Of a stretch of DNA of 64,000 bases, positions 1-64,000 are shown one piece after another. The stretch is from positions 337,416 through 401,415 of the forward strand of contig JAQUIJ010000004.1 in NCBI GenBank assembly GCA_028683385.1, read 5' to 3'. The translations under genes were made by a program, and so were the position numbers. The number at the start of each line of letters is the position of its first letter. Within the stretch, counting starts at the first letter, position 1. The stretch is from Prolixibacteraceae bacterium. GTDB taxonomy: Bacteria > Bacteroidota > Bacteroidia > Bacteroidales > Prolixibacteraceae. The notes below the pieces were generated by a model. That model did no database searches. It had not been told where the DNA came from and saw only the letters and a program-made list of their open reading frames with translations.

Positions 1-63
1 CCGATAAGGAAAAGTACATCGTTTCATTGTCAAATATTACTGAATTGACAAATTATCGAATTG

Positions 64-1293
64 CTACTTAAGCTTTTTCTGAAGATTGGCATCCAATGCA
101 TCCAGAAAACTTTCTGTTGTCAGATAATTTTCTGTTTTCAGTTCGTCGCCATAAATAATCAGAGCTAAGTCTTTAGTCATTTTGCCTTCTTCAACGGTTT
201 CAACGCAAACTTGTTCAAGAGCTAAAGCAAAATCAATTAATTTTTGGTTTCCATCTAATTTGCCCCGGAAAGCCAAGCCACGTGTCCATGCATAAATTGA
301 TGCAATTGGATTAGTTGAAGTTGGTTTTCCCTGCTGATGCATGCGGTAATGACGGGTAACTGTTCCATGGGCAGCTTCGGCTTCCATGGTTTTTCCGTCA
401 GGAGTGACCAATGTTGAAGTCATCAAACCGAGAGAGCCAAATCCCTGGGCAACGGTGTCTGATTGAACATCGCCATCATAGTTTTTACAGGCCCAAACAA
501 ATCCACCTTCCCATTTCATACAGGCAGCCACCATATCATCAATCAAACGGTGTTCGTAGGTAATTCCTGCTTCAGCAAAGGCTTCTTTGAATTCAGTATC
601 AAATATATCCTGAAAGATGTCTTTGAAACGTCCGTCGTACTTTTTCAGGATTGTATTTTTTGTTGACAGATAAAGTGGCCATTTTTTTACCAACGCCTGA
701 TTCATACAGGCACGGGCAAATCCGGTAATCGATTCATCGGTATTGTACATGGCCATAGCCACGCCGTCGCCGGTATAATCATAAACATCGAATGAAGTTA
801 TTTCGCTGCCATCTTCCGGAGTAAATGTGATGGTCAGTTTGCCTTTCCCTTTGGTTACAAAGTCAGTGGCGCGATATTGATCGCCAAAAGCGTGACGGCC
901 AATACAAATCGGTTGTTTCCATCCTGGTACTAACCTTGGAATATTGCTGATGATGATTGGTTCGCGGAAAACCGTTCCATCCAGAATGTTACGGATGGTT
1001 CCATTCGGCGATTTCCACATTTTTTTGAGCCCGAATTCTTCAACACGAGCCTCGTCAGGAGTAATGGTGGCACATTTGATACCTACTCCATATTTTTTAA
1101 TGGCATTTGCTGCATCAATGGTTACCTGATCGTTGGTTTCATCGCGGTATTCCATGCCCAGATCGAAATATTTAATATCGATATCCAGGTAAGGGAAAAT
1201 CAGTTTTTCCTTAATTAGCGACCAGATAATTCGGGTCATTTCATCTCCGTCCAGTTCAACAACTGGATTTCCAACTTTAATTTTTTCTGTCAT
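64..1293 (-). CDS. icd: NADP-dependent isocitrate dehydrogenase (eukaryotic-like type)
   Basis: Cytosolic TCA-cycle enzyme that oxidises isocitrate to 2-oxoglutarate with NADP+. The 409-residue protein matches the homodimeric subfamily that includes mitochondrial IDP: it opens with a [14 protein letters not shown] block and has GTVFREPI near residue 110, YRATDFV near 140 and the [11 protein letters not shown] block near 310. The length is normal and the ATG gives the expected N-terminus. It lies 8 bases downstream of the aconitase gene on the same strand, so the two consecutive TCA steps are almost certainly co-transcribed. The 63 bases beyond its stop contain no gene. Confidence 0.96.
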
Positions 1294-1301
1294 AACGGGT
1301 G

Positions 1302-3563
1302 TTAAAGGTTTTGTTTGCGAATTAAATCTAATGCTGAACCGGCTTTAAACCAGTCGATTTGTTGTTGATTGTATGTGTGGTTCAATTTGATCGTATCTTG
1401 GGTTTGATCAGCATGAACGATTTCAAGTGTCAATTGCTTGCCGGGAGCAAATCCGCTCAGATCGATGAAATTAAAAGTATCATCTTCCTGAATCTTGTCG
1501 TAATCTGCTTCATTGGCGAAAGTCAGGCCGAGCATTCCCTGCTTTTTGAGGTTGGTTTCGTGGATGCGGGCAAACGATTTAACGATGACCGCTTTCACAC
1601 CCAAATGACGAGGTTCCATGGCGGCATGTTCGCGCGATGAGCCTTCACCATAATTCTGGTCACCAACAACGATCGTCGGCAAGCCAGCAGCCTTATATGC
1701 ACGCTGAACAGCGGGAACTTCTCCGTATTCGCCAGTCAGTTGATTTTTAACCTTGTTGGCTTGTTCGTTGAAGGCATTCACGGCGCCAATCAGCATGTTA
1801 TTTGAAATATTATCCAAATGGCCACGGAAACGCAACCAAGGACCAGCCATTGAAATGTGGTCGGTAGTACATTTGCCTTTTGCTTTGATCAACAATTTGG
1901 CACCTGTAATATTTTCGCCGTTCCATGCCGCGAATGGCTGAAGTAACTGAAGTCGGGAAGAATCGGGAGCGACTTTAACCACCACCGATGAACCGTTTTC
2001 GGCAGGAGCCTGGTAACCGGCGTCTTCCACGTCGAATCCTTTTGCCGGAAGTTCGTGTCCGGAAGGAATATCGAGTTTTACCATTTCGCCTTCTTCGTTT
2101 GACAAATAATCAGTCAAGGGATTAAAAGTTAAATCACCGGCAATGGCCATTGCTGTTACAATTTCGGGAGAAGCTACAAAAGCATAGGTATTTGGATTAC
2201 CGTCGGCGCGTTTCGAGAAATTGCGGTTAAACGAGTGAATAATGGTATTCTTTTCACCTTTTTCAGCTCCGGGACGCGACCATTGTCCGATACACGGTCC
2301 GCAGGCATTGGCAAAAACACTTGCTCCAATTTGGTTAAACGTGTCAATGAATCCGTCGCGTTCAATGGTGTAACGAACCAATTCTGATCCGGGGGTGATG
2401 GTAAATTCTGCTTTCGACTTCAGCTTTTTATCGACTGCCTGTTGAGCCAGCGATGCTGAACGCGAAATGTCTTCGTACGATGAGTTGGTGCACGAACCAA
2501 TCAAACCTACTTCAATTTTGGTAGGCCAGCCGTTTTCTTTGGCCACTTCAGCCATTTGAGAAATTGGTGTGGCACGGTCGGGAGTAAATGGTCCATTAAT
2601 GTAAGGTTCCAGTTCGTTCAAGTTAATTTCAATCACCTGATCGAAGTATTTTTCAGGACTGGCATAAACTTCAGGATCGGCAGTTAAATGCTCTTTAACT
2701 CCATTAGCCAGGTCGGCAACAGCAGCGCGACCCGTAGCGCGAAGGTAGCGTTCCATCGACTCGTCGTAGCCAAACGTAGATGTGGTAGCACCCACTTCGG
2801 CACCCATGTTGCAGATGGTTCCTTTTCCGGTACACGAAATAGATTTTGCACCTTCACCGAAATATTCAATGATAGCACCGGTTCCGCCTTTTACGGTGAG
2901 GATTCCAGCTACTTTTAGGATAATGTCTTTTGGAGCGACCCAACCACTCAGTTTCCCGGTCAGTTTAATTCCGATTAGCTTTGGAAATTTCAGCTCCCAG
3001 GCCATTCCAGCCATTACATCAACGGCATCGGCACCGCCAACACCTATAGCAACCATACCTAAGCCTCCGGCATTTACGGTGTGCGAGTCAGTTCCAATCA
3101 TCATTCCGCCAGGAAACGCGTAATTTTCGAGCACTACCTGATGGATAATCCCGGCGCCTGGCTTCCAGAACCCAATTCCGTATTTGTTGGATACCGATTC
3201 CAGAAAATCGTAAACTTCTTTGTTGATTTTAATGGCGTCATTCAAATCGGCCAATCCGTTTTTACTGGCCTGAATCAGGTGATCGCAATGCACTGTTGAA
3301 GGCACAGCCGTTTTACTTTTTCCGGAGTTCATAAATTGCAGCAAAGCCATTTGGGCGGTGGCATCCTGCATCGCAACGCGGTCAGGGGCAAAGTCAACGT
3401 AGTCAATTCCACGTTTAAAATCGCTTAAAGGCTGATCGACATACAAATGCGCATAAAGAATTTTTTCAGATAGGGTTAACGGTCTTTTTAAATGCTTTTT
3501 AGCCCTTTCAATTTTTGCACTTAATTCCTGATAACTTTTCGTAATTAAATCCAGATCAAACAT
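1302..3563 (-). CDS. acn: Aconitate hydratase (mitochondrial-like aconitase)
   Basis: Converts citrate to isocitrate via cis-aconitate using a [4Fe-4S] cluster. The 753-residue protein has the expected order: N-terminal three-domain core, cluster ligands in [11 protein letters not shown] and [11 protein letters not shown], then a C-terminal swivel domain with [18 protein letters not shown]. The length and the swivel at the C-terminus match the mitochondrial-type subfamily rather than AcnB. First gene of an acn-icd operon. About 110 bases upstream of the start is a TAACTTTG element that could be its -7 box. The start MFDLDLI is the only one that keeps the full N-terminal helix. Confidence 0.96.
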
Positions 3564-3671
3564 ATTTTTTGGTTTTTATTTTAATCGTACGCAATATAGA
3601 AAAATCAAAATACTAACAATAACACATTCGTTTTGTTCTTCTAAATATTCCCAATATATCAAAAAAAGGAA

Positions 3672-3679
3672 CAAAGTTA
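3672..3679 (-). promoter_or_regulatory. Possible -7 element for acn-icd
   Basis: On the minus strand this reads TAACTTTG, a full match to the Bacteroidota -7 consensus TAnnTTTG, about 110 bases upstream of the aconitase start. No clear TTG -33 element is found at the usual spacing, so the call is tentative. Confidence 0.35.
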
Positions 3680-3753
3680 GCTGCGGTATTTTGTAAAACA
3701 CTGCCAGTGTGTTCCGTTTGTTTTCCGGAATTTGCAGCTATTTGCCTGAAAAT

Positions 3754-3784
3754 AAAAAAGCTGCCTGAATCCAGACAGCTTTTA
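3754..3784 (-). terminator. Rho-independent terminator of the fucosidase gene
   Basis: Read on the minus strand, AAAAGCTGTCTG and CAGGCAGCTTTT form a 12-bp stem with one G-U pair and a GATT loop, followed by T-rich sequence. It sits about 25 bases past the fucosidase stop and would insulate the acn promoter region. Confidence 0.75.
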
Positions 3785-3807
3785 CATCGCTTAACAACTG
3801 ATAAATC

Positions 3808-5133
3808 TCAATATTCAAGCTGAATTATAGTATCAATTGGTTTTTTCTTCGAATCAGGAATGTTCAGAATTACGCCAAACTCTGTTTCCTTAAACTTAAC
3901 GGCTGATTGATCATCGAAAAACTTAGCCGATTTCAGTTTTTTGGGAAGTGTTCCGATAAACAGGTTCTCTTCTTTGCATTTCAAGACGTGCACATAAACT
4001 TTGCCATCCTTTTGTGTTGAAGCGCCCCAAACAGAAGGATTGATCGGTCCTTTGCGCGTGCCGTAGATGGTTTCGCCGTATTTCTCAAGCCATTTGCCCA
4101 TTACGGCAAGCGTGTCCACATTTTCAGGTTGAATTTTCCCGTTTGGCATTGGACCGGTATTCAGCAGGAAGTTCGCACCATACCCTGATGCTTTAATCAG
4201 TGTTTGCAGCAATTGTGTGGTCGATTTGTAATCTTTGTCAACAAGGTTGAACCCCCATGAACCATTCATGGTTTCGCACATTTCGAGCGGTAAATCAGAC
4301 ATGGCTCCGGTGTGGTTAAATCCCATCGAGTTTTCGCCAGGAAGATCGCGTTCGTACATCTGGAAATCTTCGCCAGGGAAAGGGAATTTGTGGTGATTGC
4401 TTCCGATTAATGCTCCGGGCTGAAGTTTGTGGATCAACGCATAGGTTTCGTCCAGACGCCATGGTGCATCCCATTTGTCCCACATGCCATCGAACCAGAT
4501 GCCGCCCACTTCGCCGTAGTTGGTTAAAAGTTCCGAAAGTTGGGCGTTCATGTAATCAATGTACTTGTTCCAGTCACCCTTCTCCGGACGGCCAGTATAG
4601 CCTTGTCCTGTGCTTCCTCTGGGGAAATAATCGGGATGATGCCAGTCGAGTTGCGAGTAGTAGAAGAACAGTTTGATTCCCTGTTTGTCGCATTCGTCTT
4701 TGAGCATTTTGATGATGTCTTTGCCGTAAGGCGTGCGTTTCACCACGTTGTAGTCGCTTACTTTCGAGTCGTACATGGCAAAACCTTCGTGGTGCTTGCT
4801 GGTGATGGTGATGTATTTCATGCCAGCTTTTTTCACCATCGAAACCCATTCGGCTGGATTAAAAGCGATCGGGTTGAAAAAGTTAGGTAGTTTTTCGTAC
4901 TGGGCAATTGGGATTTTTTTCTGGTTCATGATCCATTCGGCAATTCCCTGATCGCCACCACCAGCCATTTGGCAATACATTCCCCAATGAATAAACAATC
5001 CGAATTTGGCATTCTGAAACCACTCACGGTTCTGCAAATTCTTTTCTGTTGGCTGATAACCCGGTTGAGCCATAAGGTTGTTGGTTAAGAAAATGAACAG
5101 GATTGCTCCTGCGATCACATTTTTTAGTTTCAT
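3808..5133 (-). CDS. Exported alpha-L-fucosidase, GH29
   Basis: Predicted to hydrolyse terminal alpha-L-fucose in the periplasm or at the cell surface. The start at 5133 gives MKLKNVIAGAILFIFLTNN followed by LMAQ, a clear signal peptide; a longer reading frame upstream adds a polar stretch that would spoil it. GH29 hallmarks are NAKFGLFIHWGMYC near residue 40, the ITSKHHEGFAMYDS block, and GGIWFDGMWD near residue 210, whose Asp is the expected nucleophile. 441 residues is normal for a GH29 catalytic domain with a short C-terminal beta domain. No other polysaccharide-utilisation genes adjoin it, so it seems to be a lone glycosidase. Confidence 0.9.
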   Translation of the reverse strand: MKLKNVIAGAILFIFLTNNLMAQPGYQPTEKNLQNREWFQNAKFGLFIHWGMYCQMAGGGDQGIAEWIMNQKKIPIAQYEKLPNFFNPIAFNPAEWVSMVKKAGMKYITITSKHHEGFAMYDSKVSDYNVVKRTPYGKDIIKMLKDECDKQGIKLFFYYSQLDWHHPDYFPRGSTGQGYTGRPEKGDWNKYIDYMNAQLSELLTNYGEVGGIWFDGMWDKWDAPWRLDETYALIHKLQPGALIGSNHHKFPFPGEDFQMYERDLPGENSMGFNHTGAMSDLPLEMCETMNGSWGFNLVDKDYKSTTQLLQTLIKASGYGANFLLNTGPMPNGKIQPENVDTLAVMGKWLEKYGETIYGTRKGPINPSVWGASTQKDGKVYVHVLKCKEENLFIGTLPKKLKSAKFFDDQSAVKFKETEFGVILNIPDSKKKPIDTIIQLEY

Positions 5134-5343
5134 GCTTTTAAGTTTAGGTTTTGTAACTGTGCTGCATTGTGCTGACAAATATAAAAGAATTGGGAATATG
5201 AATGTTGCTTTCCGAAGTATGTTTGAGAAAATAAAAGTAAGGCAAATGAGAAATTAAAAGAAAAATTGATTTCCAGAGATTTCCATATTGGAAAGGTTTG
5301 TAACTTTATATGTGCAAACAGAATAATCGAAATAATCCTACCC

Positions 5344-6213
5344 ATGGCAAAAGAAATAGCAAAACAAGCAATGTCGGTGTTTGAACAAATACGACAAACC
5401 GATGAGAACGGAAATGAATTCTGGGCAGCTCGCCAATTGGCTAAATCTCTTGAATATACCGATTTCAGAAATTTCCTTTCAGTAATAGAAAAGGCCAAAG
5501 AGGCTTGCATGAATAGTGGACAGAAAGTCGAGCATCACATCGTTGAATTCAACGAGGAGATAACTCACGGAAAAGGTGCTGTGCAAGATTACAAAAGTTA
5601 CAAACTTTCCCGCTATGCCTGTTACCTGATTGTTCAAAATGCTGATCCTTCAAAAGAAGTAGTTGCCTTGGGGCAGACTTATTTTGCTGTGCAAACCCGA
5701 TTGCAGGAAATACGCCAGATGGACGAATACAATCGTTTAGATTCCGAAGATGAAAAACGCTTGTTCCTGCGCAACGAAATGGCAAAACACAATATTCAAC
5801 TGGCCGCAGCCGCTAAAGATGCCGGAGTAATAGAACCTATTGACTATGCCATTTTTCAAAACCACGGATACATGGGTTTGTATGGAGGACTTGATGCCAA
5901 AGGAATACACCAGAAGAAAGGTTTAAAGAAAAGTGAACAGATACTCGACCACATGGGAAGTACCGAACTTGCTGCCAACCTGTTTCGTGCCACACAAACA
6001 GAAGAGAAACTGCAACGCGAAAATATTAAGGGCAAACAAAAGGCCAATCAAACTCATTTTGAAGTCGGCAAAAAAGTTCGTAAAACCATTGCTGAACTTG
6101 GAGGAACCATGCCTGAAAATTTACCAGTAGCCGACAGTATTAAAAAACTGGAGAAGGACAAACAACCCGGAATATTAACCGGAAAATCGAAACTTAAAGG
6201 GAATAAATTCTGA
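5344..6213 (+). CDS. dinD: DinD-like DNA-damage-inducible protein with BRO-N domain
   Basis: The 289-residue product resembles DNA damage-inducible protein D. Residues about 10-120 form a BRO-N-like domain: FWAARQLAKSLEYTDFRNF, the YKLSRYACYLIVQNADPSK block and VALGQTYFAVQTR. The C-terminal half is the DinD-specific helical region containing NQTHFEVGKKVRKTI. In E. coli dinD is LexA-controlled and inhibits RecA filaments; function in Bacteroidota homologues is not established. The ATG at 5344 (MAKEIAKQAMS) is preferred over an upstream in-frame ATG because homologues begin near here. Isolated, divergent from the fucosidase. The strange 21-bp array follows directly. Confidence 0.85.
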   Translation: MAKEIAKQAMSVFEQIRQTDENGNEFWAARQLAKSLEYTDFRNFLSVIEKAKEACMNSGQKVEHHIVEFNEEITHGKGAVQDYKSYKLSRYACYLIVQNADPSKEVVALGQTYFAVQTRLQEIRQMDEYNRLDSEDEKRLFLRNEMAKHNIQLAAAAKDAGVIEPIDYAIFQNHGYMGLYGGLDAKGIHQKKGLKKSEQILDHMGSTELAANLFRATQTEEKLQRENIKGKQKANQTHFEVGKKVRKTIAELGGTMPENLPVADSIKKLEKDKQPGILTGKSKLKGNKF

Positions 6214-6277
6214 TTATGTCGTTACCCAAATGCGCCCGCTGCTGGGTTACAAAAACCTGAAGAATTTGAAATAAGAT

Positions 6278-6319
6278 GGATTTACTGGGGGGGACTTCGA
6301 GTCACCCCCCAGTAAATCT
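6278..6319. repeat. Long G-tract/C-tract hairpin, left border of the 21-bp array
   Basis: GATTTACTGGGGGG followed by GACT, a TCG loop, AGTC, one unpaired A and CCCCCCAGTAAATC. The stem is about 18 bp with a single bulge. There is no T-run, so it is not a standard terminator. It begins about 65 bases past the dinD stop. Confidence 0.8.
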
Positions 6320-6353
6320 ACCTCTAACATTTACCCGGGTACTTCCGAATCGC

Positions 6354-6584
6354 AGTTGCCGATCTCCAACACAGAATGCTCCATCTTTTACACGCAACGC
6401 TCCGTGTCAGACATCGAACGTTGCGTGTCGGAGACCCAATGTTCCGTATCAAATATCGACAGTTGCGTGTCGGAGATGGAACATTCCGTATCAAACATCG
6501 GTGGTTTTGTCTTTTACACGGAACGTTTCGTATCAAACACGGAAAGCTCCGTGTAAAAGGTCGAACGTTCCATGTTTGAGGTAG
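6354..6584. repeat. Degenerate 21-bp tandem repeat array, about 11 units
   Basis: Units start every 21 bases at 6354, 6375, 6396, 6417, 6438, 6459, 6480, 6501, 6522, 6543 and 6564. The approximate consensus is AACGTTCCGTGTCAAACATCG. Two sub-types partly alternate, one with CGTGTCGGAG and one with CGTATCAAA. Because 21 is a multiple of 3, several frames stay open across the array and would encode heptad repeats such as RNVSYQT or ERCVSET, but no frame has a convincing start or a known domain. I treat it as a repeat and not as a gene. It is closely bracketed by two G-tract hairpins. Confidence 0.85.
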
Positions 6585-6635
6585 GGGGGGGTACCTCAGA
6601 GGTACCCCCCCCTACCTCTGAGGTACCCCTTTTTT
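6578..6635. repeat. Perfect 20-bp inverted repeat with G8/C8 tracts, right border of the array
   Basis: GAGGTAGGGGGGGGTACCTC at 6578-6597, a single A, then its exact reverse complement at 6599-6618. A third partial copy, GAGGTACCCC, follows and runs into six Ts, so rightward transcripts might terminate here. The left arm merges with the end of the last 21-bp unit. The downstream stretch to 6741 holds no gene I can support. Confidence 0.85.
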
Positions 6636-6741
6636 GATTGTTGAGCCTGAATACGGCGAGTTAAAAACGCAAAATCATTTACCCCTTCCCGATATTTATT
6701 GGGAACAACTGTTGCAATCGAAGGGTTTCGGGCGGAAAAGT

Positions 6742-8091
6742 TTACTTCCGATCTTTTGAGTTTTTTATTCCGGCATTATTGAACTGATCGTGAAGCGGAA
6801 TGTCCTTCTCCAGATCCTTTTGTACCCTGGGATTCAAAGGTTTATCGATAAGTATATTGTAGTTTTCCCAGAACGACGGATTATAGACATATTTCATTTC
6901 CCAGAGTGGGACATTTCTTTTAAGTAAATCTTTGTGTTTGATTGGGTCAAATTCTTTTTTGTTGGTGATTACTTTATTAATTAACAATTCGGTTTCGTTG
7001 AAATAGAGTATCTTTTTAAATTCTCCGGTATCAGGCTGGTCGTGAACCCTTCCTAAATAATCTGCATATTTCAGGTAATATTGCCCATCTATATTTTCAT
7101 ATTGCTTTATGGCATACGACACAATAGAGTCTTGCTTCAAATAGAGTTTAAAGTTTTTTGAGAACATTTCTTTGGGATGTTTATCGATCCAATAGAATTC
7201 AGTTTTTAACATGGTATAAGTTTCCACATCAATAAACAACCGGCAAAGATCGTAGGCATACACAGCTTTCGCGTTACGAGTCATTGATCCAACGATCTCT
7301 TCTTTTATATCTACGATTACAACGGGTTTCCCATCGAACATGGAATATCCTGAAATGGTTTTACTGAAAAAATCGTTTCCCAGGAGATTCGTTAATATCC
7401 GTGAATTTGTAAAATCCATATACTGAAGTGTTTTATACAGGGAGTTGTCGGTGGAGTAACCCCAGAACGCTTGAGTGCGTTTCTCTTTACGCCAGCTTCC
7501 TAATTTCGAGTAGTTAAAGCTGTTCCTGATTTCCGTAACTTTTACCTTATCGGCATTATTGGTATTGCCAAACTCTTTTTTCACGATTTCAACAGCGGCC
7601 TCCGTCAGCCGGGTGTTGGTATTATCGATTAGATTAAAACACCTGTCTCTCAGAAAACCTTCCATGTAATACGAATTTCGCGGATAGTTTTTACGCATGT
7701 TTCGAATGACATGCCTGATGATATCGGTTGCCGACAGTTGATTCAAACTAACATTTATTTCCGGAATTTCATAAAGTTCAGGTTCTAAGTAGATAGTCAT
7801 TATTTCTTTGTCAGCCAGTAGCTTTAATTGTATTGGCTTGGTCTTATACCCAATGCTACGGAAAATCAGATCGTAGGACTTTAAACTGTCGGGGCAATGA
7901 AAGATGAATTCACCCTGACTGTTTGAGCAGGTACCTATTTGTGCACCTTTTACCGAAATGGTACAGAATGGTATTGCTTCGAGCGTTTCGTTGTCGAAAA
8001 TTTTTCCACGAATTTCAATGTGCTGACTCCAGGCATAAACAGGTATCAAACACAGGCAGGTTAGGAGAAGCTGAATAATTGTTTTTCTCAT
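6742..8091 (-). CDS. Exported carboxypeptidase-regulatory-like domain protein
   Basis: The 449-residue product has a signal peptide (MRKTIIQLLLTCLCLIPVYAWS) and then a CarboxypepD_reg-like beta-sandwich at about residues 25-110 (IEIRGKIFDNETLEAIPF ... GEFIFHC ... IGYKTKPI). The remaining ~330 residues are an uncharacterised region found in many Bacteroidota outer-membrane-associated proteins. There are no membrane segments after the signal, so it is likely periplasmic or surface exposed. It is 51 bases downstream of the plug-domain protein on the same strand and probably co-transcribed. Substrate and role are unknown. Confidence 0.75.
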   Translation of the reverse strand: MRKTIIQLLLTCLCLIPVYAWSQHIEIRGKIFDNETLEAIPFCTISVKGAQIGTCSNSQGEFIFHCPDSLKSYDLIFRSIGYKTKPIQLKLLADKEIMTIYLEPELYEIPEINVSLNQLSATDIIRHVIRNMRKNYPRNSYYMEGFLRDRCFNLIDNTNTRLTEAAVEIVKKEFGNTNNADKVKVTEIRNSFNYSKLGSWRKEKRTQAFWGYSTDNSLYKTLQYMDFTNSRILTNLLGNDFFSKTISGYSMFDGKPVVIVDIKEEIVGSMTRNAKAVYAYDLCRLFIDVETYTMLKTEFYWIDKHPKEMFSKNFKLYLKQDSIVSYAIKQYENIDGQYYLKYADYLGRVHDQPDTGEFKKILYFNETELLINKVITNKKEFDPIKHKDLLKRNVPLWEMKYVYNPSFWENYNILIDKPLNPRVQKDLEKDIPLHDQFNNAGIKNSKDRK

Positions 8092-8142
8092 GAGGATTTG
8101 ATTTAATAGCCGGATGAAAATTTTGTATTCTTATACATGCAC

Positions 8143-10695
8143 TTATTTCACATGAATAAATTTCTCGGATTTGATGATTCCACCTTCGGAAGTAATGCCT
8201 TCGAGTGTAATTTTATACGTAGTTGGCAGGTCAGCCGAATAAAAGGCGACATCGATTTTATCCTGATTTTTAAGTTCGATCATCGGATTCCAATAGATGG
8301 TTGACCGGTTATCGGGTTTGTCTTGAACGGAATTTGTCGATTCATAAACCGGTTCGTAGAATTTTCGGGCGATACTGTATCCGGGAGAATTAAATCTCAG
8401 GATACATTTATCACTACTCCCAACTTCGGTCTTGTCCAGCACCTCATTGGGGCGCAGTGTATATACAGCAATAACTCCGTTAACACCCTGCGATCCATAG
8501 ATAGCAGCCTGTCCACCTTTTAATACATCAACAAAATCAATTTGTGATAGTGGTATATTTAAAATGACCTCTTTATATGTTGGAAAACCATCCAAAAGAA
8601 ATAGTGGGTCAGTATTAGGGGAAGCATTAATTACTGAGTTATTGGTTACTATAGCGCCGTTTTGGAATCCTAACAGTCTATTGCCTCTCATAATAATCTT
8701 TGGATCGTTCATATCTCCAAAGATACGCACTCCGGCTATCCTTCCCCGAAGCGCCTGAAATACATTACCATAATCGCCTTTTTTTCTTATTTCTTTGAAA
8801 TCAAGATTATTTGAATAAATGGAATACATGGAACTTGCATATCTTTTTTCAGCAAAGCGGTCAATTTTCTTGGCTGCTACTTTCACTTCTTCAATTAAAA
8901 TGTCTCCTTTTTGGGTCTGAAAAGCGATTTCCGGTTCTTCTGCTGTTGTTTGACTGGAAGGGGAGTTTTGCTCATGATTTTTATCTGTGGACGAAGAAAT
9001 CGTACCTCGAATTGGTTCTTTAGGTACAACCAACGAATCCATTACGATGTAATAATTTGTATTCGGATGATCAATCGATTTTTCCTTACGTTCTTTATAT
9101 GTTTTTGCCTGCAACATGATGGAGGTACCATCAGCAAAATCAAGGTTTTCAAAAGCGAAATGGCCGCGATCGTCAGTTACAACATCGCTTGTAACAACTT
9201 CTCCTTGGTTTGGATATATTAGTGAGACCTGAGCCTTTGCGGGTTTTCCCTTTGAACTAAAGCGTTTTACGTCGCCTTCAAGGCTTATCGCGGTTTCATG
9301 TGGAAATTTTGGCGAAGTATTGGCATTCAGCGTGTCGTTTAGTATGAATTGTCGCCAACCCTGAGTCATCATCAAAAGATCGAGTACCTGTTTACGCTGT
9401 GGGTCGTCGGAATAGAAATAGTAACCCGGTTGTTCAATCTCGCCTCTTAAATCAGAATTCAGCAACAGGTATGATTTGATGTCAAAGCCAAACTTGTCGG
9501 TTTCAGTGCCCGATATATCTGTAACAGCCAACGACATGTTTGCATGCAGGCTTTGATTTCTGACCTGTTCCGGAGAAATTTCCAATTCAACTAACTCCCT
9601 TTTCCCGTAGTTTGTTCTCGGAGTATAAAGCTTCACTTTGTTGATCGAATCTTCTTTTTCAACAAATACCAAACGTTCGCAAAGTGGTACATTGTTGTTG
9701 TCGCAAAGCGTAAACTGAGCGATTCCCTGTTCCAGTAAAGACTTCGAAATTTTGAATTTCGCACCTTCAAGCTCGCTGGTCAATTCAGATCCGTTGACAA
9801 CCCTGTTTTTTTGTTTCCCCACGAATTTGAAATTTTTCACCCCATTGGCTAATGTGGAATGAATTAAAATGCTGTAAGTATCAGGTTCCTCAGTTACCTG
9901 CATTAAGGCACCCGAAGTCAGGGCCATTGGCAGATTGTATATATATTCTATGTTGTTGTAAACGATCCGAGCCCGATACGTTTTGTCCTTGACCGGGGCA
10001 AATTTTATCATTCCAAATCCCAGATTTGTGGTTTTAAAGTCGACAATCTTTTCTTCTGAATTGTCAATAATGGAACCTGAAATCTCTATTCCTTTTCCGT
10101 TGAACCTAACCGCTTTAAATCCAATACGGTTTAAAAAGCCAACGACCATATAACCACCTTCCGGAAAAAACTGCACATCGGGCTTAGGCTCAATGGTGGA
10201 TTTTGGGCTGACATCCTCAATCACCTTTTGGTTGGCAATTTTGTTCGTCCACGATGAATTCACAAATATCTTTTTCCGGAAAAAACAGGAGTCACTAAAA
10301 TTCCGCATGAAATTGGTGTATGCCCTGATGGTGTATTCACCAATTATCAGATTATCTGGCAACTTGAAATCACCAATTCCACAACCTTCATTAATCCTGA
10401 CCATTCTCGATAATACCAATGCACCGCTCACATTAATCAGATTAACATGTACGATATTACTCAATGCTTCGGGGCGATTGGAATAGGCATCGACCAAATA
10501 AACTTTGAACCAAAGGTCATCGCCGGCATTGTAATACGATTTGTCGGTATGCAAATAGACTTTTTCCCGAAAGTCGTTTAGGTTTTTTAAATCTTCTTTT
10601 TCAGTTTCAGATTGAATGGACGAAAAAGAATACAGAAAGAGGATGATGATTGGGAATAACAATTTCAGGAGTCGATTGGTAGAGATGTCCTTCAT
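8143..10695 (-). CDS. Exported MG2-like protein with TonB-receptor plug domain but no barrel
   Basis: The 850-residue product has an N-terminal hydrophobic signal (LLKLLFPIIILFLYSFSS). It is followed by an alpha-2-macroglobulin MG2-like region: VYLHTDKSYYNAGDDLWFKVY near 45-70 and GEYTIRAYTNFMRN near 120. The middle holds beta-sandwich modules, including GDVKRFSSKGKPAKAQVSLIY. At about 640-740 there is a plug-type segment: LRGRIAGVRIFG, IIMRGNRLL, PLFLLDGFP and YGSQGVNGVIAVYT. Only ~100 residues follow, far too few for a 22-strand barrel, so it is not a transporter. Such proteins are common in Bacteroidota and their partner is unknown. First gene of a two-gene unit. Confidence 0.75.
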   Translation of the reverse strand: MKDISTNRLLKLLFPIIILFLYSFSSIQSETEKEDLKNLNDFREKVYLHTDKSYYNAGDDLWFKVYLVDAYSNRPEALSNIVHVNLINVSGALVLSRMVRINEGCGIGDFKLPDNLIIGEYTIRAYTNFMRNFSDSCFFRKKIFVNSSWTNKIANQKVIEDVSPKSTIEPKPDVQFFPEGGYMVVGFLNRIGFKAVRFNGKGIEISGSIIDNSEEKIVDFKTTNLGFGMIKFAPVKDKTYRARIVYNNIEYIYNLPMALTSGALMQVTEEPDTYSILIHSTLANGVKNFKFVGKQKNRVVNGSELTSELEGAKFKISKSLLEQGIAQFTLCDNNNVPLCERLVFVEKEDSINKVKLYTPRTNYGKRELVELEISPEQVRNQSLHANMSLAVTDISGTETDKFGFDIKSYLLLNSDLRGEIEQPGYYFYSDDPQRKQVLDLLMMTQGWRQFILNDTLNANTSPKFPHETAISLEGDVKRFSSKGKPAKAQVSLIYPNQGEVVTSDVVTDDRGHFAFENLDFADGTSIMLQAKTYKERKEKSIDHPNTNYYIVMDSLVVPKEPIRGTISSSTDKNHEQNSPSSQTTAEEPEIAFQTQKGDILIEEVKVAAKKIDRFAEKRYASSMYSIYSNNLDFKEIRKKGDYGNVFQALRGRIAGVRIFGDMNDPKIIMRGNRLLGFQNGAIVTNNSVINASPNTDPLFLLDGFPTYKEVILNIPLSQIDFVDVLKGGQAAIYGSQGVNGVIAVYTLRPNEVLDKTEVGSSDKCILRFNSPGYSIARKFYEPVYESTNSVQDKPDNRSTIYWNPMIELKNQDKIDVAFYSADLPTTYKITLEGITSEGGIIKSEKFIHVK

Positions 10696-11116
10696 ATGTG
10701 GGGTGTTTTTGTTTAGCTTAAACGTTTATTCATTGTTACTAGCTGATATAACAATATTTAGGCATCTAAGACTTAAGGTTTTTGTAGTAATCCATTTAAC
10801 AAAACTTATACCATCGTTTCGTAAAATAGATTAAAAAAGAATTATTATGTTTTTAAACACGATTGTGTTTGAAATGAACAGGTTGCAATGAGAATTGCTT
10901 TATTGAACTGCTCAATCCGAAGGCGAACTTTTTTTCGATATTTATCAAGACAAGCGACGACAACTGAAGGGTAGCCGAAGTTCTGATATTGACATGAATA
11001 ATGTGTTGCAATCCAATTATTTATTCAAAAAAAAATCCTAACTTTAATAGAGTTTCAACATCCAAACTGTTGATTGATTACATCGTAGGATTTGTTTAAC
11101 ATCAAAAATATAACCT
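10696..11116. other. Intergenic gap of about 420 bases
   Basis: AT-rich DNA between two divergent genes. No ORF, hairpin or RNA that I can support. It must hold the promoters of the plug-domain gene (leftward) and the unknown gene (rightward). A TAACTTTA element lies at 11039-11046 but lacks a matching -33 box. Confidence 0.5.
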
Positions 11117-11881
11117 ATGAGCAAATTTATTTATTTAACAGCTACCCCCGAAGCACTCATTGCTTCCATGTTACCCCCTAAAGAATTTGGAGAATACCTT
11201 TCAACAGGAACAAAAAAAAGGAACAGAGGTCAGGCTTTGTTTTTTGAGGTCGACCTCGGTCAGATCGAAAAACTAATCGACATCAACAGCCTGAATAGTC
11301 GTTGCGTGGCGAAACCTGATGGCAGCCCTAAAAGTTCAGTCTATCTTTCGGTTTACAAAGTATTGGAAATGATCCCGCTATCGGCTCTAAAAAGTCTGTA
11401 CCTGACAACTGACAATGGACATACGCTGGAATTGAAAAAGACACCTTACGATCAGGCCTCAGAAATTAAAAACCGGATGTATCTGTTTCAGGAATTATGT
11501 CCGGTATCACCCATGATTGCCAGTGATTTGGCACCAGCCGCGTTTTTGAAACGGCTTACTGACGGATCAACACCGATCGTTCTTCCAAAGCTATTCTTTG
11601 TTGAACTAAAACTGGGTGACATGGCAACTAATCCTCAAAAAGGATCGATTGATTATTTGCCATATGCCAATGTTGAACATTTGAGAGATTGTCTGGAAAT
11701 TTTGAGCGGTGAGTATGAAAAACGGATGAAGACCGTTCAACGGGTTTTCTCGGGTAATCTGCTTTACCGGACTATAGAGAGCGGATTTTATGTTGGTTCG
11801 AAAGATGAACTGATTTTTTACCGCTATCCAACATTGACTGAACTGGAGGATACAAATTATGAATTTTTCAGGTCGATCTGA
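11117..11881 (+). CDS. Unknown conserved-looking protein
   Basis: A 254-residue soluble protein, MSKFIYLTATPEALIASMLP, with no signal peptide or membrane segment and no motif I recognise. Codon use resembles its neighbours and the reading frame is long and clean, so it is very probably real. It contains an LPPKEFGEYLSTGTKKRNRG segment near residue 20 and an acidic C-terminus. It converges on the ornithine carbamoyltransferase gene and is isolated from other rightward genes. No function is proposed. Confidence 0.7.
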   Translation: MSKFIYLTATPEALIASMLPPKEFGEYLSTGTKKRNRGQALFFEVDLGQIEKLIDINSLNSRCVAKPDGSPKSSVYLSVYKVLEMIPLSALKSLYLTTDNGHTLELKKTPYDQASEIKNRMYLFQELCPVSPMIASDLAPAAFLKRLTDGSTPIVLPKLFFVELKLGDMATNPQKGSIDYLPYANVEHLRDCLEILSGEYEKRMKTVQRVFSGNLLYRTIESGFYVGSKDELIFYRYPTLTELEDTNYEFFRSI

Positions 11882-11997
11882 GGTTGATAACAAATTTTAG
11901 AAACCCCGGATTTAATATACACAGGCGGAATATGGCTAATGTCATACCCCGCCTTGTTTTTGTGAAAGTTCTCTATTTTGTCAGCAATATTCAATTT

Positions 11998-12996
11998 TTA
12001 TCCAATCGTAGCCACCATCACAGCTTTAATGGTGTGCAAGCGGTTTTCGGCCTGATCGAACACAATAGAGGCTTCGCTTTCGAAGACTTCCTCGGTTACT
12101 TCCAATCCGTCTAATCCAAATTTCTGAAAAATTTCTTCGCCCATTTTGGTTTCGCGGTTGTGGAAAGCCGGCAAACAATGCAGAAATTTTACATTTGGAT
12201 TTCCGGTCAGCTCCATCGCTTTTTTATTCACCTGGTAGGGTAGGAGTAGCTTAATCCGATCGGCCCAGACCGATTCAGGTTCGCCCATCGAAACCCACAC
12301 GTCGGTGTACAGAAAGTCGCAATCTTTTACGGCTTCAGCCAGGTTTTCAGTAATGAGAATTTTAGCCCCGGTTTCTTTGGCTATTTCGCGGCATCTTTGT
12401 TGCAGCTCTTCCGTTGGCTGGCAACTTTCAGGAGCAGCAGCGCGGAAATCCATACCCAACTGGGCAGCGCCAACCATCAGCGAATTTCCCATGTTGTTGC
12501 GTGCATCGCCGAGGTAGCAGAATTTGATTTCCGAGAGCGGTTTCGTTGAATGCTCTTTCATGGTGAGCATGTCGGCCAGAATCTGGGTCGGATGAAACTC
12601 GGTGGTTAATCCATTCCAAACCGGAACTCCGGCATACTGAGCCAACTCCTCTACAATGCTTTGTCCGTAGCCACGGTATTCGATTCCGTCGTACATGCGC
12701 CCTAAAACACGGGCTGTATCTTTAATCGATTCCTTATTTCCGATTTGCGAACCTGTTGGCCCCAGATAAGTGGCATGTGCGCCTTGGTCGAAAGCAGCTA
12801 CCTCGAAGGCGCAACGCGTACGGGTCGAGGCTTTTTCAAAAATCAAAGCGATGTTTTTCCCGCCAAGCATTTGTTCTTCGAGTCCATTTTTTTTAGCCTT
12901 TTTTAGCTTCGACGCCAAATTGAGCAAATATTGAATTTCTTCTACTTTAAAATCGAGTAATGTTAAGAAGCTTCTGTTTTTTAAATTGATATCCAT
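11998..12996 (-). CDS. arcB: Ornithine carbamoyltransferase, catabolic-type
   Basis: Transfers carbamoyl between carbamoyl phosphate and ornithine/citrulline. The start at 12996 gives [16 protein letters not shown], the classic OTCase N-terminus; a longer frame upstream adds 21 unlikely residues. It has the carbamoyl-phosphate loop [14 protein letters not shown] near residue 55, the HPTQ motif near 135, the VSMGE ornithine loop near 235 and [10 protein letters not shown] near 270. 332 residues is normal. The next gene on the same strand, upstream, is carbamate kinase, which points to citrulline breakdown (ATP from carbamoyl phosphate) and not arginine synthesis. No arginine deiminase gene is in the window. 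Confidence 0.93.
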
Positions 12997-13049
12997 GATT
13001 CTATGTTGATTTATTATTGATTGTATATATAAGTTGCCTTTGTTGTCAA

Positions 13050-13165
13050 AGTTGGTCATTTATTGTCATTGGTCGTCATTGATTTTTTGCTGCAGCATAT
13101 TCACTATGTATAAAATTAACAACAAATGACTATTTAATGACGCGTGGTAAATGACTATGAATGGC
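13050..13165. repeat. TCATT/AATGA-rich intergenic short repeats
   Basis: The arcB-arcC spacer carries direct copies of GTCATT (GGTCATT, TGTCATTGG, CGTCATTG) at about 13056-13082. Opposite-strand copies (AATGACT, AATGACG, AATGACT) follow at about 13125-13160, so the spacer could fold. Similar TTAGTCATT/AATGACTAA copies flank the hydA-hydB spacer at 24690-24770. Confidence 0.45.
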
Positions 13166-13196
13166 AATTGAATACTGCGACTGGAAACTAATCACT

Positions 13197-14150
13197 TTAT
13201 TCATATTCCATTGTAATTTTCGATCCATACGATTTGTCTTCCAATTTTTTCGCCTCGGTAATCACGCTTTTTCCTCCGCCATTCTTAATGAAATACAGAC
13301 AAGCCTTGATTTTTGGCGCCATTGTTCCTTCCGAAAATGTACCGGCTTCCAGGTATTTCATGGTGTCGGCATAATTCAGGAACTCTAATTTTTCCTGAGT
13401 TGGCTTTCCGAAATCTCTATAAATAAACGAAACATCGGTCAGTATATAAAATTCGTCCGCTTTTATTTTTGTGGCCAGCAGTGCCGATGCCAGATCTTTG
13501 TCAATTACTGCGTCCAAAGTACGTAAATCATTATTTTCGTCGAAATAAACCGGAATTCCGCCGCCACCGGCAGCGATCACAATATTTCCGGCACGAACAA
13601 GGTCTTCAATAATTTCGCGATTAATAATGTTGACCGGTTGCGGCGACGAAACCATTCTCCGCCAGCCACCATCGGTTTTTGCCGAAGGTTTAAAAATCCA
13701 GCCTTTTTCATCCTGAAGTTTTTTGGCTTCCCTTTCAGAATAGATCTTGCCTATTCCTTTGGTAGGGTTCGAAAATGCCGGATCGTTCGGATCAATCAAA
13801 GTCATCGAAATAAGCGTGATGACATTCTTTTTGATTCCGTGCTTCTGGAGAACGTTTCGGATCAAGCGTTCTATCATGTAGCCAATTCCGCCCTGAGAAT
13901 CGGCAACGCAAACATCTAAAGGCATTGGAGCAATATCGTACAATTGCTGTCCGGCATCGTTTCTCATCAGGATATTACCCACCTGCGGCCCATTCCCATG
14001 GGTGATCACCAACTCAAATCCCTCATTAATCAGGAAAATTAAATTCTCAAGTGTTTCGGTGGTATTGGCTTCCTGTTGTTCAATGGTTCCGGCTTCATTC
14101 TCGCGGAGCAATGCATTTCCTCCTAGTGCGACTACAGCTATTTTTTGCAT
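13197..14150 (-). CDS. arcC: Carbamate kinase
   Basis: Makes ATP from carbamoyl phosphate and ADP, releasing ammonia and CO2. The 317-residue protein shows the family N-terminus VVALGGNALL, the ITHGNGPQVGNI loop near residue 50, the VIAAGGGGIPVY block near 205, and VIDKDLASALLATKI near 230. Length is normal for the amino-acid-kinase fold. It is transcribed leftward toward arcB with a 200-base spacer, and the two probably form a citrulline-catabolic pair. Its upstream region carries a hairpin-rich dispersed repeat. Confidence 0.95.
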   Translation of the reverse strand: MQKIAVVALGGNALLRENEAGTIEQQEANTTETLENLIFLINEGFELVITHGNGPQVGNILMRNDAGQQLYDIAPMPLDVCVADSQGGIGYMIERLIRNVLQKHGIKKNVITLISMTLIDPNDPAFSNPTKGIGKIYSEREAKKLQDEKGWIFKPSAKTDGGWRRMVSSPQPVNIINREIIEDLVRAGNIVIAAGGGGIPVYFDENNDLRTLDAVIDKDLASALLATKIKADEFYILTDVSFIYRDFGKPTQEKLEFLNYADTMKYLEAGTFSEGTMAPKIKACLYFIKNGGGKSVITEAKKLEDKSYGSKITMEYE

Positions 14151-14212
14151 ATTCAGTATATAAATTTTATGAATATCTGTTTTGTTGGCTACTCATGATT
14201 TAATGAAAGTAT

Positions 14213-14366
14213 ATGTCGGTGCTCTGCACCTCTTTTATTTCTTTTCTACTTTATTCTACAAAGATTTTGGTGCTCTGCACCTATTTGATAAGACTCAAGA
14301 GACAGCGTTCCGAGATATTTGTAGAAACGTGATTATTGTTGAATCATGAGGTGCAGCGCACCGATA
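14213..14366. repeat. Intergenic inverted-repeat element (GGTGCnnTGCACC family)
   Basis: TCGGTGCTCTGCACCTC at about 14216-14232 is mirrored by GAGGTGCAGCGCACCGA at about 14348-14364, with only one mismatch between arms and extra ATAT pairing outside. A third copy, TGGTGCTCTGCACCTA, lies at about 14268-14283. Each copy is also a small hairpin. Between them, a TTCTACAAAGAT segment is partly mirrored by ATATTTGTAGAAA. The layout suggests a small non-coding dispersed element. The rest of the 14151-14668 gap holds no gene; a TAACTTTG box at 14642-14649 may serve ftsK. Confidence 0.65.
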
Positions 14367-14668
14367 TATTTTTTGTTCTCATGTAATTTATGTGTTTTAG
14401 GTAGAACTCCGGATAATCATATAAATTTTTGAATCCCATGGATTTTGAGCTTAAAATCCATGAACCCTGATTTCAGGTAAACTTAAAAAAAGGAACGAGA
14501 TCTAATCATGATCAATGTTGGAAGTGAAGTTAGGAATCGATGCTATAAAACAGCCAGTCGGGATGAACGAAAAAAATAAAAAACCAATAATTTTTTGTTT
14601 CATAAACAGTTGGTGATAAAATATACCTAGCCAAAAATCGTTAACTTTGCGCACGAATTAACTATAGA

Positions 14669-17149
14669 ATGGCAAAGAAAATAACGAAACCGGTAAATAA
14701 AAAACCAGTGAAGGCCGCAGGACCTTCGAAAATTAAGGTCGCAGTCAATTTTTTTAAGAGCAATCAGTTTAAATACACCTTAGGTGCATTTTTACTGCTG
14801 TTTAGCGGATACCTGGCTATTGCTTTTACATCCTATGGCTTCTCAGGCGCAGTCGATCAAAGCAAGCTGGACTTGCCAATTTTGGATTTCCTCGATCGTT
14901 CTGTTCAGGTGGAAAATTTCGCCGGAAAAGGTGGCGCTTATTTGGCCGAGCAGTTTATTAACCTGGGATTTGGATTTCCATCTTTCTTTTTTATCCTGAT
15001 TTTTGTTGTTGCTGCACTCAACCTGTTTGGGTATAAAGAAATACGGTTTCTCAAAACATTTCTCTTTTCATTTCTCTGGATGCTTTGGTTATCCATAGCG
15101 CTTGCATTGCTATTGAATGTCACTTCAAGCGATAGCTTTTTGTATGTTGGAGGAATGTATGGCTTTATTTTTTCAAGCGTGTTAACTTCGTTTTTAGGAA
15201 CGATTGGAGCTACTTTAATTTTAGTATTCCTGTTGTTTGTATTACTAATCGTAACGTTTAGACAATTTTTGCCCTGGTTCACAAAAGTAATTGCCAAAAA
15301 GGAAAAAGAACCAGCCACGGCTGAGCAATTGGCTGAAGAAGCACTGGCAGTTGCCGAACAGGAAGCGTTATTGCAAATTGAAGATCCGGCGATATCAAAA
15401 CGAATTACAGAAGAAGATAAAGTTAAAGTCATTGTTGATCCCGATTTTCATGACGATGATGATTTCGAAATTGAAAATACGGTCTCGAAAAAAGATGTGG
15501 AGTTAAGCATTGAAGATATGCTTTTTGATCATGTGCCTGAGGTCGAATCACCGAAACCAAAGACGAAGGTTAAAGAGCCGGAATTACAGGTCGCCGAAAA
15601 AGTTGCTGATGAATTGGCCGATGATGACGTTGTTGCCGCAATGGGCGATTACGATCCAACCCTTGATTTGTCTTCCTACAAATACCCAACGATCGATTTA
15701 CTCGACGATCATGCCTCCGGAAATGCAGAGGTAAGCAACGAGGAGTTGATCTCGAATAAAAATAAGATTGTTGAGACCCTTCGTCACTACAAAATTGAGA
15801 TTACCAAAATCAGGGCAACCATTGGACCAACCATTACGCTGTACGAAATTGTACCGGCTCCCGGAATCCGTATTGCCAAGATTAAAAATCTGGAAGACGA
15901 TATTGCATTAAGCCTTTCAGCATTGGGAATCCGCATCATTGCCCCAATTCCTGGTCGTGGAACGATCGGTATTGAAGTTCCGAATCAGAAGCCTGAAATC
16001 GTTTCGATGCGCTCAATCATCGGTTCTAAAAAGTTTCAGGAATCAACTTACGAGCTCCCAATTGCTTTGGGAAAAACGATTTCGAATGAAACTTTTATGG
16101 TCGATCTGGCTAAAATGCCTCACATTCTGGTGGCTGGTGCCACCGGTCAGGGTAAGTCGGTTGGGTTGAATGCGATCATCACTTCGCTGCTTTACAAAAA
16201 GCACCCTTCGCAATTGAAATTTGTGTTGGTTGATCCCAAAAAGGTTGAGTTGAATCTTTACTCTTCGCTGGAGAAACATTTTCTGGCCAAAATGCCTGAC
16301 GAAGAAGATGCAATTATTACCGACATCCAAAAAGTGAAAAATACACTGAATTCAGTAAATATTGAAATGGATTCGCGGTACGATTTGCTTAAAAAAGCCC
16401 ATGTCAGGAATATCATCGAATACAACACCAAATTTATAGGTCGCCGGTTAAATCCGGGAAAGGGACATCGCTATTTGCCTTATATTGTGGTGGTGGTCGA
16501 CGAATTTGCCGATTTGATTATGACTGCCGGGAAAGAAGTAGAATTACCAATTGCCCGTATTGCCCAGTTGGCTCGTGCCGTAGGTATTCATATGATTATT
16601 GCTACCCAGCGACCTTCTATCAACATTATTACCGGTGTGATCAAGGCCAACTTCCCAACACGTATCGCTTTTAAAGTCGCTTCAATGATCGACTCGCGCA
16701 CCATTTTAGATACTCCCGGAGCTAATCAGTTGATTGGAAAAGGCGATATGCTTGTTTCTACCGGAAGTACCATGACCCGTGTGCAATGTGCTTTTGTTGA
16801 TACTCCTGAAGTGGAACGTATTTGTGAATTTGTAGCCGAGCAAAGAGGTTATCCAACAGCATTTCTTTTGCCTGATTATGTGGGCGATAATGATGGCGGA
16901 TCGCCGGATGTTGACCTGAAGAACCGGGATGAAATGTTTGATGATGCAGCCAGATTAATCGTTTCGAATCAGGTTGGTTCAACCTCTATGATACAACGTA
17001 AATTTTCGATTGGCTATAATCGGGCTGGCCGGTTGATGGATCAGTTGGAGGCTGCCGGAATTGTTGGTCCGAGCGAAGGCAGTAAGGCACGGCAAGTATT
17101 AATTCAGGACGAATATAGTTTGGAACAATTATTGAATGGATTCAAATAG
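14669..17149 (+). CDS. ftsK: DNA translocase FtsK/SpoIIIE
   Basis: Septum-located motor that pumps chromosome ends through the closing division site and activates Xer recombination. The 826-residue protein has four membrane segments at about 30-200, an acidic linker to ~340, and then the RecA-like motor. The Walker A is GATGQGKSVGLNA near 490 and the Walker B VVVVDEFADLI near 610. A C-terminal gamma winged helix (RKFSIGYNRAGRLMDQLE) recognises KOPS-type sites. Linker and total length are typical for Bacteroidota. A TAACTTTG box lies 20 bases upstream of the start. The lolA gene follows at once, and xerD lies 3 kb away. Confidence 0.96.
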   Translation: MAKKITKPVNKKPVKAAGPSKIKVAVNFFKSNQFKYTLGAFLLLFSGYLAIAFTSYGFSGAVDQSKLDLPILDFLDRSVQVENFAGKGGAYLAEQFINLGFGFPSFFFILIFVVAALNLFGYKEIRFLKTFLFSFLWMLWLSIALALLLNVTSSDSFLYVGGMYGFIFSSVLTSFLGTIGATLILVFLLFVLLIVTFRQFLPWFTKVIAKKEKEPATAEQLAEEALAVAEQEALLQIEDPAISKRITEEDKVKVIVDPDFHDDDDFEIENTVSKKDVELSIEDMLFDHVPEVESPKPKTKVKEPELQVAEKVADELADDDVVAAMGDYDPTLDLSSYKYPTIDLLDDHASGNAEVSNEELISNKNKIVETLRHYKIEITKIRATIGPTITLYEIVPAPGIRIAKIKNLEDDIALSLSALGIRIIAPIPGRGTIGIEVPNQKPEIVSMRSIIGSKKFQESTYELPIALGKTISNETFMVDLAKMPHILVAGATGQGKSVGLNAIITSLLYKKHPSQLKFVLVDPKKVELNLYSSLEKHFLAKMPDEEDAIITDIQKVKNTLNSVNIEMDSRYDLLKKAHVRNIIEYNTKFIGRRLNPGKGHRYLPYIVVVVDEFADLIMTAGKEVELPIARIAQLARAVGIHMIIATQRPSINIITGVIKANFPTRIAFKVASMIDSRTILDTPGANQLIGKGDMLVSTGSTMTRVQCAFVDTPEVERICEFVAEQRGYPTAFLLPDYVGDNDGGSPDVDLKNRDEMFDDAARLIVSNQVGSTSMIQRKFSIGYNRAGRLMDQLEAAGIVGPSEGSKARQVLIQDEYSLEQLLNGFK

Positions 17150-17168
17150 AACTCTAATAATTTATAAA

Positions 17169-17819
17169 ATGAAGCAATTAATTTTAATTTCCCTTTTTTC
17201 TGTTTTTGTTTTGACAGGATATTCACAGCAGGATACAAAAGCAAAAGAAATTTTGGAAAAGGTTACTAAAACGATGCAGTCGCTGACATCGCTTGATGCA
17301 AAGTTTTCATACGAGATGGAAAATAAAGTCGAAAATGTAAAGGATAAAAGCGTTGGCTCTATTGTATTGAAAGGCAAAAAATACAAATTGAATATTCCGC
17401 AGTTGGGAACACAAATGATTTGCGATGGTAAAACAATCTGGACTTATATGGTTAATTCGAACGAGGTTACGATTGCTGACCTGGATGAATCAACAGATGA
17501 ATTAATGGATCCGGCGAAAATTTTCACCATTTACGAAAAGGGATTTAATTATAAATTTCTGAATGAGACGGTTGATGCTGGCGTTCCGGTTTACAACATC
17601 GAATTGACTCCTCAAAAACCATCAGGAGACATTAAGAAAATAAAACTCATGATCGATAAACAAAAGATGTTGATACATGGGGCAATCATGAATGGTAAAG
17701 ATGGAAATACAATTAATGTAATTGTTACCCAACTAAAAACTGATGGCTCATACGCTGATGCTGATTTCGTTTTTGATACAAAAAAATACAAAGGAATTGA
17801 AGTTGTTGATATGCGATAA
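17169..17819 (+). CDS. lolA: LolA-like outer-membrane lipoprotein carrier
   Basis: Periplasmic chaperone predicted to carry lipoproteins to the outer membrane. The start at 17169 gives MKQLILISLFSVFVLTGYSQQ, a signal peptide; an upstream in-frame ATG overlaps the ftsK end and would bury it. The body has the LolA pattern: MQSLTSLDAKFSYEME, GSIVLKGKKYKLNIPQL, a DGKTIWTYMVNSNEV strand pair and ELTPQKPSGDIKKIKL. 216 residues is normal. It lies 20 bases after ftsK and is probably co-transcribed, an arrangement seen often in Bacteroidota. Confidence 0.88.
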   Translation: MKQLILISLFSVFVLTGYSQQDTKAKEILEKVTKTMQSLTSLDAKFSYEMENKVENVKDKSVGSIVLKGKKYKLNIPQLGTQMICDGKTIWTYMVNSNEVTIADLDESTDELMDPAKIFTIYEKGFNYKFLNETVDAGVPVYNIELTPQKPSGDIKKIKLMIDKQKMLIHGAIMNGKDGNTINVIVTQLKTDGSYADADFVFDTKKYKGIEVVDMR

Positions 17820-17836
17820 GTGAAACATGAGATAAC

Positions 17837-17868
17837 AAAAAAGGGTGCCGTTAAGCACCCTTTTTTGT
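17837..17868. terminator. Bidirectional terminator between lolA and pyk
   Basis: AAAAAAGGGTGC, loop CGTTAA, GCACCCTTTTTT. The stem is perfect and A/T runs lie on both sides, so it can stop transcription of the rightward ftsK-lolA unit and of the leftward pyk gene. Confidence 0.92.
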
Positions 17869-17883
17869 TTCTATATCCTTTGA

Positions 17884-19308
17884 TTAACTTTTCATCTTTG
17901 CATAAGTCATTTGTTCAACCGAGGCTATCTCAATAAATGAGGTTCCGCCGCCAACACCGAAGTTACCACCAACGTAAACAACTGTATCTTTATCTGTAAT
18001 CAGATTCCGTTCAACCAAATCAAGTAGCGAGGTTTCAATCAATTTATGCTTGTTTTTCTTCGATTGAATTTCGCTCGGAAAAACCCCATACGAAAGAGCC
18101 AGTTCTCTTTTTACCCTTCCGTTGTGGCATTTGGCATAAACCGGCAATGCTCCTCTGAAAGCAGCAATATAACGGGCAATCTTTCCGGTAAGAGTATCGG
18201 TAACAATGGCCTTTACTTTTAACTCTTTCGAGGCCAGCACTGCAGCTTCAGCAAGGAAGGCAGACGTTTCATTATCGAGGCGCGGAACAGGCAAGTCATT
18301 TCGCTTGTCTTTGCTGGCTTCAACTTCAAGGGCAATTTTCGACATCACTTTTACCGATTCAACGGGATAATTGCCATAAGCGGTTTCTCCTGAAAGCATA
18401 ATCGCATCGGTTCTATCGTAAATAGCAGTTGCAACATCGCTTACTTCGGCACGCGTTGGCCTTGGATTGTCGATCATAGAGTGCAACATCTGGGTAGCAA
18501 TAATCACGGGTCTCTTTTGCTGAACAGCTTTCCGGATTAATCGGCGTTGAATTGCCGGAATTTTTTCGGCTGAAATTTCAATTCCAAGGTCACCACGCGC
18601 AACCATGATACCGTATGCATGCTCAAGAATTTCATCAATATTGTTTACGCCATCCAGATTTTCGATTTTAGCAATAATTTTGATGCGGCTATTATATCGA
18701 TCAAGGATCTCCTGAACTGCCAGTACATCTTTTTTATTCCTTACAAAAGAATGGGCAATAAAATCGACATCGTTTTTGGCTGCAAACTCAATAAATTGGA
18801 CATCTTTTTCACTAATTGAAGGTAAATCGACACTTACACCTGGTGTGTTTACACTCTTTTTATTTTTTATCTGCCCGCTGTTTCCAACGCGACAAACCAA
18901 ATATTCTGCATTCTGCTCAATCACTTCAAGCGCCAGGTCGCCATCATCAATCAATATAAAATTGCCAACTGGCACATCCCGTTGAATGTGTTCATAGCTG
19001 ACATAAAAAATCTCCTGATTCGACTGGCCATCTCCGCCCTTTACCTTAATAATATCACCTAATTTGACATTGATTGGTTCGTCAATATTCCGCGTACGGA
19101 TTTCAGGCCCTTTGGTGTCAACCAAAATTGCGATAGAATCGGAAACTGCGCGAACATTATTGATCATGGTCATTGCACTTTCTGTTGAAATGTGCGCAGT
19201 ATTGAGTCTGGCAACATTCATTCCAACATCAAATAATTGTTGGATAAACTCAACTTCGCAACGTTTATCAGAAATAGTTGCTACTATTTTGGTGTACTTT
19301 TTATTCAT
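17884..19308 (-). CDS. pyk: Pyruvate kinase
   Basis: Final glycolytic step: phosphoenolpyruvate and ADP to pyruvate and ATP. The 474-residue protein has TKIVATISDKR at the start, VDTKGPEIRTRN near 65, the lid domain at about 72-165, the GIMVARGDLGIEI active-site block near 235, and DAIMLSGETAYGNYPVE near 300. The C-terminal allosteric domain is complete. Monocistronic, facing lolA across a shared terminator. Together with pckA 2 kb away it places both PEP-consuming and PEP-forming steps in one region. Confidence 0.96.
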   Translation of the reverse strand: MNKKYTKIVATISDKRCEVEFIQQLFDVGMNVARLNTAHISTESAMTMINNVRAVSDSIAILVDTKGPEIRTRNIDEPINVKLGDIIKVKGGDGQSNQEIFYVSYEHIQRDVPVGNFILIDDGDLALEVIEQNAEYLVCRVGNSGQIKNKKSVNTPGVSVDLPSISEKDVQFIEFAAKNDVDFIAHSFVRNKKDVLAVQEILDRYNSRIKIIAKIENLDGVNNIDEILEHAYGIMVARGDLGIEISAEKIPAIQRRLIRKAVQQKRPVIIATQMLHSMIDNPRPTRAEVSDVATAIYDRTDAIMLSGETAYGNYPVESVKVMSKIALEVEASKDKRNDLPVPRLDNETSAFLAEAAVLASKELKVKAIVTDTLTGKIARYIAAFRGALPVYAKCHNGRVKRELALSYGVFPSEIQSKKNKHKLIETSLLDLVERNLITDKDTVVYVGGNFGVGGGTSFIEIASVEQMTYAKMKS

Positions 19309-19494
19309 ATGTGTATAAATTTGTTTTTAATTGTCGTTAGTGAACTCCTGGTTTGCATTTTTAGTTGTTTTTATATGTTATGCAAGCATGTTCGATTCAC
19401 AAATTCAAAATTTATTTTAGAGGGCGGCAAAAGTATACAAATTTTCATTCATCGAGTAAATAACACCTGATACAGTGCAAAATGTCATCAATAT

Positions 19495-19917
19495 TTAATG
19501 TATCTTTTTAATCGCCTCAATACCAAGTCTGTACGAATCAAGGCCGAATCCCATGATACTTCCGACGCAAACCGGACCAATCAGCGACTCATGCCTGAAA
19601 TTTTCTCTCGTTAAGATGTTGGAGATATGAACTTCAACAACAGGAGACTTTACTCCGGATATTGCATCTCTGATTGCAACTGAGGTATGCGTATATGCTC
19701 CGGCATTGATGATAATTCCATCAAATGTAAACCCTCTTTCATGAATTTTGTTGATAAGTTCACCTTCAATGTTTGACTGGTAATATTCCATTTCGATGTC
19801 TGGATATTCATTTTGAAGGGTCTGAAAATAATTCTCAAATGATTTATTACCATAAATACTCTGTTCCCGAATTCCCAACAGATTCAAATTTGGCCCATTA
19901 ATTAACAAAATTTTCAT
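19495..19917 (-). CDS. aroQ: Type II 3-dehydroquinate dehydratase
   Basis: Third step of the shikimate pathway. The 140-residue protein matches the type II family: INGPNLNLLGIREQSIYG with the catalytic Tyr, INAGAYTHTSVAIRDAI near residue 75, and EVHISNILTRENFRHES near 100 with the catalytic His. Length is typical. Divergent from xerD with a 170-base spacer, a pairing I recall as common in Bacteroidota genomes. Confidence 0.95.
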   Translation of the reverse strand: MKILLINGPNLNLLGIREQSIYGNKSFENYFQTLQNEYPDIEMEYYQSNIEGELINKIHERGFTFDGIIINAGAYTHTSVAIRDAISGVKSPVVEVHISNILTRENFRHESLIGPVCVGSIMGFGLDSYRLGIEAIKKIH

Positions 19918-20088
19918 GATTTGGTATTTTATATAAAAAAAACAGTAACTTAACCGATTGTAAACTCGTAGTGAAAATTATGTAATCTTGGTGGATGACC
20001 ATAGTTTATTTAAAATCTACTTTAATAAAGTTTACAAACCAAAATTATTAATATTTGTTATAGAATTTTAATTTAAAGTATTTTAATT

Positions 20089-20988
20089 ATGAAATGGGAA
20101 GATAGCAAAAAAGGATTTGAGTCTTTCTTACGTTTGGAGAAAGGTTTGTCAGCAAACTCTATCGCAGCTTATATCAATGATATAAATAAGCTGATGGTAT
20201 TTGCAGACGAAGAACTTAAGAAACTGGCACCTGAAAAAGTAAAGTTGGCTCATTTGAAAAAATTTGTAGAATGGATCAATGACAAAGGTGTTTCGCCCAG
20301 AACGCAGGCCAGAACAATTTCTGGTATTAAATCATTCTATAAGTATTTGCTTATGGAAGGAAAGGTTACCAATGATCCAACCACTTTACTGGAATCTCCA
20401 AAGATTGGTAGAAAACTTCCGGATGTGCTTTCCATTGAGGAAATTGACTTGATGATCGATACCGTTGAATTGAATAAGCCTGAAGGCCAGCGGAATAAAG
20501 CAATGCTTGAAACTTTGTATAGTTGCGGACTTCGCGTTTCTGAACTTGTTAATCTGAAGATTTCTAATTTATCTTTTGATCAGGGTTTTATTAAAGTAGA
20601 AGGCAAATCTAATAAGGAAAGATTGGTTCCGGTAAGTGAAAAGGCTGTTGACGAGATCAATAAGTATATGGATGTTTATCGTAAAACTCTGAAAGTTTCA
20701 AAAGATAGTGAGAATATACTGTTTTTGAACAGAAGAGGAAAAAAGTTAAGTCGTGTTATGATCTTTACAATCATCAAAAATCTGGCATTAAAGGCTGGAT
20801 TTGAGAAAAAGATCAGTCCTCATACTTTCCGTCATTCATTTGCCACTCATCTGATAAATGGTGGTGCTGATTTGCGTGCGGTACAGGAAATGCTTGGACA
20901 TGAATCAATTTTAACCACTGAGATTTATACTCATCTTGACAGGGATTATTTAAAAACTACCTTAAATCAATTTCATCCAAGATCGTAG
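20089..20988 (+). CDS. xerD: Tyrosine recombinase XerD
   Basis: Site-specific recombinase that resolves chromosome dimers at dif together with XerC and FtsK. The 299-residue protein has an N-terminal SAM-like core-binding domain (FLRLEKGLSANSIAAYIND) and a catalytic domain. The catalytic residues seen are Arg in CGLRVSELVNL, Lys in EGKSNKERLVP, His and Arg in SPHTFRHSFATHL, His in LGHESILTTEIY, and Tyr in the following YTHLD. All catalytic positions are present. It carries no adjacent integration site or cargo, so it is the housekeeping Xer and not a mobile integrase. Confidence 0.93.
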   Translation: MKWEDSKKGFESFLRLEKGLSANSIAAYINDINKLMVFADEELKKLAPEKVKLAHLKKFVEWINDKGVSPRTQARTISGIKSFYKYLLMEGKVTNDPTTLLESPKIGRKLPDVLSIEEIDLMIDTVELNKPEGQRNKAMLETLYSCGLRVSELVNLKISNLSFDQGFIKVEGKSNKERLVPVSEKAVDEINKYMDVYRKTLKVSKDSENILFLNRRGKKLSRVMIFTIIKNLALKAGFEKKISPHTFRHSFATHLINGGADLRAVQEMLGHESILTTEIYTHLDRDYLKTTLNQFHPRS

Positions 20989-21009
20989 TTGAAATAGTTA
21001 TTCTACTTT

Positions 21010-21054
21010 AAAAGAATGTTAGGAAGTTAATAATTTCTTAACATTCTTTTTTTT
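21010..21054 (+). terminator. Rho-independent terminator of xerD
   Basis: AAAAGAATGTTA pairs with TAACATTCTTTT, with further partial pairing inside, and ends in a run of eight Ts. It begins about 20 bases past the xerD stop. Confidence 0.85.
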
Positions 21055-21178
21055 GTGTCATTTGGTATTATTTGTTGGTAATCAGTTTGTTGTGTGAAAA
21101 AGGTGACGTTGTTTGTGTAGTGAGCCCGAATTGATCTTAATTTAATATTTGGCATTTCAAGGAGGGGTGAAAAAAAGG

Positions 21179-21186
21179 TATTTTTG
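21179..21186 (+). promoter_or_regulatory. Possible -7 element for pckA
   Basis: TATTTTTG matches TAnnTTTG and lies 52 bases before the pckA start. The nearest TTTG (21148-21151) is 27 bases upstream, longer than usual, so support is modest. Confidence 0.35.
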
Positions 21187-21238
21187 GTGTCGAGAAAATT
21201 TTTGTTTTGTTGAAACTATTAAATTATAAACACTTATC

Positions 21239-22834
21239 ATGAAAAACACAGATCTATTAAAGTATGGTATTGACACCAATGCCGAAATTTTGCATAACCC
21301 AACTTACGAAGAATTATTTCAAGCAGAAATTGATCCTGCCAACGAAGGTTTTGAAAAAGGAGTTTTAACAACTTCTGGCGCAGTATCGGTCGATACTGGT
21401 AAATTTACTGGTCGTTCCCCTAAAGATAAATTTTTTGTTAAAGATGCTGTAACCGATGAGCATCTGTGGTGGGATGGTACTATTAATCGTCCAACAACCC
21501 CTGAAGTATTTGATCATTGCAAAAACTTAGTTACCAAACAACTTTCTACATCAACGAAATTGTACGTTGTTGATACATTCTGCGGTACGAACGAAGATAC
21601 CCGTATGAAAGTACGTTTCATTATGGAAGTTGCATGGCAGGCACACTTTGTAACTAACATGTTTATCCGTCCTTCACACTACGAACTGGCTAACTATGGT
21701 GAACCTGATTTTGTTTGCTTGAATGGTTCAAAAACGACCAATCCAAACTGGAAGGAACAAGGATTGAATTCTGAAGTATTTACATTATTCAATTTGACCT
21801 CCAGAATGCAGGTTATCGGTGGAACATGGTACGGTGGTGAAATGAAAAAAGGAATCTTCGCCTTAATGAACTACTATTTACCATTGAAAGGCATGGCTTC
21901 AATGCACTGTTCAGCCAATGTTGGTAAAGATGGTGATGTAGCTATTTTCTTCGGACTTTCAGGAACAGGTAAAACTACACTTTCGGCTGACCCAAAACGT
22001 TACCTGATTGGTGATGACGAACACGGTTGGGATGACAATGGTGTATTCAACTACGAAGGTGGTTGCTATGCTAAAGTAATCGATTTAGAAAAAGATAAAG
22101 AACCAGATATCTGGAGAGCTATCCGTCGTGATGCTTTGTTGGAAAATGTAACTGTATTAGCTGATGGAACTCCTGATTTTACTGCAGCTGCTTCTAAAAC
22201 TGAAAATACACGTGTTTCTTACCCAATCTACCATATCAATAAAATCGTTGCTCCTTCACGCGCAGGACACGCAAAAAAAATCATTTACCTGTCGGCTGAT
22301 GCATTCGGTGTATTGCCTCCGGTATCTATTTTGGATGAAAAATCAGCTCAGTATCACTTCCTTTCAGGCTTTACTTCAAAATTAGCTGGAACTGAACGTG
22401 GTATCACTGAACCAGTTCCTTCTTTCTCTCCAGCATTTGGTGAAGCATTCCTGACTTTGCACCCAACTATGTATGCAAAAACTTTGATTGGAAAAGCTAA
22501 AGAACACAATGCTAAAGTTTACCTGGTAAACACAGGTTGGAACGGAACAGGAAAACGTATTTCTTTGAAAAATACACGTGCTATCATTGATGCAATCATT
22601 GATGGTTCTATTGAAAAGGCTGAGACTGTAAAAGTTCCAATTTTGAATTTGGTTGCTCCTAAAACGTTGAACAACGTTGATACTGAAATTCTTGATCCAC
22701 GTAATACTTATGCTGATGTTGCTGAATGGGAAACCAAAGCAAAATCGCTTGCTGCTAAATACATCAAGAACTTTGAACAATACTGTGATAACGATGACGC
22801 GAAAGCATTGGTTGCTTCAGGTCCACAACTGTAA
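21239..22834 (+). CDS. pckA: Phosphoenolpyruvate carboxykinase (ATP)
   Basis: Interconverts oxaloacetate plus ATP and PEP plus CO2. In Bacteroidota it often runs in the carboxylating direction during fermentation. The 531-residue protein has [11 protein letters not shown] near 60, the kinase-1a loop [16 protein letters not shown] near 245, [10 protein letters not shown] near 262 and the RVSYPIYHI block near 325. The length fits the ATP family and excludes the GTP family. It is followed by its own terminator. Codon use looks strongly biased, as expected for a highly expressed gene. Confidence 0.96.
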
Positions 22835-22858
22835 TCATTAGTTCATTTTGAATATATC

Positions 22859-22896
22859 AAATAGGCTGTATCCAAAGGGTACAGCCTATTTTTTTT
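22859..22896. terminator. Terminator between pckA and hydA
   Basis: AAATAGGCTGTA pairs exactly with TACAGCCTATTT across a nine-base loop and is followed by more Ts. It lies 25 bases past pckA and 18 bases past the hydA stop, so it may serve both converging units. Confidence 0.9.
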
Positions 22897-22913
22897 GTTT
22901 GATAACTGATATT

Positions 22914-24680
22914 TTAATTTAGCCTTGAGTTGTATTTGGTGTGCAACAACTTATGCGCCAGATGGCTATATGGCTTTTCCAAAAACTCTTCATAAATCTG
23001 TTGAACTTCAGGATTGGCATGTGACTTTCGTATAAGCTTTCCTTCATCTTCCTGGTAAATGGCCTGAATCCGTTTTAGCCTGATTTCATTCGTAGTAAAA
23101 CGTGGCTGTCCTCCGCCACCAATGCACCCACCGGGGCAAGTCATCACTTCAATAAAATGAAATTCCTCGCCACCACGCATGGCTTCAATAATTTTTCTGG
23201 CGTTGCCCAGTCCGTGTGCCACGCCAACTTTTAATTCAACACCTTCCAGAAAATTCCATTCGGGCCTGCATCCTTCAATCAGCAAAGATGCCTTTTTTAC
23301 GCCTTCCAATCCAATAACCGGTTGTAAGTGTAGGTTTTCTAGCGGAAGTTCACGTCCGGTAACAATTTCGTACGCGGTGCGGATCGCAGCTTCCATTACT
23401 CCTCCGGTATTTGCGAAAATGTCGGCAGCTCCCGACCCTGAACCCATTGGCGAATCCATTACGTCGTCTTTCAAGGCTCTAAAATCAATGCCCGACTGTT
23501 TGATCATTCGACCCAGTTCGCGGGTGGTAAGAACGTAATCAACATCCTGAAATCCACTATCGTTCATCTCCGGTCGCTGTGCCTCAAACTTTTTAGCTGT
23601 GCAGGGCATTACCGAAACGACAATAATATCTTTGGGATCGACCCCAGCCTTTTTTGCATAGTATGTTTTGGCCACTGTACCAAACATTTGCTGCGGCGAT
23701 TTGCAGGTAGAAATATTGTCCAGAAATTCAGGGTAGAAGTATTCTGCATATTTAATCCAGCCTGGCGAACAGGAAGTAAATTGAGGCAAAGCTACCTGTT
23801 GCTTATCAACCAGCGCTTTCTTCAACCGCATCAGCAATTCTGTACCTTCCTCCATGATGGTTAAATCGGCTGTGAAGTTGGTATCAAACACACGGTCGAA
23901 ACCAAGTAAACGTAAGGCGGAGACCATTTTTCCGGTAACCAGGGTTCCGGGTTCATAATCAAAACATTCTCCTAAAGCTGCGCGAATAGCAGGAGCCGTT
24001 TGAACCACCACAAATTTTGATGGGTCTTCGATTGCTTCCCACACAAAGTCGATGTGTTCTTTTTCAGTTATTGCACCAACAGGGCAAATGGCAGCACATT
24101 GGCCACACTGAACACAAGTCACACCATCGAGTTGCTGATCGAAGGCTGGCCCAACCCTGGACTCAAAACCTCGTCCTTGAGCAAATAAAGAACCAACGCC
24201 CTGAATTTCATTACAAACAGTTATGCAACGTCGGCATTTAATACATTTTCCTGAATCACGAACCAATGACGGAGTAGAATCATCGATATAACTCTTCAGT
24301 TTTTCGCCTTCATAAGTAATGTCCATAACGCCTAATTCGAGAGCAAGAGACTGTAGTTCACAATCGTTATTTCGTGTACAGGTTTTGCATTCGCCACAAT
24401 GTTCCGAAAGAAGCAATTCAACAACAAACTTCCGAGCCTCCCTGACGTTTTTCGAATTGGTCGTGATTTTCATCCCCTCGCTAACCGGTGTTGTACAAGA
24501 AGCAACCATCGATTTTGCACCCTCAACATCAACCATGCAAACGCGGCAGGCGCCTTTAGGGATTTGATTTTCTACATGACAAAGTGTTGGAATTTTTATT
24601 CCTGCTTTTGCCGCAGCCTCAAAGATGGTACTGCCAAATTCAATTTCTATGGGTTGTTTGTTTATATATACTGTTGTCAT
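22914..24680 (-). CDS. hydA: [FeFe] hydrogenase catalytic subunit, HydA of a HydABC-type enzyme
   Basis: Predicted cytosolic H2-forming/oxidising subunit. Domain order in 588 residues: [2Fe-2S] domain (Cys34, 45, 48, 62); His-ligated cluster domain (His94, Cys98, 101, 107); two [4Fe-4S] clusters (CIKCRRCITVC at 146 and CVQCGQCAAIC at 189); then the H-domain. H-domain motifs are L1 TSCSPGW at 302, L2 MPCTAKKFE at 358 and L3 EVMTCPGGCIGGGGQP at 511. L1 has Ser305 where the best-studied enzymes have a second Cys. The C-terminal small-subunit-like tail is present. Last of three leftward genes with NuoF- and NuoE-like partners, the usual layout of electron-bifurcating NAD-linked hydrogenases. No maturation genes (hydE, F, G) are in the window. 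Confidence 0.92.
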   Translation of the reverse strand: MTTVYINKQPIEIEFGSTIFEAAAKAGIKIPTLCHVENQIPKGACRVCMVDVEGAKSMVASCTTPVSEGMKITTNSKNVREARKFVVELLLSEHCGECKTCTRNNDCELQSLALELGVMDITYEGEKLKSYIDDSTPSLVRDSGKCIKCRRCITVCNEIQGVGSLFAQGRGFESRVGPAFDQQLDGVTCVQCGQCAAICPVGAITEKEHIDFVWEAIEDPSKFVVVQTAPAIRAALGECFDYEPGTLVTGKMVSALRLLGFDRVFDTNFTADLTIMEEGTELLMRLKKALVDKQQVALPQFTSCSPGWIKYAEYFYPEFLDNISTCKSPQQMFGTVAKTYYAKKAGVDPKDIIVVSVMPCTAKKFEAQRPEMNDSGFQDVDYVLTTRELGRMIKQSGIDFRALKDDVMDSPMGSGSGAADIFANTGGVMEAAIRTAYEIVTGRELPLENLHLQPVIGLEGVKKASLLIEGCRPEWNFLEGVELKVGVAHGLGNARKIIEAMRGGEEFHFIEVMTCPGGCIGGGGQPRFTTNEIRLKRIQAIYQEDEGKLIRKSHANPEVQQIYEEFLEKPYSHLAHKLLHTKYNSRLN

Positions 24681-24778
24681 TTTGTTAGCATTTAGTCATT
24701 TGTTATTTGGAAAAAGTCAATCGTCATTGGGAAATTTTTTAGATGCATTTTTCGAATGACTAATGACCCTTTTCTATA

Positions 24779-27700
24779 TTAGCAGCTACTACCATAATCA
24801 CATCTTAAGCATCTTCGGGCTTGTCGTATGGCTTCTCCTTCAGGCCAAACCTGTTCAACTTCATTGAAATTGTACATGCGACGTTCGGCAGCTAACATTA
24901 CCATGTGGGTACGCGGATATTTGGCCGGAATGGCTTCAGGATCGAAGAAGGTGTCGTTGTGTTTTTCTCTTCTCCAGAAATCGTGTTTGTCACCAGTCAG
25001 GAATTGATCGATTCCAACAGCAGCCATTTCTCCACCTGCAACAGCTTCAATAACCGAAGACGGTCCGGTAGCTGCATCACCACCTGTGAAAATCCAATCA
25101 AGCGATGTTTGCCCTGTTCGTGGATTGCGTGCCAGTTGCGATTTTCCGGCCAGTTTCAGCGCAGTATCTCCTAATATTTCTTTGGTGTTAAGCGTTTGCC
25201 CTACAGCGATAATGATTTGATCTGCTTCAAATGTTATCTCTTCATCAGTCTCAACCGGGCTGCGGCGTCCACTCGAATCAAATGCTCCAAGCTTCATTCT
25301 GACACAACGCACTCCTTGTATTTTTCCATTCTCAGTAATAAACTCTTTCGGATTTGTAAGGGTATGCAATTCGATTTTTTCTTCAATTGCTGCATCAATC
25401 TCTTCGGCCCAGGCTGGCATCTCTTCCTGTGTACGCCGATAAACAATATCAACCTTTTCAGCGCCTAATCGAACTGCTGACCTTGCGGCATCGATAGCAG
25501 CATTGCCACCACCCACTACAATAATCTTCTTTCCTACAGGGACTGAACCTCTTAAATTATAGGTCTGAAGGAATTGAAGGGCATCGACCACCCCCTCAGT
25601 TTCAATGCCAGGAATGGATGGTTTAACGCCTTGTGGAGAGCCAACGCCTATAAAAACGGCTTCATAACCATCTTTTTTGAGCGATTCGAGACTAAAGTCA
25701 CGTCCGAGTTTCATGCCGGTGCGAATGTCAACGCCCATGTTCTCAATCATTCGAATTTCACGTGCCAGAATTTCGCGAGGTAAACGGTAGGCTGGTATGG
25801 TTTGTACCAACATTCCTCCGGGACGTTGTTCGGCTTCGAAAATAATGGGTTTGTAACCTAAACGTGCCAAGAAATACGCACACGAAAGTCCCGCTGGGCC
25901 AGCACCCACAATTGCAATTTTTCGGTTAGCATTAATGGCATTTTCGCGCATTTCGGGCAATTGTATGGTAATTTCCTGATCGACCATGAACCGCTTTATT
26001 CCCCGGATAGAAACCGATGCATCCAGGGCAGATCTTCGGCATTTATCTTCGCAGGTATGGAAGCAAACCCGGGCACAAACGGCTGCGAACGGATTGCGTT
26101 CGCGGTGAAGGCGTAGAGCTTCCGCATAGCGTTTTTCAGCGGTAAGTGACACAAATCCAGGGACGTCTACTCCGGCAGGACAAGCACTTTGGCATGGTGC
26201 TCTAACCAACTTGGCACATTTCCCGGCTTCACATTTGTGTTCGCGGATATGGTGTTCGTATTCATTTCTGAAATAACGAATGGTAGAAAGTACAGGGTTT
26301 GGAGCCGATTGCCCCAATCCGCAGAGGGATGTCTTTTTGATCCATTCGCCCAGGTGTTCCAATCGCTCAATGTCGCCTTCCTTCCCCAAACCTGTAGTAA
26401 TCCGGTCCAGAATTTCGTACATCCGCTTGGTACCGACCCGGCAAGGTGTGCATTTTCCGCATGATTCTTCAAGCACAAAATCAAGGAAAAATTTCGCCAC
26501 ATCAACCATACAGGAGTCCTCGTCCATAACCACCAATCCGCCGGAACCCATGATGGCACCAAGTTCGTTGAGTGATTCATAGTCGAGCGATACACTTAGA
26601 TGTTGTTTGGGTATACAACCTCCGGAAGGTCCGCCAATCTGTGCAGCTTTAAACGGTTTTCCGCTACTGGTTCCGCCGCCGATGTCGTAAATTAAATCGC
26701 CAAGCGAAGTGCCAACGGGAACTTCATATAATCCTGAATTTTTAATGGCTCCGGTAAGTGCAAATATTTTTGAACCTTTGCTTTTACCTGTTCCAAATTG
26801 AGCAAACCATTCGCCACCCTTTTCAATGATGGTATTTACGTTAGCAAATGTTTCCACGTTGTTTAATACCGACGGTTTTCCCCACAAACCGGCAGTGGTC
26901 GGGAAGGGTGGTCTTGGCCTAGGTTCGCCACGTTTGCCTTCAATAGAGGCCATCAAAGCTGTTTCTTCGCCACAAACAAAGGCTCCGGAACCCATACGAA
27001 TTTCGAGGTCGAAATTGAAGCCTGAGCCCAAAATATTTTGACCCAGTATACCCAATTCGCGGGCATCTTCAATGGCTTTATTCAATCGCTCAACCGCCAG
27101 CGGATATTCGGCACGGACATAGACGAATCCTTTTGAAGCTCCAATCGTGTAAGCACCGATCACCATTCCTTCAATGACGCTGTGTGGATCACCTTCCAGA
27201 ATACTACGGTCCATAAATGCACCTGGGTCGCCTTCGTCGGCATTGCAAAGCATGTATTTTTGATCGGCTATTTCCCTTTTTGCAAAACTCCATTTCATGA
27301 ATGTTGGAAATCCTGCACCTCCACGGCCCCGCAAGCCTGAAATTTTCATTTGTTCGATAATGTCGTCAGGGGTTAACTCGCTAAGTGCCTTTTTTAGTGC
27401 GATATAACCGCCTTCTGCAATATAATCGGTGATTTTTTCGGGATCAATTGTTCCGCAGCGACGAAGAACAATTTTCTTTTGATGATTGAAAAACTTAATA
27501 TCACGAACTTGAGGAATGGCTTTTCCGTCTTCGTCGCTATGGTGTAATAAGCGTTCAACCGGTTCGCCATTTATCAGGTGACTTTCAATTAATGTATCTA
27601 TGTCAGCAATTTGTACATTTTCGTAAAAAATATCCGATTTCTTCATCAAAATTGCAGGACCTTTTGAACAGGGACCTAAACATCCGGTGCCTTTCACCAG

Positions 27701-27895
27701 ATATTTGTTTCCAAGGTCCTTTTCCAGAAGCTTTTTTTCGAGTTCGCTTTTTAGATGGATTGAGCCACAGGCAATGCATCCACCACCAATGCATACCTGA
27801 ATGATTTCTTTATAACGTTGATGTTCTTCTGAATACTGTTCAGAAATTTCCTGAAAAAAATGATCGAAATTTTCAGGTGTATTTAATTTTTGCAT
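24779..27895 (-). CDS. hydB: HydB/NuoF-like subunit fused to a GltD/NfnB-like flavoprotein
   Basis: A 1038-residue fusion. Residues ~30-115 are a thioredoxin-like [2Fe-2S] domain (VCIGGGCIACGS, GTGCLGPC). ~140-540 are the NuoF core with the FMN/NADH loop GLRGRGGAGFPTF near 187, FVCGEETALMASIEG near 306, and cluster ligands ESCGKCTPCRVG near 478 plus Cys525. From ~555 the usual HydB ferredoxin tail is replaced by a GltD-type module: cysteine clusters at 555-572 and 607-619, an FAD Rossmann motif AIVGAGPAGLSCAYF near 661, and a second nucleotide motif VVGGGNAAIDAARSA near 793. The tail ends CLRCDYGSSC. It lies between hydC and hydA on one strand. The second site suggests an extra NAD(P)H or ferredoxin port; that is inference. 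Confidence 0.9.
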   Translation of the reverse strand: MQKLNTPENFDHFFQEISEQYSEEHQRYKEIIQVCIGGGCIACGSIHLKSELEKKLLEKDLGNKYLVKGTGCLGPCSKGPAILMKKSDIFYENVQIADIDTLIESHLINGEPVERLLHHSDEDGKAIPQVRDIKFFNHQKKIVLRRCGTIDPEKITDYIAEGGYIALKKALSELTPDDIIEQMKISGLRGRGGAGFPTFMKWSFAKREIADQKYMLCNADEGDPGAFMDRSILEGDPHSVIEGMVIGAYTIGASKGFVYVRAEYPLAVERLNKAIEDARELGILGQNILGSGFNFDLEIRMGSGAFVCGEETALMASIEGKRGEPRPRPPFPTTAGLWGKPSVLNNVETFANVNTIIEKGGEWFAQFGTGKSKGSKIFALTGAIKNSGLYEVPVGTSLGDLIYDIGGGTSSGKPFKAAQIGGPSGGCIPKQHLSVSLDYESLNELGAIMGSGGLVVMDEDSCMVDVAKFFLDFVLEESCGKCTPCRVGTKRMYEILDRITTGLGKEGDIERLEHLGEWIKKTSLCGLGQSAPNPVLSTIRYFRNEYEHHIREHKCEAGKCAKLVRAPCQSACPAGVDVPGFVSLTAEKRYAEALRLHRERNPFAAVCARVCFHTCEDKCRRSALDASVSIRGIKRFMVDQEITIQLPEMRENAINANRKIAIVGAGPAGLSCAYFLARLGYKPIIFEAEQRPGGMLVQTIPAYRLPREILAREIRMIENMGVDIRTGMKLGRDFSLESLKKDGYEAVFIGVGSPQGVKPSIPGIETEGVVDALQFLQTYNLRGSVPVGKKIIVVGGGNAAIDAARSAVRLGAEKVDIVYRRTQEEMPAWAEEIDAAIEEKIELHTLTNPKEFITENGKIQGVRCVRMKLGAFDSSGRRSPVETDEEITFEADQIIIAVGQTLNTKEILGDTALKLAGKSQLARNPRTGQTSLDWIFTGGDAATGPSSVIEAVAGGEMAAVGIDQFLTGDKHDFWRREKHNDTFFDPEAIPAKYPRTHMVMLAAERRMYNFNEVEQVWPEGEAIRQARRCLRCDYGSSC

Positions 27896-27966
27896 AATAA
27901 TAGGTTTTTCAATGTTCTTTCAAATGGAAGGTCAATTTGTTGATATGAAAGATGGTTGATGGGTTT

Positions 27967-28479
27967 TTAATCAAAACTATTGAGGATGTCGTTTACTTTT
28001 GAAGGGCTCACGCGCTGGAAAGTTTCATCTCCGACCATAACAACGGGCGCCAATCCGCAAGCTCCGAAGCAACGCCCAACTTCAAGCGAAAATTTACGGT
28101 CTGGCGTGGTATCTCCAACACTGATCCCAAGTTCTTTTGTCATTGCTTTTAGCACCTCTTGTCCGCCACGAACATAGCAAGCCGTTCCCAAACAAACACG
28201 AACAGTGTGTTTCCCTTTGGGTGTAGTTGAAAAGTAAGAATAGAAACCCACGACTCCGGCAACTTCGCTATAAGGGAGCTTCAATTCTTTGCTGACCATG
28301 CGCAATGCTTTTTCAGGAAGGTACCCAAATAAATTTTGAGCAGTTTGTAGAACTGGGATCAAAGCCCCTGGTACGGTTCGTTGCGATTTTACAATAATCA
28401 ATAGTCGCTCATAAAGTTCATTTTCATGAATCTGATTCCCTTTGCAATCTTGAAATTCCACTGTTGTCTGGGTTGCCAT
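27967..28479 (-). CDS. hydC: HydC/NuoE-like [2Fe-2S] subunit
   Basis: A 170-residue thioredoxin-like subunit homologous to the 24-kDa subunit of complex I. Its four ligands are in VRVCLGTACYVRGG and VGRCFGACGLAPVVM. An N-terminal helical bundle (VPGALIPVLQTAQNLFGYLP) and the EVAGVVGFYSYFSTTPKG segment are typical. The start at 28479 (MATQTTVEF) fits the family; an upstream frame extends 68 residues with unlikely composition. First gene of the leftward hydC-hydB-hydA operon, 71 bases before hydB. It should pass electrons between the flavin subunit and HydA. Confidence 0.92.
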   Translation of the reverse strand: MATQTTVEFQDCKGNQIHENELYERLLIIVKSQRTVPGALIPVLQTAQNLFGYLPEKALRMVSKELKLPYSEVAGVVGFYSYFSTTPKGKHTVRVCLGTACYVRGGQEVLKAMTKELGISVGDTTPDRKFSLEVGRCFGACGLAPVVMVGDETFQRVSPSKVNDILNSFD

Positions 28480-28708
28480 AGAATTGGTTTTTGATAGTTC
28501 TTCGAAAATTAAAGAATTTGATTTAAAAATTCCATCATTTTTCGCATTAGAAATCAATACTTTAGATGTTATGCAATATCTTATGTCAACATGTATATGT
28601 TTACATTTACGAAGACCTGAAATGTTTGAAAAGGTTGGAGGTGACTTTTCGGTTGAAATGCAATTCCTGAGATGGGCTTGCAAATGAATTAGACGGGGAA
28701 CTAATGTT

Positions 28709-29566
28709 TTACTGAGTAATTTCGTTAATTGTTGAACGGATATCCGGAAAGTTGAACGTGAAACCTTCGTTTAGCAGGCGTTCGGGTTCGACCTGAGGAC
28801 TCTGAAGGAGTAGGGTAGAAGCTTCACCCAAGGCGAATTTCAGGATAAATTCAGGAACGGTAAAAATGGCGGGCCGATTTAAAGATTTAGCCAAAGTTTT
28901 GGTGAAAGTTTTGTTGTCGATGTTTTCAGGTGCCACAAGATTGTAGATTCCCCGTGCATTTTTGTTTTCGATACTCCAACCTATTGCACGCGTAGCATCA
29001 GCAATATGAATAAACGGGAAAGACTGTTTCCCGCTTCCAATTTTTCCACCAATTCCAAATTTAATTACAGGAACAAGGCTCTTGATGGTTTTGGCCTCTT
29101 TTCCCAAAATGAGTCCAATTCTGAAAATTACTTTACGAACGTCAGGATTTAAATCGTCAGATGCATTTTCCCAGTTTTTAACCACTTCGGCGACGAAATC
29201 GTTTGAAAAGGAGAGGCTTTCTTCTGTGTGGACTTTATCCGCTGAATATATTCCAATAGCTGAAGCTGAAATAAATAAGCCAGGTCTGTTTTCCACAGGC
29301 AATCGATTGATAGCATGTACAATATTTTGAGTTGAATCGATTCTGCTCCTGATAATTTCACTTTTATTGGCCTTTGTCCATCTTGTCAGAATTGGTGCTC
29401 CTGCCAGACTAATTACAACATCAACATCCGAAAGATTTTTAGTCAGTTGATCAACATTGCTTAATTCAGATCTCTGAATACGCGTAACCTCATGATTTGC
29501 TGCTTCCAGCCCGGGAATCAGATTTTTGGCAATATATCCGTTTGATCCACTGATTGCAATTTTCAT
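28709..29566 (-). CDS. TIGR01777/YfcH-type epimerase-like protein
   Basis: A 285-residue short-chain dehydrogenase/epimerase-fold protein. It has the NAD(P) motif SGSNGYIAKNL at the start, VVISLAGAPI near 52, FISASAIGIYS near 103, and a C-terminal DUF1731-like region ending VEPERLLNEGFTFNFPDI. This matches the TIGR01777 family, whose best-known member is called cell-division inhibitor SulA-like or YfcH. The substrate is unknown. Note the usual YxxxK is weak, as is common in this family. Divergent from the PBP1A gene. Confidence 0.85.
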   Translation of the reverse strand: MKIAISGSNGYIAKNLIPGLEAANHEVTRIQRSELSNVDQLTKNLSDVDVVISLAGAPILTRWTKANKSEIIRSRIDSTQNIVHAINRLPVENRPGLFISASAIGIYSADKVHTEESLSFSNDFVAEVVKNWENASDDLNPDVRKVIFRIGLILGKEAKTIKSLVPVIKFGIGGKIGSGKQSFPFIHIADATRAIGWSIENKNARGIYNLVAPENIDNKTFTKTLAKSLNRPAIFTVPEFILKFALGEASTLLLQSPQVEPERLLNEGFTFNFPDIRSTINEITQ

Positions 29567-29966
29567 AAGTGATCGGATTTTAAATTTACTCGGTTGAATG
29601 TAAAAAATATAACCGTCGAAGTTGAATTTAAGTTTAACTTTTCAGGAATAAAAATGGATTCAACTCATTTTAATGTAATTTTGCGGCGATAAACTTGCCA
29701 ACTAAGCAGATTTTCCTGAAATTATTCCAATAAATGTTTGAAGATGACATTCTGATTACGGAGTTTCATTTAATTCCATAATAACTTTGAAATTTTTCAG
29801 TTAAGTTTGTTGAAAGACAAAGATTATATCATTCAGTGAATAAAGAAATGAAACGAGCCATGAGAACGATACTCTTACACGCGAGGACGACTAATATGGC
29901 GAGTCCCTGCCCGCCAAAAGGCTTGTCAGGCGGGCATCTGGCAATTAAAAAACAAATTATCGACAG
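29567..29966. other. Intergenic gap with a dispersed repeat
   Basis: 400 bases between divergent genes. TAATTTTG at 29676-29683 and TAACTTTG at 29782-29789 are candidate -7 boxes for the rightward PBP1A unit; neither has a clear -33 partner. A hairpin repeat occupies the end of the gap. No ORF worth calling. Confidence 0.5.
29901..29952 (+). repeat. Dispersed hairpin repeat, copy 1
   Basis: CTGCCCGCC and GGCGGGCA form a stem around AAAAGGCTTGTCA, followed by TCTGGCAATTAAAAAA. The same sequence is found inverted at 46688-46740 with essentially full identity over about 49 bases. It sits 15 bases before the PBP1A start, so it lies within its leader. Confidence 0.88.
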
Positions 29967-32393
29967 ATGAAAAAGAAAACACCGATATCTTCAACTAAAA
30001 CAAAAACATCAACACGTAAAAAGAGTAGCTCGAACAAAAGCCTTGGTCGGAGAATTTTTTTCTTTCTTTTAAAAGCAGGCATTGCGCTACTTATGCTTGG
30101 ATTTTTGCTATTTCTGATCGTCTATGTGGGATTTACAGGCCCGGTTCCTTCGAGTGAAGAACTGCAAAAAATTAAAAACCCGGTTTCGACCGAAGTCTAT
30201 GCTGCTGATGGCCGGCTGCTTGGCCGGTATTACATCGAAAACCGAAGCAATGTTAGCTTCGATCAGATTTCACCTAATGTCATTAATGCGCTGATTGCAA
30301 CTGAGGATTCACGTTTTTATCACCATACCGGAATCGATGAAATAGCACTTTTACGTGTTTTCCTCAAATCGGTACTGCTTCAGGATCACAGCTCTGGCGG
30401 TGGAAGTACGCTCAGTCAGCAAGTTGCAAAGAATCTTTATCCGCGTAAATCGTTTGGTCCGTTGACAATGCCAGTGAATAAGCTGCGTGAATCAATTATT
30501 GCCTATCGATTGGAGAAGCTTTATACCAAAGACGAAATTTTAACCCTGTACCTGAATACCGTTCCTTTTGCTGAAAATACGTATGGCATTGGTGTGGCTT
30601 CTGAGCGATTCTTCAATAAGCCACCGTCGAAGCTGAAAGTTCCCGAAGCTGCAACGCTCGTTGGAATGCTAAAAGCCAATAATAGCTACAATCCGCGAAA
30701 AAACCCGGAACGTTCGCTCGACAGACGAAATGTGGTGATTGATCAAATGCTGAAATACAACTACATTTCGGTGGGTGAAGCTAAATTATATAAAGCTGAG
30801 CCATTGAACCTTACTTATAACTTAATCACGTATAATGAAGGGCCAGCTCCCTACCTGATGGAGAAAATTCGCCCGTTTCTTCAGGATTGGTGCGACAATC
30901 ACATGAAAGAGGATGAGACTCCATATAATTTATTTACCGATGGTTTAAAAATCAGGACTACAATTGATTTCGACATGCAACTGGCAGCCGAAAATGCTGT
31001 TTCTGACCAGATGAAAAAACTTCAGGCCGTGTTTGATGCAGCCTGGGGAAAAAAGAACCCATGGGGAAATGACAAGTCGGTTGTAACCCGCGCCATGAAA
31101 CGGTCTAACCGCTACCGTTCGCTAAAAAAAGCTGGTGTTCCTGACGATCAGGTAAAGACTATTTTTAATACTCCAACTTCAGTTTCACTATTTACCTGGG
31201 ATGGAAAGAAGCAGGCTGAAATGACTCCAATGGATTCAATTCAGTACTATTTGAAGATCATTAATACCGGTTTCATGGCCATGGATCCCAATTCGGGAGA
31301 GCTAAAAGCCTACATTGGCGGGAATGATTTCCGTTACTTTCAATACGATCATACCACTTCGAAACGGCAGGTGGGTTCAACCTTCAAGCCGATTGTGTAT
31401 CTGGCTGCTCTTGAAGCGGGTATTTCTCCGGATACCTATTTCCCAAACGAAAGAAAAGTTTATGCCGATTATGACAACTGGTCTCCCGAAAACTCACACG
31501 ATGAATATACAGGGTTCTATTCGATGGAAGGAGCTTTGTCGAAGTCAATCAATACCATTGCTGTTGAAGTGATGATGCAGGCAGGTATATCCAATGTGGT
31601 TGATTTGGCCAAACGAATGGGGATTGATTCAGATTTGCCACCATATCCTTCGTTGGCATTGGGTACCGCTTCTGTTTCGTTGCAGGAAATGGTTTGCGCT
31701 TATTCCGAACTGGTTAACGGTGGACGAAAAGTTACCCCTTATTATTTAAAGTCTGTTGAATCGAACAAAGGTCAGGTGCTTGAAAAATTTCAGAACATTC
31801 AGCCTGACGAACAAGTTGCATCGCCTGAAAATTGCAGGATAATAACCCAAATGCTGAAATCGGTTGTGAACGATGGAACAGGAAGCTCCATTCGTTCGGT
31901 ATGGGGCATCGATTCTGAATTTGCCGGAAAAACAGGTACTACTCAGGATCAGGCTGATGGCTGGTTTATTGGGATGACACCAACTTTGGTGGCCGGTGCA
32001 TGGGTTGGGGGAGAAGATCCTTCCATTCATTTCAGATCGTTGGGCGAAGGTGCCGGTGGAAAAACTGCATTGCCAATCGTTGGGCAATTCTATAGCCAGA
32101 TTCTGCATAAAAGTAAGTACCAAAACATGAGGTTCAGTACATTTGAATCACCTTCGGAAGAGAGTATGGCTATGCTGAATATTCCTCCTTACCGCGAAGT
32201 TTTGGAGGTTGGATTGCGGGGTTTTATTCATGATCTCTTCGGAAAAAAAGAAACCAATCCGAATTACGATCAGAAAAAACAGGGAAAATCAGTTGCAGAA
32301 CCAAATAAAGAAGAAGCTAAACCAACTACTGAAACTGAAAAGAAACCATTTTGGCAGAGCATGAAGGAAATTTTCAAAAAGAAAAGCAAATAG
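29967..32393 (+). CDS. Bifunctional penicillin-binding protein 1A
   Basis: Polymerises and crosslinks peptidoglycan at the inner membrane. The 808-residue protein has a short basic cytosolic tail, one membrane helix at about 30-55 and a GT51 glycosyltransferase domain (ATEDSRFYHHTGID near 115, GGGSTLSQQVAKNLYP near 150). The transpeptidase domain has all three active motifs: STFK near 477, SKSIN near 531 and KTGTT near 655. The C-terminus is a low-complexity Lys/Glu tail. Length is normal. It is followed after 12 bases by the ClC gene and probably shares its transcript. The start ATG follows a hairpin repeat. Confidence 0.94.
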   Translation: MKKKTPISSTKTKTSTRKKSSSNKSLGRRIFFFLLKAGIALLMLGFLLFLIVYVGFTGPVPSSEELQKIKNPVSTEVYAADGRLLGRYYIENRSNVSFDQISPNVINALIATEDSRFYHHTGIDEIALLRVFLKSVLLQDHSSGGGSTLSQQVAKNLYPRKSFGPLTMPVNKLRESIIAYRLEKLYTKDEILTLYLNTVPFAENTYGIGVASERFFNKPPSKLKVPEAATLVGMLKANNSYNPRKNPERSLDRRNVVIDQMLKYNYISVGEAKLYKAEPLNLTYNLITYNEGPAPYLMEKIRPFLQDWCDNHMKEDETPYNLFTDGLKIRTTIDFDMQLAAENAVSDQMKKLQAVFDAAWGKKNPWGNDKSVVTRAMKRSNRYRSLKKAGVPDDQVKTIFNTPTSVSLFTWDGKKQAEMTPMDSIQYYLKIINTGFMAMDPNSGELKAYIGGNDFRYFQYDHTTSKRQVGSTFKPIVYLAALEAGISPDTYFPNERKVYADYDNWSPENSHDEYTGFYSMEGALSKSINTIAVEVMMQAGISNVVDLAKRMGIDSDLPPYPSLALGTASVSLQEMVCAYSELVNGGRKVTPYYLKSVESNKGQVLEKFQNIQPDEQVASPENCRIITQMLKSVVNDGTGSSIRSVWGIDSEFAGKTGTTQDQADGWFIGMTPTLVAGAWVGGEDPSIHFRSLGEGAGGKTALPIVGQFYSQILHKSKYQNMRFSTFESPSEESMAMLNIPPYREVLEVGLRGFIHDLFGKKETNPNYDQKKQGKSVAEPNKEEAKPTTETEKKPFWQSMKEIFKKKSK

Positions 32394-32405
32394 TAAATAG
32401 AACAA

Positions 32406-34163
32406 ATGATAAAAAGAATACAGAAATTCTTCTCAGAAACGACTGAAAAGAATAAGATTTATATTTTAAGCTTGTTGGTTGGTTTGGTTAGCGGAACTGC
32501 TGCCTTTATGCTGAAAAATTTCATCCATTACGTTAGTTATTTTTTGACACGACACTTCAGTACTTCGTCTGAAAGCTTTTTCTACCTGGCTTATCCGATG
32601 ATTGGTATATTTATCAGCGTTCTAATTGTTAAATACCTGATTAAAGATGACATCAGTCACGGAGTGTCCAAAATCTTATCAGCGCTCTCCAAAAGAGGTA
32701 GTGTTATAAAGGCTCACAATATGTTTTCCTCGATGATAACCAGTGCATTTACGATTGGATTTGGAGGATCTGTTGGAGCTGAAGCCCCAATTGTATATAC
32801 CGGTGCAGCTATTGGTTCCAATATTTCAAAAGTGTTTAGCCTGAATGAAAATCAAATGCGGTTGTTAATTGGTTGTGGAGCTACCGGAGCCATCGCTGGT
32901 ATTTTTAAGGCTCCCATTGCCGGAATCATGTTTACCCTTGAAGTACTGATGCTTGACCTAACAATGGGCTCATTGATACCACTTCTTATTTCCGGAATTA
33001 CGGCTGCTTCTTTGGCATATTTCTTCATGGGTAACGAAGTGCTGTTCCATTTTTCACTTGAAAATCAGTTTAATTACGACAATCTTCTGTATTATATTCT
33101 GCTTGGTATTTTAAGCGGATTCATTTCATTGTACTTTACACGAGTAGGAATGTATGTTGAAAGCCTTGTCAAAAGAATCAGCAACATTTATACTAAACTG
33201 ATATTTGGTGGCATTACCCTGGGAATACTGATATTCGTTTTCCCGTCGTTGTGGGGTGAAGGTTATGAGTCGATCAATAAGATATTCAATGGCAATGGAG
33301 CCGATATATTGAATAATTCTCTATTCTTTGATTGGAAATCAGACCCTTATTTCTTAATGTTTATTTTGGTGCTTATTTTAGTGTTTAAGGTATTTGCAAT
33401 GTCTATTACCACATCGAGTGGGGGAGTTGGTGGTATTTTTGCTCCAACTTTATTTATGGGAGCCGTGGGCGGTTACTTTTTATCGTTTTCGCTGAATACC
33501 TTTTTCGGTTTGAAATTGTCTGATGCAAATTTTGCACTTGTTGGAATGGGCTCATTGATGGCTGGCGTAATGCATGCTCCATTGCTCGGTATTTTTCTAA
33601 TTGCAGAAATAACAGGTGGCTATCAATTGCTGGTTCCACTAATTATCTCAGCAACTGTTGCCTATGTAACAATTACACGGTTCGAACCACATTCAATCTA
33701 TACTAAGCGACTTGCCGAATTGGGCGATTTGGTTACTCACCATAAAGACAAGGCTGCCATGCACTTTATGAATACAAAAGAATTGATTGAAACCGATTTC
33801 GAGATTTTAACGCCTGATCTGAATCTGGGACAAATGACTTATTATATTGCCCGCTCAAAGCGTGATCTTTTCCCTGTAGTCGACGAAAACGGAATGCTCG
33901 AAGGAATGATAAAGTTAAATGATATAAAAAACTTGATTTTCGAGCAGGATTTATACGAAAAGATCAGTGTTCGCGATTTGATGTACATGCCCGAATTCTT
34001 TATATCACCAAACGATCCAATGGAGGTTATTGTAGATAAATTTAAGTCATGTGGTCGTTATAACCTGGCCGTTTTGGACGAAGGGAAATACATTGGTTTT
34101 ATTTCCAGAGCACGGGTATTTTCAGTTTACCGCGATACCATGGCGGATTTGTCATTTGAGTAA
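32406..34163 (+). CDS. ClC-family chloride channel/antiporter with CBS pair
   Basis: The 585-residue protein has a ClC membrane domain at about 15-430 and two C-terminal CBS domains at about 450-580 (FEILTPDLNLGQMTYYIARS and FISPNDPMEVIVDKFKSCG). Conserved segments include DISHGVSKIL at the GSGIP position, GSVGAEAPIVYTGAAIGSN near 121-139 and GGVGGIFAPTLFMGAVGGY. The gating Glu (Glu126) is kept, but the usual GREGP/GKEGP motif reads GAEAP. CBS domains normally bind adenine nucleotides. Anion specificity and channel versus exchanger mode cannot be read from sequence. Likely in one transcript with the PBP1A gene. Confidence 0.9.
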   Translation: MIKRIQKFFSETTEKNKIYILSLLVGLVSGTAAFMLKNFIHYVSYFLTRHFSTSSESFFYLAYPMIGIFISVLIVKYLIKDDISHGVSKILSALSKRGSVIKAHNMFSSMITSAFTIGFGGSVGAEAPIVYTGAAIGSNISKVFSLNENQMRLLIGCGATGAIAGIFKAPIAGIMFTLEVLMLDLTMGSLIPLLISGITAASLAYFFMGNEVLFHFSLENQFNYDNLLYYILLGILSGFISLYFTRVGMYVESLVKRISNIYTKLIFGGITLGILIFVFPSLWGEGYESINKIFNGNGADILNNSLFFDWKSDPYFLMFILVLILVFKVFAMSITTSSGGVGGIFAPTLFMGAVGGYFLSFSLNTFFGLKLSDANFALVGMGSLMAGVMHAPLLGIFLIAEITGGYQLLVPLIISATVAYVTITRFEPHSIYTKRLAELGDLVTHHKDKAAMHFMNTKELIETDFEILTPDLNLGQMTYYIARSKRDLFPVVDENGMLEGMIKLNDIKNLIFEQDLYEKISVRDLMYMPEFFISPNDPMEVIVDKFKSCGRYNLAVLDEGKYIGFISRARVFSVYRDTMADLSFE

Positions 34164-34208
34164 AAAGTCAGGAGTTGCTTAAAATGTGTTAGTCATACCG
34201 TTGAAAGA

Positions 34209-34275
34209 TCGTCACCCTGAACTTGTTTCAGGGTCTCCTCAGCTTAGAGATGTCGAAATAAATTCGACATGACAT
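34209..34275. repeat. Intergenic double-hairpin repeat
   Basis: ACCCTGAACTTGTTTCAGGGT at about 34213-34233 is followed by TGTCGAAATAAATTCGACA at 34250-34268. Each is a near-perfect hairpin. I recognise this two-hairpin block as one often seen between genes in Bacteroidota genomes; here it lies between converging genes and may act in termination. Confidence 0.65.
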
Positions 34276-34329
34276 TGCAACAAGAGCCGTTGGCACAATA
34301 CCAGAGTGCTTAAAGCAAAGCATAAATAT

Positions 34330-34719
34330 TCAATTCTTAAGTGATTTGTTATAAGCCAGGTAAACTCCCGCGAAGATCAAAGTAAAAATGGTATTGGTGG
34401 CCGAAAATGCGTTTGCTCCAAGCCAGATCACCGGCAGAAACAGGATCATTGTTTGGGCTATCAGGTAAAAATAAAGGCCAGCCCGTTGCATTCGGTAAAG
34501 TTTAATTGCTCCAACCAATGAAACGCAGAAAGCTGCCATCAGCATCGCAAAATAAAGCGGACTTAATTTTTCAGTGGCCGTAATATTCGTTACTGAAGTG
34601 ATTTTTTCAGTAACAATCCTGAAAAATAAAGTAGATATGAACATGCTGATAAATCCGATGCTACTTCCAATTATGCTGAAAATACTGGCAGACTCGAACA
34701 GGATTGGTTTTTTCTTCAT
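34330..34719 (-). CDS. Small four-helix membrane protein of unknown function
   Basis: A 129-residue protein with four hydrophobic segments: FSIIGSSIGFISMFISTLFF, LYFAMLMAAFCVSLVGAIKL, FYLIAQTMILFLPVIWLGA and TIFTLIFAGVYLAYN. No signal peptide cleavage site and no recognised family motif. The even spacing of helices and normal codon use support a real gene. Alone between the ClC gene and glyA, on the opposite strand. Confidence 0.65.
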   Translation of the reverse strand: MKKKPILFESASIFSIIGSSIGFISMFISTLFFRIVTEKITSVTNITATEKLSPLYFAMLMAAFCVSLVGAIKLYRMQRAGLYFYLIAQTMILFLPVIWLGANAFSATNTIFTLIFAGVYLAYNKSLKN

Positions 34720-34834
34720 CTTAACGAATGATTAATTGTTCAAAAATACCTCATTTTTTGAATAACTTCATTTTTACGACAGCTTGTTTTTATTGTACAT
34801 TTACACCCTCAATTTTAACCAATATTTTACCGTA

Positions 34835-36115
34835 ATGGAAAGAGATACCAAAGTATTTGAGATCATTGAAAAAGAACGTCAGCGTCAGATCAGCGGAATC
34901 GAATTGATTGCTTCTGAAAATTTTGTCAGCCAACAGGTTCTGGAAGCGATGGGATCGGTTATGACCAACAAGTATGCAGAAGGATATCCCGGACACCGTT
35001 ATTATGGCGGTTGTCAATTCGTCGATATGACCGAACAACTGGCGATCGATCGTATCAAGGAAGTTTTTGGTGCTGTTTATGCCAATGTTCAACCACACTC
35101 TGGTGCTCAGGCCAATGCGGCAGTTTTAGCTGTTATCCTGAATCCAGGTGATACCTTTTTAGGACTGGATTTGGCTCACGGAGGTCACCTTTCTCATGGT
35201 TCTCCTGTAAATTCATCAGGTGTACTGTATCGTCCGATTGCCTATCACGTGAAGGAAGAAACCGGAATGGTTGATTATGACGAAATGGAAGCTTTGGCGT
35301 TGGAACACAAGCCGAAACTGATTATTGGCGGCGCTTCTGCTTATTCGCGCGAATGGGATTATGCCCGCATGCGTTCCATTGCTGATAAAATCGGTGCTAT
35401 GCTGATGATTGACATGGCACATCCTGCAGGCTTGATTGCTGCCGGATTATTGGACAACCCGGTTAAATATGCACACATTGTAACTTCAACAACACATAAA
35501 ACTTTACGCGGGCCACGTGGTGGAATTATCCTGATGGGCGAAGATTTTGAAAATCCGTTTGGATTCAAAACGCCAAAAGGTGTTACTAAAATGATGTCGC
35601 AGGTACTCGATTTTTCGGTATTTCCCGGACAACAGGGTGGACCGTTGGAACATGTTATTGCAGCGAAAGCAGTTTCGTTTGCAGAAGCGCTTGATCCTTC
35701 ATACAAAGTTTACCAAACTCAGGTGAAAAAGAATGCTTCGGTTATGGCCGAAGCCTTTATGGCTAAAGGATATAAGGTGATTTCAGGAGGAACCGACAAT
35801 CATTCGATGTTGATTGACCTGCGTACCAAATTTCCTGATTTAACCGGTAAACAGGCTGAAAATGCCCTGGTAAGTGCCGATATCACCATCAACAAGAACA
35901 TGGTTCCATTCGATAGTCGTTCTCCATTTACAACTTCAGGTCTTCGTGTTGGAACACCTGCCATTACAACCCGTGGTTTGAAGGAAGATTCGATGGCGCT
36001 GATTGTTGATTTGATTGACGAGGTATTGAGTAACATCGACAATGAAGAAGTGATTCTTTCGGTACGTCAGCGCGTGAATGCAAAGATGAAAGATCTTCCT
36101 TTATTTGCCTGGTAA
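34835..36115 (+). CDS. glyA: Serine hydroxymethyltransferase
   Basis: PLP enzyme that interconverts serine and glycine and loads tetrahydrofolate with a one-carbon unit. The start at 34835 ([18 protein letters not shown]) fits the family; an upstream in-frame ATG adds 17 hydrophobic residues that do not belong. It has [13 protein letters not shown] near residue 25, [10 protein letters not shown] near 53, [13 protein letters not shown] near 170 and the PLP lysine in [13 protein letters not shown] near 225. 426 residues is normal. Monocistronic with a strong terminator. Confidence 0.97.
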
Positions 36116-36157
36116 AATAGCAAGTCATTCGGAAAGAGTCAATCGAAAAAATAATAA

Positions 36158-36204
36158 AAAAATCCGGAAGGTGATCGGTTGATCATACCTTCCGGATTTC
36201 TTTT
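36158..36204. terminator. Terminator between glyA and the serine-hydrolase-like gene
   Basis: AAATCCGGAAGGT pairs exactly with ACCTTCCGGATTT across a 14-base loop and is followed by CTTTTG. An A-run precedes it, so it may work in both directions for these converging genes. Confidence 0.85.
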
Positions 36205-36223
36205 GTTGCCAAACAACTTGGTT

Positions 36224-37396
36224 TTATTTGTTCTCAGGAGCTTCAGGCACGGAGTTTTCCGGAGTTTTAGCTTTTTTCTCAGGATGCAATTGATTCTGAA
36301 AAACTGATGCGACTTCGAATACCGGAAGTTCCCATGAACCACCTCCAATGTTACAGGCCATGGCAATCACGATTTTATCTTCAGGGAAAATTAACAGGGC
36401 AGAACTTCCGCCACTTACAGAGCCTTTTTGTCCAAGAAATGTTTTTCCTTCGTTATCTTGGTTAACAATTAGTCCGAATCCAAACGATGAGGTTTTACCG
36501 TTTTTCAAAACAAATGGTTTTGTTATTCGGTCAATAGTTTCTTGATTCAGAAATCCGGGATACAGCAGTGTATTTCCCATCTTAACCATATCAATAACCG
36601 AACTCAGGTATCCGGCCGAAGCTTCTTTGCCCCGAAGGTCAATTGAACCGGCAACCATTGGTTGTGCTAAATAATCATAGTCGTAAGTGTTGCTTTTATT
36701 CTCTATAATCAAGTATGGATTATCCGAAATGGTATTCGACAATTTAAGTGTGTTGATAAGAGTCTTCTTTACTATTTTGGTAAATAAATCATTATTCGTT
36801 TTTTCAATGATGTAGCCGATTAGATCGAATCCAAGTTCGGTATGTAAGGTGTAAACACCAGGTTCGTACAAGAGCGAATCGCTGATGAAAGAAGGTATCA
36901 GCGTTTCATAATTCGTTGTGTTGCCTCTTCCGGCTGCGGTTTTCTCCGTCCTGATTCCAGAGCCATGGACGCCAAGCTGGTAAACGGTATAATTGGTTGG
37001 TTTTTGCGCCAGTTCAGGTAAAAGTTCTTTTACCGGCTGATCAAATTTTAATTTGCCTTCTTCGTAAAGTTTGGATGCTGTTAAAGTGGTTATTAATTCA
37101 GAAATCTGTCCGATGCGGAACCTATGGGTAGGGGAGGCTTTTGTTTTTAATTCGGAACTGGAATAGCCAAAACCATCGGCCCAAACCAGTTGATTGTCAA
37201 TTGAAACGGCAACAGTTAATCCGGGAATGTAATTGATCGCGCAGAATAAGCCAACTTTTTTGTAGGCTTCAACCACACTTTGTTTATACTTACCTGACCG
37301 AACGATCGATGGATCTGTTGTTTTTTTCTGACATGAAAATAGTAATCCGCAAATGATCAATATGACCAGACTTCTAAATAGAGCTTGTGTTTTCAT
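36224..37396 (-). CDS. Beta-lactamase-fold lipoprotein, probably catalytically dead
   Basis: The start at 37396 gives a lipoprotein signal (LVILIICGLLFSCQKK), so it should be membrane anchored at Cys22. The 390-residue body follows the class C beta-lactamase/serine hydrolase family in order: INYIPGLTVAVSID, the GFGYSS segment, FRIGQISELITTLTA, an EEGKLKFDQPV helix, YEPGVYTLHTELGFDLIGYII and LGQKGSVSGGSSALLIFP. Where active members have SxxK, this has Gln97-Ile-Ser-Glu100. Where they have YxN, it has Leu184-His-Thr186. Loss of two of three catalytic motifs suggests a binding protein or pseudoenzyme. Single gene facing glyA. Confidence 0.8.
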   Translation of the reverse strand: MKTQALFRSLVILIICGLLFSCQKKTTDPSIVRSGKYKQSVVEAYKKVGLFCAINYIPGLTVAVSIDNQLVWADGFGYSSSELKTKASPTHRFRIGQISELITTLTASKLYEEGKLKFDQPVKELLPELAQKPTNYTVYQLGVHGSGIRTEKTAAGRGNTTNYETLIPSFISDSLLYEPGVYTLHTELGFDLIGYIIEKTNNDLFTKIVKKTLINTLKLSNTISDNPYLIIENKSNTYDYDYLAQPMVAGSIDLRGKEASAGYLSSVIDMVKMGNTLLYPGFLNQETIDRITKPFVLKNGKTSSFGFGLIVNQDNEGKTFLGQKGSVSGGSSALLIFPEDKIVIAMACNIGGGSWELPVFEVASVFQNQLHPEKKAKTPENSVPEAPENK

Positions 37397-37664
37397 TGGT
37401 GTTGTTAATCGTTTAAATTTCCAGAAATACATTATCATGCGCCGAAAATAAGGATTTCAAATTTTTTCATGAAGAATTGAACGGCAAATTATAAGGTAGT
37501 AAAATGTTAAATTTTCTAAATGAAATTGTATTTACAGTATCATCGAATTATCGATGAGGCAATATTTTAAAACCTTGCTAAAGTAAGGAGATATATTCCA
37601 GTGATGCCTGTCGGAAGCTGAATTTTATTAAATTTACAAACAACCCAGTTCTAATACAAGCACT

Positions 37665-39401
37665 ATGAGCGGTAAAACTAAGCTAAATGAACTTGAAGCA
37701 ACTGCTATTTGCGGTAACGATATTACCTCTTCCTGTTTGTATGTCTCTGCATTATCGATAGGTTATGCCGGTCAATACGCCTGGATTTCGCTGTTAATTG
37801 TCGCCCTGGTGCTGTATTTCTTTCGTAGAATTTATGGCGAAGCGGTGGGTGCTTTGCCTTTAAACGGGGGAGCCTATAATATTTTACTGAATACAACCAG
37901 CAAAAGTAATGCGGCAGTTGCAGCCTGTCTGACTATACTTTCTTACATGGCTACTGCGGTTCTTTCGGCCAACGAAGCCATGCAATACCTGCATACCCTT
38001 ATTTCGCACCTTCCGGTAATTACTGCCACACTCGTTTTGCTGGCTTTGTTTTTAGGACTCACTTTGCTCGGAATCACCGAATCGTCGAAGGTGGCAGTGG
38101 CCATTTTCGTTTTTCATATGATCTCACTGGCTGTGCTGATAGCAGCATCTATTTCATACATTTTTTTAAACGATATATCTGTACTTGTCGAGAATTTTAG
38201 GTTGCCTGTAAAGGGAGGAATCACTGTAGCTTTGTTCCTGGGCTTTTCAACTGCAATGCTTGGAATAAGCGGATTTGAGAGTTCGGCCAATTTTGTTGAA
38301 GAACAAAAACCAGGGATTTTTCCAAAGACACTTCGTAATATGTGGATTGCAGTTACCATTATCAATCCATTGATTGCATTTCTGGCCATCGCAGTTATTC
38401 CGGTTGCCCAGATCGGAGAGCATAAAGAATCGTTATTGTCGTTTCTGGCAACAACCACAGCGGGCAACTGGCTTTCATGGATAATCTCAATTGACGCGGT
38501 TTTGGTTCTGTCGGGTGCTGTGCTTACCTCGTTTATTGGTGTGAGTGGTTTAATTAAGCGTGTTGCTCTCGACCGTATTTTGCCTCAGTTTTTCCTGAAG
38601 GAGAATAAACGAGGCAGCAGCTATCGTATTTTAATTTCCTTTTTCCTGCTTTGTGCATCTGTTTTATTTGTAACCAATGGCATGATTGAGCCTTTGGCTG
38701 GGGTTTATACGATTTCGTTTTTGTTGGTCATGGGTTATTTTGCTTTTGGTAATATGCTGTTGAAAATCAAGCGAGCCCGATTGCCAAGGCCAGAAACGGC
38801 TGCGCCATTTATTGTTGCTCTTGCAGCATTCGCAATTGTTTTGGCTGTTTATGGAAACATTCGTTTGCACCCTGAATTCCTGGTTGTCTTTCTTCAGTAT
38901 TTTGTTCCGGCGATTCTGTTCATATTTGCCATGAAAAACAGAGGTCCAATACTCCGACTCACTTTAGCTATTGTTACTAACGTTTTCGATGAAGCAATGC
39001 ACTACAGTAGAATGAGTCAGAGAAAAATTTCAACAATAATCAAGGGTCTTGAATCGCAGGAATTTGTATTTTTCTCAAAAGCTGACGATATTTCAGGTTT
39101 AAATAAAGTGTTGATTTATGTTTCTGAAAACGAAACTACAAATAAATTGAAAATCGTTACTGTACTGAAAGTTGATGAAACGATAAGCAAAGCATTTATG
39201 AGTGATATTAAAGTACTTGACCGTATATACAGTGATATCAGTATTGAATACATTACCATTCAGGGAAACTTTGGACCTGAGCTTATTAATGAGCTCAGTG
39301 TGAAATGGAAGATTCCCAAAAATTACATGTTCATTAGTTCGTTTGGTAAAGATTTTCACTACCAAATCAGCGAGTTGGGCGGAGTCAGGCTAATCATTTA
39401 A
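37665..39401 (+). CDS. APC-family amino-acid permease
   Basis: A 578-residue inner-membrane transporter of the APC superfamily. It has the N-terminal ATAICGNDITSSCLYVSAL helix, GALPLNGGAYNIL near 65, twelve predicted helices to about 425, and a helix-3-type ESSANFVEEQKPG segment near 207. Past the membrane domain there is a ~150-residue soluble region (residues 430-578) that is longer than in simple permeases and may be regulatory. Substrate is not predictable. It is 10 bases upstream of the antiporter gene and certainly in the same unit. Confidence 0.85.
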   Translation: MSGKTKLNELEATAICGNDITSSCLYVSALSIGYAGQYAWISLLIVALVLYFFRRIYGEAVGALPLNGGAYNILLNTTSKSNAAVAACLTILSYMATAVLSANEAMQYLHTLISHLPVITATLVLLALFLGLTLLGITESSKVAVAIFVFHMISLAVLIAASISYIFLNDISVLVENFRLPVKGGITVALFLGFSTAMLGISGFESSANFVEEQKPGIFPKTLRNMWIAVTIINPLIAFLAIAVIPVAQIGEHKESLLSFLATTTAGNWLSWIISIDAVLVLSGAVLTSFIGVSGLIKRVALDRILPQFFLKENKRGSSYRILISFFLLCASVLFVTNGMIEPLAGVYTISFLLVMGYFAFGNMLLKIKRARLPRPETAAPFIVALAAFAIVLAVYGNIRLHPEFLVVFLQYFVPAILFIFAMKNRGPILRLTLAIVTNVFDEAMHYSRMSQRKISTIIKGLESQEFVFFSKADDISGLNKVLIYVSENETTNKLKIVTVLKVDETISKAFMSDIKVLDRIYSDISIEYITIQGNFGPELINELSVKWKIPKNYMFISSFGKDFHYQISELGGVRLII

Positions 39402-39411
39402 CGAATCATTT

Positions 39412-40614
39412 ATGACCTACTATATACTTATAGCGCTTTGCGTTATTGTAATTTTCTCCTATATCTTCGAATTATCGGCGAAATACACTAAGATACCTGG
39501 CGTTATTCTTTTGATTGTCACCGGTATGTTGATTAATTCGTTGACCGATAACTTTAATATTCAGGTTCCCGATTTATCAATGTTATTACCACTTATGGGA
39601 ACAATCGGGCTAATTTTGATTGTTCTCGAAGGAAGTCTGGATTTGACGATTGATTCTTCGAAAAAGAAGCTGATTGCTAATTCAATTACTTCTTCCATTG
39701 TATTGCTCCTGGTTTTTGTGGCTCTCCTTACACTTATTCTGGTGTATGTTTATCATTTTTCGCTGCGGCAATCGTTGATTAATTCCATTCCATTGGGAAT
39801 AATCAGTAGTGCTGTTGCCATTCCGTCAGCTTCAGGCCTAAAAAAAACGGACAAGGAATTTGTGATTTATGAGAGTTCAATTTCTGATATTTTTGGAATC
39901 CTGGCATTCGATTTTATCATTGCCAATACGACTTCAATTGGTAAAGGGTTAATCGGATTTACCTTCGAGATATTGGCAACGATAATCCTATCGGTTGTAT
40001 TTAGTTCAGCACTGGCGTATATCCTTCATAAAATCAACCATCACGTAAAATATATCATTATAACCACTGCCATTATTTTGGTTTACTCGTTGGCAAAATT
40101 GGTGCATCTGCCTTCGCTTTTGGTTGTTTTAATCTTTGGGTTGGTCATGAATAACAATCACCTTTTTCGGAATAAATTTTCCGCTAAAGTGATTAATTTT
40201 CAGAGTTTCGATTCCGAATTAGTTTCTTTCAAGCACATCACAGGCGAATTAACTTTTATTATCCGTTCGTTCTTCTTCATCATGTTTGGTTTTTATACCA
40301 ATATTCTTGATGTGCTGGATATAGATAGCCTCATTTTTGCCTCTATAGTCACAGTTTCGATTTTTATCTTACGCGCTATATTTTTCAAAACGGTTATTAA
40401 AATCCCGATGAATCCGTTGTTGTTTTTTGCGCCAAGAGGATTGATAACCATTCTGTTGTTTATGAATATTCCTGAAGATTTACTACTTCCCTCCATGAAT
40501 AAAGGATTAATAACTCAGATCATATTTTTAACGATCCTAATGATGACGTTTGGCAACGTATTTTTGGGAAAAGTGGGGATAAATCTGGATAGGGAACTTC
40601 CCAAAGAATCATAA
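39412..40614 (+). CDS. Cation:proton antiporter, CPA family
   Basis: A 400-residue membrane protein with about 11-12 helices. Family marks are KIPGVILLIVTGML near residue 27, a PLMGTIGLILIVLEGSLDL helix near 63-80 and SSISDIFGILAFDFI near 155-170, which matches the ion-binding helix with its Asp. A short ending with no TrkA-C or Usp domain. It follows the APC gene by 10 bases. Together with NhaD 2.5 kb away and the two-component system between them it suggests Na+/pH control. Confidence 0.82.
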   Translation: MTYYILIALCVIVIFSYIFELSAKYTKIPGVILLIVTGMLINSLTDNFNIQVPDLSMLLPLMGTIGLILIVLEGSLDLTIDSSKKKLIANSITSSIVLLLVFVALLTLILVYVYHFSLRQSLINSIPLGIISSAVAIPSASGLKKTDKEFVIYESSISDIFGILAFDFIIANTTSIGKGLIGFTFEILATIILSVVFSSALAYILHKINHHVKYIIITTAIILVYSLAKLVHLPSLLVVLIFGLVMNNNHLFRNKFSAKVINFQSFDSELVSFKHITGELTFIIRSFFFIMFGFYTNILDVLDIDSLIFASIVTVSIFILRAIFFKTVIKIPMNPLLFFAPRGLITILLFMNIPEDLLLPSMNKGLITQIIFLTILMMTFGNVFLGKVGINLDRELPKES

Positions 40615-40654
40615 GCTGTTTCATATCCAATTAAACCCGTAACACCTGGCCGGT

Positions 40655-42031
40655 TCAGGAAATAAAAGGAATGCTGATGGTGACTTTTGTGCCTTTCAGA
40701 AGCTGTGATTCGATGGCGATTTTTCCACGGTGTATGCGGATGATTTTTTCGGTGAGAGATAATCCAAGCCCGTTGCCGGTTACATTTTTTGCATTTTGGG
40801 CCCTGAAAAAAGGATGAAATATATTGTCCATATCTGTTGGATTAATGCCCATACCACGATCAATAAATTCGGCAACAATGTCTTTGGCTTTTATCGATAA
40901 GCATATCCTAACGGATTTATCGTTTGAAAACTTGCACGCATTATCCATCAGATTAACAATGGCTGTCCGAAGTAAATGATGATTTCCAAGAACAATTAAT
41001 TCGTTTTCATTCTCAATGGGTTGACTGAATTCGATGGCTATTTTATAGTCGCTTTTTCGTTCAATAAGTTCAGCTCTTGTTTCCCATAGAATTTCGTCAA
41101 TTCGCAACGGGAGAAGCGCTATTGCAGAAATATCGGAACTCGCTTTGGCCAGATCGAGCAACCCGTTCGAAAGTGCATTCAGGTTCTTGATATCTTCAAG
41201 TACCGATTCCAAAATGGTCTCATATTCAACTTGTGTCCTTGGTTTCATGAGCGAAACTTCTATCTGTCCGGTAATCGAAGTCAGCGGCGTGCGCAACTCG
41301 TGCGAGGCATTTGAAACAAAGCTCCGTTGCATTTCGAAAGCCGATTCCAGTCGTTCAAGCATTTGGTTAAATTTAATCGCGAGCTGGGCAATTTCGTCCG
41401 TTCCATTCCCTTCGTTTACCCGCATGTTTAAGCTGGCAATTGTAATTTTATCGACCTGTTTTACCACATCCGACATGGGTTTTAGCGCTTTTATCGCATA
41501 AATCCGGCCAAAGAAAACTGTTGACCCAATGCTAATGAAAAAACCAACCAATATGATCCAGATCAGATTGTGCAGTTTTATTATTCCGTATTTGTCGTAC
41601 GCCGAGGCGATTACCACATAATGATCGGAATTGAGATTAAAAATCAGCCCAACAGCTTCATTTTTATCTTCGTGGTAGCGGATGCTTTTTAATTGTCGTA
41701 TTTTATCAAGAAATGGTTTTGAGATTTGGATGGAATCATTGTCCATGCTGTTATAAATCTGACGATCCTGATCGTCATAAATCATTACTTTTTCGCTATG
41801 AAGGGCATTTAGTGTATTTCTATCGATAATTTTAAGTAGCTCATAATCTACTTCTTTAACTTCTATCAGCAGTTTTGCAGTTGTTAGTGCCTTCTTTTCC
41901 AATCGGGTATAAAACTCAGCTTCGCGATAACTGGCTGAAAAATAGTAGATAATAAAAGAAAATAGGATTAGAATAAACGAAACGATGTAAGTAAACTGGA
42001 TGGTTAGTCGTGAGCGGATATAGAGTTTCAT
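40655..42031 (-). CDS. Membrane sensor histidine kinase
   Basis: The 458-residue kinase has a first membrane helix at about 10-30, an extracytoplasmic sensor region to ~150, a second helix at ~153-175 (LIWIILVGFFISIGSTVFF), HAMP to ~240, HisKA with the phospho-His in SNASHELRTPLTS near 242, and a HATPase domain whose G-box is GNGLGLSLTEKI near 423. All catalytic boxes are present. The signal sensed is not evident. It lies 4 bases after its response regulator and faces the antiporter gene tail to tail. Confidence 0.93.
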   Translation of the reverse strand: MKLYIRSRLTIQFTYIVSFILILFSFIIYYFSASYREAEFYTRLEKKALTTAKLLIEVKEVDYELLKIIDRNTLNALHSEKVMIYDDQDRQIYNSMDNDSIQISKPFLDKIRQLKSIRYHEDKNEAVGLIFNLNSDHYVVIASAYDKYGIIKLHNLIWIILVGFFISIGSTVFFGRIYAIKALKPMSDVVKQVDKITIASLNMRVNEGNGTDEIAQLAIKFNQMLERLESAFEMQRSFVSNASHELRTPLTSITGQIEVSLMKPRTQVEYETILESVLEDIKNLNALSNGLLDLAKASSDISAIALLPLRIDEILWETRAELIERKSDYKIAIEFSQPIENENELIVLGNHHLLRTAIVNLMDNACKFSNDKSVRICLSIKAKDIVAEFIDRGMGINPTDMDNIFHPFFRAQNAKNVTGNGLGLSLTEKIIRIHRGKIAIESQLLKGTKVTISIPFIS

Positions 42032-42035
42032 TCGT

Positions 42036-42725
42036 TCAGTCTTTTAAAATGTAGCCAACACCAGTCTGTGTATGAATTAGTTTCTGCGAGAAATCCTTAT
42101 CCATCTTTTTTCGAAGGAAATTCACATAAACATCAATAATATTCGTTCCTGTATCGAAATTAATGTCCCAAACATTCTCTGCAATATCCATTCTGGAAAC
42201 GACTTTTCCCTTGTTTCGGAGCAAGTACACCAGCAAGGCAAATTCTTTTTGGGTGAGGTCAATCTTTTTTCCGCTTCGCATCACTTCATACGTGTTAAGG
42301 TTCACGTTAAGGTCAAGAAGTGACAACATATTTCCGCCGGTTTCGGCAATCGAAGTTCTTTTTAAAAGTGCGCGGATACGGGCAAGTAATTCCCTGAATT
42401 CAAAAGGTTTCACGAGGTAATCGTCAGCACCTGAATCAAACCCCGAAAGTTTATCCTCGGTGGTTCCCAATGCGGTAAGCATTAATATGGGTATTTTCTG
42501 GTCACTATTCCTGATTTCTTTACACAATTCGATCCCATTTTTGTACGGAAGATTAAGATCAAGAATAATCAAATCATAGTCTCCGGAATCAAACATTCGT
42601 TTGCCCATCAAACCGTCAGAAGCAATTTCACACGAAAATTCATTCTCCTCAAGTCCGCGTTTGACAAACGAAGCAACCTTTGGCTCATCCTCTACAACTA
42701 GTATTTTGGCATTCAGTTGATTCAT
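42036..42725 (-). CDS. OmpR/PhoB-family response regulator
   Basis: A 229-residue regulator. The receiver domain (residues 6-120) has phospho-acceptor Asp56 in ILDLNLPYKNG and the Lys of YLVKPFEFREL. A winged-helix DNA-binding domain (~135-229) carries IDLTQKEFALLVYLLRNKG and INFDTGTNIIDVYVNFLRKK. The start at 42725 (MNQLNAKILVVEDE) is chosen over one 18 codons upstream. Expected partner is the adjacent kinase. The upstream region divides it from the small membrane-protein gene and nhaD, which it could control. Confidence 0.93.
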   Translation of the reverse strand: MNQLNAKILVVEDEPKVASFVKRGLEENEFSCEIASDGLMGKRMFDSGDYDLIILDLNLPYKNGIELCKEIRNSDQKIPILMLTALGTTEDKLSGFDSGADDYLVKPFEFRELLARIRALLKRTSIAETGGNMLSLLDLNVNLNTYEVMRSGKKIDLTQKEFALLVYLLRNKGKVVSRMDIAENVWDINFDTGTNIIDVYVNFLRKKMDKDFSQKLIHTQTGVGYILKD

Positions 42726-42888
42726 AGTTGTTTTTGTATCATATCCTTTAATTCTGAACTGCAATGCTAATTGGTTCAAACTCGATTCTTCAGAATTATT
42801 AGTTTCAATTTTAACCGTTCTTTAATTTATGGTCTTGCTTGCTAAGGTAAATTTGAATCAGTTACAAATTACGATAAAATATTATATC

Positions 42889-43011
42889 ATGGAAGAAAAA
42901 GAAAAGAATCAGTTCTGGAATAAATATGGTTTTTTGGTTCTAATTGGCGGTGTTGCTGTTATTTTTTTTATACTAAAGCTTATCGGTTTTCCTGAATTCT
43001 TATACAATTAG
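42889..43011 (+). CDS. 40-residue single-pass membrane protein
   Basis: MEEKEKNQFWNKYGF followed by LVLIGGVAVIFFILKLIGF and a short tail. One clear membrane helix with an acidic/basic N-terminus on the cytosolic side. A longer frame starts at 42829, but the ATG at 42889 gives the coherent protein. It lies 86 bases before nhaD on the same strand and could be a small partner of that antiporter. No family is recognised. Confidence 0.6.
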   Translation: MEEKEKNQFWNKYGFLVLIGGVAVIFFILKLIGFPEFLYN

Positions 43012-43097
43012 TAAAATCGTTTGTATTTGCAATTAACTTCCTGAATATTCATTTGCGAAGTTTATATCAAAATGTTTCTAAAATATCTCGAATCACT

Positions 43098-44537
43098 ATG
43101 TTTTACCTCATTCTTCTGATATTCGTGCTTGGCTATGTGGCAATAGCACTCGAACATCCCTTAAAAGTTGATAAAGCCGCAACGGCTCTGATTATTGGAG
43201 TCCTTACCTGGACCGTTTATATTTTAAATGTTGATAGCATACTGAGTTTGGGTTATAGTCCTTCGTGGGCGGAATTTGGAGATCAGGTTAAAAACATTTT
43301 GGATCATATAAAACCAGCTCTCTCGGATGGTCAATGGTTGGATTCTGGATGGACGGAAAAAATTAGTGTTTTTAATGCACCTTATCATTTTGTTGTTGAG
43401 GAACTAGAACACCATTTGATTGAAATTTCAGAGATTTTGTTTTTCCTGCTTGGAGCAATGACAATTGTTGAAATAGTTGATCAACATGAAGGATTTAGAG
43501 TTATAACCGATAAGATTACAACCACCAATAAAGTTAAATTACTTTGGATTATTGCAATTCTCACGTTTTTCATGTCGGCAGTATTGGATAATCTAACCAC
43601 CACAATCGTGATGGTGGCATTGCTTAAAAAGTTAATTGCTGATCAGAAAACCCGTTGGTTTTATGTGTCAATGGTTGTTCTTGCTGCAAATTCAGGAGGC
43701 GCCTGGTCGCCCATCGGCGATGTAACAACAATCATGCTGTGGATTGGAGGCCAGATAACAGCAATGTCGATTATTGCTAAGGTGATTTTACCAAGTATAG
43801 CAAGTATTGTTGTTCCTCTGATTATTGTTTCGTTTTGGATGAAAGGAGCGGTTGAACGTCCGCACAAAATGAAGAATGAAGAATCTTCTACACCAAATCA
43901 TGAACGAATAATTGTTTTCTTTGCCGGAGTTAGCGCCTTACTTTTTGTACCAATCTTTAAAACGATTACCCATTTGCCTCCTTACATGGGAATGCTACTT
44001 GGCCTGGGTTTACTGTGGATGCTTACTGAAATTATTCATCGCAAAAAGCCACATGAAGTTTCCAGTAAACTGAAAGTTTATAATATTTTACGAAAAGTAG
44101 ATACTCCTACGGTATTATTCTTTCTTGGAATTTTATCGGCAGTAGCTTGTTTGCAATCTGCGGGTCATTTGAATATCATGTCGGCCTGGCTCAACGACAA
44201 TTTGGGCAACGTTTATCTCATCAATTCTGCTATTGGTATTTTATCGTCGGTAGTTGACAATGTGCCATTAGTTGCCGGATCGATGGGGATGTACGACATT
44301 GCACTTCCCGGAGCAACTGGTTACGAAGCATTTTTCGTTCAGGATGGAACATTTTGGGAGTTACTTGCTTATTGTGCCGGAACAGGAGGAAGTATTCTGA
44401 TCATTGGGTCTGCGGCTGGTGTTGCTGCTATGGGAATCGAAAAGATTGATTTTATCTGGTATCTGAAGAAGATCAGTTTGCTGGCTCTAATTGGTTATCT
44501 TTCAGGTATAGCAACGTTTTACTTGTTGTTTGCATAA
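43098..44537 (+). CDS. nhaD: Na+/H+ antiporter NhaD
   Basis: A 479-residue inner-membrane antiporter of the NhaD/ArsB-like ion transporter group. Marks include IALEHPLKVDKAATALIIG near residue 15, a VVEELEHHLIEISEILFFLLGA helix near 110-130, FFMSAVLDNLTTTIVMVALL near 165, and ANSGGAWSPIGDVTTIMLW near 205, with the C-terminal mirror SSVVDNVPLVAGSMGMY. The start at 43098 gives MFYLILLIFVLGY as the first helix. About 12 helices. Located beside a two-component system and a second antiporter. Confidence 0.92.
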   Translation: MFYLILLIFVLGYVAIALEHPLKVDKAATALIIGVLTWTVYILNVDSILSLGYSPSWAEFGDQVKNILDHIKPALSDGQWLDSGWTEKISVFNAPYHFVVEELEHHLIEISEILFFLLGAMTIVEIVDQHEGFRVITDKITTTNKVKLLWIIAILTFFMSAVLDNLTTTIVMVALLKKLIADQKTRWFYVSMVVLAANSGGAWSPIGDVTTIMLWIGGQITAMSIIAKVILPSIASIVVPLIIVSFWMKGAVERPHKMKNEESSTPNHERIIVFFAGVSALLFVPIFKTITHLPPYMGMLLGLGLLWMLTEIIHRKKPHEVSSKLKVYNILRKVDTPTVLFFLGILSAVACLQSAGHLNIMSAWLNDNLGNVYLINSAIGILSSVVDNVPLVAGSMGMYDIALPGATGYEAFFVQDGTFWELLAYCAGTGGSILIIGSAAGVAAMGIEKIDFIWYLKKISLLALIGYLSGIATFYLLFA

Positions 44538-44570
44538 ACAGACTCAACCAACAATAATTTTTGTGATTTC

Positions 44571-44640
44571 AAATGTACTTAACCAAACCAAACTAACGCA
44601 ATACTAATAACATCTGTTAGTTTGGTTAAGTACATTTATT
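44571..44640. terminator. Long inverted repeat/terminator between nhaD and the thioredoxin gene
   Basis: Left arm (44571-44597) AAATGTACTTAACCAAA then CTAAC, right arm (44616-44637) its 22-base complement. The left arm has an extra five bases (CCAAA, a short duplication) that would bulge out. The right arm covers the thioredoxin stop codon. A T-rich run follows in the rightward direction. Confidence 0.75.
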
Positions 44641-45052
44641 TTACTCCCTTCTGCTTCAATACTTTTACCAATTCTTCTTCAGGAAAATATCCCGTATGCC
44701 GCGAGAATTCTTTGCCATTTTTATCTAAAAACACCTGGGTTGGGATAGATTCAATGCAGTATTGAGCAGCAACGGGTTTTCCTTCAGTTGTCCATACATC
44801 GTAAAAGACCACTTTTACTTGTTTGCCATATTTCTTTTCAATCGATTTCATAACGGGTTGCATCTTCTGGCAAGGAATACAACGTACTGAACCAAGCTCA
44901 ATAAAGGTTACTTTGTATTTTGCTTCGTTCGTTTGTTGTTCAGCTGCTGGATTTTGTTTTTCTTGCTGCGTTGTGTTTTGAGCATTGCCGGTGGCCAAAG
45001 TACCAGCCAATACGATCACAAGTATTAGTTGCCGAAAGTATTTTATTTTCAT
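44636..45052 (-). CDS. Exported thioredoxin-like protein
   Basis: The 138-residue product has a signal peptide (LILVIVLAGTLATGNAQ), a low-complexity Gln/Glu linker, and a thioredoxin fold with redox site RCIPCQKM near residue 58 and the cis-Pro loop SIPTQVFLD near 105. It should work in the periplasm as a thiol oxidoreductase. It is the last of three leftward genes (permease, rhodanese, thioredoxin) separated by 1 to 4 bases, so it should be co-expressed with the permease. Confidence 0.88.
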   Translation of the reverse strand: MKIKYFRQLILVIVLAGTLATGNAQNTTQQEKQNPAAEQQTNEAKYKVTFIELGSVRCIPCQKMQPVMKSIEKKYGKQVKVVFYDVWTTEGKPVAAQYCIESIPTQVFLDKNGKEFSRHTGYFPEEELVKVLKQKGVK

Positions 45053-45053
45053 T

Positions 45054-45542
45054 TTAGATCCGTTTTAGATTCTTAAAATCGTTAGCAGTAAAACTGTTTT
45101 TCGATGATGTCGCTGATGAGTGGGTATCATTAGCACCTGATTTTGCGCCTGAATTACAGTTGCATCCGCCAAACGAAAGATTGCTTTCAAAAGGTAATCC
45201 TTTCGCTTTCCACATTGTTAATCCGCCATCCAGATTAGCAACACTTGGATATCCGTGCATGAGGAGCAAGTTTGTAACCTTAACGCTCCGAACACCGCCC
45301 GGACAGGCTACAATAATATTTTGGTCTTTGGCGATATAGGGCAACCGATCCATAATCACCGACATTGGGTGATTTATAACCCGATCGAGAGGAACACTTT
45401 CCAGTTTAACTTCGTTGATTTCACGTACGTCGAGCATTACGGCTTCACCGTTTTTTATAGCTTCCAGTGCATCCGAAGGATTGATATGTTTCACTCCTTC
45501 AATATGAAAGTTCTGTATTAAGGGCTTGTCTGTTGTTTTCAT
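45054..45542 (-). CDS. Rhodanese-domain protein with cysteine-containing tail
   Basis: A 162-residue cytosolic protein with one rhodanese domain (residues ~15-115). It has MLDVREINEVKLES near 37 and the active loop ACPGGVRSVKV near 82, with the catalytic Cys present. A ~45-residue tail carries GGCNCNSGAK, which adds two cysteines that could bind a metal or act in relay. The start at 45542 (MKTTDKPL) is preferred to a longer in-frame ATG that overlaps the permease end. Middle gene of a three-gene operon. Sulfur-transfer partner unknown. Confidence 0.85.
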   Translation of the reverse strand: MKTTDKPLIQNFHIEGVKHINPSDALEAIKNGEAVMLDVREINEVKLESVPLDRVINHPMSVIMDRLPYIAKDQNIIVACPGGVRSVKVTNLLLMHGYPSVANLDGGLTMWKAKGLPFESNLSFGGCNCNSGAKSGANDTHSSATSSKNSFTANDFKNLKRI

Positions 45543-45546
45543 TTTG

Positions 45547-46569
45547 TCAAAAAATGTAATTAAATAAATATCCAACGATCATTATTCCAACGCCTACAAC
45601 ACCAATAAAGGTAAATATTAACGGCAGTTTTAATACTTTCCTGAGAATAACCATTTCGGGCAATGAAAGCCCGATCACCGACATCATAAAAGCCAATGCT
45701 GTTCCAAGCGAAGCGCCTTTTTCAATCAGTACCGAAACAATCGGGACAATTCCGGCTGCATTTGAATAGAGTGGGATACCAATCAAAATCGAAAGTGGTA
45801 CAGAATACCAGGCTGATTTCCCCATTAGCGCGGCCATAAAATCTTCAGGAACATACCCGTGGGCGCCAGCGCCTACAAGGATTCCCAATGCCACATAAAT
45901 CCATACTTTGCCTACAATTTCTTTCACAGCATCGTATCCGAGTTTGACTCGCTTCCCAAAGCTGAGTTTCTCTTCTTCAGAGTCGCTATTGCCGATGTAG
46001 GTTTCATACACCCAGGGTTCTACCCATTTTTCAAGCTTCAGCAGACCAATCACCCAGCCAGCTAAAATAGCGATGACTAATCCGGTTCCGACATAAATAG
46101 CGGCAACCTGCCAGCCAAACAGTCCATATAAAAGAATAATGGCTACTTCGTTGATCATTGGCGCAGCTATCAGGAATGAAAACGTGACGCCAAGCGGAAC
46201 TCCTGATTCGACAAAACCTAAAAACAACGGGATGGCCGAACAAGAGCAAAATGGAGTAACGATACCCAGCGTTGCAGCCATCACATTGCCGGTAAATGTT
46301 TTTTTACCTTCCAGCGCTTTCCTGGTGCGTTCAGGAGTAAAGAAAGTCCGGATGATTCCGACAAAGAAAATAATGAGCGTCAGCAGAAGCATTACTTTGG
46401 GAAACTCAAAAACGAAGAACCGCAATGCTTCGGTGAGATGCGCTCCTTTTGTCAGGTCCAATACAGAGTCAATAATCCAATCGGTTACAGCTTGGAGGTT
46501 GTGATAGATCAGGAACCAGATTGGCAGAAGCGCAAGAGGTATCCAGATCGTATTTTTTATATTTTTCAT
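45547..46569 (-). CDS. DUF318/ArsP-like membrane permease
   Basis: A 340-residue membrane protein with two repeated permease halves and about 8-10 helices. The signature TPFCSCSAIPLFLGFVESGV near residue 105 has the paired cysteines seen in this family, and the second half repeats LSILIGIPLYSNAAGIVP. Members of the family include ArsP, which exports trivalent organoarsenicals, and other permeases of unknown cargo. First gene of the leftward operon with rhodanese and thioredoxin. A palindrome matching the ArsR-gene operator lies 253 bases upstream, which supports a link to thiophilic toxicants. Confidence 0.85.
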   Translation of the reverse strand: MKNIKNTIWIPLALLPIWFLIYHNLQAVTDWIIDSVLDLTKGAHLTEALRFFVFEFPKVMLLLTLIIFFVGIIRTFFTPERTRKALEGKKTFTGNVMAATLGIVTPFCSCSAIPLFLGFVESGVPLGVTFSFLIAAPMINEVAIILLYGLFGWQVAAIYVGTGLVIAILAGWVIGLLKLEKWVEPWVYETYIGNSDSEEEKLSFGKRVKLGYDAVKEIVGKVWIYVALGILVGAGAHGYVPEDFMAALMGKSAWYSVPLSILIGIPLYSNAAGIVPIVSVLIEKGASLGTALAFMMSVIGLSLPEMVILRKVLKLPLIFTFIGVVGVGIMIVGYLFNYIF

Positions 46570-46687
46570 TCGTATAAAATGTTTTTGCTTTGTTGAAATT
46601 TATAACGTACTCATGGAATAGCCATTTATACATTTTCGGTTTGCATGAGCATTTGCTCTTATGGCTATTTCATCTGTTATTAATCTA

Positions 46688-46740
46688 TTTTTTAATTGCC
46701 AGATGCCCGCCTGACAAGCCTTTTGGCGGGCAGGGAACTC
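46688..46740 (-). repeat. Dispersed hairpin repeat, copy 2 (inverted)
   Basis: Reverse complement of the element at 29901-29952, identical over about 49 bases apart from one added A near the end. The stem is TGCCCGCC/GGCGGGCA. It lies in the 5' leader region of the permease operon. Confidence 0.88.
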
Positions 46741-46821
46741 CATGACAAAATTCAATCATCCGCATGCGTATTGAAAGCTGTTGGTTTTGTCATGTTCGTT
46801 TCATTTTTATGAACTAAATTT

Positions 46822-46839
46822 GTTCGTATAACAACGAAC
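46822..46839. promoter_or_regulatory. Predicted ArsR-type operator, site 2
   Basis: GTTCGTATAACAACGAAC: six-base inverted arms around six bases. It matches the site before the arsR-like gene at 15 of 18 positions with the same spacing. A further GTTCGT half-site is at 46794-46799. It is 18 bases past... rather, just leftward of the ArsG-like stop and upstream of the permease operon, so it probably controls the latter. Confidence 0.72.
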
Positions 46840-46856
46840 AATGTTTTCAAATTTTT

Positions 46857-47555
46857 TTAAAAGAATATCCTGATGATGTAATAGAAACCCACGGTAATAA
46901 AGAGTACGGCAATCACTCGGCGAAACCAAATTTCGAAATTCCTCATTTTGTTATAAACTCCACCAATTGAACCAATCGAAAATGCCAGTATCCATGCAAA
47001 AATGATTACCGGAATGCCGGTAGCCAGAGCAAAAACCAATGGTAGATATAGTCCTGATGCGCTTGCAACGGTCATTGGAACAAGCATTCCAAAATACAGA
47101 ACGCCGCTGTAAGGGCAGAATGCGAGTGCGAAAATCATCCCGAGCAAAATGGCATCAAAATAACCCCATTTGGTTTTTGTTTCCATTTTAGAGGTCAAAC
47201 TGCTCATTCCCGGAAACTTGATTTTAATTACATCGAGCATAAATAAACCGATGATAATCAGTAACGGACCAACAATCTTTTCACCATAAAGCTGAAAAAA
47301 GCCTGAAAATTTAAACTGATCGGCACCAAAAAAAATGATAAGAGCAATGGCGGTATACGAAATTGCCCGACCAAGTGTATAAAGCAATCCGTTAACGAAA
47401 ACACGGTTGCGGTTTTCGATGTCCTTGCTGATAAAACCTACCGCCGTGATGTTGGTGGCTAGCGGACATGGACTGATTGCAGTCATTAATCCCAGCACCA
47501 GTGCTGATAGCCATGGTACGGTGCTGTTTTCCAAAATATTGGTCAGGAATTCCAT
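46857..47555 (-). CDS. ArsG-like/CcdA-superfamily membrane transporter
   Basis: A 232-residue inner-membrane protein with six helices. It has the CcdA-type motif AISPCPLATNITAVGFIS near residue 25 and a second LAFCPYSGVLYFGML near 145; both carry the Cys-Pro pair. I recognise the subfamily annotated as ArsG, implicated with ArsE/ArsF in efflux or reduction of aromatic arsenicals in Shewanella. It directly follows the ArsF-like gene with 3 bases between. CcdA-type thiol transfer across the membrane is the alternative role, and the partner's CxxC motif fits either. Confidence 0.8.
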   Translation of the reverse strand: MEFLTNILENSTVPWLSALVLGLMTAISPCPLATNITAVGFISKDIENRNRVFVNGLLYTLGRAISYTAIALIIFFGADQFKFSGFFQLYGEKIVGPLLIIIGLFMLDVIKIKFPGMSSLTSKMETKTKWGYFDAILLGMIFALAFCPYSGVLYFGMLVPMTVASASGLYLPLVFALATGIPVIIFAWILAFSIGSIGGVYNKMRNFEIWFRRVIAVLFITVGFYYIIRIFF

Positions 47556-47558
47556 CGT

Positions 47559-47966
47559 TTATAAATCTAATAATGGGTCAACTTTTGCTTTGATGATTGA
47601 TTTTAATTTTGCTGGTTTGGTTACGGCATACAAAAAACCTTCGTTGGTCAGGTTTATTTTCTGATCACCTTTCACAATCAACAGCGTTTGTCCAGAAACT
47701 TGCAATTTCTCAGCAATCGGTTTGGTGGCATCATCTTCCAGATTTAAGGCTTTAAAAGTAACCTGATCTCCATAAAGGCTTTCCAAATCAGCCTTTGCTT
47801 CAGCTTCAACAGTTTTACATGTTGTACAGCGCGCAGTGTTATGAAAATAATAGGCTTCGACCTGATTATCTGTAGCTGCTTTTTCTTTTTTCTCCGTTTG
47901 AGCGTTGCATATCAAGCTGCTCATTAATAGCACGATTGAAATACTTATTCGTTGAATCCTTTTCAT
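47559..47966 (-). CDS. ArsF-like exported CxxC protein
   Basis: A 135-residue product with a signal peptide (ISISIVLLMSSLICNAQ) and a thioredoxin-like domain with ARCTTCKTVEAEAK near residue 50. It resembles the small family named ArsF (nitrophenyl-compound nitroreductase subunit-like). Lacks a long catalytic domain, so it is best seen as a periplasmic thiol relay for the adjacent ArsG/CcdA-like membrane protein. Part of the leftward arsR-thioredoxin-arsF-arsG unit. The naming rests on remembered family similarity, not on a search. Confidence 0.75.
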   Translation of the reverse strand: MKRIQRISISIVLLMSSLICNAQTEKKEKAATDNQVEAYYFHNTARCTTCKTVEAEAKADLESLYGDQVTFKALNLEDDATKPIAEKLQVSGQTLLIVKGDQKINLTNEGFLYAVTKPAKLKSIIKAKVDPLLDL

Positions 47967-48058
47967 AGTTATATTGAGTTTTAGTATTTAAAATGTATTG
48001 ATTTGAAGCTGATAAAAGCCTGGTATTTGCATTTTCAAATCTTCATATTGTCACATTT

Positions 48059-48298
48059 TCAAATGGTTTTGGTTAAAACTTGCTTGATTTCGTCAGAAGA
48101 AGGCACGCGACCTTTGATTTCTACCTTTCCGTTTACAACAAGGGCCGGAGTGGTCATGACACCGTATTTCATGATTTCCACAATATCTTCCACCTTGGTG
48201 ACAGAAGCATCAATGCCATTTTGTTCAACAACGTCGCGGGTCAATCGTTCAAGTGTTTTGCATTTGGGGCAGCCAGTGCCTAAGATTTTAATTTCCAT
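48059..48298 (-). CDS. Small thioredoxin-family redox protein
   Basis: A 79-residue cytosolic protein, MEIKILGTGCPKCKTLERL, with the CxxC near residue 10 and a VMTTPALVVNGKVEIKG strand region near 45-60. This is the compact thioredoxin-fold family (TIGR00412-like) often placed beside ArsR regulators and permeases. The start at 48298 is chosen because a longer frame overlaps the arsR gene end. Second gene of the leftward operon. Confidence 0.88.
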   Translation of the reverse strand: MEIKILGTGCPKCKTLERLTRDVVEQNGIDASVTKVEDIVEIMKYGVMTTPALVVNGKVEIKGRVPSSDEIKQVLTKTI

Positions 48299-48312
48299 GA
48301 TTTTATTTGTTT

Positions 48313-48639
48313 TTATTGACATTTCGGTATTGGTTCTTCACTGTCCATTTTCAGAAATTTCCGGAATAAATCCTGAGCTTCTTTCCAGTTTTCACGGTTC
48401 AGGCAATACTTAACTCGTGGGGCTTCAATTTCACCCTGAATAAGTCCGGCATCTTTCAATTCTTTCAGGTGTTGTGAAAGGGTTGATTTTACTATCGGAA
48501 GATCTTCGGTTAGATCGCCACTGTAGCAACATGATTGTTTTGAAAGCAATTCAAGTACATACATCCGGATGGGATGTCCCATTGCTTTGGCATAGCGGGC
48601 GGCCTTTTGCTGTTCTTCTGTGATTATTTCTTTCTGCAT
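48313..48639 (-). CDS. arsR: ArsR/SmtB-family repressor
   Basis: A 108-residue winged-helix regulator. It has the family core AMGHPIRMYVLELLSKQSCCYSGDL, the recognition helix region VKSTLSQHLKELKDAGLI and the wing IEAPRVKYCLNRENW. Cys37-Cys38 sit where classical ArsR has its helix-3 metalloid cysteines, and a further Cys lies in the wing and one at the C-terminus; binding of As(III), Sb(III) or another thiophile is plausible. First gene of its operon with a palindromic operator 8 bases upstream of its start. Confidence 0.92.
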   Translation of the reverse strand: MQKEIITEEQQKAARYAKAMGHPIRMYVLELLSKQSCCYSGDLTEDLPIVKSTLSQHLKELKDAGLIQGEIEAPRVKYCLNRENWKEAQDLFRKFLKMDSEEPIPKCQ

Positions 48640-48647
48640 TGTTCGTA

Positions 48648-48665
48648 GTTCGTAAAATTACGAAC
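48648..48665. promoter_or_regulatory. Predicted ArsR operator, site 1
   Basis: GTTCGTAAAATTACGAAC: perfect eight-base arms around AA, just upstream of the arsR start. Another GTTCGTA directly abuts it toward the gene, giving a tandem half-site. The position is suited to autorepression. Confidence 0.82.
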
Positions 48666-48901
48666 AAAGTAAAGCTTATTATTTCAATTGAGCAATTATT
48701 GAGTGAGAAAAAAGAAAGAGATGGATCGTCCGATTAATTCCGAAGGCTTATAACACCGATGTTTTATTTAAATTATTAGATGGAAAATACAATGTGTTAA
48801 AACGATACAACAGAATCTGTTCGGAAGAGAAACACATAAAATTCTCATTATACAACTAAAACTATATTTTTAGAAATCTGTTGAGTCCGAGTTTATAATA
48901 A

Positions 48902-48932
48902 TTGAAATTCTTTAGAATTAATATTACATTTG
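48902..48932 (+). promoter_or_regulatory. Bacteroidota-type promoter before the UDP-sugar gene
   Basis: TTG at 48902-48904, 20-base spacer, TACATTTG at 48925-48932. Both boxes and the spacing fit the TTG/TAnnTTTG consensus. Transcription would begin about 75-80 bases before the uxs start. The remaining 48666-48901 stretch shows nothing I can name. Confidence 0.6.
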
Positions 48933-49016
48933 ATAAATGCTTGCTATTATGAAAGCCACTTAAGCTTTAATTATCGTCAGACGTTAAGGCCATAAACCAG
49001 ATATAATCTCAAAATA

Positions 49017-49958
49017 ATGAATCGAATATTAGTAACCGGTGGTGCGGGTTTTGTCGGGTCGCACCTTTGCGAAAGATTACTGAATGAAGGAAATGAAGTG
49101 GTATGCATGGACAACTACTTTACTGGTAAAAAGCAAAAAATAGTTCATCTAATTGATAATCCCTATTTCGAACTTATCAGGCATGATGTTACAATGCCTT
49201 ATTTTATTGAGGTTGATCAAATTTATAACCTGGCATGCCCCGCATCTCCTGTTCATTACCAATACAACCCCATAAAAACAATTAAAACCTCTGTGATGGG
49301 GGCTATTAATATGCTTGGTTTGGCAAAACGAATCAGAGCAAAAATTTTGCAGGCTTCAACGAGCGAGGTTTATGGCGATCCCGTCATTCATCCGCAAACC
49401 GAAGATTATTGGGGTCATGTCAATCCAATTGGAATCAGATCGTGCTATGATGAAGGTAAACGTTGCGCCGAATCGTTGTTTGTTAATTATAATGCACAAA
49501 ATAATGTGCGGATTAAAATAATCCGGATTTTCAATACATACGGACCTAAAATGGAGCCTGATGATGGACGCGTTGTTTCAAACTTTATCGTGCAGGCGCT
49601 ACAAAATCAGGATATTACAATTTTTGGTGACGGAAATCAGACCCGTAGTTTTCAGTATGTTTCTGATTTGATTGAGGGTATGATTCGTATGATGGCAACC
49701 GGCGATGATTTTACCGGACCGGTAAACATTGGCAACCCGGGCGAATTCACGATGCTGGAGCTGGCACAAAATATCATAGAACTTACCGGATCAAAATCAA
49801 AACTGGTATTCCTGCCGTTACCTAAGGACGATCCAACTCAGCGACAACCCGATATTTCTTTGGCCAGAGAAAAACTTGATGGTTGGGAACCTAAAGTTTC
49901 ATTGCGCGAAGGATTAATGAAAACCATCGAATATTTTGATCAGTTATTGGCTGAATAA
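49017..49958 (+). CDS. uxs: UDP-glucuronate decarboxylase
   Basis: Makes UDP-xylose from UDP-glucuronate, for surface glycan synthesis. The 313-residue extended short-chain dehydrogenase has the NAD motif [30 protein letters not shown] near 35, [13 protein letters not shown] near 70, [14 protein letters not shown] near 112 and the catalytic YDEGKR near 143. The segment and length match bacterial UXS. Alternatives are other nucleotide-sugar epimerases, but the HYQYNPIKT and YDEGKR motifs are diagnostic. It stands alone, without other glycan genes. Confidence 0.9.
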
Positions 49959-50120
49959 TTATGAAAAAATGAATTATTTACCGATACAGAAAATACAAAT
50001 AGCTTATAATCAATATTATAATGTTTTAGAGATACAAATAAGGTACAAATAATTCAAAATTTCTATATTATTGCCAATATGTGTCGTTTTGCAAATTAGG
50101 CTGTACCTGATACGTGTCAA

Positions 50121-51431
50121 TTATTTCAATGCAATGAGTGTTTTTGTAATTGAATCTCTTAAGTTTTGTGCAACTTTTACTTCTTCGGCATATTGTTGCC
50201 AATTACTTACTACTAATTTTATTTCATCAATAATCTTTTTACCCTTTTTGATATTATTAGCTGAGGCAATGGTCATCAAGTCGGCTTTCGTTATGTCCTT
50301 GTGTTTCCCATTTATGCTGAGAGTATGCTGACTTACCCAAATATTATTGGGATCATAGGAATAGCAGACGTCGTAAGCGGGAGACAATTCCCATTTGCCT
50401 TCTTTTTTAAGCCTGAAAGAAAAATTTTTGGTGTGGTCATCATAGTTTGTTGCCATGACATTAAACACCATCCTGCGGAACATTTGTTCGGCTTCCGGAT
50501 AAGTTAGTTTCAGTATGCGCATGGTTTGAAAAAGTTGCTCGTAACTGTATCCATACAAATTATTGTAGTCAAAGTGCTGAATACCACAAAAAGTTTGAAT
50601 GTGATGTTTGGTATCATGACCCTCACGGTCAAAACGTTTGGTCATAAAATGTGCACGTCCGTTATCTTCCTCCAATAAATGACAATCCATCATGTTGATG
50701 CCGCAATCTTTTGCCATTAAATGGTAAGCATATTCCACTCTTCCAAAGCCTTTGCTTTCTCCAAATTGTGCGTCATGAACTCCATCCAGTTTAATCAACC
50801 AATGCTCAAAACCTTTGGGCGCTTTGGCTTGTCCGGATTTCACTTCGCCAGTTTTGCTGTTATAGGCTATCACCGCTTTGGCTCGGGCACCTCCAGCCGA
50901 AGTTCCAATTTTCAGGATTTCACTCATGGCCTTCTGCTCATCTTGTTTCAGATTGGTTTCAAAGCTTACTCGTTGATCAAGCATCCGTTGCGCCGTTTCA
51001 ACTAAACTTTTTATTTCAATGGATAAGGCTTGTTTGCCAGCTTTAAACAGTGCCAGTTCAAACTCTAAAGCACCCATTCCCCTTGTCCCAATAAAACACA
51101 ACTGTTCTACCGGATTCATACTATCTGCCGGACGACCATGTTGAGCTAACCAGATATTGATTAACTGATTACCATACTTATCGGGTAATGCATCAGCCAA
51201 CAAACCTGGCAATCCTTTAAATGTATCTATATTTTCACCCCGGGTTGGACGCAGTTCGGGAAAAGAATAAATTCTAGACCCATTTTTTAATGGCATTTTA
51301 ATTGGAGAAATGTCCCAACCTTTTGAAAGAAATTTGGTGTCGTACTGAAAACTGGCCAATCGTTTATCAGAGTCCCAACGGACAGCACCAACTAATTCTT
51401 CCCAAATTTTTACCTCGGCAAAATCTACCAT
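50121..51431 (-). CDS. hipA: HipA-family toxin kinase
   Basis: A 436-residue kinase of the HipA family (E. coli HipA phosphorylates glutamyl-tRNA synthetase). It has the N-terminal domain (VKIWEELVGAVRWD), FKGLPGLLADALPDKYGN near 70, the P-loop-like GTSAGGARAKAVIAYN near 175, the FGRVEYAYHLMAKDCGI helix near 225, MTKRFDREGHDTKHHI near 258 with the activation region, NVMATNYDDHTKNFSF near 330 with the catalytic Asp/Asn, and LSPAYDVCYSYDP. All key parts are present, so it should be active. It overlaps the antitoxin gene by seven bases. Confidence 0.92.
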   Translation of the reverse strand: MVDFAEVKIWEELVGAVRWDSDKRLASFQYDTKFLSKGWDISPIKMPLKNGSRIYSFPELRPTRGENIDTFKGLPGLLADALPDKYGNQLINIWLAQHGRPADSMNPVEQLCFIGTRGMGALEFELALFKAGKQALSIEIKSLVETAQRMLDQRVSFETNLKQDEQKAMSEILKIGTSAGGARAKAVIAYNSKTGEVKSGQAKAPKGFEHWLIKLDGVHDAQFGESKGFGRVEYAYHLMAKDCGINMMDCHLLEEDNGRAHFMTKRFDREGHDTKHHIQTFCGIQHFDYNNLYGYSYEQLFQTMRILKLTYPEAEQMFRRMVFNVMATNYDDHTKNFSFRLKKEGKWELSPAYDVCYSYDPNNIWVSQHTLSINGKHKDITKADLMTIASANNIKKGKKIIDEIKLVVSNWQQYAEEVKVAQNLRDSITKTLIALK

Positions 51432-51778
51432 ACTGTATCTTCATTTGTGTTTTCAACTTCATTTTGATTTCTTGCCCTTTGCCTTTTGTTCTTTTGCAAC
51501 TTCGCATACTCAATGGGACTTATTTCATTGCTTATTTTAAAAATATCCATAACATACAACAATTCGAGTACTCGCAAAACCTGGATTAAACTACTCAAAG
51601 TTACTTTTTCTCCTCTCTCCAACAAACTCAAGGTGGAGCGGCTTACACCCGCAGCAACAGACACTTCATTCTGCGTTTTATTTTGATTCAAACGATGGTG
51701 TTTTATGAAATTTCCAATGGTTGCACCTAGTGCTTTATCGCTCATGGAGACCCAGTCGTTGTATGAATTGTCATTCAT
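51425..51778 (-). CDS. hipB: HipB-like Xre antitoxin
   Basis: A 117-residue protein with a helix-turn-helix at about residues 22-80 (FIKHHRLNQNKTQNEVSVAAGVSRSTLSLLE with an RGEK wing). It is expected to bind DNA and neutralise HipA. It is longer than E. coli HipB (88 residues); the extra C-terminal tail is basic and polar. Start overlaps the first of several palindromes. Coupled to hipA by an overlap. Confidence 0.9.
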   Translation of the reverse strand: MNDNSYNDWVSMSDKALGATIGNFIKHHRLNQNKTQNEVSVAAGVSRSTLSLLERGEKVTLSSLIQVLRVLELLYVMDIFKISNEISPIEYAKLQKNKRQRARNQNEVENTNEDTVW

Positions 51779-51910
51779 AAAGTATATTTTAAGTCATTAA
51801 TGTATGAATTTTGATTCAAATATAAAAAATATTTGTTATTTATAAAATTTATGAATGATATTTCATTCATAAATTTTGTTTTATCGATATAATGAATGAT
51901 AAATCATTCA
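51762..51910. promoter_or_regulatory. Four TGAAT..ATTCA palindromes at the hipBA promoter
   Basis: TATGAATTGTCATTCATA (51762-51779, covers the hipB start codon), TGAATTTTGATTCA (51805-51818), TGAATGATATTTCATTCA (51852-51869; the outer arms extend the palindrome to 51844-51877) and TGAATGATAAATCATTCA (51893-51910). A minus-strand TATATTTG -7 box at 51817-51824 overlaps the second site. This fits cooperative HipB autorepression. Confidence 0.8.
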
Positions 51911-52204
51911 AAAATGATGATTGTTTAAATTCACCGAGTACTTGCATCGGATAAAATTAATCAGAAAAGCTGTTCCAGTGGAGTTGGGAAAGAGTGGGTG
52001 TGAGGTACGAAACACGCACTCGTGGGGTGCTGAAGCTGGTGAGGTGAACGGAATGAAATAGTGCATTGAGGTAGGAAGGGAACGGTTTAATGAGTGAAAC
52101 GAACCGGCTGCAAGCATATTGGCCCCTGCGCGAATGATCCTTTCTTTTACCTGAACCATTAAAGGGCGGTGTGGCTTTATGGCTTTTGTCTTTAGGGTGA
52201 CCAT
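51908..52204 (-). CDS. Doubtful 98-residue ORF
   Basis: Begins MVTLKTKAIKPHRPLMVQV and ends in LNNHHF. No recognised domain; composition (many Ser, Pro, His, Phe) is unlike its neighbours, and the G-rich opposite strand could instead encode a structured RNA or be a remnant. I cannot tell which. It overlaps the last hipBA palindrome by three bases. Confidence 0.2.
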   Translation of the reverse strand: MVTLKTKAIKPHRPLMVQVKERIIRAGANMLAAGSFHSLNRSLPTSMHYFIPFTSPASAPHECVFRTSHPLFPNSTGTAFLINFIRCKYSVNLNNHHF

Positions 52205-52476
52205 TTAACAGGAAATACCGTTGAAATAAGATGAATTTCTATCCCACGTTCAAGACTGGCCCGCGAGATAGTAAAATTATCCACTGTCATAAATGAGATT
52301 AATATCTCACATAAAATAATCTTATTAAATTTTGCTTTCGTTGTTTAAGATCTGGCTTGACTGAATTGAGAATATGACAGATATTTAATAATGATGCGAA
52401 AGGAGCGAAGCGGATTTTGCATCATCGGGCGGGAGCTACTCTCCGTGATGAGAAACTGTATTATTGTATTCTTCCT
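52205..52476. other. Intergenic stretch with one hairpin
   Basis: AT-rich, no gene seen. An inverted repeat at 52391-52425 (ATGATGC-G-AAA paired with TTT-T-GCATCAT) forms an 11-bp stem with a GGAGCGAAGCGGA loop. There is no T-run, so it is not a clear terminator for the HxlR gene. Confidence 0.5.
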
Positions 52477-52812
52477 TTATTTTGTCACTTCTTCAAAATG
52501 CACCAACGACCAATCAATCATCATGTTCAGTACCGGAAGAAGGCTTTTCCCGGTTTCAGTCAGCGAATATTCCACCCGCGGAGGGATTTCAGCATACGCC
52601 TCGCGAAGAATAAAATGATCGGCCTCCAGTTGTTTTAAGGTACTCGAGAGCATCTTCTGCGAAATGTCGGGAATGGCACCAAGCAATTCTTTGTAGCGCA
52701 TTTTTTCTTTTCCCTGCAGGTTTACCAGTATCAACAGCGACCATTTGTCGCTAAATCGACTCAACACATTCCGTATCGGACAAGTTGGGTAATGCAAATC
52801 CAATTCTCTCAT
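52477..52812 (-). CDS. HxlR-family transcriptional regulator
   Basis: A 111-residue winged-helix regulator. It opens MRELDLHYPTCPIRNVLSRF, then DKWSLLILVNLQGKEKMRYKEL and the recognition region ISQKMLSSTLKQLEADHF, with wing YAEIPPRVEYSLTETG. Cys11 is in the N-terminal position that in HypR, QorR and YodB senses quinones, aldehydes or disulfide stress. Divergent from the peptide/radical SAM island 226 bases away, so it is the natural candidate for its control; this is inference. Confidence 0.9.
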   Translation of the reverse strand: MRELDLHYPTCPIRNVLSRFSDKWSLLILVNLQGKEKMRYKELLGAIPDISQKMLSSTLKQLEADHFILREAYAEIPPRVEYSLTETGKSLLPVLNMMIDWSLVHFEEVTK

Positions 52813-52980
52813 ATTTTTTGCTTTGAAGTTTCTTCAAAAGTATAAATAATCTCTAAGAGAGAGTAACAGTCCATTTAAATTATTACCACCTAAAAAATGT
52901 TTATATAAATTAAAAATTTTTATCTACATAACACATTGATAATCTATAATTCTAACCTAATGGGTTCGTTGCACACCTGC

Positions 52981-53011
52981 TTGTCTGGGGTAGTACAACT
53001 TCATAAATTTG
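52981..53011 (+). promoter_or_regulatory. Promoter of the peptide/radical SAM island
   Basis: TTG at 52981-52983, 20-base spacer, TAAATTTG at 53004-53011, with the peptide start 28 bases on. The boxes and spacing equal those before the UDP-sugar gene. Confidence 0.65.
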
Positions 53012-53038
53012 ATCTGTAATCTTAAAAATCAACCAAAA

Positions 53039-53299
53039 ATGAACGGATTAAATTTATTAAGCGGTTGGGCAGGAATTAAAGAATATTTCGCCCCAAGAAG
53101 TGCTCAGGGTTATTTAAAATCAAATCAGTTATTACTCGCTTCAACAGGATGTGGTTCATCTTGTGGCTCAAATGAAGGCGATGCCAAACCGTCAGCATGC
53201 GGTGCTGGTGATGATCAACCAAAACCATCAGCTTGTGGTGCAGGCGACGATCCAAAACCATCTGCATGCGGATCGTCATGCGGTAGCGACGGCAAGTAA
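53039..53299 (+). CDS. Six-cysteine ACG-repeat peptide, probable RiPP precursor
   Basis: An 86-residue peptide. Residues 1-36 form a leader-like region without cysteine (MNGLNLLSGWAGIKEYF ...). The rest is a Gly/Ser/Asp/Pro-rich core with six Cys at 38, 42, 54, 66, 77 and 81. PSACGAGDD occurs twice and PSACGSSCGSD ends the peptide, so ACG recurs at a spacing of 11-12 residues, and CGSSCGS occurs at both ends of the core. The start at 53039 excludes ten upstream residues. I recall a family of ACGX-repeat peptides paired with radical SAM/SPASM enzymes, and this fits. It is 68 bases before such an enzyme. Confidence 0.82.
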   Translation: MNGLNLLSGWAGIKEYFAPRSAQGYLKSNQLLLASTGCGSSCGSNEGDAKPSACGAGDDQPKPSACGAGDDPKPSACGSSCGSDGK

Positions 53300-53306
53300 T
53301 CTGTAC

Positions 53307-53344
53307 AAATGTCCCGGTACGTTTTTCCGCGGCCGGGACATTTT
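53307..53344 (+). terminator. Attenuating hairpin between peptide and radical SAM gene
   Basis: AAATGTCCCGG pairs exactly with CCGGGACATTT across a 15-base loop, followed by another T. It would let many transcripts stop after the peptide and some continue into the enzyme, giving more precursor than maturase. Confidence 0.78.
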
Positions 53345-53367
53345 ACTTTAACTCAAAAGAAAATTTC

Positions 53368-54393
53368 ATGGAATATTTTGCATTTCAATGGCATATTACA
53401 GATAGCTGCGACCAGCGTTGCCTGCACTGTTACATCTTTTCAGAAAACAACCACTTCAAGCTCAAAGAAATGTCGTGGGACGAAATCGAATCGGTTTTAC
53501 AAAACTGTCAGGATATGTGCAGCAAGGCAAACCGTGTTCCTTATTTCTATATCACCGGCGGCGACCCGATTTTGCATAGCCGTTTCTGGGATTTGATGGA
53601 ACTTTTCAAGTCGAAAAAAATTGCGTTCTCGATACTTGGCAATCCATTTCACCTGAACGACGAAGTGTGCCGTCGGTTAAAGGATTGTGGTTGCGAGCGC
53701 TATCAGCTTTCAATCGACGGACTGCGCGAAACGCACGATGCCATCCGGATGCCCGGATCGTTTGACACCACGCTCGAAAAAATTAAATGCCTCCGGAATG
53801 CAGGTATTCGCTGCGCCATTATGACCACCGTTTCGGGAACAAACATTGCCGAAATGCCCGAAATTGTTGACCTGGTAGTGGAGCACAAAGCCGATATTTT
53901 TGCCTTCGCAAGGTACTGTCCGACAAGTACCGAAAAAAGCACACACATTTCGCCCGAACAATACCGCGACTTACTGGATGTTCTGTGGCAAAAATTTGAG
54001 TTTTACAAAGACAGTGGCACTAGTTTCAACCTGAAAGATCATCTCTGGACATTGTATCTCTACGAAAAAGGTTTGTTTACCATTCCTGAAAACCTGAATG
54101 AAGAAATTATTTACGACGGATGCAATTGCGCCAACTGTCACCTGACCATACTCCCAAAAGGCGAAGTGTATGCCTGCCGCCGGTTCGAGAGTAATATCGG
54201 GAATGTTTTCAACGAAAAGTTGTTCGATATTTTCACCGGGGAGCCGATGAATCAATTCCGCAATTACGAAAAATTCGAGAAATGTTCGAAATGCGAATTG
54301 AAACGGTTTTGCCGTGGATGCCCTGCGGTAACATACGGATATAGCGGTAATTTCTACGGAACCGATCCGCAATGCTGGAAACAGGTAAGTTGA
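53368..54393 (+). CDS. Radical SAM/SPASM peptide maturase
   Basis: A 341-residue cytosolic enzyme. The SAM cluster motif is TDSCDQRCLHCYIF (Cys14, 18, 21). The core follows with YFYITGGDPILHSRFWDLM near 60 and RYQLSIDGLRETHD near 110. A SPASM-type C-terminal region has CNCANCHLTILPKGEVYACRR near 250, KFEKCSKCELKRFCRGCPA near 305 and a final Cys near 338, enough for two auxiliary clusters. It is expected to modify the upstream Cys-rich peptide; the chemistry (thioether or other crosslink) cannot be told. No transporter or protease gene for the product is seen nearby. Confidence 0.88.
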   Translation: MEYFAFQWHITDSCDQRCLHCYIFSENNHFKLKEMSWDEIESVLQNCQDMCSKANRVPYFYITGGDPILHSRFWDLMELFKSKKIAFSILGNPFHLNDEVCRRLKDCGCERYQLSIDGLRETHDAIRMPGSFDTTLEKIKCLRNAGIRCAIMTTVSGTNIAEMPEIVDLVVEHKADIFAFARYCPTSTEKSTHISPEQYRDLLDVLWQKFEFYKDSGTSFNLKDHLWTLYLYEKGLFTIPENLNEEIIYDGCNCANCHLTILPKGEVYACRRFESNIGNVFNEKLFDIFTGEPMNQFRNYEKFEKCSKCELKRFCRGCPAVTYGYSGNFYGTDPQCWKQVS

Positions 54394-54400
54394 TTTGAAA

Positions 54401-55372
54401 ATGAAAGCAGTTGTACTATACAAAACATGTTCTCCTGAAGAACTTACAATCAGCGAAATACCAGTTCCTGAAGTAAAATCAGGATGGGTACTGATAAAAG
54501 TAAAGGCGTTTGGATTAAACCGCTCTGAACTTATGATGCGCGAGTACGAAGGAAATGCGCCTTACATCAATCTGCCAAGAGTTCTTGGAATTGAATGTGT
54601 GGGCGAAATTGCCGATGTTTCGGATAGCACATTCAGAAAAAGACAAAAAGTTGTGGCGCTAATGGGCGGTATGGGACGCTCCTTCGATGGTAGTTATGCC
54701 GAATATGCATTGATTCCGACAAAGAATGTTTTTACGGTTGAAACTGACCTCCCGTGGGAAGAACTGGCTGCCATTCCTGAAACGTATTTTACGGCCTACG
54801 GCTCACTTTTTAGCAGCCTGCAATTGTCTCCTGAAGATATTTTACTCGTTCGGGGAGGAACAAGCGCTGCCGGATTATCAGCAATTCAGCTTGCCAAAAG
54901 CATCGGTGCCACTGTGCTGGCTTCTACCAGGAAAACACATAAACGCGAACTACTAATTAATCAGGGAGCTGATCATGTGCTGATTGATGATGGCACGTTA
55001 AAAAGCCAGTTGCTCAATCTCTATCCCAACGGGATAACTAAAGTGTTGGAATTGGTTGGTCCGGCTACACTGGCCGAATCGTTGAGCATGGTCAAACTTC
55101 ATGGAATTGTATGCGTCACCGGAATTCTGGGAAAAAAGGGAACCATCGAAAATTTCTACCCCATCAAGGATATTCCTTCAGGAGTTTACCTTACCGGTTT
55201 TTCGAGCAACAATCCGACCCAGCAAATCATGGACGACATTTTCAGCCGAATCAAAAAGCATAAACTAAAACCAGCTATTGCCAAAGTATTTGCCTTGTCT
55301 GAAATCGGCCAGGCTCACCGCCTGATGGAGAATAATGAAGCCAACGGGAAAGTGGTCGTCCAAACTAGTTAG
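54401..55372 (+). CDS. Quinone-oxidoreductase-like MDR protein
   Basis: A 323-residue medium-chain dehydrogenase/reductase without catalytic zinc ligands. It has an N-terminal GroES-like fold (VKAFGLNRSELMMREYEGN, VLGIECVGEIADV) and a Rossmann domain (LLVRGGTSAAGLSAIQLAKS, then LELVGPATLAESLSMVK). Family members reduce quinones or enones with NADPH. The true ATG is at 54401; a TTG two codons upstream is unlikely. It follows the radical SAM gene by seven bases, so it is part of the same transcript and may act on the peptide or on quinone stress. Confidence 0.85.
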   Translation: MKAVVLYKTCSPEELTISEIPVPEVKSGWVLIKVKAFGLNRSELMMREYEGNAPYINLPRVLGIECVGEIADVSDSTFRKRQKVVALMGGMGRSFDGSYAEYALIPTKNVFTVETDLPWEELAAIPETYFTAYGSLFSSLQLSPEDILLVRGGTSAAGLSAIQLAKSIGATVLASTRKTHKRELLINQGADHVLIDDGTLKSQLLNLYPNGITKVLELVGPATLAESLSMVKLHGIVCVTGILGKKGTIENFYPIKDIPSGVYLTGFSSNNPTQQIMDDIFSRIKKHKLKPAIAKVFALSEIGQAHRLMENNEANGKVVVQTS

Positions 55373-55440
55373 GAATACTGTCGTTCGGAATCTTTTGAAA
55401 AATACTCTAATACCGTCATCTGAAAAAAAGACTAATAGAT

Positions 55441-56265
55441 ATGTCAGCGATAAAAGAAGAGAATAAAAGAAAAGTTACCACGTATCGTTTAAAAGAAATG
55501 AAGGAGCGTGGAGAAAAAATATCAATGCTCACGGCCTATGATTACTCAATGGCCTCGATTATAGATCAGGCTGGCATGGACGTCATTTTGGTTGGCGATT
55601 CTGCATCAAATGTGATGGCCGGAAACACAACTACCCTTCCCATGACACTTGATCAGATTATTTATCATGGATGTTCAGTAATGAAAGCGGTTAAACATGC
55701 TCTGGTTGTGGTTGATATGCCATTTGGTACTTGTTCGGGAAATCCTGAAAAATCGCTGGAAGCCGCCATACGAATAATGAAAGAAACCGGAGCAGACACC
55801 TTGAAAATTGAAGGTGGCGAAGAAATCATCGAAGACATTCGGAAAATCGTTAATGCTGGAATACCTGTAATGGGGCACCTCGGATTAATGCCACAATCGA
55901 TAAACAAATATGGTACGTATACTGTAAGAGCAAAAGAACAAGCGGAAGCTGAAAAGTTGATCAGTGATGCTTTACTGCTCGAAAAAGTGGGATGTTATGC
56001 AATAACTTTTGAAAAAATACCAGCAAAGTTAGCAGGTGAATTAACATCAAAATTAACCATCCCAACAATTGGAATTGGCGCAGGGCCAAATGTTGATGGA
56101 CAGGTTTTGGTTATGCACGATATGTTAGGCATCACGAAGGGATTTTCACCTAAATTCTTAAGACGATATTCAGATTTACACACAATTATTTCTGACGCAG
56201 TTTCAAATTATATAAAAGACGTAAAGGCTGCTGATTTTCCAAATGAAAATGAATCCTATCATTGA
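55441..56265 (+). CDS. panB: 3-methyl-2-oxobutanoate hydroxymethyltransferase
   Basis: Pantothenate pathway: makes ketopantoate from ketoisovalerate and methylene-THF. The 274-residue TIM barrel has [19 protein letters not shown] near 28, [21 protein letters not shown] near 52, [15 protein letters not shown] near 90, [10 protein letters not shown] near 120 and [14 protein letters not shown] near 142, with metal- and substrate-binding Asp/Glu positions visible. Length is normal. It sits in the island with 68- and 30-base gaps on either side. No panC or panD is nearby. Confidence 0.94.
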
Positions 56266-56295
56266 TCAAAATAACTTACATAAATCTTAAGTCGT

Positions 56296-57390
56296 ATGAG
56301 AACAAAAATTTTACTCAGAGCAATTGTAATCGTTATTCTAACAACGATACAAACTGTAGCTTATTCTCAAAGTTCAATTGAGTTTTTCATTAATGAAATT
56401 AACGGCAACGACCAAAAACCGGGAACTAAAGAACAACCTTTAAAAACATTAAATAAGGCTGCCGATCTGGTCAATCTGGCCAATGGGAAAGGTGCTATTA
56501 CGGTATATCTTTCGGAAGGCATTTATGGTTTGGACGCTACTGCTACTTTTCACCCGGCGAACTGGCATTTCACCAAAGAGCAGCGACTGACTATCAGGGC
56601 TGAAGTTTTACCGGATGACGCCAATTGGGACCCCGGAAAAATGCCGGTGATTGTTTCAACAATGCCTTTAAATTTTAAGCCTTATGGGAATAACGATCCA
56701 CTTGGCGGAACCTCGTACGGAATTCAGATTGAAACTGAACATGTAACCATTCAGGGCTTGCGGGTTTTGGGCACTCCTGTACACGAAAGACCTAAAGACG
56801 GTATGGTGAGAAGAAATTATCCGATTGTTCGTGAAGGCCGGAATCTTGATGATTTGCGCATTACCCAATGTTTGTTCATGGGCGACAGGCAAGCCATTCC
56901 AAACCACCTGGCAATATTGGCCAGCGGACAAGGCGTGGTCGTTGACCATTGTATCTTCTATCATTGTAAAGATGCTGTTGTTTTTTGGTTTTCGGATGAA
57001 CCTGCAAAAAATTGCGAAGTACACCACAATCTTTTCATAGGCAATTACGGCGCAAATGTTTGGTCGTGGTCGGCCGCTGAAGATTTAAAATTCTACAACA
57101 ATGTAGTAACCGACACCAATGTGTTCTGGATTTTAAACAGAGATGAAAAAACTTCATTCTCGCTTTCAAACTCATTAATTTCAGGATATACTGAACTGGT
57201 GGACAAAGGCGGTGGACCTGCTGGTTTTGGAGAAAAAGCTGATCCGGCAAAATTGAAACTTGGTAAAGATGTCATCCTGAAAAAGGAAGGCAAATTGCAA
57301 ATAGAAGAAGACCAAACCAAACGTAACTATCTTCATTTAGTATCAGGAACTCCAGGTTCCGAACTGAAAGCCGGACTTTTCAATCAATAA
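56296..57390 (+). CDS. Exported parallel beta-helix protein, paralogue A
   Basis: A 364-residue product with signal peptide (LRAIVIVILTTIQTVAYSQ). It begins FFINEINGNDQKPGTKEQPLK, the DUF1565-like opening of right-handed beta-helix proteins, and continues with repeated turns (VTIQGLRVLG, LRITQCLFMG, VVVDHCIFYH, CEVHHNLFIG, LKFYNNVVT). No lyase or hydrolase catalytic signature was recognised. It is closely similar to the product of 59969-61060 along its whole length, ending in SELKAGLFNQ versus SNLGAGLFTK. Likely polysaccharide- or surface-binding. Co-directional with the surrounding genes. Confidence 0.8.
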   Translation: MRTKILLRAIVIVILTTIQTVAYSQSSIEFFINEINGNDQKPGTKEQPLKTLNKAADLVNLANGKGAITVYLSEGIYGLDATATFHPANWHFTKEQRLTIRAEVLPDDANWDPGKMPVIVSTMPLNFKPYGNNDPLGGTSYGIQIETEHVTIQGLRVLGTPVHERPKDGMVRRNYPIVREGRNLDDLRITQCLFMGDRQAIPNHLAILASGQGVVVDHCIFYHCKDAVVFWFSDEPAKNCEVHHNLFIGNYGANVWSWSAAEDLKFYNNVVTDTNVFWILNRDEKTSFSLSNSLISGYTELVDKGGGPAGFGEKADPAKLKLGKDVILKKEGKLQIEEDQTKRNYLHLVSGTPGSELKAGLFNQ

Positions 57391-57451
57391 GCGATTAACT
57401 CTCATTTTCGAGAATAGATTTATAACAATTAAACACTTAAAAATTAAAATT

Positions 57452-57673
57452 ATGCCACATGTAGTTGTAAAAATGTATCCGGGAAGCTCGGAGGAACAAA
57501 AAAACAAACTAAGCGAAGAAATTACAAAATCGATTATGACCATTGTAAACAAGCCAGAAGGTGCAGTTTCGGTTGCAATTGAGGAAGTTGCCGAGAATGA
57601 ATGGATGGATAAAGTTTATGATGCAGAAATTCGTCCGAACCTCGAAAAATTGTACAAAAAACCAGGCTATTAA
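57452..57673 (+). CDS. 4-oxalocrotonate tautomerase-family protein
   Basis: A 73-residue protein beginning Met-Pro, MPHVVVKMYPGSSEEQKNKL; after Met removal Pro1 is the family's catalytic base. It is about ten residues longer than the classical 62-residue enzyme and contains GAVSVAIEEVAENEWMDKVYD. Unlike its neighbours it has no signal peptide and must be cytosolic. Tautomerase substrates are enols of keto acids. It lies 12 bases before the monooxygenase-like gene. Confidence 0.85.
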   Translation: MPHVVVKMYPGSSEEQKNKLSEEITKSIMTIVNKPEGAVSVAIEEVAENEWMDKVYDAEIRPNLEKLYKKPGY

Positions 57674-57684
57674 AATTAAATAAG

Positions 57685-58041
57685 ATGAAAAAATTAGTTC
57701 TATTACTTGCCATTATTGGCTTGACAAGCATTTCGTTTGCTCAACAAAAATCGGAACCCATGAAAAAAACAGTAGTTGCCCGACTTACCATCAAGAAAGA
57801 AGCTGTTGAAAACTTTGTTCAATTTGCTCAGAAGATAGTGGAAGAAACCAGGAAAGAGACTGGATGCATTTCCTATGGTTTATACAAAAATACCTTTGGA
57901 AAGGAAGCTGAATTTGTATTTTATGAAGAATATAAAGATCAGGCTGCATTGGATTTCCATAACAAATCGGAACATCTAAAACAGTTCTTTGGTCAAATCA
58001 CCCCACTTCTTGCTGGTGCTCCGATTGTCGAGGTATTTTAA
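57685..58041 (+). CDS. Exported quinol-monooxygenase-like (ABM) protein
   Basis: A 118-residue protein with a signal peptide (MKKLVLLLAIIGLTSISFAQ) and an antibiotic-biosynthesis monooxygenase domain: VVARLTIKKEAVENFVQFAQ, ETGCISYGLYKNTFGKEAEFVFYEEY and FHNKSEHLKQFF. The cytosolic relatives (YgiN, putative quinol monooxygenases) are about 100 residues without a signal. Export of this fold is unusual and is seen directly in the sequence. It sits between a tautomerase and a DsrE-like gene. Confidence 0.85.
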   Translation: MKKLVLLLAIIGLTSISFAQQKSEPMKKTVVARLTIKKEAVENFVQFAQKIVEETRKETGCISYGLYKNTFGKEAEFVFYEEYKDQAALDFHNKSEHLKQFFGQITPLLAGAPIVEVF

Positions 58042-58091
58042 ATTGTTTTTATCATTATTAAATAAATCAATTCATTAAAAATTATATAGTT

Positions 58092-58529
58092 ATGAAATCA
58101 TTAAAAGTATTATTCCTTGCATTGACATTAACGTTCGTTTCAAACATCGTAACTAACGCACAAGAAAAAGCAGCGGAAGCTACCTCAAAAGTGAATAAAC
58201 TCACCGTGCTTTGGTATAGTGGCGATCAAATGGTGGCAGAGCGTGTGGCTTTGATGTATACCGGGGTCGCAAAGCAGTACAAACTCTTTGATGATGTATC
58301 CGTAATTATTTGGGGACCATCAGCAAAACTGGTAGCCGAAAACAAGGAGATTCAGGCAAAAGTTAAAGAAATGATGGGACTTGGCATTAAAGTAAATGCC
58401 TGTGTTACCTGCGCCAATTTATACGGAGTAAGCGACCAGTTAAAAGCGCTGGGCATTAATGTCGATATTATGGGAATGCCACTTACCAGTGCTTTAAAAG
58501 CTGAGGATACCGTTGTTTTGAGTTTCTAA
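58092..58529 (+). CDS. Exported DsrE-family protein
   Basis: A 145-residue product with a signal peptide (LFLALTLTFVSNIVTNAQ) and a DsrE/F-like fold (KLTVLWYSGDQMVAERVALMY, VSVIIWGPSAKLVAEN). Cysteines in KVNACVTCANLYGV form a CxxC near residue 110, the usual persulfide-carrying region. It may handle sulfane sulfur or thiol redox in the periplasm. Gap to the next gene contains a hairpin. Confidence 0.85.
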   Translation: MKSLKVLFLALTLTFVSNIVTNAQEKAAEATSKVNKLTVLWYSGDQMVAERVALMYTGVAKQYKLFDDVSVIIWGPSAKLVAENKEIQAKVKEMMGLGIKVNACVTCANLYGVSDQLKALGINVDIMGMPLTSALKAEDTVVLSF

Positions 58530-58551
58530 TTGACTTCTATGATAGTTTTTC

Positions 58552-58592
58552 AATCAGGAGTTGCCCAATAAACTGATAATCAATTCCTGATT
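58552..58592 (+). promoter_or_regulatory. Hairpin between the DsrE-like and hydrolase genes
   Basis: AATCAGGAGTTG pairs with CAATTCCTGATT with one G-T pair across a 17-base loop. There is no T-run; it may be a partial terminator or RNA-stability element. Confidence 0.5.
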
Positions 58593-58638
58593 GAATATTT
58601 AAATACCTGGAAATCTTATGCCCATAAATTTAATCCCG

Positions 58639-59457
58639 ATGAAACTTAAGCATACAATTTTTACACTGGTTATTGCCTTGCTGGCGTTAACCAGTGCAAC
58701 ATTTGCTCAGGAACAACATAGATATTTTACTACCTCTGACGGTGTTAAATTACACTACCGTGTTTCGGGGTCCGGCACACCTTTGGTGATCTTTCCAGGC
58801 TATGGACAAGATGCTTCGGGCTTCAAAAAAAACTATCCTGAACTCGACAAACAGTTCACCGTCTATTGCCTTGATTATCGGGGACACGGAATGTCCGACC
58901 TGCCCGAATATGGCTTTCACATTGAGCGCCTGGCTATGGATGCTGCTGAAATGATTAAGGATGCCTGCATCGGTAAGTTTTACCTCTTCGGCCATTCAAT
59001 GGGTAACACTGTGGCCTGGTGTTATTTCTCGATGTTCGGGCAAGATCAGGTTCTCAAATACATCCTGGGCGACGAAGCTCCCTGCCTTATCAGCAATCCG
59101 GATTGGACTGACAATGAAAATGAAGCTTTTACCGGTAGCCACGAGCGTCGCGAGTTGTATACTGCATTTAAGTTTATTGGACAGGGTGAGAATAATATTC
59201 TCAAAAAGAAGATGATGAGAAGGCTTTTGCTGGATCATTTAGCTAACGATTGGCGCGATATTATTCCAACCATTCATGTTCCTACAATGATCATTATGGG
59301 AGGCAAAAGCCATTTCGCTTCACAACCGCTTTGGGATTGGTTACACACCAATATAAAGAATTCAAAGCTTGAGATTATGCAAGATGCCGGTCATGGATTT
59401 TATGATTCGCATCCAGAAATTTTTAATAAGCTGACAATCGAATTTCTGAAGAAATAA
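58639..59457 (+). CDS. Exported alpha/beta hydrolase
   Basis: A 272-residue protein with a signal peptide (FTLVIALLALTSATFAQ) and an alpha/beta-hydrolase fold. The oxyanion region is FPGYGQDASGF, the nucleophile elbow FGHSMGN carries the Ser near residue 118, the acid is likely in MIIMGGKSHFASQP, and the His in MQDAGHGFYDSHPE. An upstream in-frame ATG at 58618 adds seven residues and is less likely. It seems intact. Ester, lactone or halide substrates cannot be told apart. Confidence 0.87.
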   Translation: MKLKHTIFTLVIALLALTSATFAQEQHRYFTTSDGVKLHYRVSGSGTPLVIFPGYGQDASGFKKNYPELDKQFTVYCLDYRGHGMSDLPEYGFHIERLAMDAAEMIKDACIGKFYLFGHSMGNTVAWCYFSMFGQDQVLKYILGDEAPCLISNPDWTDNENEAFTGSHERRELYTAFKFIGQGENNILKKKMMRRLLLDHLANDWRDIIPTIHVPTMIIMGGKSHFASQPLWDWLHTNIKNSKLEIMQDAGHGFYDSHPEIFNKLTIEFLKK

Positions 59458-59487
59458 TAAAAGTTGCAGCATCAAAAAATAAGCGAA

Positions 59488-59916
59488 ATGAGCAAATATT
59501 TCCTGACATTGATTTTATTGGCTTTTCTCAGCTTGACAGCCAGATCGCAGTATAGTGGATTAATTATCAAAGATTTGCTGCGTACAGACACAACTTCTAT
59601 CGGTCAGAAAATTACTTATCCTGATTTTAACGATCCGGAAGTCACCATGCTAAAAGTCACGATTCCCCCGGGAAAATCAACTGGTTGGCACAAGCACAAC
59701 ATTCCGGTTTTTGCCTATGTCGTAAAAGGTACACTGACTGTGGAACTTGAAGATCATCGGGAAATAAAATTCAAGGAAGAATCGACTTTTGCTGAAATGC
59801 GCGATACTTACCACAATGGGACAAATAAGGAAGATACTGATTTGATATTGATAGCCATTTATATGGGTGTAAAGGGTCAAAAACTCTCGATCATGAAGGA
59901 AAACCAACCCCAGTAA
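59488..59916 (+). CDS. Exported cupin-domain protein
   Basis: A 142-residue product with a signal peptide (YFLTLILLAFLSLTARSQ) and a single cupin. Metal ligands are visible in GWHKHNIPVFAYVVKGTLTV, with a second His in TYHNGTNKEDT. The start is the ATG at 59488; a TTG earlier in frame is not needed. It follows the hydrolase by 30 bases. Small cupins are often dioxygenases or isomerases, but no substrate is evident. Confidence 0.85.
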   Translation: MSKYFLTLILLAFLSLTARSQYSGLIIKDLLRTDTTSIGQKITYPDFNDPEVTMLKVTIPPGKSTGWHKHNIPVFAYVVKGTLTVELEDHREIKFKEESTFAEMRDTYHNGTNKEDTDLILIAIYMGVKGQKLSIMKENQPQ

Positions 59917-59968
59917 AGGATATAGAATTGGGTTTAAAACAAATAAATTAACCACTAAAGAAATAAAA

Positions 59969-61060
59969 ATGAAAAGAAATAAAACATTGATGTTTAAATT
60001 GTTTGTGTTGATCATGTTCGTGCAAACAGTTGTTTTCGCTCAAGGCACTAAAGAGATTTTTATTAATGCCAATTCAGGGAATGATCAAAATGCCGGAACG
60101 AAAGAAAGTCCCCTGAAATCGTTAAGCGAAGCTGCTAAAAAAGTAAATACTCTGGAAGGTAAAGGTGCCATAACAATTTACCTCTCGAAAGGCGTGTACG
60201 GTATGGCTGAAACAGCCAAGTTTACTGCAGAAAAATGGCAATTTTCCGAATCCGACCGTTTGACTATCCGTGCTGAAAAATTACCGGACGATGCAAGCTG
60301 GAATCCGGGCGATATGCCTGTTATGGTATCAACAATGCCATTCGATATTGAAGAAAAGAATGACAAAAAAGAGCTTATTGGAGCATTTAATTATGGCATC
60401 CTCATTGAAACAAGCCATGTTACCATTCAGGGATTGCGTATCATGGGCGAACCGGTACACGAAAGTCCGTTTAAAAATATTTTAATCAGAAATTATCCGA
60501 TTGTTTGGGATGGTAAAAATCTGGAAGATTTCAGGGTAACCCAATGTTTGTTTTTAGGAAACAAAATTGCGCTTCCTAATCATTTAGGCATTCTTTCTGC
60601 CGGAAGGGCTTTGGAAGTCGATCATTGTGTGTTTTATGGTGTAAAAGATGCTGTGGTTATGTGGAATACACCTGCTGACAAATCAAAAATGCACCACAAT
60701 CTTTGTGTTAACACCTATGGAGCAATGGTTTGGACCTGGTCAACCACTGAAGATTTTAAATTCTACAACAACGTGATGAGTAATGTAAACGTAATCTGGG
60801 TCTTGAATAAGGATGCAAAAAATACGTTTGCCATCGAGAATTCCATGTTTGTTGGGTACAACGAATTAGTAAACAAAGGCGGTGGCGCAGCAGGTTTTGG
60901 TGAAAAAGCAGATCCTTCTAAATTGAAACTCAGCGATAATGTTGTTCTAAAGAAAGAAGGCAGTTTGCAAATAGTAGAAGATCCCACCGACCGCAACTAC
61001 CTGCATTTGGTGCCGGGCACAATGGGTTCAAATTTAGGAGCTGGTTTGTTTACCAAATAG
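59969..61060 (+). CDS. Exported parallel beta-helix protein, paralogue B
   Basis: A 363-residue product with signal peptide (LFVLIMFVQTVVFAQG), then KEIFINANSGNDQNAGTKES and beta-helix turns with the same motif order as paralogue A (VTIQGLRIMG, FRVTQCLFLG, LEVDHCVFYG, SKMHHNLCVN, FKFYNNVMS). The two share most positions including the GGAAGFGEKADPSKLKL block. The pair flanks the small-enzyme genes, suggesting a duplication. Role unknown, likely periplasmic or surface. Confidence 0.8.
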   Translation: MKRNKTLMFKLFVLIMFVQTVVFAQGTKEIFINANSGNDQNAGTKESPLKSLSEAAKKVNTLEGKGAITIYLSKGVYGMAETAKFTAEKWQFSESDRLTIRAEKLPDDASWNPGDMPVMVSTMPFDIEEKNDKKELIGAFNYGILIETSHVTIQGLRIMGEPVHESPFKNILIRNYPIVWDGKNLEDFRVTQCLFLGNKIALPNHLGILSAGRALEVDHCVFYGVKDAVVMWNTPADKSKMHHNLCVNTYGAMVWTWSTTEDFKFYNNVMSNVNVIWVLNKDAKNTFAIENSMFVGYNELVNKGGGAAGFGEKADPSKLKLSDNVVLKKEGSLQIVEDPTDRNYLHLVPGTMGSNLGAGLFTK

Positions 61061-61087
61061 AAAAAACATCTTTAAACGAGACAACCA

Positions 61088-61738
61088 ATGAAAAAAAATG
61101 CGTTGCTGTGGCTATTGTTCCTGTTCATCTTTTCAAACCTATCGGTTGGCCAAAAAGTCATTGAATACAATTTGGCTGATTTGCACAGAAGTGGTCAACT
61201 AATTGCAAAAAACAGGGTGATTACGATAGAAAAAGATAACAATGGTGAATTTATCCGGTTAGGTAAGGCGATGGTTGGATCTGCGATTCTTCTGCCCGCT
61301 GATGATTTTAAAAGAGGAAAAATTGAAGCATTGGTCCGGGGAAAAGACATTTTTCAAGGAAGCTTTGCAGGTCTGGCTTTTCATGCCCAGAGTGACAGTA
61401 TTTTTGATTTGGTTTATTGCCGTCCGTTTAACTTCCAGACCTCGGATTCATTGCGCAGGATTCACATGATTCAATATGCTTATTTTCCAAAATTAGACTG
61501 GCAGGTACTTCGGGTAAAGTACAACAGCATTTACGAAAAAGGTATTGCGAATCCGCCAAAAGCCGATGAGTGGTTTAAACTAACGCTTGAGGTGGACGAA
61601 AAACAGGTAAAAGCATATATTAACGATTCAAATACACCTACATTGGTGGTTGAAAAACTTAATCAAATTTCAACTGGGAAAGTTGGTATATTTGGATTAA
61701 ATGCTGATTTTAAATCCATTAAAATTGAATACAAATAA
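61088..61738 (+). CDS. Exported jelly-roll protein, paralogue A
   Basis: A 216-residue product with a signal peptide (LLWLLFLFIFSNLSVGQ) and a beta-rich body resembling concanavalin/LamG-type folds (like DUF1080). It has GKIEALVRGKDIFQGSFAGLAF near 85, LVYCRPFNFQTSDSLRRIHMIQY near 120 and WFKLTLEVDEKQVKAYIND near 165. No catalytic site is seen. Its layout matches the next gene's product. Probably a glycan- or ligand-binding protein. Confidence 0.78.
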   Translation: MKKNALLWLLFLFIFSNLSVGQKVIEYNLADLHRSGQLIAKNRVITIEKDNNGEFIRLGKAMVGSAILLPADDFKRGKIEALVRGKDIFQGSFAGLAFHAQSDSIFDLVYCRPFNFQTSDSLRRIHMIQYAYFPKLDWQVLRVKYNSIYEKGIANPPKADEWFKLTLEVDEKQVKAYINDSNTPTLVVEKLNQISTGKVGIFGLNADFKSIKIEYK

Positions 61739-61745
61739 GCAGATT

Positions 61746-62417
61746 ATGAAACTATACCGATTTTTATTCATTGGCGCTTTAGCTTTTAGCGCACTAAAGC
61801 TAAACGCTCAGGTTATCAGGTTTGAAAAAGATAAGCTGGAACCAAATCAGGTTTCCATGTCGGTTGAGAAACTGCAAGGAAAAGAGGTAATTAAGGTCAC
61901 GAAAAACAAGGAAATAAAAGAAGTTGACCAGCCTACATTTGTGAAAATCAAAGGAACAAATTTTCATAACGGTACTATCGAAGTATCGGTATTGAGCAGG
62001 CTCTTGCCCGATGCTGATCAGCTTGCCCGTGGGTTTATTGGACTGGCTTTCAGAATTAATGAAGACAATTCTAAATTCGAAAGCATTTACATTCGCCCGA
62101 CCAATGCCCGTGCCGACGACCAGGTCAGAAGAAACCACTCCATTCAGTATTTTTCATTTCCTGATTATCCTTTCATGAGAACCCGGAAAGAAACACCTGA
62201 AAAGTACGAGTCATATACAGATATGGCACTCAATGAATGGATTAAAATCAAAATCACCGTTAAAGATGCCAAGGCTCAGTTGTTTATAAATGATGCTGCC
62301 CAACCCAACTTAATTGTCAACGATTTAAAGCACGGAGCTGATTCTTCCGGTGCTATTGGTTTGTGGGTTGATGTAGGTACTGAAGGCTATTTCGCTGATT
62401 TAAAGATTTCGAACTAA
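61746..62417 (+). CDS. Exported jelly-roll protein, paralogue B
   Basis: A 223-residue product with a signal peptide (LFIGALAFSALKLNAQ), then a LamG-like body: GTIEVSVLSRLLPDADQ, RGFIGLAFRINEDNSKFES, IYIRPTNARADDQVRRNHSIQY and WIKIKITVKDAKAQLFIND. The IYIRPTN-RRxHxIQY and EWxKxxxxVxxxxxxxxIND motifs recur in paralogue A, so the two genes come from one duplication. The ATG at 61746 is chosen; a longer frame runs into the previous gene. It precedes the macrodomain gene by 25 bases. Confidence 0.78.
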   Translation: MKLYRFLFIGALAFSALKLNAQVIRFEKDKLEPNQVSMSVEKLQGKEVIKVTKNKEIKEVDQPTFVKIKGTNFHNGTIEVSVLSRLLPDADQLARGFIGLAFRINEDNSKFESIYIRPTNARADDQVRRNHSIQYFSFPDYPFMRTRKETPEKYESYTDMALNEWIKIKITVKDAKAQLFINDAAQPNLIVNDLKHGADSSGAIGLWVDVGTEGYFADLKISN

Positions 62418-62442
62418 GTTTAATTTTCACTGACCATTTCTG

Positions 62443-63225
62443 ATGGACAACCTGGTTTATCTGCTGGAAAAATTGATGGAGGCACTACCTGAGTATAAGC
62501 ATATTCAGATACCCGACAATCGTAATGAGAAAAGAAGATTAATGCGATCATTGATGAATATTCTATCTCCGCAGGAAATGGGTGCCGATTTCTTTAAAAT
62601 TCAGGATGAAGAACTTCAGGCTCAACGTGTGGAAAAAGGAGTTGTTGATTTAAGCAGCATTAAATCGACCCGTAAAAATCAGCGGTTTAAATTGTGGCAG
62701 GGCGATATTACAAGGCTAAACACCGATGCCATTGTTAATGCGGCGAACAGCCAGTTGTTGGGTTGTTTTGTTCCGTTGCACCGTTGTATCGACAATGCCA
62801 TTCACTCGGCTGCCGGTATTCAGTTAAGGCTCGAGTGCAACGAAATTATGAAGAACCAGGGAAGTCTTGAACCAACGGGAACAGCAAAAATAACCAGTGG
62901 CTATAACCTCCCTGCTAAATATGTCCTTCATACCGTTGGGCCAATTATCAAAACTGAAAAAGCAACCACTAAAGAAGAAATGCTACTGGCTTCTTGTTAC
63001 CGGTCATGCTTGCAGTTGGCCGAAGAAAAGCGACTCAAAAGTCTCGCGTTTTGTTGCATATCAACCGGCGAATTCAGGTTTCCGAACCAGAGGGCGGCCG
63101 AAATAGCCATTAGTACTGTGGAAAACTATTTCCAATCAGTTCAGGAAACATCATTGGAAACCATTGTATTTAATGTGTACAAAGATTTGGATTTAATGAT
63201 TTATGAATATCTGTTAGGCAATTAA
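62443..63225 (+). CDS. Zinc-type macrodomain ADP-ribosyl hydrolase
   Basis: A 260-residue cytosolic protein. An N-terminal helical part (~1-80, including LMNILSPQEMGADFFKIQDEEL) precedes a macrodomain. The core has LWQGDITRLNTDAIVNAAN near 84-102, a GCFVPLHRCIDNAIH insertion with Cys108, His113 and Cys115 in place to bind zinc, and the phosphate loop ISTGEFRFPNQRAAEIA near 206. This is the class found paired with class M sirtuins, where it removes ADP-ribose from modified proteins. It ends three bases before the sirtuin start. No signal peptide. Confidence 0.93.
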   Translation: MDNLVYLLEKLMEALPEYKHIQIPDNRNEKRRLMRSLMNILSPQEMGADFFKIQDEELQAQRVEKGVVDLSSIKSTRKNQRFKLWQGDITRLNTDAIVNAANSQLLGCFVPLHRCIDNAIHSAAGIQLRLECNEIMKNQGSLEPTGTAKITSGYNLPAKYVLHTVGPIIKTEKATTKEEMLLASCYRSCLQLAEEKRLKSLAFCCISTGEFRFPNQRAAEIAISTVENYFQSVQETSLETIVFNVYKDLDLMIYEYLLGN

Positions 63226-63227
63226 GC

Positions 63228-64000
63228 ATGGAGAATTACACCCACCGAATAAAACAAGCCCATTTGGCTATTCACGAAGCTGATTTTGTGGTGATTGGCG
63301 CTGGAGCCGGACTTTCTGATGCTGCAGGAATAAAATACGTCGGGCCAAGGTTTACTGAAAACTTTCAGCCATTTATCGAGAAATACCATTTTACTGATTT
63401 ATATACCTCAAGTTTTTACCCGTTTAAAACCGAGGAGGAACGGTGGGCATATTGGGCAAAACACATCAGTTTAAACCGTTACAAAATTGGGGCAACACAA
63501 CTTTATAAGGATTTACTGAAACTAGTTCAGCATAAGGAATATTTTGTGATCACCACTAATGTAGAAAGCCAGTTTCAAAAGGCAGGTTTTGACCCCAAAC
63601 GCACCTTTTGCGTTCAGGGCGATTACGGCTATATGCAATGTGCAAATGCCTGCCATTCGAGGCTCTATTACAACGAGGAATTAGTGTCGGAAATGATTGA
63701 AAAAACAACCGATTGTAAAATTCCAGCCGAATTGGTGCCCCATTGCCCGGTCTGCGGTGGGTCGATGGATGTCAACCTTCGTAAAGACGGATATTTTGTT
63801 CAGGACGAAAACTGGGAACTTTCAAACAAAAGGTATTCAGCATTTTTGAGAAAGGTAGGACACGGGAAAATAACACTTCTCGAATTGGGCGTCGGTTTTA
63901 ACACGCCTGGAGTTATCCGGTATCCTTTTGAAAACTTGACCTATCGAAATGAGATAGCTACTTTAATTCGCCTGAATAAAAATCATCCTTTTGGGCCGAC
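63228..64000 (+). CDS. Class M sirtuin (SirTM), 3' end beyond the window
   Basis: 257 residues are visible and the frame is open at the edge. It has an N-terminal NAD loop VVIGAGAGLSDAAGI at ~21-35, TTNVESQFQKAGF near 109, and VQGDYGYMQC near 129. In deacylase sirtuins this last site has a catalytic His; here it is Gln130, preceded by Asn111, the pattern of protein ADP-ribosyltransferase SirTMs. Four zinc-ribbon cysteines are at 138, 142, 173 and 176. It follows the macrodomain gene by two bases. In described operons a GcvH-like protein and a lipoate ligase follow; they would lie outside this window. Confidence 0.9.
   Translation, partial: MENYTHRIKQAHLAIHEADFVVIGAGAGLSDAAGIKYVGPRFTENFQPFIEKYHFTDLYTSSFYPFKTEEERWAYWAKHISLNRYKIGATQLYKDLLKLVQHKEYFVITTNVESQFQKAGFDPKRTFCVQGDYGYMQCANACHSRLYYNEELVSEMIEKTTDCKIPAELVPHCPVCGGSMDVNLRKDGYFVQDENWELSNKRYSAFLRKVGHGKITLLELGVGFNTPGVIRYPFENLTYRNEIATLIRLNKNHPFGP

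Follow-up and report, generated by a model that had tools for sequence, protein, structure and literature searches.

A radical SAM/SPASM enzyme and an ACG-repeat peptide in a probable stress-response operon of the ACGX type

What is a short cysteine-rich peptide doing beside a radical SAM enzyme, and what might the enzyme do to it? The two genes lie together in a 64,000-nucleotide stretch of a Prolixibacteraceae contig (the window; Table 1). A first-pass annotation made from the letters alone described an 86-residue peptide with a Cys-free leader and a six-cysteine, PSACGAGDD-repeat core, and this was confirmed from the open reading frame and its sequence. Residues 1–37 form the Cys-free leader, the six cysteines of the core (positions 38, 42, 54, 66, 77, and 81) are all followed by glycine, and PSACGAGDD is present twice. 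The frame is also open from an alternative TTG at 53009, which would give a product of 96 aa. Since 22 columns are invariant in an alignment of nine peptides and homologues are found 5′ of the enzyme gene in 74 of 80 related loci, a chance open reading frame was ruled out.

Table 1. Features of the ACGX locus and its surroundings, in window positions.
Feature	Positions	Strand	Basis or remark
HxlR/DUF24 transcriptional regulator, divergent, N-terminal Cys-Pro	52477..52812	-	PF01638 100 bits
Candidate regulator site TAACCTAATGGGTTCGTTGCACACC	52953..52977	+	Upstream of peptide promoter; consensus by eye
TAAATTTG, Bacteroidota -7-like element	53004..53011	+	Likeness to consensus TANNTTTG
ACGX-repeat precursor peptide (acgA-like), 86 aa	53039..53299	+	ATG 53039, stop ends 53299; TIGR04341 26.4 bits
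RNA hairpin in the peptide–enzyme spacer	53303..53346	+	-23.5 kcal/mol, z -4.35
Radical SAM/SPASM maturase (acgM-like), 341 aa	53368..54393	+	TIGR04340 598.4 bits; PF04055, PF13186
Quinone-oxidoreductase-like medium-chain dehydrogenase, next gene 3′	54395..55372 (ATG 54401)	+	TIGR02824 180 bits, cut-off 296.8
Tautomerase	57452-57673	+	Further downstream
ABM-type protein	57685-58041	+	Further downstream; kind near 7 other ACGX loci

The enzyme is a member of NCBIfam TIGR04340 ("radical SAM/SPASM domain protein, ACGX system"; 598.4 bits, cut-off 400), and the adjoining ACG-repeat peptide gene gives the window the ACGX layout. The peptide fell just under the cut-off of TIGR04341 ("ACGX-repeat peptide"; about 26.4–27 bits, cut-off 28), so that the comparison with RiPP precursor models proposed in the first-pass annotation came out positive for the enzyme and negative for the peptide (26.4 versus 28). 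Two peptides from the same genus pass this cut-off (43.6 and 31.8 bits), and the profile is insensitive, overlooking evident precursors in two genomes (G543 and G545). Because it misses precursors that are plainly present, the locus was filed as an ACGX system (TIGR04340/TIGR04341) by profile similarity of its enzyme and not of its peptide. The ACGX-type family named in the first-pass annotation is thus a real one, with the enzyme well over and the peptide slightly under the respective cut-off. In RefSeq, such genes on a Roseburia plasmid are named acgA and acgM. No literature on the ACGX radical SAM system, TIGR04340/TIGR04341, or acgM/acgA was found in an open-access library, and "ACG" is absent from the available part of a survey of Bacteroidales RiPPs (PMC10352776). 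The locus belongs to a catalogued, uncharacterised family, as had been proposed, and to that reading we add a divergent HxlR regulator gene, a downstream reductase gene, an intergenic hairpin, and kinship with SbtM.

A CX3CX2C motif (Cys 14, 18, and 21), a SPASM domain, and the fold place the enzyme among the SPASM radical SAM proteins. Nine further cysteines follow at positions 252, 254, 257, 270, 306, 309, 315, 318, and 336, and all except Cys257 are retained by 97% or more of the 81 sequences aligned; the ample auxiliary-cluster cysteines noted before are therefore nine from residue 252 on, with eight conserved. An AlphaFold2 model, built from an alignment of 38 of the 81 sequences, had a mean pLDDT of 87.5 and was poor at residues 19–23 and 25–28, which include one cysteine of the CX3CX2C motif. 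The solved structures closest to the model were SuiB, anSME, the sactipeptide enzyme 5why (which we take to be CteB), and PqqE, at 15–20% identity. The enzyme is presumably a dedicated RiPP maturase, and peptide and enzyme very probably form a RiPP pair.

If so, the two genes are expected to travel together. One genome from each of 84,980 species was scanned with patterns taken from the window's own enzyme, and 80 of the 105 relatives so obtained were retained; many of these loci are closely related to one another. A readable ACG-repeat precursor was found 5′ of the enzyme in 74 of the 80 (68 by script, including L045, and six by eye or with a second script). Co-occurrence in the fetched loci is nearly universal, with a precursor, at least in part, at the locus or elsewhere in the genome for 78 of 80. 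This count includes an Oscillibacter locus (L093) in which the precursor frame upstream of the enzyme is broken, two loci (L090 and L112) in which the 3′ tail of the precursor alone is left at a contig edge, and one (L049) with the precursor on a separate contig of the same genome. As for the other two, the sequence of L079 starts 47 bases before the enzyme, and in L103 the 3 kb flanking the enzyme on each side contain no precursor. Neither genome matched TIGR04341, a profile that also misses real precursors elsewhere. The first-pass annotation had staked the pairing on related enzymes not regularly lacking such a peptide; this was tested and the pairing stood, with the precursor at least partly kept in 78 of 80. 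Within the window's family, the enzyme was found in 3 of 140 genomes and the peptide in those same 3.

The distribution is sparse, because few genomes of the order (5 of 393) or of the phylum sample (1 of 395) exceed the TIGR04340 cut-off, the window's genome being included in each count. ACGX loci were found in Bacteroidota, Bacillota, and Methanobacteriota, and record titles point to gut, rumen, and sediment sources, with methanogens among the carriers; one cultured carrier is Labilibaculum manganireducens (L038). These lineages are mostly anaerobic. The enzyme is encoded on four plasmid records, two of which are versions of one plasmid, and in the tree one Prevotella enzyme was placed amid Bacillota enzymes. 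The patchiness, the plasmids, and the Prevotella placement suggest that ACGX loci may have been transferred horizontally, though metagenome-assembled contigs may be misassigned. A phage origin was rejected, with zero matches at E 1e-60 among 50,697 phage records. On a Methanosphaera plasmid (L136, 4989-6016), the enzyme is split across two frames, which, as in L093, could be decay or sequencing error.

Cys-Gly sites were counted in 73 precursors, that is, the window and 72 loci; L045, which contains a stretch of N, and L086, whose start is at -717, were omitted. At the 383 sites, the residue before the cysteine was A, S, or G in 378, an acid (D or E) occupied position +4 at 194 sites, and another Cys did so at 161. 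The six sites of the two archaeal precursors, L080 and L110, all have D/E at +3 and none has it at +4, and the last repeats of certain precursors have no D/E. Among 71 distinct precursors, 373 of 406 cysteines precede glycine. The nearly invariant unit is the immediate [A/S/G]-C-G, not the acidic residue.

What the enzyme would do to these cysteines may be judged from its relatives. Its second-best NCBIfam family was SbtM (TIGR04082; 185.9 bits, next 145), and the second-best family of an SbtM enzyme was ACGX (162 bits, next 86). The window enzyme missed the SbtM cut-off of 350, and it is thus a relative and not a member. In a tree built on 16 of the 81 ACGX enzymes plus 20 of 32 related ones, all 16 ACGX rows clustered with five SbtM rows and one other, away from the remaining 14 SPASM rows (99/97); this tree carries long-branch warnings. 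TIGR04340 matched 20 of 20 relatives at E 1e-20, and at E 0.001 it had weak matches in 289 of 395 phylum genomes and 10 of 14 control genomes; since this profile matches many SPASM enzymes weakly, weak kinship is unspecific. SbtM and its peptide SbtA (TIGR04082/TIGR04081) resemble the ACGX pair in that a SPASM enzyme acts on the cysteines of a small peptide, and the two enzyme families are reciprocal next-best matches; the SbtM profile differs in an N-terminal stretch that AcgM does not have. The carbonyl of the residue before the cysteine would close a thiooxazole ring. According to a review, the substrates of SbtM lose four hydrogens and NMR revealed a thiooxazole (PMC11002830). Because SbtM is the nearest named enzyme family and the residue at -1 is nearly fixed as A, S, or G, we infer by analogy that the AcgM-like enzyme would oxidise the [A/S]-C-G cysteines of the neighbouring peptide, and 5-thiooxazoles (minus four H per cysteine), as made by SbtM, are tentatively the likeliest product. 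The monoisotopic mass calculated for the reduced, unmodified window peptide is 8424.79; six thiooxazoles would bring it to 8400.60 (-24.19), and each thioether would take off 2.02.

The main rival to a thiooxazole, though a doubtful one, is a ranthipeptide-like thioether, in which the enzyme would join the cysteine sulfur to an acid four residues on (CX3D/E) in the manner of PapB. The 194 sites with D/E at +4 suit such rings, and the SPASM fold of the enzyme resembles those of SuiB and 5why. PapB/freyrasin-type ranthipeptides likewise combine a SPASM enzyme with many cysteines that have an acid at +4; the spacing of PapB is exactly CX3D, and in freyrasin the cysteines have an acidic residue four on. 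The accessible part of PMC9413430 describes PapB as joining Cys to Asp or Glu. Unlike in those peptides, however, the acid spacing is lost at the six sites of the two archaeal precursors, some last repeats have no acid at all, and 161 of the 383 sites have Cys at +4. The enzyme scored 59.7 bits with the PapB ranthipeptide maturase profile (NF047865), against a cut-off of 340 and against 186 bits for SbtM. With either Cys or D/E at +4 in so many sites (161 and 194 of 383), the spacing itself fits thioether or disulfide chemistry.

Two further loci are worth recording. In L007, the neighbour of an SbtM homologue is a peptide whose start is signal-like and which carries KKCAG/RRCGG motifs; this peptide scored 23.4 bits with SbtA (TIGR04081; cut-off 30.5). 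The signal-like N-terminus and these motifs indicate that SbtM and ACGX substrates differ. In L005, an enzyme with 226 bits to TIGR04340 groups with ACGX and SbtM, and the next gene encodes what by eye looks like a terpene-cyclase-like repeat protein; no ACG peptide was noticed within 2.9 kb, and this is possibly another system.

What the product would serve was approached through the neighbouring genes. Open reading frames were clustered around 81 loci (the 80 and the window), and clusters were named by comparing representatives with Pfam and NCBIfam; the counts below come from kin profiles built from these same, related loci and are not independent. In 61 of the 81 loci, an HxlR/DUF24 regulator is encoded between -2.5 and +3.5 kb, and 4 of the 20 without one have short flanks (77 evaluable by script). 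The regulator is concentrated at the locus: there were 46 matches in the first upstream kb (74 loci with a full kb) versus 2 in 399 locus-kb at 4–8 kb. Of the 62 HxlR proteins in these neighbourhoods, 59 carry Cys-Pro close to the N-terminus, and the remaining three have longer N-termini, so that the motif may be outside the stretch checked. The regulator adjacent in the window has the N-terminal cysteine typical of thiol-sensing HxlR/DUF24 proteins and scored far under the RrpA and RrpB cut-offs. Regulons of the YodB/CatR/HypR type likewise have an HxlR-family regulator with an N-terminal cysteine beside reductases, and they are not known to contain a RiPP. In Bacillus, regulators of the DUF24 family use the N-terminal cysteine to detect HOCl, quinones, and diamide, and they control reductases (PMC6943732).

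Directly 3′ of the enzyme and on the same strand, 68 of 80 loci have a reductase-type gene: quinone-oxidoreductase-like in 34, a nitroreductase in 23, a PNPOx-like protein with ferredoxin in 10, and an FMN reductase in 1. Of the 12 without one, 8 have a reductase elsewhere nearby and 4 have none; two of these 8 (L078 and L100) miss the rule for adjacency solely because the open frame starts before the limit. Counted over the whole neighbourhood, a reductase of these kinds was found near 76 of 81 loci. We also considered whether the nitroreductase might serve the RiPP as an azoline dehydrogenase and rejected this, as the two representatives tested weakly matched BluB or nitroreductase models and no SagB-type model. 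On the annotated Roseburia plasmid, the genes follow the order seen in the window, namely regulator, acgA, acgM, and reductase. The full set of HxlR, precursor, enzyme, and reductase is present in each of three plasmid loci found later (Roseburia, Methanosphaera, and Subdoligranulum).

A reductase so often next to the enzyme might instead use the peptide, which would then be the source of a redox cofactor for partner reductases in the style of mycofactocin or PQQ, and PqqE is among the nearest structures to the enzyme model. The adjacent reductases span four families, however, and no recurring peptidase that could free a small cofactor was seen by eye, which makes this reading quite improbable.

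Within 8 kb, a sirtuin-like gene was found in 18 of 81 loci, a macrodomain gene in 16, and both in 14; both are also present in two of the three plasmid loci found later. The sirtuin representative had no Pfam match at E 0.001 and matched chain 5a3a ("SIR2 family protein"), presumably SirTM, at E 3.9e-61. The macrodomain representative exceeded the cut-off for protein-ADP-ribose hydrolase. SirTMs, in SirTM-macrodomain pairs, modulate the oxidative-stress response according to the accessible part of PMC4518038. With these neighbours, the ACGX locus is fairly likely to be a stress-response operon.

Radical SAM RiPPs are often antimicrobial, and a secreted antimicrobial or signalling peptide was considered. 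Transporter genes occur in single loci: the Roseburia plasmid carries one of the MFS type, and L103 has an ABC-transporter-like frame upstream (by eye). Among the clusters that recur, however, no exporter or leader peptidase was seen, neither in the 18 found in at least 5 loci (nine named by Pfam, the rest by eye) nor in the 8 found in 3–4 loci (by eye), a search in which differing exporters in single loci would escape notice. The leader of the window peptide has no signal-peptide or double-Gly look by eye. We rejected the secreted reading on the 18 + 8 clusters and consider it highly improbable. The first-pass remark that no exporter or protease is nearby fits these recurring clusters, and because none was seen in them, the product is predicted to stay in the cytosol.

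The peptide could also be a metallophore or metal buffer like the captophorins and bufferins, in which thiooxazoles at CG repeats hold copper. The repeated CG layout of captophorins resembles that of ACGX peptides, and, as far as the sources are available, FonA-like captophorin precursors have EGKCG repeats, and copper is bound by the 5-thiooxazoles of captophorins (PMC12668002, PMC12452194). Thiooxazole peptides show absorbance near 302 nm (PMC12668002). However, no metal transporter or metal regulator was seen among the recurring neighbour clusters (partly by eye), and the ACGX leader is not signal-like by eye, whereas bufferin precursors carry Sec signals in the available text of PMC12452194. 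On this evidence, a metallophore or metal-buffer role is unlikely. As described in those partial texts, captophorins and bufferins share recurring Cys-Gly motifs and a link to stress with ACGX peptides; they differ in that multinuclear iron (MNIO) enzymes, unrelated to the ACGX enzyme, make them and that bufferins handle copper in the periplasm. The MNIO family (PF05114) was found in 0 of 20 ACGX genomes, G000 included, while the control matched in 2 of 14 known genomes. This absence is weakly consistent with a separate, oxygen-free route, and it tells of the route alone.

Our main reading, to which we give a probability of roughly 0.4 as a whole, is that the ACGX peptide would be a radical SAM RiPP for use inside the cell. 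The SPASM enzyme would convert its cysteines to thiooxazoles. A thiol-sensing HxlR/DUF24 regulator would control the operon, which would also yield an NAD(P)H or flavin reductase, and the many-sulfur product, working with the reductase, would act in the cytosol to quench electrophiles, oxidants, or soft metals. Support is good for the pairing and moderate for the stress role, while the chemistry is predicted from the likenesses above; the product may quench, chelate, or carry electrons. More speculatively, ACGX could be the anaerobes' cytosolic counterpart of captophorins, with thiooxazoles made without O2, an HxlR switch, interchangeable reductases, and in some loci SirTM/macrodomain genes, which may have moved among Bacteroidota, Clostridia, and methanogens, partly by plasmid, and would buffer electrophiles or oxidants; this broader picture we regard as improbable in full. 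No open-access literature joining thiooxazole, anaerobes, and oxidative stress was found. Radical SAM RiPPs are mostly regarded as antimicrobials, signals, or cofactors, and the neighbourhood here points to a cell-retained, stress-serving peptide in mostly anaerobic lineages. This analysis adds the setting in a probable stress operon and a specific prediction of the chemistry: a catalogued family without a known function gains two testable claims, a loss of 4 Da per ACG cysteine and induction by thiol-reactive stress.

Candidate regulatory signals were found around the peptide gene. The long site upstream of its promoter is probably a regulator site common to the window's closest loci. With at most five mismatches it was found in 13 of 46 intergenic regions, versus a mean of 1.0 (maximum 3) in 20 shuffles, and the carriers are the window and 12 loci with enzymes 76–97% identical to the window's. 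The window site fits a slightly looser pattern with 0 mismatches; with at most three mismatches, that pattern gave 3 versus 0.95 by chance. A second site, near the regulator gene, is likewise limited to the closest loci (present in 13 of 46 regions, with a mean of 0.25 in shuffles). The consensus of each site was set by eye on the very sequences counted. An operator common to all loci was not supported, as the long site occurs only in the window's closest loci. The short patterns TAACCTNNNAGGT and GTTACN6GTAAC barely exceeded shuffles (34 versus 30.6 and 38 versus 29.5), and a blind dyad scan, which kept 46 of 50 regions after short and overlong ones were dropped, found no dyad in more than 11 of the 46. 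A promoter/terminator scan gave about as many sites as shuffles did. The -7-like element of the window resembles TANNTTTG, which we take to be the consensus of the Bacteroidota -7 element.

A hairpin also lies between the peptide and enzyme genes. Every one of the 48 spacers folded has a stem of at least 7 pairs, against an expectation of 23.5, and z is at or below -2 in 36 of the 48; the folded spacers are those of 40–250 nt, and 25 of 73 were left out (20 of 30 nt or less, too short for such a hairpin, and 5 of more than 250 nt). Since an excess of peptide over enzyme suits a peptide that is the product, the hairpin is possibly an attenuator or a processing site that would yield more peptide than enzyme.

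Several other genes of the window deserve mention. Upstream of the ACGX operon, at 50121-51778 on the reverse strand, a HipA-like protein (PF07804, PF13657) and a HipB-like helix-turn-helix gene are probably a toxin-antitoxin pair. Further upstream, at 46857-48639 on the same strand, an ArsR-like regulator, two thioredoxin-like proteins (the small one with GCPKC), and a CcdA-like membrane protein are encoded in a row (by eye). Downstream, the tautomerase and ABM genes are at most candidate members of the operon. Paralogous beta-helix proteins at 56296-57390 (PF13229) and 59969-61060 flank the tautomerase, ABM, and DsrE-like genes, and 7 other ACGX loci encode the same beta-helix kind 3′ of their reductase.
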